NCBI GenBank assembly: GCA_016193065.1
Contig: JACPSX010000018.1
Coordinates: 1-5,749, forward strand
Length of the DNA: 5,749 nt
Source: Candidatus Tectimicrobiota bacterium
Lineage (GTDB): Bacteria > JACPSX01
Direction of reading: 5' to 3'
Below the pieces are notes generated by a model, which was not told the DNA's origin, made no database searches, and saw only the letters and a list, made by a program, of their open reading frames with translations. Both the position numbers and the translations under genes were made by a program. Numbering within the stretch: position 1 is the first letter of the stretch; each line of letters begins with the position of its first letter. This document shows positions 1 through 5,749 of the stretch, piece by piece.

Positions 1-1674
1 CCGTGAGATCTCTTCGCTGACCTCCAGGACCTCGAAAACTCCGGTTCTCCCCAGATAGCCGGTGCTCCGGCACTTGGGACAACCGTCTCCGACGCGGAAG
101 ACCCCCATCTCTACCGCATCGGGTTCCAGGCCCAGGAATGCCAGCTCTTGTCCTTTTAGCTTCTCGCTGCGTGAGCAGTGCGGGCAAATTTTCCGTACCA
201 GGCGTTGAGCGACCACTCCGATAATCGTCGAGGAGAGGAGAAACGGTTCAAGCCCCAGATCGACCAGCCGGGTGACTGCCGAGGCTGCATCATTCGTATG
301 CAGGGTACTCAGGACCAGGTGTCCGGTAAGTGCCGCCTGGACGGCGTTATCCGCCGTCTCCTGATCCCGGATCTCACCGACCATGATGATATCGGGGTCC
401 TGCCGCAAGATGCTGCGCAGGCTGCTGGCAAACGTGATCCCCACCTGAGACTGGACCGCCACCTGGTTAAATTCCTCGAAGACCATCTCAATGGGATCCT
501 CGATGGTTGTTACATTCATCGCTGGAGTGGCCACAGAGCGCAGAGAAGAGTAAAGGGTGGTTGTTTTTCCGCTCCCCGTGGGTCCTGTAACCAAGATCAT
601 GCCATGGGGCCGCGCCAGAAAGGTGCGGTACAGGGCCAGATCCCGCGTGGAAAAGCCCATCTCCCCGAGTTCCTGAAACAAAATCCGCGGATCAAGGACC
701 CTCATGACCGCCTTCTCTCCGAAGGCTACCGGAAGCGTGGACACCCTCAGTTCCCGATCCCCTTCCGCATACTGGAGCTTGATGCGCCCGTCCTGGGGAC
801 GCCGCTTCTCGGCAATGTCCAAGCGAGCCAGCATCTTGATGCGGGAGATAATGGCCGGGTAAACTTCCTTTGGAAGCGAGTGGATGTCGTGCAATACCCC
901 GTCAATTCGGAATCTCACCAGCGCCCGCTCGCGCTTGGGCTCCAGATGGATATCGCTGGCCCGGTTTTCGATGGCATAGGTGAAGAGGTGGTCGACGGCG
1001 CTGCGAATGTGCTGGTCCGTCGATTCAATCTCGCTCTCGGACTTTACGCGCACATACTGTTCGAGATTTCCCAGGTCGACCAGAGGAGCCACGATCTCTT
1101 TGCGAGCAGCCATCACGGAGGATTGGAAACCGTAGAACTGCCGGATTGTTTTTAAGATGTCGCTTTTGAGACTCACTACAGGAGCGACCCGAAATCCAGT
1201 CACCTGGCGGATGCTCTCCTGGAGCTCCAGATCAAAGGGGTTATTAATGGCAACTTTCAACGTCCCCTCTTCCAGAATCAGCGGAACCACCAGGTGCTTG
1301 AGGGCAAAGGCTCGGGGGATCGTGCTGGTGACCACTTCCAGGTCAAGTTCCAGGGGGTCGATCCGTTGAAAGGGGATGCCCGCCGCCTCCGAGACGGCTC
1401 GCATGATCACTTCCTCGGTGAGATGCTCCGCGGGGTTATGGGCCAGAGGCAGTCCCAGCGATGAAACAACATCCACCGCCGTAAGCGCGGGCGGTGCACT
1501 GTCCGGACTTCCGTTCCCATCGCGCTTCGGCAGGTTCCCGTCCTCTCCGCGAACCCTCCCTATTTTTCTCTTCAAGGCCTTTTCCTCGGACAAAATGGAG
1601 GACGCCTGCGCCTTCGTGACGAGCATCGCCCGGCTCAGAATCTCGCAGAGGTGTTCCATTGTGAGGGCAGGCAC
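1..1674 (-). CDS. pilB: Type IV pilus assembly ATPase PilB (GspE/PilB family), 3' end cut by window
   Basis: This is a cytoplasmic hexameric ATPase that drives pilin polymerisation at the inner-membrane platform. The frame is open for 558 codons and runs off the window. Residues about 75-175 look like the T2SSE N-terminal domain. The ATPase core shows Walker A GPTGSGKT (364-371), the Asp box TTIEDPIE (389-396), Walker B RQDPDIIMVGEIRD (424-437) and the His box LTGHLVLSTLHTN (449-461). A tetracysteine zinc motif follows, CPHC (497-500) and CPKC (532-535), as in PilB and GspE. I chose the GTG at 1674 because AGGAG lies 7 nt upstream; the ATG five codons later (1659) has no well-placed site. The extreme N-terminus is degenerate compared with MshEN-type c-di-GMP modules, and a polar, Gly/Pro/Asp-rich stretch follows at about residues 38-65. 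Family membership is certain. PilB is preferred over GspE because PilY1 and a pseudopilin are nearby; 86 bp separate it from the pseudopilin, which suggests co-transcription. Confidence 0.95.
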   Translation of the reverse strand, partial: MPALTMEHLCEILSRAMLVTKAQASSILSEEKALKRKIGRVRGEDGNLPKRDGNGSPDSAPPALTAVDVVSSLGLPLAHNPAEHLTEEVIMRAVSEAAGIPFQRIDPLELDLEVVTSTIPRAFALKHLVVPLILEEGTLKVAINNPFDLELQESIRQVTGFRVAPVVSLKSDILKTIRQFYGFQSSVMAARKEIVAPLVDLGNLEQYVRVKSESEIESTDQHIRSAVDHLFTYAIENRASDIHLEPKRERALVRFRIDGVLHDIHSLPKEVYPAIISRIKMLARLDIAEKRRPQDGRIKLQYAEGDRELRVSTLPVAFGEKAVMRVLDPRILFQELGEMGFSTRDLALYRTFLARPHGMILVTGPTGSGKTTTLYSSLRSVATPAMNVTTIEDPIEMVFEEFNQVAVQSQVGITFASSLRSILRQDPDIIMVGEIRDQETADNAVQAALTGHLVLSTLHTNDAASAVTRLVDLGLEPFLLSSTIIGVVAQRLVRKICPHCSRSEKLKGQELAFLGLEPDAVEMGVFRVGDGCPKCRSTGYLGRTGVFEVLEVSEEISR

Positions 1675-1681
1675 CGCGTCT

Positions 1682-1686
1682 CTCCT
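1682..1686 (-). promoter_or_regulatory. Ribosome binding site of pilB (decides GTG start)
   Basis: AGGAG on the minus strand lies 7 nt before the GTG at 1674. It is about 22 nt from the in-frame ATG at 1659, too far to serve it, so it favours the GTG start. Confidence 0.75.
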
Positions 1687-1760
1687 GTCGAGTTTCGAAA
1701 CTACAGCGAGGGCCCAACGGGGAAAAACCTGTGTTCATATTAATCGATACGCCCCACATG

Positions 1761-2273
1761 TCAAGGGGAGGGAGGCTCGTAGGGTCCCCAGCCCCGTTCG
1801 AGCCGGACCCTCCCCGTAGCGGATAGGACCGTAATGCGGTACCTCGCTTGGGATCCCCCTAGGAAATAGAGCCCCCCGCTCAGGCCACCCAGGGAGCCAT
1901 CGGGCCTGAAGGTCACCGCGTCGCCGGGGAAGGTGACCGGGTCCCCACCCCCTCGGTTGAAAACCACCGAGGAGGGGAGGTCCATTGGAAATCCTTCCCC
2001 CACCCACCCGAGAAAAGCGTCCTTCTTTTCAATCAGGTAATTCGCCCCGTCGGCAAAGAAGCGAACACGATACTCCAGATTGGTCGATACCGCTCGAAAC
2101 CGGACGTACTGGAGAGTTGATGCCACCTGGCGCACGGCCCGCCGCGCCTCCAGGGTGTTTAGCCAATTCGGGATATTTACCAGGGTCACGGAAGCGACAA
2201 TTCCGATAATGGCAACCACGATGACGACCTCTAGGAGAGTGAAACCCGAGGAACTTCTGGCAAGTGGAGACAT
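1761..2273 (-). CDS. fimT: GspH/FimT-type pseudopilin (type IV pilus minor pilin)
   Basis: This is a 170-residue prepilin. It has a short basic leader ending in Gly10, then the class III signal GFTLLEVVIVVAIIG: PilD would cut G10/F11, and Glu15 is the conserved Glu+5 of the mature protein. Residues about 11-33 form the hydrophobic N-terminal helix used for membrane storage and pilus packing. The rest is an amphipathic helix (about 34-60) and a beta-rich globular head ending YRITVLSATGRVRLER (145-160), typical of GspH/FimT proteins. Family knowledge suggests a role in the minor-pilin priming complex rather than as main subunit. The ATG at 2273 is chosen because GGAGG ends 8 nt upstream; a GTG two codons earlier (2279) sits only 2 nt from that site. 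It is the first gene after the sigma-54 promoter and precedes pilB. The exact subfamily (fimT, gspH, pilE-like) cannot be fixed here. Confidence 0.9.
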   Translation of the reverse strand: MSPLARSSSGFTLLEVVIVVAIIGIVASVTLVNIPNWLNTLEARRAVRQVASTLQYVRFRAVSTNLEYRVRFFADGANYLIEKKDAFLGWVGEGFPMDLPSSVVFNRGGGDPVTFPGDAVTFRPDGSLGGLSGGLYFLGGSQARYRITVLSATGRVRLERGWGPYEPPSP

Positions 2274-2281
2274 GAGCACCT

Positions 2282-2286
2282 CCTCC
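2282..2286 (-). promoter_or_regulatory. Ribosome binding site of the pseudopilin gene
   Basis: GGAGG (within GGGAGGAG) on the minus strand has 8-nt spacing to ATG 2273 but only 2 nt to GTG 2279. It therefore sets the start to ATG 2273. Confidence 0.75.
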
Positions 2287-2340
2287 CTGAAGAAAAAGAC
2301 AGCAATTCCTCTGCGGGAAACCCAGCGTTTTGTGTCTTGG

Positions 2341-2408
2341 GTCTCCCCGGCGGAAGCCGGGGTCCAGTGGTTCCCCTGGATTCCGGCGTTCGCCGGAATG
2401 ACGGGGAC
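2341..2408. repeat. REP-like double-hairpin element
   Basis: Two GC-rich hairpins lie head to head. The first pairs CCCCGGC (2345-2351) with GCCGGGG (2356-2362) around GGAA. The second is ATTCCGGCGTTCGCCGGAAT (2380-2399). TCCAG (2363-2367) and CTGGA (2376-2380) also pair, joining the two into a cruciform-like unit flanked by gtc...cccc and ggggac. Read through by mistake, the element gives peptide strings such as WIPAFAGMT or FRRTPESR. I know these from many dispersed intergenic repeats in environmental bacteria, so this is a repeat and not a gene. It lies within the predicted mRNA leader of the pseudopilin gene. Confidence 0.8.
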
Positions 2409-2423
2409 GAAACCGTCACCCCG

Positions 2424-2440
2424 GTGGAAGCGGATTCCAC
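2424..2440. repeat. Short inverted repeat next to the REP-like element
   Basis: GTGGAA (2424-2429) and TTCCAC (2435-2440) form a 6-bp stem with a 5-nt loop. It lies 15 bp beyond the double hairpin, in the same predicted leader. It may be an outer part of that repeat or chance. Confidence 0.45.
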
Positions 2441-2482
2441 TCTGATTCGATGCTTTCCCCTGCTAGATGACCGGTTCGCCTA

Positions 2483-2498
2483 GCAAAAGAGGTGCCAA
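2483..2498 (-). promoter_or_regulatory. Sigma-54 (RpoN) -24/-12 promoter for the pseudopilin-pilB unit
   Basis: Read on the minus strand, 2498-2482 is TTGGCACCTCTTTTGCT. This matches TTGGCAC-N5-TTGC exactly, with GG and GC separated by 10 nt as sigma-54 requires. The predicted transcription start is near 2471, giving a leader of about 200 nt before ATG 2273. Major pilin genes are classically sigma-54/PilR-controlled in several Proteobacteria, so the position before a prepilin gene makes sense. The match is read from sequence; activity is inferred. Confidence 0.8.
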
Positions 2499-2604
2499 CC
2501 GGGAGGGAAGCGCCTTCTGCTAAAGTGATTGCTTCTTTTCAGAGATTTGCGCGGCGGTGAGGCCTGAGGTGGACGGAGGATCCGTGTTTACAACGAAGAA
2601 AAGA

Positions 2605-2631
2605 TGTGCAATGTGCACAATTTTTTGTGCA
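2605..2631. promoter_or_regulatory. Candidate upstream activator site: TGCACAA dyad plus extra TGTGCA copy
   Basis: TGCACAA (2614-2620), four T, then TTGTGCA (2625-2631) is a perfect 7-bp dyad centred about 150 bp upstream of the predicted sigma-54 start. That is a normal distance for an enhancer-binding protein. TGTGCA occurs at 2605, 2612 and 2626, spaced 7 and 14 bp. The half-sites resemble NtrC sites (TGCAC-N7-GTGCA), but the spacer here is 8. The dyad starts 8 bp past the lipoprotein stop codon. There is no good T-tract after it in the minus direction, so a terminator role is less likely. Confidence 0.5.
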
Positions 2632-2638
2632 GTGTCGT

Positions 2639-3634
2639 TCAGGGACGAGAAGGGGTCCTGGCAGGAGCGGAGACTGTCATGAGGTAGCGTTGTACACCCT
2701 TGGCGCCGTCCTTGTCGGTGGCGATAATCTCGATCAGGAAAGTGCCGCTGGACTCCGGACTGAGAGCCCACTGCAGCTTGCCGCTCTGAGGATCGATCGT
2801 CATCCCCTTGGGAACCGAGGGCCCCAAAGAAAAGGTAACGGGATCACCGTCCGGGTCGGAGGCCTTGACCGGGTAAACATAAAGGTTGTTGGCCGTTGGA
2901 CCGACCGGAGGTTGAGAGGCAATGACCGGTGGACTGTTGGTGATGGTCACCTCCGCGGAAACCACCCTCGCGCCCCGGGTTTCCCCATCAAAGGGCGTCG
3001 CGGCAGCCGAGATCCGGTCCCCCTTGCGGACCAGCTCTGGCGGAAGATTCTCCGTCCCCTGCCCGATCACGAGCTCCCCGTTCCGAAACCATTCATAGGA
3101 ATACGATACGGTATCTCCGTCCAAGTCCTCGCTCTCCACCTGGATCTGCAGGCGATCCCCTCCGGAAGCGGGTCGGGGGAGAATGGCCAGGGAGCGGACC
3201 CTGGGGGAGCTGTTCAGGATCGGGAGGGGGTCGGATTGCTTGGGATTCCCAACCAAGATCCCATCTGTCGGGGTGACCGCCACGACGACCTGATCTCCCT
3301 TGTGAAAACTCCCCGGCTTCAGCGTGTTTTCTTCTGCCCGGCTTACCACGCTTCCATTGACCCGCCACTCATAGGAATAGCTGACCGGATCCCCATCCGG
3401 GTCCTGGCCGGAAACAATGGCCGTGATGCTGCTGAAGGCGTAAGCCTTCTCGGGGGTCAGCATCACCTGGCGGACAACGGGGGGAGAATTCTGCGTCCGT
3501 TGGGAGGGAGGGGAAGGTGCCTTGGCAGCCGGAGTAGGAGGAGTTTCATTTCCGCCTCCGCACCCCGAAAGGAGCAGAGCGAGTCCGGCCAAGCAAAGAG
3601 CCCGGAAAATTCTCTCTTCGAGGAGGAAGCGCAA
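2639..3634 (-). CDS. Lipoprotein with three Ig/cadherin-like modules
   Basis: The product is a 331-residue exported lipoprotein. Its signal peptide ends in the lipobox LLSGC with Cys25 as the lipidation site. A Pro/Ser-rich linker (about 30-50) follows, then three beta-sandwich-like modules. Modules 1 (about 51-141) and 2 (about 142-233) are clearly duplicated: DPDGDPVSYSYEWRVNG (78-94) matches DLDGDTVSYSYEWFRNG (170-186), and each ends near an NS-P motif (141-144, 233-235). Module 3 (about 234-325) resembles a putative Ig (He_PIG/cadherin-like) domain with DPDGDPVTF at 260 and IIATDKDGAKGVQRY near its end. The DxDGD loops are likely calcium sites. The start is TTG: AGGAG lies 7 nt upstream and no other start precedes the hydrophobic core. 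I do not recognise a named gene. Its place between PilY1 and FimT/PilB suggests an envelope accessory of the pilus, but this is inference. Confidence 0.88.
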   Translation of the reverse strand: MRFLLEERIFRALCLAGLALLLSGCGGGNETPPTPAAKAPSPPSQRTQNSPPVVRQVMLTPEKAYAFSSITAIVSGQDPDGDPVSYSYEWRVNGSVVSRAEENTLKPGSFHKGDQVVVAVTPTDGILVGNPKQSDPLPILNSSPRVRSLAILPRPASGGDRLQIQVESEDLDGDTVSYSYEWFRNGELVIGQGTENLPPELVRKGDRISAAATPFDGETRGARVVSAEVTITNSPPVIASQPPVGPTANNLYVYPVKASDPDGDPVTFSLGPSVPKGMTIDPQSGKLQWALSPESSGTFLIEIIATDKDGAKGVQRYLMTVSAPARTPSRP

Positions 3635-3640
3635 CTCAAA

Positions 3641-3647
3641 TCTCCTT
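3641..3647 (-). promoter_or_regulatory. Ribosome binding site deciding the TTG start of the lipoprotein
   Basis: AAGGAGA on the minus strand has 7 nt between its GGAG core and the TTG at 3634. The upstream palindrome begins 5 nt further on, so structure there could affect access to this site. Confidence 0.7.
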
Positions 3648-3652
3648 GTTCA

Positions 3653-3696
3653 CCCCCTCCCTTCCCCTCCCCCCTGGGGAGGGATGGGTGGGGGGG
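3653..3696. repeat. C/G-rich palindrome with quadruplex motifs on both strands
   Basis: Four C-runs (3653-3674, separated by T, TT and T) are followed by one T and four G-runs (3676-3696, separated by A, AT and T). The halves can fold into an imperfect hairpin. Each G-rich strand also meets the four-tract quadruplex rule with loops of 1, 2 and 1 nt. The element lies in the 102-bp gap between the OB-fold gene and the lipoprotein, immediately upstream of the latter's ribosome binding site. It looks like a member of the dispersed CCCTCCCC/GGGGAGGG intergenic repeat class. Confidence 0.65.
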
Positions 3697-3736
3697 TATT
3701 TCGCCATACCTCGGCCGGTCGCAGCTCTATGCCAAC

Positions 3737-4123
3737 TCACCGGGGCAGCGGTGGGGTCAATATAATCTCCTGGGCCACAAAATACCGTATGCTGGTGGCG
3801 TAACCCTTGACGGTCACCTCTTTGGAAACCTGCAGGTCCTCAAATGGGACCGGATTGCCGCGCGGGTCGCGGATGGCCGTCGTGCTGCGAACTTCAACAA
3901 CAATGTCCTCGACCCGGATCGACTTGGGCTGTTGCAGGCGGTCCCGGATGACCCCATGAAAGGAAACCAGCTTCTGGTCCTGGGCAAAGGAGACGGAGGT
4001 AAGCGAGAGGAGACAGAGTGCCGCAACCAGAAGCACGGCAACTGATGCCACCTCCACCCCTCCCCTCCCCGTGTACCTCGGGTGCGGGAGGGTATGGAAG
4101 GGGGGAGTTGCCGTGCGTTTCAT
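3737..4123 (-). CDS. Small secreted OB-fold-like (DUF5666-like) protein with interrupted signal peptide
   Basis: The product is 128 residues from ATG 4123. It begins MKR, continues with a Pro/Gly/Arg-rich stretch encoded by an inserted palindrome (residues 3-30), then the hydrophobic core LLVAALCLLSLTSV and a probable signal peptidase I site SFA/Q at 47/48. The mature part (about 81 residues) has the pattern of small OB-fold domains: a GVI strand, VEVRSTTAIRD, FEDLQVSKEVTVKGYA, and a closing AQEIIL strand. This recalls DUF5666, but I cannot confirm it. ATG 4123 is preferred because deleting the 84-bp insert restores a canonical signal peptide. Alternatives are ATG 4231, overlapping the PilY1 stop as TAATG with GGGAGG 7 nt upstream (164 aa), or GTG 4057/4051 behind purine-rich sequence inside the element. 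Its function in the pilus locus is unknown; a periplasmic ligand-binding or PilY1-partner role is only inference. Confidence 0.7.
   Translation of the reverse strand: MKRTATPPFHTLPHPRYTGRGGVEVASVAVLLVAALCLLSLTSVSFAQDQKLVSFHGVIRDRLQQPKSIRVEDIVVEVRSTTAIRDPRGNPVPFEDLQVSKEVTVKGYATSIRYFVAQEIILTPPLPR
4033..4116. repeat. 84-bp in-frame palindromic element inside a signal-peptide coding sequence
   Basis: The ends are a perfect 11-bp inverted repeat: GCACGGCAACT at 4033-4043 and AGTTGCCGTGC at 4106-4116. The interior (4044-4105) is a C-rich half followed by a G-rich half that pair imperfectly. The length is exactly 28 codons and the reading frame of the host gene has no stop. Joining 4117 directly to 4032 gives a gene starting MKLLVAALCLLSLTSVSFA, a standard signal peptide, which argues for insertion into an existing gene. 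No target-site duplication longer than the shared C at the junction is visible. Confidence 0.75.
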
Positions 4124-4133
4124 TTCAACTCGC

Positions 4134-4179
4134 AAATCCCCCCTTCCCCCCCTTTTTAAAGGGGGGAGCAGGGGGATTT
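4134..4179. repeat. Nested hairpin repeat (AAATCCCCC...GGGGGATTT class)
   Basis: The outer arms AAATCCCCC (4134-4142) and GGGGGATTT (4171-4179) are perfect. The inner arms CCCCCCTTT (4147-4155) and AAAGGGGGG (4158-4166) are also perfect around a TT loop, with a 4+4 nt internal bulge between the two stems. This is a widespread bacterial intergenic palindrome type; mistranslated, it gives strings like PPLKRGGRGD. It sits between the pilY1 stop and the next start, so it would lie in the polycistronic mRNA and could attenuate transcription or affect mRNA stability. Confidence 0.8.
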
Positions 4180-4230
4180 TCTTCAGTGGGGGGGCTATCT
4201 GGAGATGATCTTGTACCGAGCATCTTTCCA

Positions 4231-5749
4231 TTAGAACACCTCCCGCCAGTTCAACAGAGTCTTCAGCGACCCCGTGGAGAGTCCGGTACTGCCGATGACC
4301 TGCCCGTCCGAAGTCCCGACGGTTACGATGACCGACCCGTCGGCCCCCACCGAAACCACCGGCGAGGAAGCCAGTCCGGTCCCCACGCTGATTGCTCGAG
4401 CCGATAGAGCTGCTGCGGTAAACCCGGAAGACTGGACCGCAGCCACATTCGTTGCCCCTCCTCCGGAAAGGAAATGCAGGGCATAGAGCTTGGACGTCCC
4501 GCCGCGGACGCAGGGATCGGCGGACACGGTCGGGGTATAGGTCGAAAAAAACGCGATTTGGTTAAAGACCGTTGGCCGGGAGAGGACCTTCTCTCCCGCC
4601 GCCATGCTGACGAACCACCCCTTGAAGGGAGCCGCCGGCTCAGAGAACGTGTTCGTACCTGATACGTCCGAAAGATTGGTCTCGTTCAGGGGGGTTATCC
4701 CGGACTCGTCGCGAATCGCATAAAATTTGTTGGTGCTGGCGGCATTTTGCGGATCCTCGCGGTTTCCGCTGCCGAAGTAAACCCACAGCCTCGACTGGGC
4801 ATCAAAGGCCACGGCCGGGGCGTAGTAGAAGGGCTGCGTCGCCGTGGCCGTGTTCGATGTGTTGGCCACAAAGAAACGGCTGCCGGACCAGGAACTGGAA
4901 TTCGTGCTGGAGAAGTCGAAGCGCCAGATCTGCCCTCCGAGATCTCCCACGTAGACCCGGTCAATATACCCGTTGCCGTCGGTATCCACGGCCACAGGGG
5001 TCGACGGCAGACTCCAGGTCAGATACTGTTTGTCTCCCGAGTTTGCGTAGGCGTACTTAAACAGCACGGATCCCGTCTTGATGTCCAGCATGTAGAAGGC
5101 ATTTCCCCGGGTCGTCGCGTTCCCTGCTCCGGTGGCGCTCGTGGAATCCCAGCCTCCAGCTACAAGGGCGACCCAGCGCTCCACATCCGTGCTGCCCACC
5201 CGCATCTTGATCCGGCCAACGACCGGGTCCGACCAGGTTTGCCCCAGATTGGAGTCCGTGAAGGTCCACAGGTAGGAGGGAAAGCTCAGCGCAGTCGGGT
5301 CCGTGACATCCAGGGCAAAATAGCTGTTCCCGCCCTTGCGGTTTCCCCCCACAAGAACCGTGCGCCATTCGTTGGCGGTCTTGGTCGTGTCGGTGCTGGT
5401 GGTATAAAACCACACATCGGCAACGGAGGCCTTCAAGTCCACGTAGTACTTATGGGGGTTCGTGCGCATGTCCTTCAGGGTTCCCAGCACGTTGGGTGGA
5501 ATAAACGCCCACAGCTCGGTCCCCGTCCCCGCATCATAAGTGCCCGTGTCCGCGTGGAAATCACCGGCGTGAAAAGCGTGGAGCATGCCGTCGTTGGCTC
5601 CCACGTACACGATTTTCTTGCGGCTGCTGAAGAGCTCTGCAAACCCGCCGCTGCCGCTGAAGCCGTCATCGAAAAAGATCTGGGACGGGGCTCCGACCAC
5701 CACGGGGGTGGAATGGAAGATGTCTCCCAGCTTCCAGGTGCGCTCTTCC
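4231..5749 (-). CDS. pilY1: PilY1 C-terminal beta-propeller region, 5' end outside window
   Basis: PilY1 is the calcium-dependent tip/adhesion protein of type IV pili and controls extension and retraction. The frame is open from the window edge; the 505 visible residues (numbered from the first full codon at 5748) are the C-terminal PilC/PilY1 domain. Motifs in order are KLGDIFHSTPVVVGAP (from residue 6), YVGANDGMLHAF (48-59), ELWAFIPPNVL, NEWRTVLVGG, YFALDVTDP, the calcium loop DTDGNGYID (255-263) running into RVYVGDLGGQIWRFD, WVYFGSGNRED, and a last blade with GTGLASSPVV and TVGTSDGQV. The loop keeps the acidic/Asn positions of the EF-hand-like site known from Pseudomonas PilY1. The N-terminal part, expected to hold the secretion signal and in many homologues a vWA domain, is not in view. 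The stop TAA at 4231 overlaps an ATG by one base. A GTG at 5703 could be mistaken for the start, but the conserved LGDIFHSTP motif lies upstream of it. Confidence 0.95.
   Translation of the reverse strand, partial: EERTWKLGDIFHSTPVVVGAPSQIFFDDGFSGSGGFAELFSSRKKIVYVGANDGMLHAFHAGDFHADTGTYDAGTGTELWAFIPPNVLGTLKDMRTNPHKYYVDLKASVADVWFYTTSTDTTKTANEWRTVLVGGNRKGGNSYFALDVTDPTALSFPSYLWTFTDSNLGQTWSDPVVGRIKMRVGSTDVERWVALVAGGWDSTSATGAGNATTRGNAFYMLDIKTGSVLFKYAYANSGDKQYLTWSLPSTPVAVDTDGNGYIDRVYVGDLGGQIWRFDFSSTNSSSWSGSRFFVANTSNTATATQPFYYAPAVAFDAQSRLWVYFGSGNREDPQNAASTNKFYAIRDESGITPLNETNLSDVSGTNTFSEPAAPFKGWFVSMAAGEKVLSRPTVFNQIAFFSTYTPTVSADPCVRGGTSKLYALHFLSGGGATNVAAVQSSGFTAAALSARAISVGTGLASSPVVSVGADGSVIVTVGTSDGQVIGSTGLSTGSLKTLLNWREVF

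Follow-up and report, generated by a model that had tools for sequence, protein, structure and literature searches.

Does the reading frame of a secreted-protein gene run through a dispersed palindromic repeat, or does the gene begin within the repeat or only behind it? This question is raised by the second gene of an operon in the window, the whole stretch of 5,749 nucleotides that was analysed (contig C294 of a draft genome of 2.9 Mb, 86% complete, in 294 contigs). We give about an even chance to the explanation that the repeat was inserted in frame after an ATG start at position 4231, at the beginning of the second operon gene.

Operon and features of the window

The operon containing the DUF5666-like gene is of the type IV pilus type, with the gene order pilY1, DUF5666-like gene, He_PIG lipoprotein gene, gspH-like gene and pilB (Table 1). 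The DUF5666-like open reading frame encodes 164 residues when read from ATG 4231 and 128 when read from ATG 4123. Three successive gaps of the operon each contain a repeat. The one at 2341-2410, in the intercistronic gap that precedes the gspH-like gene, is a different dispersed-looking palindrome (CCGGCGGAAGCCGGGGTCC...ATTCCGGCGTTCGCCGGAATGACGGGG). As the source is a draft assembly, an assembly error at G/C tracts is possible.

Table 1. Features at the start of the DUF5666-like gene and in its neighbourhood.
Feature	Position	Strand	Basis or remark
pilY1-like gene (partial), upstream gene of the operon	4231..5703	-	PF05567 match
Open reading frame, secreted DUF5666-like protein	3737..4231	-	Pfam PF18914, below cut-off
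ATG overlapping the pilY1 stop (TAATG); GGAGGTG at 4237-4243, spacing 7	4229..4231	-	Proposed original start
Composite dispersed palindromic repeat	4055..4194	-	Clear homology to four other copies; possible extension to ~4045
First hairpin, AAATCCCCCTGCTCCCCCCTTTAAAAAGGGGGGGAAGGGGGGATTT	4134..4179	-	In all four sibling copies
Linker: ATG 4121-4123 and proximal 11-bp arm 4106-4116	4106..4133	-	
Second hairpin of the repeat	4055..4105	-	Alignment, fold
Alternative starts GTG 4057 and GTG 4051, at the repeat end	4049..4057	-	GGAGG from the G-rich arm of the repeat
Distal 11-bp arm	4033..4043	-	In signal-peptide coding region (V-A-V); absent from other copies
Short second copy of the hairpin repeat, next intercistronic gap, directly 5' of the He_PIG gene	3644..3695	-	

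The 84-bp hairpin is not a discrete unit

A preliminary description of this DNA had drawn attention to an 84-bp stretch with perfect inverted ends, in frame and free of stops, shortly after an ATG. This is found in the window: GCACGGCAACT at 4033-4043 has its perfect reverse complement at 4106-4116, the total span is 84 bp, the stretch begins 4 bp (AAAC) past ATG 4123 on the minus strand, and 4033-4116 contains no stop codon in the host frame. Folded as RNA, the 84 nt form a single long hairpin (-54.9 kcal/mol, z -5.8), so that the strong hairpin claimed for the gene start is borne out. Neither the open frame nor the arms are rare. The 84-bp frame is stop-free in 62% of dinucleotide shuffles; perfect inverted repeats of at least 11 bp with a spacer of at most 100 number 0.3 per shuffled window and two in the real window, and 391 kb of the same genome contain 10 inverted repeats (at least 11 bp) with a spacer of 30-100.

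The arms had been taken as the borders of an element inserted between ATGAAAC and TTCTGG. Their perfect match and symmetrical placement around the hairpin speak for such a unit; by our estimate, the chance of such arms around a given hairpin is ~1 in 1000. However, the sibling copies of the sequence contradict it. In these, similarity to the 84-bp stretch begins only at about its position 25 and continues past the ATG into the upstream hairpin at 4134-4179. The proximal arm is part of the repeat in three sibling copies, whereas the distal arm was not found in any other repeat copy in genome searches. No second genome copy has both arms, and the sequence beyond the arms, including the ATG, is common to copies at unrelated loci. 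We therefore consider a discrete 84-bp element extremely improbable. Related copies, for which a genome search had been suggested, do exist for a larger composite repeat, but not for the 84-bp unit as drawn.

Deletion of 4033-4116 on paper yields MKLLVAALCLLSLTSVSFA-Q, with the Sec-like core LLVAALCLLSLTSVSFA-Q, and to this extent the product reads as the signal peptide that had been reported. MKLL... is, however, not an empty site, because ATG 4123 and the proximal arm belong to the linker of the repeat. What the deletion fuses to the gene is thus ATGAAAC from the repeat, and M and K of the product are repeat-derived. The dispersed palindromic repeat with an open frame at the 5' end of a secreted-protein gene stands.

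The dispersed repeat: a composite of ~140 bp

The repeat is about 140 bp long (~4194-4055, minus strand); in it, a linker connects a C/G-tract hairpin with a second hairpin. Including the window, there are five copies (on contigs C210, C178, C274, C17 and C294), the alignment of which defines the shared hairpin 1 (AAATCCCCCTGCTCCCCCCTTTAAAAAGGGGGGAAGGGGGGATTT) and hairpin 2 (CTTCCATACCCTCCC...GGGAGGGGGTGAACAGGGCATTTTCTGA); the linker of the fuller copies is GCGATAAGTTGAAATGGAACGCACGGCAACTCC. The C210 copy matches window positions 4057-4140 at 88%. As part of 4130-4185, the first hairpin folds with -35 kcal/mol. The loop of the second hairpin (4064-4085) is a degenerate copy of a mini-palindrome core, GCACCCAGAGGGTACCCGGGGGG, which is treated below.

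The repeat sequence from which M and K derive reads ATGGAACG in three sibling copies and ATGAAACG in the window. The copies in C210 and C274 have a TAA in the gene's frame just 5' of the linker ATG, and these three bases are missing from the window copy.

The wider hairpin family has 36 matches at E<=0.05. Among 31 copies examined, most are outside genes as judged by a codon-usage score trained on long open reading frames of the same genome, not by a gene finder. A search of Rfam gave no match near a gathering score. In viral contigs, the linker 17-mer had four matches, which are chance occurrences in coding DNA.

Start codon of the DUF5666-like gene

Three start regions were compared, and sequence alone is insufficient for annotation of the N-terminus. 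ATG 4231, which we favour as the original start with confidence at about the midpoint, shares one base with the pilY1 stop codon, and overlaps of -1 nt are over-represented (PMC12548453). The TAATG overlap is located ~35 bp before the repeat and not at its edge. Its Shine-Dalgarno match of 7 nt is found for only 0.8% of ATG triplets in 391 kb. From ATG 4231 the frame is open to the end of the gene; it is also open over 4231-4040 in 14% of shuffles and is therefore weak evidence for this start. The occurrence of mini-palindromes of the same repeat family in frame in three other genes of this genome, mfd, aroB and a glutamine-amidotransferase (GATase)-like gene, also speaks for the favoured reading. 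Against translation from 4231 stand the 12 native codons 4231-4196, which score as non-coding (0.4 percentile of coding stretches), and the resulting n-region of 50-65 residues, which would be unusual for a signal peptide. In addition, copies of the hairpin repeat are mostly outside genes, the next operon gap holds the repeat just before a start codon (3644-3695), and no orthologue with an empty site was found.

Several of these observations fit an intercistronic repeat in an untranslated gap, with the start at GTG 4057 or GTG 4051 and an accidental open frame upstream. We regard this reading, and with it a GTG start, as possible but doubtful. The non-coding codon scores extend over 4231-4058, most copies are intergenic, and the copy at 3644-3695 immediately precedes the next gene start. 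Both GTGs are preceded at 6-7 nt by GGAGG, a Shine-Dalgarno sequence provided by the G-rich arm of the repeat. Yet Shine-Dalgarno sequence and start would both be within the very stable stem of the -55 kcal/mol hairpin, and in G-rich DNA GGAGG arises by chance (matches of 5 nt accompany 7% of ATGs). The N-terminus of the product would be MEVASVAVLLV..., which contains neither Lys nor Arg, and the TAATG start with its 7-nt Shine-Dalgarno match would be left unexplained.

Recruitment of the linker ATG 4123 as start, giving a 128-residue precursor (MKRTATPPFHT...) with a long positive n-region, is improbable in our judgement. The linker between the hairpins is predicted to be single-stranded, and a G-to-A difference from the sibling copies results in Lys at position 2 of a charged n-region. 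However, scoring of the start contexts revealed no Shine-Dalgarno sequence at working distance from this ATG, which is itself part of the repeat.

On the favoured reading with ATG 4231 as start, a selfish or neutral composite palindromic repeat of ~140 bp would have entered the 5' end of the second operon gene, the ancestral start of which would be the ATG overlapping the pilY1 stop. The in-frame repeat would separate the first ~12 codons from the hydrophobic signal-peptide core. The insertion may have been tolerated because the n-region is permissive and the window copy, lacking the 3-bp TAA of its siblings, is stop-free in the host frame. The product would carry ~45-50 repeat-encoded residues ahead of the signal core, unless ribosomes re-start inside the repeat (4123) or at its end (GTG 4057/4051). 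The two hairpins would presumably make initiation slower and lead to protection or processing of the pilY1 mRNA.

Searches for orthologues

A protein search of 59 genomes did not detect an orthologue of the DUF5666-like gene, nor did a search of contigs from a genome collection with the mature protein give a match. In the set searched, the phylum is represented by one genome, which is the source genome itself. PilB, used as query against the contig collection, identified four loci with 48-58% identity. The best of these (L078) has the order pilY1, a small secreted open reading frame starting 4 nt after the pilY1 stop, and pilB. The small protein was considered as an empty-site orthologue and discarded, since relatedness is not demonstrable (p 0.14).

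Mini-palindromes in conserved genes

The mini-palindrome GCACCCAGAGGGTACCCGGGGGG has 21 matches at up to two mismatches in the genome (control 1), and CACCCAGAGGGTACCC is the commonest 16-mer in the 391-kb sample. The octamer GGGTACCC was examined as a HIP1-like over-represented sequence and dismissed (count 35 versus 29.5 expected); it is the 16-mer that stands out.

Copies of the mini-palindrome are found inside several conserved genes. In mfd (L138, contig C51, minus-strand open reading frame 2-2338), an in-frame 24-bp mini-palindrome encodes HPGYPLGA, eight residues in the RNA-polymerase-interacting region; precisely this octapeptide is missing from the solved Mfd chains (E. coli and T. 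thermophilus-type). In aroB (L146, contig C69, plus-strand open reading frame 1288-2523), mini-palindromes account for ~18 extra residues (AGYPQRPEGTRGYPGC) between two conserved blocks, the N-terminal strand and the VVVTN block. The GATase-like gene (L054/L115, contig C27, 10317-11573) contains the palindrome in frame in an N-terminal extension. Here the palindrome is downstream of an ATG preceded by a Shine-Dalgarno sequence, there is no start codon between palindrome and conserved domain, and ~48 residues precede the conserved block, compared with 4-15 in 11 homologues. That in-frame insertion of palindromes occurs, as had been proposed for the window, is thus seen in this genome, and these three genes are better examples than the window itself. 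CtaA (L139) was not accepted as a proven case: a mini-palindrome lies in the open reading frame, but the heme A synthase alignment does not reveal a clean insertion.

These data point, at a confidence just short of even, to a living family of ~24-bp palindromes (8 codons, core GCACCCAGAGGGTACCCGGGG) which inserts in frame into conserved genes and nests in the loops of larger hairpin repeats, that of the window being an example. Its targets would be mfd, aroB and the GATase-like gene, probably also ctaA and a cytochrome gene. Such a family may represent a system of protein-coding palindromes that is not rickettsial and has units several-fold smaller than Rickettsia palindromic elements (RPE).

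Comparison with known repeats

The Rickettsia parallel that had been drawn is apt, as RPE are likewise palindromes that conserved genes carry in frame; one such host protein, guanylate kinase, is produced and active with its insert (PMC2229807, PMC10969869). Like the repeats of this genome, RPE are dispersed palindromes of ~100-150 bp which occur between genes and in frame, with tolerated peptide inserts (PMC2229807, PMC10969869). Several copies of a dispersed palindromic repeat in one genome are seen here for the composite repeat (5), the hairpin family (36) and the mini-palindrome (21). In-frame insertion into genes for conserved proteins is seen for the mini-palindrome, namely in mfd, aroB and the GATase-like gene; the window copy has an open frame in its host gene and may be translated, depending on the start site. 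In contrast to RPE, and compared by description, the host lineage is unrelated and the repeat is a mosaic of G/C-tract hairpins; the units in conserved genes are also much shorter (~24 bp, 8 codons in mfd). In kind, the repeats of this genome can be seen as a variation on RPE-like coding palindromes, earlier descriptions of which concern chiefly Rickettsia.

For MIRU, insertion at the start codons of operon genes is assumed (PMC12548453). They resemble the window repeat in being mobile short repeats at such positions with start/stop overlap between neighbouring frames (PMC12548453). Their spacing is -4 nt (NTGA), whereas here, compared by description, stop and start overlap with -1 nt (TAATG), upstream of the repeat.

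REP and REPIN sequences share with the window repeat that they are short dispersed hairpins, mostly between genes and in some cases inside genes, but are defined by a GTAG or CGTC tetranucleotide at the foot of the hairpin (PMC3733652). This tag is not in the consensus of the copies, the ends of which are TCAG...CTGA-like. A linkage to RAYT was also rejected: repeat matches are absent from the flanks of the two Y1 transposase loci (PF01797).

ERIC and the Correia/NEMIS MITEs are similar in size (~100-150 bp), in forming transcribed hairpins near genes and in their in-frame fusions, and ERIC fusions for which a signal peptide is predicted have been documented (PMC2229807). Unlike in these elements, terminal inverted repeats plus a TA target duplication are not recognisable in the window copy. 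Long forms of the repeat begin near TCAG and end with CTGA; there is no empty site, so no duplication can be read.

Small translated repeats in coding genes are a source of new protein segments and are known mainly from Rickettsia. If the present reading is true, the palindromes which this unrelated lineage has in frame in mfd, aroB and an amidotransferase-like gene would show that the process is not confined to Rickettsia. The 8-residue unit could serve as a simple system for testing which protein positions tolerate inserts.

Further observations on repeat copies

Three other loci are of separate interest. The 3' end of an ABC-2 permease gene (L044, contig C210, minus-strand open reading frame 1484-2632) runs ~42 codons into the full composite repeat; its Pfam match stops early, and the gene may be truncated by the repeat. 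A nested insertion was found in contig C200 (L053/L086), where a second palindromic repeat (of the TTCATGGTTCGACAGGCTCACCACGAACGG type) is located in the loop of a hairpin copy. In contig C144 (L166, position 14102), an open reading frame of 550 codons contains tandem hairpin units (GGGTACCCGCCTGGCGGGTGCCCGCCTGGCGGGTG) in frame near codon 20, apparently just past its signal peptide.
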